DNA from: Candidatus Fermentibacterota bacterium
Lineage (GTDB): Bacteria > JAFGKV01
Direction of reading: 5' to 3'
Length of the DNA stretch: 9,614 nt
Assembly (NCBI GenBank): GCA_016928395.1
Contig: JAFGKV010000334.1
Coordinates: 1 to 9,614 of the forward strand
Shown here: piece by piece, positions 1 to 9,614 of the stretch
Numbering within the stretch: position 1 is the stretch's first letter
Layout of the letters: each line of letters opens with the position of its first letter
The notes under the pieces: model-generated
What the model was told of the DNA's origin: nothing
Database searches by the model: none
Seen by the model: the letters and a program-made list of their open reading frames with translations, nothing else
Translations under genes and position numbers: made by a program

Positions 1-1
1 C

Positions 2-46
2 TCGTTTCTGACAGTCGGCACCGGAGCCGAGTCTCGCCCGGCATAG
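2..46 (+). CDS. Possible C-terminal tail of an upstream gene (partial)
   Basis: The frame that enters at base 2 is open for 14 codons and ends at a TAG at 44-46, 36 bases before the first complete gene. It would read SFLTVGTGAESRPA. The fragment is too short to assign to a family. The only support is its position: the downstream genes are closely packed on the same strand, so the operon may well begin further upstream. It could equally be untranslated leader sequence. Confidence 0.2.
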   Translation, partial: SFLTVGTGAESRPA

Positions 47-69
47 AAGATCAGCGCCATGCTCACCAT

Positions 70-75
70 GGAGGG
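70..75 (+). promoter_or_regulatory. Ribosome binding site for the corrinoid protein gene
   Basis: GGAGGG lies seven bases before the ATG at 83. It is a strong Shine-Dalgarno match and fixes that ATG as the start. The ATG codons at 59 and 68 have no comparable motif upstream. Confidence 0.7.
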
Positions 76-82
76 ATAGCGT

Positions 83-718
83 ATGCAACAGCGGTTGATG
101 GAGGCAGTTCTCGGCGGCGATGAGCCCCTTACGAAAGATCTCACACAACGGCTCCTCGGGCAGGGCTTGGCTGCCCGCGTGATTCTGGACGAAGTCCTCA
201 TCCCCGCCATCCGGCACGCAGGTGAGCTGTGGGAGCAGGGAGAGTTCTTCATTCCGGAGCTCATGCAGGCGTCCAGTGCCATGAAGGGCGCCATGGGCAT
301 CATCCGTCCCCACCTTAACGCTGCGGGCGGTGCCGCCGGAGCCACGGTAGTCATCGGCACCATCGAAGGCGATATTCACGATATTGGCAAGACGCTGGTG
401 GCCGGAATGCTCGAAGCCGCCGGGCACCAGGTCATCGATCTGGGCGCCGACGTAGCGGCGACCCGTTTCGTAGACGAGGCCCGGCGCAGCGGTGCAGCGC
501 TCATCTGCATCTCCGCGCTGCTCACGACGACCATGGTGAACCAACGCAAGGTAGTGGAGGAGCGCGACCGGGCGGGACTGGCCTCGATTGCCCGGGTCAT
601 GGTGGGAGGCGCCCCGGTCACCCGGGCATGGGCCCATCGCATCGGCGCCGAAGGCTGGGCTCCCGATGCCTTTTCCGCAGTGGATGAAGCTGCCAGGCTC
701 CTGTCTCTCCCCGCATGA
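83..718 (+). CDS. Corrinoid (B12-binding) methyl carrier protein, MttC/MtbC type
   Basis: This is a methyl-carrying corrinoid protein. It would shuttle a methyl group on cobalamin between a substrate methyltransferase and an acceptor methyltransferase in the cytoplasm. The 211 residues show the usual two parts: a helical cap domain (about residues 1-80, with LWEQGEFFIPEL at 49-60) and a Rossmann-like B12 domain (about 87-211). The signature DIHDIG is at 97-102, where His99 would be the lower axial cobalt ligand. It is followed by the conserved Ser144-Ala-Leu and Gly175-Gly176 positions that surround the nucleotide tail. Length and order match the stand-alone corrinoid proteins of methylamine and glycine betaine systems. 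The stop overlaps the next start as ATGA. The partners encoded next door (Hcy methyltransferase and MttB-like) fit the role. The family is secure; the methyl source and acceptor are inferred from context. Confidence 0.93.
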   Translation: MQQRLMEAVLGGDEPLTKDLTQRLLGQGLAARVILDEVLIPAIRHAGELWEQGEFFIPELMQASSAMKGAMGIIRPHLNAAGGAAGATVVIGTIEGDIHDIGKTLVAGMLEAAGHQVIDLGADVAATRFVDEARRSGAALICISALLTTTMVNQRKVVEERDRAGLASIARVMVGGAPVTRAWAHRIGAEGWAPDAFSAVDEAARLLSLPA

Positions 719-1572
719 GCGATCTTCTCGTTCTTGATGGTGCCATGGGCACCGAACTCATCGCCCGGGGCCTTTCCCCGGGCGGCAGCCCCGACATGTG
801 GAACCTAAAGCGCCCCAAAGAGGTCAGAGACGTGCACGCGTCCTATGCTGAGGCGGGCGCCCAGGTGCTCACCACCAATTCGTTCGGCTCAAACGCGATC
901 CGCCTGAAGGCATCCGGCGCTCATGGTCTTATCGACCGGCTCAATCGCGCCGCGGCACGACTCGCCCGGGAGGCCTCGGGAGACTGCATGGTGGCGGGCG
1001 ACATCGGCCCTACCGGCGAGATACTGGCACCTTTGGGAAAGCTCTCTCTTGATGAGACCCGTGCCGCGTTCCGCGCCCAGGCCCGCGAGCTGGCCGCCGC
1101 GGGAGTTGACCTGTTCATCGTGGAGACCTTTTTCAATCTGCAGGAAGCGCGCTGCGCACTGGAGGCGGTCAGGGAGGTGTGCAGCCTCCCCGTGTGGGTC
1201 AGCCTGACCTTCCGGCGCACCGCCCGCGGCTTCTTCACCGTGTATGGTGACAGACCGCTTCCTGCTCTGACCATGCTGCTGGAGGGAGGAGCTGATAAGG
1301 CCGGCGCCAACTGCACGCTGGCATCGGCTGACATGGCCGACCTGGCGACGGAACTGGTGCCAGATTTAGGTGCCCATGCGTTCTTTCAGCCCAATGCAGG
1401 CGAACCTCAAGTCGACGGGTCCAGGCTGGTGTATCGAGAGACGCCGGCGCACTTCGCCCGGGAGATGGCCCGCATCGCGGCTTTGGAGCCTGGGGCCGTA
1501 GGGGGCTGCTGTGGCACGACACCTGATCATATCAGAGCGCTGGCAGGCGCCCTTGAGAGGAGAATGAAGTGA
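715..1572 (+). CDS. Stand-alone homocysteine S-methyltransferase domain protein
   Basis: This 285-residue protein is a single homocysteine S-methyltransferase (Hcy-binding) TIM barrel, like the first module of MetH or like BHMT and MmuM. The N-terminal LDGAMGTELIARG (7-19) and the TTNSFGSN segment (53-60) are typical of MetH-like members. The zinc ligands are all present: Cys200 in GANC and the pair Cys265-Cys266 in GGCCGT. It would activate homocysteine as zinc thiolate and accept methyl to make methionine. There is no pterin or B12 domain in the chain; the corrinoid protein is a separate gene just upstream (4-base ATGA overlap). No Shine-Dalgarno motif precedes the ATG, which points to translational coupling. 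Direct use of another methyl donor, as in BHMT or MmuM, cannot be excluded. Methyl transfer from the neighbouring corrinoid protein is an inference. Confidence 0.9.
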   Translation: MSDLLVLDGAMGTELIARGLSPGGSPDMWNLKRPKEVRDVHASYAEAGAQVLTTNSFGSNAIRLKASGAHGLIDRLNRAAARLAREASGDCMVAGDIGPTGEILAPLGKLSLDETRAAFRAQARELAAAGVDLFIVETFFNLQEARCALEAVREVCSLPVWVSLTFRRTARGFFTVYGDRPLPALTMLLEGGADKAGANCTLASADMADLATELVPDLGAHAFFQPNAGEPQVDGSRLVYRETPAHFAREMARIAALEPGAVGGCCGTTPDHIRALAGALERRMK

Positions 1573-3020
1573 CGCCTCGTCTTGAACTGATGTCTACGGA
1601 GATGGTGCGGCTCGTCGTCGAGGAAGCCATGGGAATCCTGGAGAACCACGGTATCTGGATCGAGCATGAGGAGGCGGAATCACTGCTGATGGAAGCCGGC
1701 GCCACCGCCCACGCGGGTCGTGTGCAGATCCCCCGGGCGCTGGTGCAGGGAGCTCTCCGAAGCGCGCCGTCTACCATCACGTTCTGGGATTTTGCTGCCG
1801 AAGACAGTTTCACTGTGGGCAGCGGCATATCGCACTTCGTTCCTGGATCGGCTGCTCTTCAGATCTGGGATCTGGAGACGATGAGCCCCCGCTCCCCCGT
1901 CACCTCCGACCTAGTCAACCTGGCAAGGCTTGTGGATTCGCTGGGGCATGTTTCGTTCCAGAGCACCTCCATCGTGGCATCCGATGTCCCCGAATCCCTG
2001 GCGGATCGATACCGCCTGTTGATCGCTCTTCTCTACTGCAGGAAACCGGTGATCACCGGCACCTTCGCCCAGGATGCGTTTTGCTCCATGCAGGCACTGC
2101 TGGAGGCCGTCAGGGGCGGCCCGGAGGAGCTGGCAGCCAAACCACTGGCCATGTTCGACTGCTGCCCTTCGGCACCCCTTTTGTGGAGCGCCCTCACCAC
2201 GGACGCACTCCTCCGCGCGGCCAGAGCCCGTATCCCCGCCGAGTTGGTCTCCATGCCCATGGCCGGCGCCACCGGCCCCGTGACCCTGGCCGGCTGCGTG
2301 GTGCAGCACTGCGCGGAGAACCTCTCCGGCGTCGTGATGCATCAGCTCGCCCAGCCCGGCGCGCCCATCTCCTACGGCGGCAGCCCGGGCATCATGGACA
2401 TGCGCCACGGCACGACTCCCATGGGCGCGATAGAAACTCACATGATCGATATGGCCAATGCCCAGGTTGGTCGGCACCTGGGCCTCCCCACCCATGCGTA
2501 TATGGGGCTGTCGGATTCCGCGTGGCCCGACTACCAGGCGGGGGCCGAATCGGTCTTGGGCGGTGTCCTTGCCATGCTGGCCGGCGTGAGCATCGTGTCG
2601 GGGGCTGGGATGCTCAAGTTCGAAAACCGCCAGAGCCTGGAGAAACTGGTGCTGGACAATGAGTTCATCGGCGCCATTCACCGCCTTTCCCGGGGCCTGG
2701 AGCTGAGAGAACAGCCGATGGCGGGCCACCTCATGGAGGCCCTCATCACCAAAGGCCACCTTCTTGACCATGACCATACCCGCGCCTGGCTTCGCAAAGA
2801 GCACTATTTCCCGGGGCCCTCGGTGGAACGTCGCGCCGAGCCCCCTCCCGAACGGGAGGCCGGCGGAGCCCATCGACGAGCCTTGGATGCAGTGCAGAAG
2901 ACTCTGGCGGCCCCGATTCGAGCGATACCACCCCCCGAGCTCAAGACGAGGCTCATCGCCATCATGAAGGCTGAGTTTGCCCGCTTCGGGGCATCGCTCC
3001 CCGCGCTGCCGGAGGCTTGA
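1569..3020 (+). CDS. MttB-family (trimethylamine methyltransferase-like) corrinoid methyltransferase, non-pyrrolysine
   Basis: This 483-residue protein belongs to the MttB superfamily, which moves a methyl group from a quaternary or tertiary amine to a cognate corrinoid protein. Family segments are visible throughout: SMPMAGATGPVTLAG (228-242), the GGSPGIMDMRHGT stretch (270-282), SDSAWPDYQAGAES (315-328) and the VSGAGML segment (343-349). The reading frame contains no internal UAG, so this is a pyrrolysine-free member. Characterised proteins of that kind (for example MtgB) act on glycine betaine, proline betaine, carnitine or similar compounds. The substrate here cannot be read from sequence. 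The start is a GTG that overlaps the previous stop (GTGA), with AGGAG at 1558-1562 six bases upstream. An in-frame ATG at 1590 is a less likely alternative. The neighbouring corrinoid protein is the obvious partner. No reductive activase (RamA-like) gene is present here. Confidence 0.92.
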   Translation: MTPRLELMSTEMVRLVVEEAMGILENHGIWIEHEEAESLLMEAGATAHAGRVQIPRALVQGALRSAPSTITFWDFAAEDSFTVGSGISHFVPGSAALQIWDLETMSPRSPVTSDLVNLARLVDSLGHVSFQSTSIVASDVPESLADRYRLLIALLYCRKPVITGTFAQDAFCSMQALLEAVRGGPEELAAKPLAMFDCCPSAPLLWSALTTDALLRAARARIPAELVSMPMAGATGPVTLAGCVVQHCAENLSGVVMHQLAQPGAPISYGGSPGIMDMRHGTTPMGAIETHMIDMANAQVGRHLGLPTHAYMGLSDSAWPDYQAGAESVLGGVLAMLAGVSIVSGAGMLKFENRQSLEKLVLDNEFIGAIHRLSRGLELREQPMAGHLMEALITKGHLLDHDHTRAWLRKEHYFPGPSVERRAEPPPEREAGGAHRRALDAVQKTLAAPIRAIPPPELKTRLIAIMKAEFARFGASLPALPEA

Positions 3021-3808
3021 TGCACGCCATCGCACTCCAATGGTCCATCCGGCGAATGGACCCCGAGGCCAATATGGGCATGGCGGCCGACCTACTGCGC
3101 GCTTCCTCACCGCAGCCTGGTGACCTGATCGTATTGCCCGAACTCTGGCCGACGGGGTACTCAAGCGGCGACAGACTCGCGGGTGCCGCCACAGAGCATG
3201 GAGGTCGGTGGTCTTCATTCTGCGCAGATCTTGCCTCGTCCCACGGCGTGATCATTGCCGGAACGGTCCCCGCACGAACGGACAATGCACTGACCAACCG
3301 ACTCCTGGTATCGGGCCCGGAGGGAACGCTGGGATATTATGACAAGATCCATCTCTTCCCTCCTATGCGAGAGCAGCAACTGTTCGTACCCGGAACCAGG
3401 GCCGACCCCATCCCTTTGCCGGGCGGCCCCGTGATGGGGCCCGTCATCTGCTATGACGTGCGCTTCCCTGAGCTGTTCCGCCTGCTGGCCCTGCGCGGCG
3501 CCACGGTTTTTGTGATGCCCTCCCAGTTTCCAGACCCCAAGGAGGATCTCTGGCACATCTTCCTGGCCTCCCGCGCCGCCGAGAACCAGGCGTACCTGGT
3601 AGCCTGCAATCGCACGGGCGAATCGGGCTCGTTCACGTTCTTTGGTTCCAGTGCAGTCTATGATCCGCTCGGGCGGTGCCTGGGTCGATTGGGCCGCGAG
3701 GAAGGCTATCTCAAGGTGACGATAGACCCGGCAGTAGTGGTCGAGACCCGTGACGCGCTGCCGGTGCTACCCCACGCGCGGCTCTCCCTCGAGGTAAAGA
3801 CACCATGA
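3020..3808 (+). CDS. Carbon-nitrogen hydrolase (nitrilase superfamily), omega-amidase-like
   Basis: This is a 262-residue cytoplasmic amidase of the nitrilase superfamily. The catalytic triad is complete: Glu41 in LPELWPTGY, Lys109 in YYDKIHLF and Cys144 in ICYDVRFPE. Glu118 may be the supporting second glutamate. The CYDVRFPELFR pattern and the RAAENQAYLVACNRTG segment (185-200) resemble omega-amidase / Nit2 / MtnU-type enzymes, which hydrolyse alpha-ketoglutaramate and related omega-amides. Some of these work in methionine salvage alongside glutamine transaminases. I chose the ATG at 3020, which overlaps the preceding stop by one base (TGATG) and has GGAGG at 3011-3015. A TTG one codon earlier is possible but unnecessary. 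Its place in a methionine-related operon makes an omega-amidase plausible, but other small amides, including products of betaine-type compounds, remain possible. Confidence 0.88.
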   Translation: MHAIALQWSIRRMDPEANMGMAADLLRASSPQPGDLIVLPELWPTGYSSGDRLAGAATEHGGRWSSFCADLASSHGVIIAGTVPARTDNALTNRLLVSGPEGTLGYYDKIHLFPPMREQQLFVPGTRADPIPLPGGPVMGPVICYDVRFPELFRLLALRGATVFVMPSQFPDPKEDLWHIFLASRAAENQAYLVACNRTGESGSFTFFGSSAVYDPLGRCLGRLGREEGYLKVTIDPAVVVETRDALPVLPHARLSLEVKTP

Positions 3809-4068
3809 CCGCGCGTCGCACCCGTACCGCGCTGCCCAAGAGACATCGTCTGAAGGTCAAGCGAAACCGACCGCCCAAGAAGCGGCTATGGCTCAGGAGC
3901 CGGGACTATTGGGTCGGCTGGGGATGCGCGGCCGCGGCCGTGGTCTGCGTGATTCTCGGGCTCTCTCGTCACCTGTTCCTGATTCCCGGAGGCCTGTTCT
4001 TCGTGGCAGCGGTGTTGTCCCATCGCCGCCACGCAAAGAAGTACCGCGCCGGCCTGGGATTGTGGTAA
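3805..4068 (+). CDS. Small basic protein with two predicted membrane segments
   Basis: This 87-residue protein is not one I recognise. The first 33 residues are very rich in Arg, Lys and His (for example RHRLKVKRNRPPKKR at 13-27). They are followed by a likely membrane helix (about 36-53, WVGWGCAAAAVVCVILGL), a short turn with Pro61, a second hydrophobic helix (about 56-72) and a basic tail (HRRHAKKYR). By the positive-inside rule both ends would sit in the cytoplasm, as a hairpin. The start overlaps the amidase stop as ATGA, with GAGGT at 3791-3795, so the gene is probably co-translated with the methyl-transfer cassette as its last member. It may simply be carried at the operon end. A role as a membrane anchor or small transport accessory is speculation. 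Confidence 0.7.
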   Translation: MTARRTRTALPKRHRLKVKRNRPPKKRLWLRSRDYWVGWGCAAAAVVCVILGLSRHLFLIPGGLFFVAAVLSHRRHAKKYRAGLGLW

Positions 4069-4085
4069 GCTGAGCGACGCTCGGC
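4069..4085 (+). terminator. Weak hairpin directly after the first operon
   Basis: GCTGAG at 4069-4074 pairs with CTCGGC at 4080-4085 (one G-T wobble) around the five-base loop CGACG, starting one base after the stop codon of the small membrane protein gene. There is no T-tract, so it does not meet the classic intrinsic terminator pattern. It may be a partial terminator or an mRNA 3' end structure. The remaining bases up to 4265 show no promoter I can support. Confidence 0.25.
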
Positions 4086-4278
4086 ACCTGCCCGGCTATT
4101 CGCCGATTCCCGACTTCCTCCCGCTCTTCATCTTTGGCGCGGGACAGACGCCTTGCGATAGGACGACGTCTGGACGATCTTGATTCATGGAATGCGTTTC
4201 GTGTGCTGAGCCCTCACGGAGTCGAGACCAGCCATTCCTCCCGCGAGGTGCTCGGTCATTACCACGGAAGGACTCATC

Positions 4279-6324
4279 ATGCGCATAGCCCCCTGGATCT
4301 CGCTTATGTTGGCTGTCGCCCTTACTCAGGCGGCAGAGACCGATTCCCCTGAGGCCATCATCGCCGCACTGCAGGCACAGGGCCGCGCCGAGGGTTGGAC
4401 CTTTTCCGTGGGTGAGAATGGTGCTACCGACCGTACCATCCAGGAACTGTGTGGCCTGGTCGAACCACCGGGCTGGCGGAGCAGCGCGCAGTTCGATCCG
4501 TGCGTGGTGACCAGGGACCTCCCTGCCAGCTTTGACTGGCGGGAGTACGATGGATGCACGCCGGTGAGGAACCAGGGATCCTGCGGGAGTTGCTGGGCAT
4601 TCGGCACTGCCGGCGCCCTCGAGTGCAACATCAAAATACGAGACGGCGTCACCAGGGATCTTTCCGAGCAGTGGCTTGTCTCCTGCAATACCGATGGGTA
4701 CGGCTGCGGCGGCGGCTGGTTTGTCCACGACTATCACATCTGGAAGAAGGATCCCTGCAATGGCACCGGGTATGTCTTGGAGGCAGACTTCCCCTACGCC
4801 GCCCAGGATCTTCCCTGCGCCTGCCCCTACGCTCATCAGACCCCTGCCGACGGCTGGGCATACATCGGTAGCGGCTCCGGTACCCCAGCAGTCAACTCAA
4901 TCAAGCAGGCCATCCTTGACTATGGTCCCGTGTCGGTGGCGGTGTACGTAAACACTGCATTCCACGATTACACCGGCGGGATCTTCAACTCCAACTCGCC
5001 CGGCAGCGTCAACCACGCCGTCGTGTTAGTGGGGTGGGACGACACCCAGGGTGCCGGCGGCGTCTGGTTTCTGCGTAACTCGTGGGGCGCAGGGTGGGGC
5101 GAGGACGGCTACATGAGGATCCAGTATGGCTGCAACAGCGTCGGCTATGCTGCCTGCTACGTCAATTACCCCGGATTGCGGGTTGGGTTCGAGTATCCCG
5201 AAGGACGTCCCGACATGCTGACGCCCGGGCAGGCAACAACGTTCCCCGTCATCGTCTCGCCGTCCACGGGCGTGCCCGTGCCAGGCACCGGCCAGATGCA
5301 CTACAGCGTCAATGGCGGCCCCTTCACCACTGTTTCCATGACTCAGACGCGGGACGACACCTATCAGGCGACCATTCCCGCAGCGGGTTCCCTAGACCGG
5401 GTGCAGTGGTTCGTGAGCGCGCACGAACAGATCGCCGGAGCCGTCACCGACCCGCAGTTTGCGCCTGCTCAAACCTATCCATCCATAGTGGCAACCTCAA
5501 CAGTGCCCCTGTATGCCGATGACTTCGAATCAAACACAGGATGGACAGTGTCGGCCGGTGCAACCACTGGCAATTGGGAGCGGGCCGATCCCCAGCAAGT
5601 CTACTACTCGGGCACCGACGAGATCACCCAACCGGAAGACGATCACACTCCAGGCAGTGCCCTCTGTTATGTCACCGGCGCCCAGGCCGGCTCCAGCGCC
5701 GGCAGCTACGACGTAGACGGCGGGCCCACCCGCCTGACCTCGCCGGTCTTGAACCTCACAGCCGCAGTGCATCCGGTGGTGAGCTACTGGCGTTGGTACC
5801 ACATCTGTACCCAGTGGGATGATCCGCTGACGGTGGAAGTATCCAATGACAACGGCACGACCTGGGTGGTGGCGGAGCAGATCCACACCCGGCAGACATG
5901 GACCGAGGCGCGGTGGTTTGTCGAAGACTTTGTCGCACCCTCCGCGCAGGTGAGGATTCGCTTCACCGCGTGGGATACCGATCCAGGCTCCCTGATCGAG
6001 GCCTTGGTGGATGACCTCCTGGTAGTCGGATACGGGTGTGAAGGAGGCCTGGCGCCGCCAGACGTGACCATCGCCCAAGACGGGTTATGGGTCTCACTCA
6101 CCTGGGACCCCGTGCCTGATGCGACGACGTATCAGGTCTACTCTTCGGCGGATGCATGGAGCGGGTTTGTCGCCGATCTTACCGGCACGCTCAGCGGCAC
6201 AACCTGGCAGGCTCCGATGGTCGGCGAACGCCGGTACTACCGCGTGACCGCATCATCGGCTGATGCGGAGTCCGTCCCAGGCAACGTCGTGGGCTTCGAC
6301 CAGTTCGTCACGGATATCCCGTAA
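4279..6324 (+). CDS. Secreted C1A papain-family cysteine protease with C-terminal beta-rich and Fn3-like domains
   Basis: This 681-residue protein has a signal peptide (about 1-19, MRIAPWISLMLAVALTQAA). A short pro-region (about 20-80) precedes a complete papain domain (about 82-298). The active site is intact: Gln99 of the oxyanion hole, Cys105 in CGSCWAF, His246 in NHAVVLVGW and Asn267 in RNSWG. Cys102 and Cys143 (GCGGG) match a conserved papain disulfide, and Cys136 with Cys180 or Cys182 probably makes a second. The C-terminal half has a domain of about 300-405, a jelly-roll/MAM-like domain (about 410-585; DDFES at 414-418, then VSNDNGTTW at 521-529) and a fibronectin-III-like domain (about 592-672). 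There is no evident T9SS-type sorting tail, unlike the next gene. GGAAGGA at 4266-4272 supports the ATG. A secreted endopeptidase acting on outside proteins or peptides is likely; the substrate is unknown. Confidence 0.93.
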   Translation: MRIAPWISLMLAVALTQAAETDSPEAIIAALQAQGRAEGWTFSVGENGATDRTIQELCGLVEPPGWRSSAQFDPCVVTRDLPASFDWREYDGCTPVRNQGSCGSCWAFGTAGALECNIKIRDGVTRDLSEQWLVSCNTDGYGCGGGWFVHDYHIWKKDPCNGTGYVLEADFPYAAQDLPCACPYAHQTPADGWAYIGSGSGTPAVNSIKQAILDYGPVSVAVYVNTAFHDYTGGIFNSNSPGSVNHAVVLVGWDDTQGAGGVWFLRNSWGAGWGEDGYMRIQYGCNSVGYAACYVNYPGLRVGFEYPEGRPDMLTPGQATTFPVIVSPSTGVPVPGTGQMHYSVNGGPFTTVSMTQTRDDTYQATIPAAGSLDRVQWFVSAHEQIAGAVTDPQFAPAQTYPSIVATSTVPLYADDFESNTGWTVSAGATTGNWERADPQQVYYSGTDEITQPEDDHTPGSALCYVTGAQAGSSAGSYDVDGGPTRLTSPVLNLTAAVHPVVSYWRWYHICTQWDDPLTVEVSNDNGTTWVVAEQIHTRQTWTEARWFVEDFVAPSAQVRIRFTAWDTDPGSLIEALVDDLLVVGYGCEGGLAPPDVTIAQDGLWVSLTWDPVPDATTYQVYSSADAWSGFVADLTGTLSGTTWQAPMVGERRYYRVTASSADAESVPGNVVGFDQFVTDIP

Positions 6325-6332
6325 CGGGTGGC

Positions 6333-6359
6333 CCGCGGGGCTCTTCAGTACCCTCGCGG
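6333..6359 (+). terminator. GC-rich hairpin between the two secreted-protein genes
   Basis: Bases 6333-6340 (CCGCGGGG) pair with 6351-6359 (CCCTCGCGG) as eight base pairs with T6354 bulged, around a ten-base loop. It starts nine bases after the protease stop codon. No T-tract follows. It could be a factor-assisted terminator, a processing or stability structure that sets different expression of the two genes, or chance in GC-rich DNA. Confidence 0.35.
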
Positions 6360-6417
6360 CTGCGCCCTATGACAGAAAACCGCCGTCCGCCCCGGTGGGG
6401 CAGCAAGGAGCAGTTCC

Positions 6418-8850
6418 ATGAAGGCCGATTCCGGAAGAACCCTCGCGTTCTCCTCTCTGAACGTTGCCTTGGCCATCCTGTGTGCCGGGTCGCCGGCCTA
6501 CACCCAGACCGTGGCCGAATGGCAGACAACCATGGGCATGTTTCGGTGCGAACTGCGGGAGGATCTTGTACCGATCACCGCCGGCAACTTCATCGACCTG
6601 ACGAACGCAGGCTTCTATGACGGCTGCATTTTCCACCGGGTGATCGATGATTTCGTGATCCAAGACGGGGATCCCACGGGAACCGGCGAGGGGGGCCCAG
6701 GCTACACGATTCCAGACGAGTTCCACCCAGATCTGAACCACAATGCGCCTGGCATACTCTCCATGGCCAATGCCGGCCCCAATACGGGCGGTTCCCAGTA
6801 CTTCATCACGCTGACACCCCAGCCTCATCTCAACAATCAACATGCGGTGTTCGGGCGCGTAGTGATGGGCCTGGATGTGGTGCAGGCTATCGGCGATGTG
6901 CCTACGGACAACAATGACAGGCCGATCGTCCCGGTGGTCATCGACACGCTGCGAATCCTGGGCATCATCTACCCTCATCTGGATCTGGAGGAACTGACGG
7001 TAGCCGAGGATCCGGCGGATTCCGATGGCGATGGCGTGATCAATCCCACCGAGTCCGGCATCCTTACCCTACGGATCACCAACTGGGCCGGATGGCAGGA
7101 TGCCGACTCCATCATCGGCACGCTGACCTGCGTCGATAGCCGAGTGCAGATCACCGAGGGGGCCATCGATTTCGGGTTCCTGCCCAATGGCGCCTCCACT
7201 GACAATCTATCGTGGCCGTTCCGGTTCACTATCACTTCCAACGAGGTATTCTCCACGACCCTCCGGCTGGAGATCGTCGCCAACCCGGGGTCCGATCACC
7301 CCTATTCACAGGTCGTGGACATTCCTCTTCCCGTCACGCTCAATCAGGCCGGGTGGCCCCAGTCATTCACCTCCTCGTCATCGCCACTCATCATTGATCT
7401 GGATCGTGACGGCGCCAACGAAGTCGTGCTGGCCGACCAGCAGGGATTCGTGCATGCCTTCCGTGCGGACGCATCGTCTGAGCTGCCGGGGTTCCCGGTC
7501 GCGCTGGGGGGCACCGTCAGGACGGCGGTGGCGGCAGGGAATCTCGATGACGATGAAGCGCTGGAACTTGTGGTCACCAAGAGAACCCCGAATGCCATCG
7601 CGGCCATCGACCATACGGGAGCCGTGCTCTTCACTCACCAGACAGATGAGTTCCTCATGGCCAATCCTATCATCGCCGACGTAGACGATGACGGGACCGC
7701 GGAAATCGTCGCGGTGACGATGAGCACCGGTTCTGTCCTGATCCTACGACCCGATGGCGAAGCCTTTCCCGGGTTTCCCGCGTCCCTGGGCGCCACTGTC
7801 CGCGCATCCGGGGCGGTGGCCGATCTGAACAACGACGGCTATCTGGACGTGGTTGTCGTGTCCAATGCGTCCGGAGGATCACTGCATGCCATCTCCACGG
7901 CCGACGGGGCAGAATTGCCGGGCTGGCCGTGTCTGATCGGTGCCGAATCGGCCAATGGCCCGACGGTGACGGATCTGGACGGCGGCGGTCCGCCTGAGGC
8001 GCTGGTGGCCACCGACGGAGGGGTGATCTACTGCGTCAATCATGACGGAAGCGTCCGCTTCTCCAAGACCGTGAGCGCCCCGGTCAAGACCTCCATCGTC
8101 GTTGCCGACTTGGACGGCGATGACCGTGTCGATGTGGTCTTCGTGAGCAATGACGGGGCGGTGCATGCCATTGACCGACAGGGAGGAGACCTTCCCGGGT
8201 TCCCCATAAGCATCGTCGCACCATGCCAGTCCACGCCTGTGCTGGCCGACATGAACGGTAACGGCTCCATCGACATCGTGTTCGGCGACGGGGCCGGGTA
8301 TCTTCACGCCATCGACATCACAGGTGATGCGCTACCGCCGTTCCCCATGGCCTTGGGCCCCGGTGTGCTGGAGGGGATCTCCATGGGTCTTCTCGATGAT
8401 GATGCCGACGTCGAGCTCGCCGTGGTGGCGGGCACGCGGTGCTACGTAATTGACACCAAGCGCCAGGCCCAGGTCATCTGGCCATGTTTCAAGGGAAATC
8501 CTCGACGAACCGGCAATACTGCGGACATCTCCACCTCGTCTCCTGACTGGCCTCCTCTCCCGGCGGCGGCATTGCGGCTGGATCCGGTGTTCCCGAATCC
8601 TTTCGTGGGTAGCGTTTCTCTTCGGTTCTCCACGACTGTCCCCGGGTTAACGTCGCTACGGGTGTATGACCTGAGTGGCCGGATGGTAGCCTCGCTGTTC
8701 GACGGCATGCTGCCGGCCGGTGACCATGCCGTCCGTTGGAATGGTAGGGATTCTCTGGGCCGCCCCAGCGCCAGCGGCACCTATTTGTGCACCCTGACTT
8801 CCCACGGTCGCGACATGGTGCGACGAATTGTGCATGTGAGCGTGGACTAA
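6418..8850 (+). CDS. Secreted cyclophilin PPIase fused to Ig-like domain, eight-unit beta-propeller and T9SS-type sorting tail
   Basis: This 810-residue protein has a signal peptide (about 1-29) and then a cyclophilin domain (about 36-183). Arg74, Phe79 and Gln82 in FHRVIDDFVIQDGDP match the human CypA Arg55/Phe60/Gln63 site. GSQYFIT (125-131) and His142 fit as well, and His137 replaces CypA Trp121, as in many bacterial forms. An Asp-rich loop (DSDGDGVINPTES, 201-213) opens an Ig-like/CARDB-like domain (about 186-306). Eight repeats of 45-50 residues follow (about 310-700). Each holds an Asp-rich FG-GAP-like loop (e.g. DLDRDG, DVDDDG, DLNNDG) and an HAID..G-like strand, often ending in PGFP. 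The series closes with a WPCFKGNPRRTGN motif (688-700). Residues 719-810 are a FlgD-like sorting tail with PNPF (726-729). AAGGAG at 6405-6410 sets the start. It is probably exported and displayed on or released from the cell surface. Isomerase activity is likely but not proven. Confidence 0.9.
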   Translation: MKADSGRTLAFSSLNVALAILCAGSPAYTQTVAEWQTTMGMFRCELREDLVPITAGNFIDLTNAGFYDGCIFHRVIDDFVIQDGDPTGTGEGGPGYTIPDEFHPDLNHNAPGILSMANAGPNTGGSQYFITLTPQPHLNNQHAVFGRVVMGLDVVQAIGDVPTDNNDRPIVPVVIDTLRILGIIYPHLDLEELTVAEDPADSDGDGVINPTESGILTLRITNWAGWQDADSIIGTLTCVDSRVQITEGAIDFGFLPNGASTDNLSWPFRFTITSNEVFSTTLRLEIVANPGSDHPYSQVVDIPLPVTLNQAGWPQSFTSSSSPLIIDLDRDGANEVVLADQQGFVHAFRADASSELPGFPVALGGTVRTAVAAGNLDDDEALELVVTKRTPNAIAAIDHTGAVLFTHQTDEFLMANPIIADVDDDGTAEIVAVTMSTGSVLILRPDGEAFPGFPASLGATVRASGAVADLNNDGYLDVVVVSNASGGSLHAISTADGAELPGWPCLIGAESANGPTVTDLDGGGPPEALVATDGGVIYCVNHDGSVRFSKTVSAPVKTSIVVADLDGDDRVDVVFVSNDGAVHAIDRQGGDLPGFPISIVAPCQSTPVLADMNGNGSIDIVFGDGAGYLHAIDITGDALPPFPMALGPGVLEGISMGLLDDDADVELAVVAGTRCYVIDTKRQAQVIWPCFKGNPRRTGNTADISTSSPDWPPLPAAALRLDPVFPNPFVGSVSLRFSTTVPGLTSLRVYDLSGRMVASLFDGMLPAGDHAVRWNGRDSLGRPSASGTYLCTLTSHGRDMVRRIVHVSVD
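7390..8517 (+). repeat. Eight tandem protein-level repeats (FG-GAP/PQQ-like propeller blades)
   Basis: Within the cyclophilin fusion, acidic calcium-loop motifs begin near residues 325, 372, 418, 466, 516, 561, 608 and 655, a period of 45-50 residues (about 140 bases). Between them run strands such as VHAFRADASSELPGFP and LHAIDITGDALPPFP. The DNA copies are diverged, so these are old protein repeats and not recent duplications. Eight units suggest an eight-bladed propeller; seven blades plus an overlapping half-unit is possible. Confidence 0.75.
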
Positions 8851-8882
8851 CGGAGGCCGGCCACCCCCGAATAGTCCGTAGT
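8846..8882 (+). terminator. Stem-loop overlapping the stop codon of the cyclophilin fusion gene
   Basis: ACTAACGGA (8846-8854, with A8849 bulged) pairs with TCCGTAGT (8875-8882), giving eight base pairs around a twenty-base loop that contains the palindrome GGCCGGCC (8855-8862). The stem includes the TAA stop. No T-tract follows. It may mark the mRNA 3' end or be chance. Confidence 0.3.
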
Positions 8883-9525
8883 GTCTGGCATCCGCGGTGC
8901 ACGATTGTTCCGGGGCCCGGCTTGTTTGAGGAACATGGGAGCCGCCCCATTCGAACTGAGATCAGACAGCCAGACTCCCGGACAACCGGCCCCCTCATCC
9001 CCCGGACCCGATGGCTGTCGACGTGGGGTACGGTGTGCCGGCCGAACGTACTCTCTCTCCCAGAGGGTCTGAGTGCACCTTCAGAGACACTGCTGAACCC
9101 TTAGTCCTTCAGTTCTGTCACACCCCACCCAGGGCTCCTGAATGCCTGGTTCTTCTCACCTCATGGGATGAGTACCGCGCGTTTACCTGCGTCAGGTACC
9201 CGGACAGCACCTCGTCGCCACCCCCGTAATCCCCGTGCCAGGAGCCCGCAGCGGCCTTCCCCGCCGAGCCAATCGGAGCCCTGCCAGCGACCATGCCGGG
9301 GAGAGATAGTTGGACATTATGATCATATGAATTGACAAAAACTAAACTGTAGTTACCTTTGTATGCCATTCTGGTTGCACAACTCGTCGAGAGAGCGTCT
9401 CCAGAGCTAGTGTATGATGACCTGGTGTCTTCGCTCCCTGTGAGGAGCCGGACCGTGAACTCCACACCGTCACGCGGGAGCAGGGCTCGCGCGCGACCTG
9501 GGAAGTTACTGAAAGGAGAAGATCC
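8851..9525. other. 675-base intergenic region with many short inverted repeats and an AT-rich island
   Basis: I see no protein-coding gene, tRNA or rRNA here. What can be seen is a series of inverted repeats: GACAGCCA/TGGCTGTC (8965-8972 and 9012-9019), GTACG/CGTAC (9028-9032 and 9047-9051), alternating CTGAG, CCTTCAG, CTGAA, CCTTCAG (9069-9112), CTCAT-GGG-ATGAG (9160-9172) and TACCTG-CGT-CAGGTA (9184-9198). A markedly AT-rich stretch follows at about 9306-9372. The region may hold a non-coding RNA, a long structured leader for the gene at 9526, or decayed sequence. No riboswitch class is recognisable. Confidence 0.5.
9306..9372 (+). promoter_or_regulatory. AT-rich island with TTGACA hexamer and palindrome, candidate promoter region
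   Basis: In otherwise GC-rich DNA this stretch is dominated by A and T. It contains the palindrome TATGATCATA (9318-9327) and a perfect TTGACA (9332-9337). No good -10 box sits 16-18 bases downstream; TTGTAT at 9359-9364 is too far away and only half matching. A TATGAT further down (9413-9418) lacks a -35 match. A promoter and operator for the gene at 9526 is plausible by position and base composition only. Confidence 0.35.
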
Positions 9526-9614
9526 ATGAGTGACGAACAGCGGGAGATTCTGAAGATGGTCGCCGACAAGGTGATCACCGTGGAGGAGGCCGAGCGTCTC
9601 CTGAAGGCCTTGGA
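9526..9614 (+). CDS. Start of a gene with a SHOCT-like N-terminal domain (partial, runs off the window)
   Basis: An ATG with AAAGGAGA at 9512-9519 opens a frame of 29 codons that is cut by the window end. The peptide begins MSDEQREILKMVADK and continues with ITVEEAERLLKAL. A short helix, a T-x-EEA turn and a second helix ending in LLKAL are the pattern of the small SHOCT-like helical domain found at the N-terminus of YvlB/LiaX-like and DUF4097 (putative adhesin-like) proteins, and in some anti-sigma-linked or envelope-stress proteins. Family membership rests on this short pattern alone; the rest of the protein is not visible. The codons look like those of the neighbouring genes and the ribosome binding site is strong, so I regard it as real. 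Confidence 0.7.
   Translation, partial: MSDEQREILKMVADKVITVEEAERLLKAL

Follow-up and report, generated by a model that had tools for sequence, protein, structure and literature searches.

An Overlapping Corrinoid, Homocysteine Methyltransferase and MttB Gene Cluster from Candidatus Fermentibacterota as a Putative Split Cobalamin-Dependent Methionine Synthase

Organization of the Gene Cluster

The window, which is the whole 9,614-nucleotide stretch of Candidatus Fermentibacterota DNA that was analysed (GCA_016928395.1, contig JAFGKV010000334.1), contains a set of overlapping genes for a corrinoid protein, a zinc homocysteine (Hcy) methyltransferase and an MttB-family methyltransferase. The gene set is real and conserved, and its sequences suggest that it probably represents a split methionine synthase that depends on cobalamin and has the MttB-family protein in place of the folate (pterin) module.

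The first gene (83-718, + strand) encodes a stand-alone corrinoid (B12) protein of 211 amino acids, MtgC/MtbC-like, with the domains PF02310 (E 2e-25) and PF02607 (E 7e-20) in the Pfam profile search; its top NCBIfam model was MtgC (178 bits, below the cut-off of 310), its PDB match was 1y80, and its translation carries the DxHxxG motif of the MetH corrinoid module as DIHDIG with His99. The second gene (715-1572, +) encodes a stand-alone homocysteine S-methyltransferase of the MetH/Bmt type (285 amino acids; PF02574, E 6e-67), whose Cys200, Cys265 and Cys266 align with the three zinc cysteines of Thermotoga MetH. The third gene (1569-3020, +, GTG start) encodes an MttB-family protein of 483 amino acids with a full-length MttB superfamily domain (COG5598/PF06253; E 2.4e-71, profile positions 29-478 of 500) and 316 bits against TIGR02369, whose cut-off is 525. 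Leu314 of this protein aligns with the pyrrolysine of methanogen MttB (X in 7xcl; 9yce and 2qne were also aligned), and the frame has no in-frame TAG, which sets it apart from the pyrrolysine-containing trimethylamine methyltransferase MttB. The fourth gene (3020-3808, +, with a TTG start at 3017 also possible) encodes an omega-amidase/YafV-like carbon-nitrogen hydrolase (CN_hydrolase; PF00795, E 4e-45), for which the nearest YafV/omega-amidase models scored far below their cut-offs (PRK10438, 104 bits against 249). The corrinoid, Hcy and MttB genes are joined by 4-bp overlaps, ATGA (715-718) and GTGA (1569-1572), and TTGATG stands at 3017, giving a single tightly overlapping unit of four genes (83-718, 715-1572, 1569-3020 and 3017/3020-3808). 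Neither the pterin (methyl-folate) module nor the activation module (PF02965) of MetH was found in the window operon. The first-pass annotation, which had described a stand-alone corrinoid protein, a stand-alone zinc Hcy protein and a pyrrolysine-free MttB-family protein in overlapping genes, was borne out by the translations, the Pfam matches and the alignments, and had missed the fourth gene as well as the MetH-activation-like gene seen in the clusters of relatives.

No SAM or cobalamin riboswitch was found by the clusters in 24 sources (the window, where only 82 bp lie upstream, and 23 cluster loci); four PYLIS_3 matches from the same search fall within the mttB coding sequence and were read as coding similarity. 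Elsewhere in the window, 4279-6324 encodes a papain-family (C1) protease whose C-terminal extension is long, and in the protein encoded at 6418-8850 a prolyl isomerase of the cyclophilin type is fused to FG-GAP propeller repeats and carries a T9SS-type sorting tail.

Conservation and Common Ancestry of the Cluster

The window genome (G000; 4.79 Mb, 94% complete) was compared with a genome of the same genus (G001, 82% complete) and one of the same family (G002, 98% complete), which are Eisenbacteria and Fermentibacteria MAGs in public records. A single MttB gene was detected in G000 with the window MttB as query. The four-gene order including the CN_hydrolase is kept in G002, with 63% MttB identity, and also in G001, where it is broken over two contigs. 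Of the MttB loci detected across 84,980 species genomes, the best 80 of a larger number were used (45-78% identity), and an Hcy gene of the window type was observed near MttB at 38 of these best 80 loci, mostly in the order corrinoid, Hcy, an additional protein and MttB, a frequency that excludes chance co-location. The conservation of gene order that the first-pass annotation had looked to is present both in close relatives and across phyla, such as Krumholzibacteriota, Eisenbacteria, Zixibacteria, Latescibacteria, LCP-89, Acidobacteria, Myxococcota, WOR-3 and others, about ten little-studied and mostly uncultured phyla altogether.

In the tree of 51 Hcy domains, 40/40 of the MttB-linked sequences fell in one clade (support 100/96), separate from MetH, from the Hcy-MTHFR fusions and from alphaproteobacterial Bmt/MtgE; since the MttB-linked rows had been selected for that linkage and few outgroup sequences were included, this tree demonstrates the common ancestry of the sample and not its exclusivity. 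The distance matrices of the three protein families (MttB, Hcy and corrinoid) are correlated, with r 0.79-0.81, and 0/2000 permutations reached as high a value. Deep order in an MttB tree with alphaproteobacterial outgroups was unreliable owing to long branches, including that of L138 (probably a mis-trimmed row), and the analysis drew from this tree no more than the numbers of loci that have or lack Hcy. These observations bear on the possibility that the operon is an accident, with MttB and the corrinoid protein demethylating an amine and the Hcy protein working on its own as a homocysteine methyltransferase that uses S-methylmethionine or betaine. Such an accident would agree with the 23 related MttB loci that have no adjoining Hcy gene although their flanks are adequate, but the recurrence of Hcy beside MttB over many phyla, the single Hcy clade and the co-varying distances make it very improbable, as does the overall match of the window Hcy protein, which is far weaker to human BHMT (56 bits) than to T. 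maritima MetH (155 bits).

An apparent corrinoid-Hcy fusion at L104:3888-5297 is missing about 46 residues from the beginning of the Hcy barrel; this truncated join, which is probably a deletion or an assembly error, was not taken as evidence of fusion. In Krumholzibacteriota, the cluster is followed by genes for an isochorismatase-family hydrolase, an FAD/NAD oxidoreductase and a radical SAM protein (L118:5202-7682 and equivalents in L076, L082 and L094), and the same place in the window lineage is occupied by the unrelated amidase (CN_hydrolase), a possible hint of an amide step. The Aminicenantes cluster (L114:72-10141) combines its Hcy, corrinoid and MttB genes with those for CdhD-like and AcsV/RACo-like proteins, and also encodes an aminotransferase and an amino-acid permease.

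Other Methionine Routes and Folate Enzymes

The window genome encodes a complete MetH, split over two contigs: its frame continues past the end of contig C74, and the activation domain begins at the end of contig C326. The MetH of G001 is a single continuous frame. G000 also has MTHFR as an Hcy-MTHFR fusion. With MetH and MTHFR at hand, the relay would be an extra route in the window organism and not its sole methionine route, and its methionine need not come from the relay. MetE is absent from G000, G001 and G002. The first-pass annotation had held that a complete MetH together with an MtgA-like folate methyltransferase elsewhere, paired with this corrinoid protein, would refute the relay; the former exists, split over the two contig ends, and the latter was not found in G000.

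The question of whether methyl groups also pass through folate turns on stand-alone pterin (methyl-folate:corrinoid) methyltransferases. In Ruegeria pomeroyi, glycine betaine demethylation (with MtgB) and methionine synthesis (with MtgE) rely on a single corrinoid protein, MtgC, and the pterin protein MtgD is needed for both (PNAS 2025, PMC12478193). By this precedent, the operon could be the demethylation and split-MetH part of a shared-corrinoid network, in which methyl also flows through tetrahydrofolate via a pterin methyltransferase encoded elsewhere, and no dedicated relay. However, no stand-alone pterin methyltransferase, and hence no MtgD of the Ruegeria type, was found in G000, G001 or G002, where the PF00809 matches consist only of DHPS and MetH, which favours a direct relay in the window genome. 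Among 28 other genomes that carry the module, all of them draft MAGs, full-length MetH above the cut-off was detected in 5, a MetH core or two-piece MetH in 7, MetE-family proteins in 3 and a stand-alone pterin methyltransferase in 7, in one of which (L088) it lies inside the cluster between MttB and Hcy. In these 7 genomes the corrinoid protein could also serve folate, as a shared network would have it, whereas four module genomes are without both a pterin methyltransferase and MTHFR. Taken with the window genome and its two relatives, a shared network is an unlikely account of the cluster.

Six of the 28 module genomes have no MetH, MetE or stand-alone pterin methyltransferase, and DHPS was found in 6/6 of them; MTHFR is absent from 4/6 and still present in 2/6. 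MTHFR occurs in 15/15 of the compared module genomes with a folate-type synthase, as against its absence from 4/6 of those without one (Fisher p 0.0025, n=21), although absences in draft MAGs may be gaps, and incompleteness could give the same pattern. The first-pass annotation had proposed looking for genomes that have the cluster but no MetH pterin domain or MetE; six module genomes are without both, four of them without MTHFR as well, and in the window genome MetE is absent but MetH is not. In some relatives the relay may be the only methionine route. In three module-bearing genomes (G060:C131, G061:C4 and G078:C16), two MetE-family (PF01717) proteins are encoded beside an Hcy-MTHFR fusion gene.

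Corrinoid Reactivation and Proposed Mechanism

A stand-alone protein of about 215 residues resembling the MetH activation domain (PF02965) is encoded between Hcy and MttB in at least 22 loci. Its matches to PF02965 range from weak to clear (E 1e-4 to 6e-10; 4/6 above the cut-off), and the proteins have an invariant SPGYG motif and a cysteine cluster at the C-terminus. Peptoclostridium has, between metF and the MetH core, a separate gene whose annotation is MetH activation-domain protein, indicating that separate activation proteins are normal, and the position of the corresponding gene between Hcy and MttB makes the cluster resemble a MetH whose pterin module has been exchanged for an MttB module. 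No stand-alone activation-like (PF02965) gene was found in G000-G002, in a search that had no positive control. A RACo-type corrinoid reactivator is encoded elsewhere in G000, and its gene context is the same in G000 and G002.

In the proposed scheme, MttB would take a methyl group from a small molecule, in all probability a quaternary or tertiary amine, and transfer it to cob(I)alamin on a partnering corrinoid protein; the zinc Hcy protein would then pass the methyl group of methylcobalamin to homocysteine, yielding methionine and restoring Co(I). Occasional Co(II) might be re-reduced by the MetH-activation-like protein in many relatives and, in the window lineage, which is without that gene, by the RACo-type protein or by the activation domain of MetH. 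The direct amine-to-homocysteine relay put forward in the first-pass annotation is partly supported. A direct transfer to homocysteine is the reading that fits best, and it gains from the recurrence of the cluster, the single Hcy clade, the activation protein of relatives and the lack of any stand-alone pterin methyltransferase among the proteins found in G000-G002, and loses from the complete MetH of the window genome. Extended further, the cluster might constitute a dedicated folate-independent methionine synthase, a MetH in which an MttB donor module stands in for the pterin module, over the roughly ten phyla, and the sole methionine synthase of some lineages, whose methionine would thus need an external methylated compound and not methyl-folate; this wider proposal is tentative and somewhat doubtful.

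Methyl Donor

The donor is probably a methylated small molecule, the amine class following from membership of the MttB family alone. For MtgB, docking alone has led to the proposal of Y94, N199, R309 and H345 as putative glycine betaine residues (PMC6855144); the window MttB has Ser94, Cys199, His309 and Ser or a gap at these places. The MttB clade shares uniform pocket motifs of its own (FxPGS, FD(C/A/V)CPSxPL and PTHAYMGLSD), and among the neighbouring genes inspected no donor-naming gene family recurs near the clusters. The methylated amine named in the first-pass annotation is thus a weaker part of its reading than the relay to homocysteine.

These pocket residues, unlike those of the glycine betaine enzyme and uniform within the clade, would also suit a salvage or detoxification relay that is no methionine synthase, in which the MttB-like protein uses a non-amine donor or a different thiol or selenol accepts the methyl group from the Hcy-like protein. 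PF02574 also includes other thiol and selenol methyltransferases, and the window genome already possesses MetH. This explanation is nevertheless quite improbable, since the nearest solved relatives of the window Hcy protein are MetH Hcy domains, a MetH-type activation protein is added in relatives, and several module genomes are without MetH or MetE.

A further methylamine locus was observed on contig C50 of G000 (L057), where an MtbB dimethylamine methyltransferase gene (2775-4199) precedes a gene for a corrinoid protein and contains an in-frame TAG (3843-3845) with the surroundings usual for pyrrolysine, DGL-TAG-LGVGDAFGMPLAH. As G000 yielded no PylS above the cut-off, this contig may represent contamination, or the assembly may lack the pyl genes.

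Significance and Comparison with Known Systems

Should the cluster act as a split methionine synthase, the supply of methionine and SAM would be tied to methylated osmolytes or similar compounds and not to the folate one-carbon pool; methionine gaps and B12 dependence would be scored differently in genomes of Krumholzibacteriota, Eisenbacteria, Acidobacteria and others; homocysteine would become the acceptor for a large set of uncharacterised MttB-family proteins; and the modules of MetH would be exchangeable as separate genes, changing the methyl donor.

No published description of the corrinoid-Hcy-MttB gene set was found in a literature search that had most subscription journals outside it. 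The first-pass annotation knew of no characterised pathway with exactly this set, which needs tempering, as the closest known system, MtgBCDE of Ruegeria (PMC12478193), already links MttB-family, stand-alone corrinoid and stand-alone Hcy proteins in one methyl network and so has three of its four parts in common with the window. It differs in that Ruegeria needs the pterin protein MtgD and usually has mtgE apart, without a dedicated operon, whereas here no MtgD was found and Hcy adjoins MttB; in addition, the window-type Hcy clade is separate from alphaproteobacterial Bmt/MtgE, and many relatives have a MetH-type activation protein. MetH, including the Peptoclostridium form with its separate activation protein, shares the Hcy and corrinoid modules with their zinc and DxHxxG motifs and, in relatives, the activation module, but the window cluster has an MttB-family protein in place of the pterin module, and its proteins are separate. 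The MtgB-MtgC-MtgA system of Desulfitobacterium and MtpB, MtcB and MtyB of Eubacterium limosum have in common with the window a non-pyrrolysine MttB protein and a cognate corrinoid protein; their known acceptor is tetrahydrofolate, whereas the window operon includes an Hcy protein and does not keep the proposed glycine betaine residues. The 'Four families of folate-independent methionine synthases' concern MetE-like proteins (PMC7857596). BHMT and the core methionine synthases MesA-MesD also convert homocysteine to methionine without methyl-folate, with BHMT being corrinoid-independent and the Mes proteins MetE-like, whereas the window cluster combines a MetH-type Hcy fold with a corrinoid protein and a putative MttB donor module.
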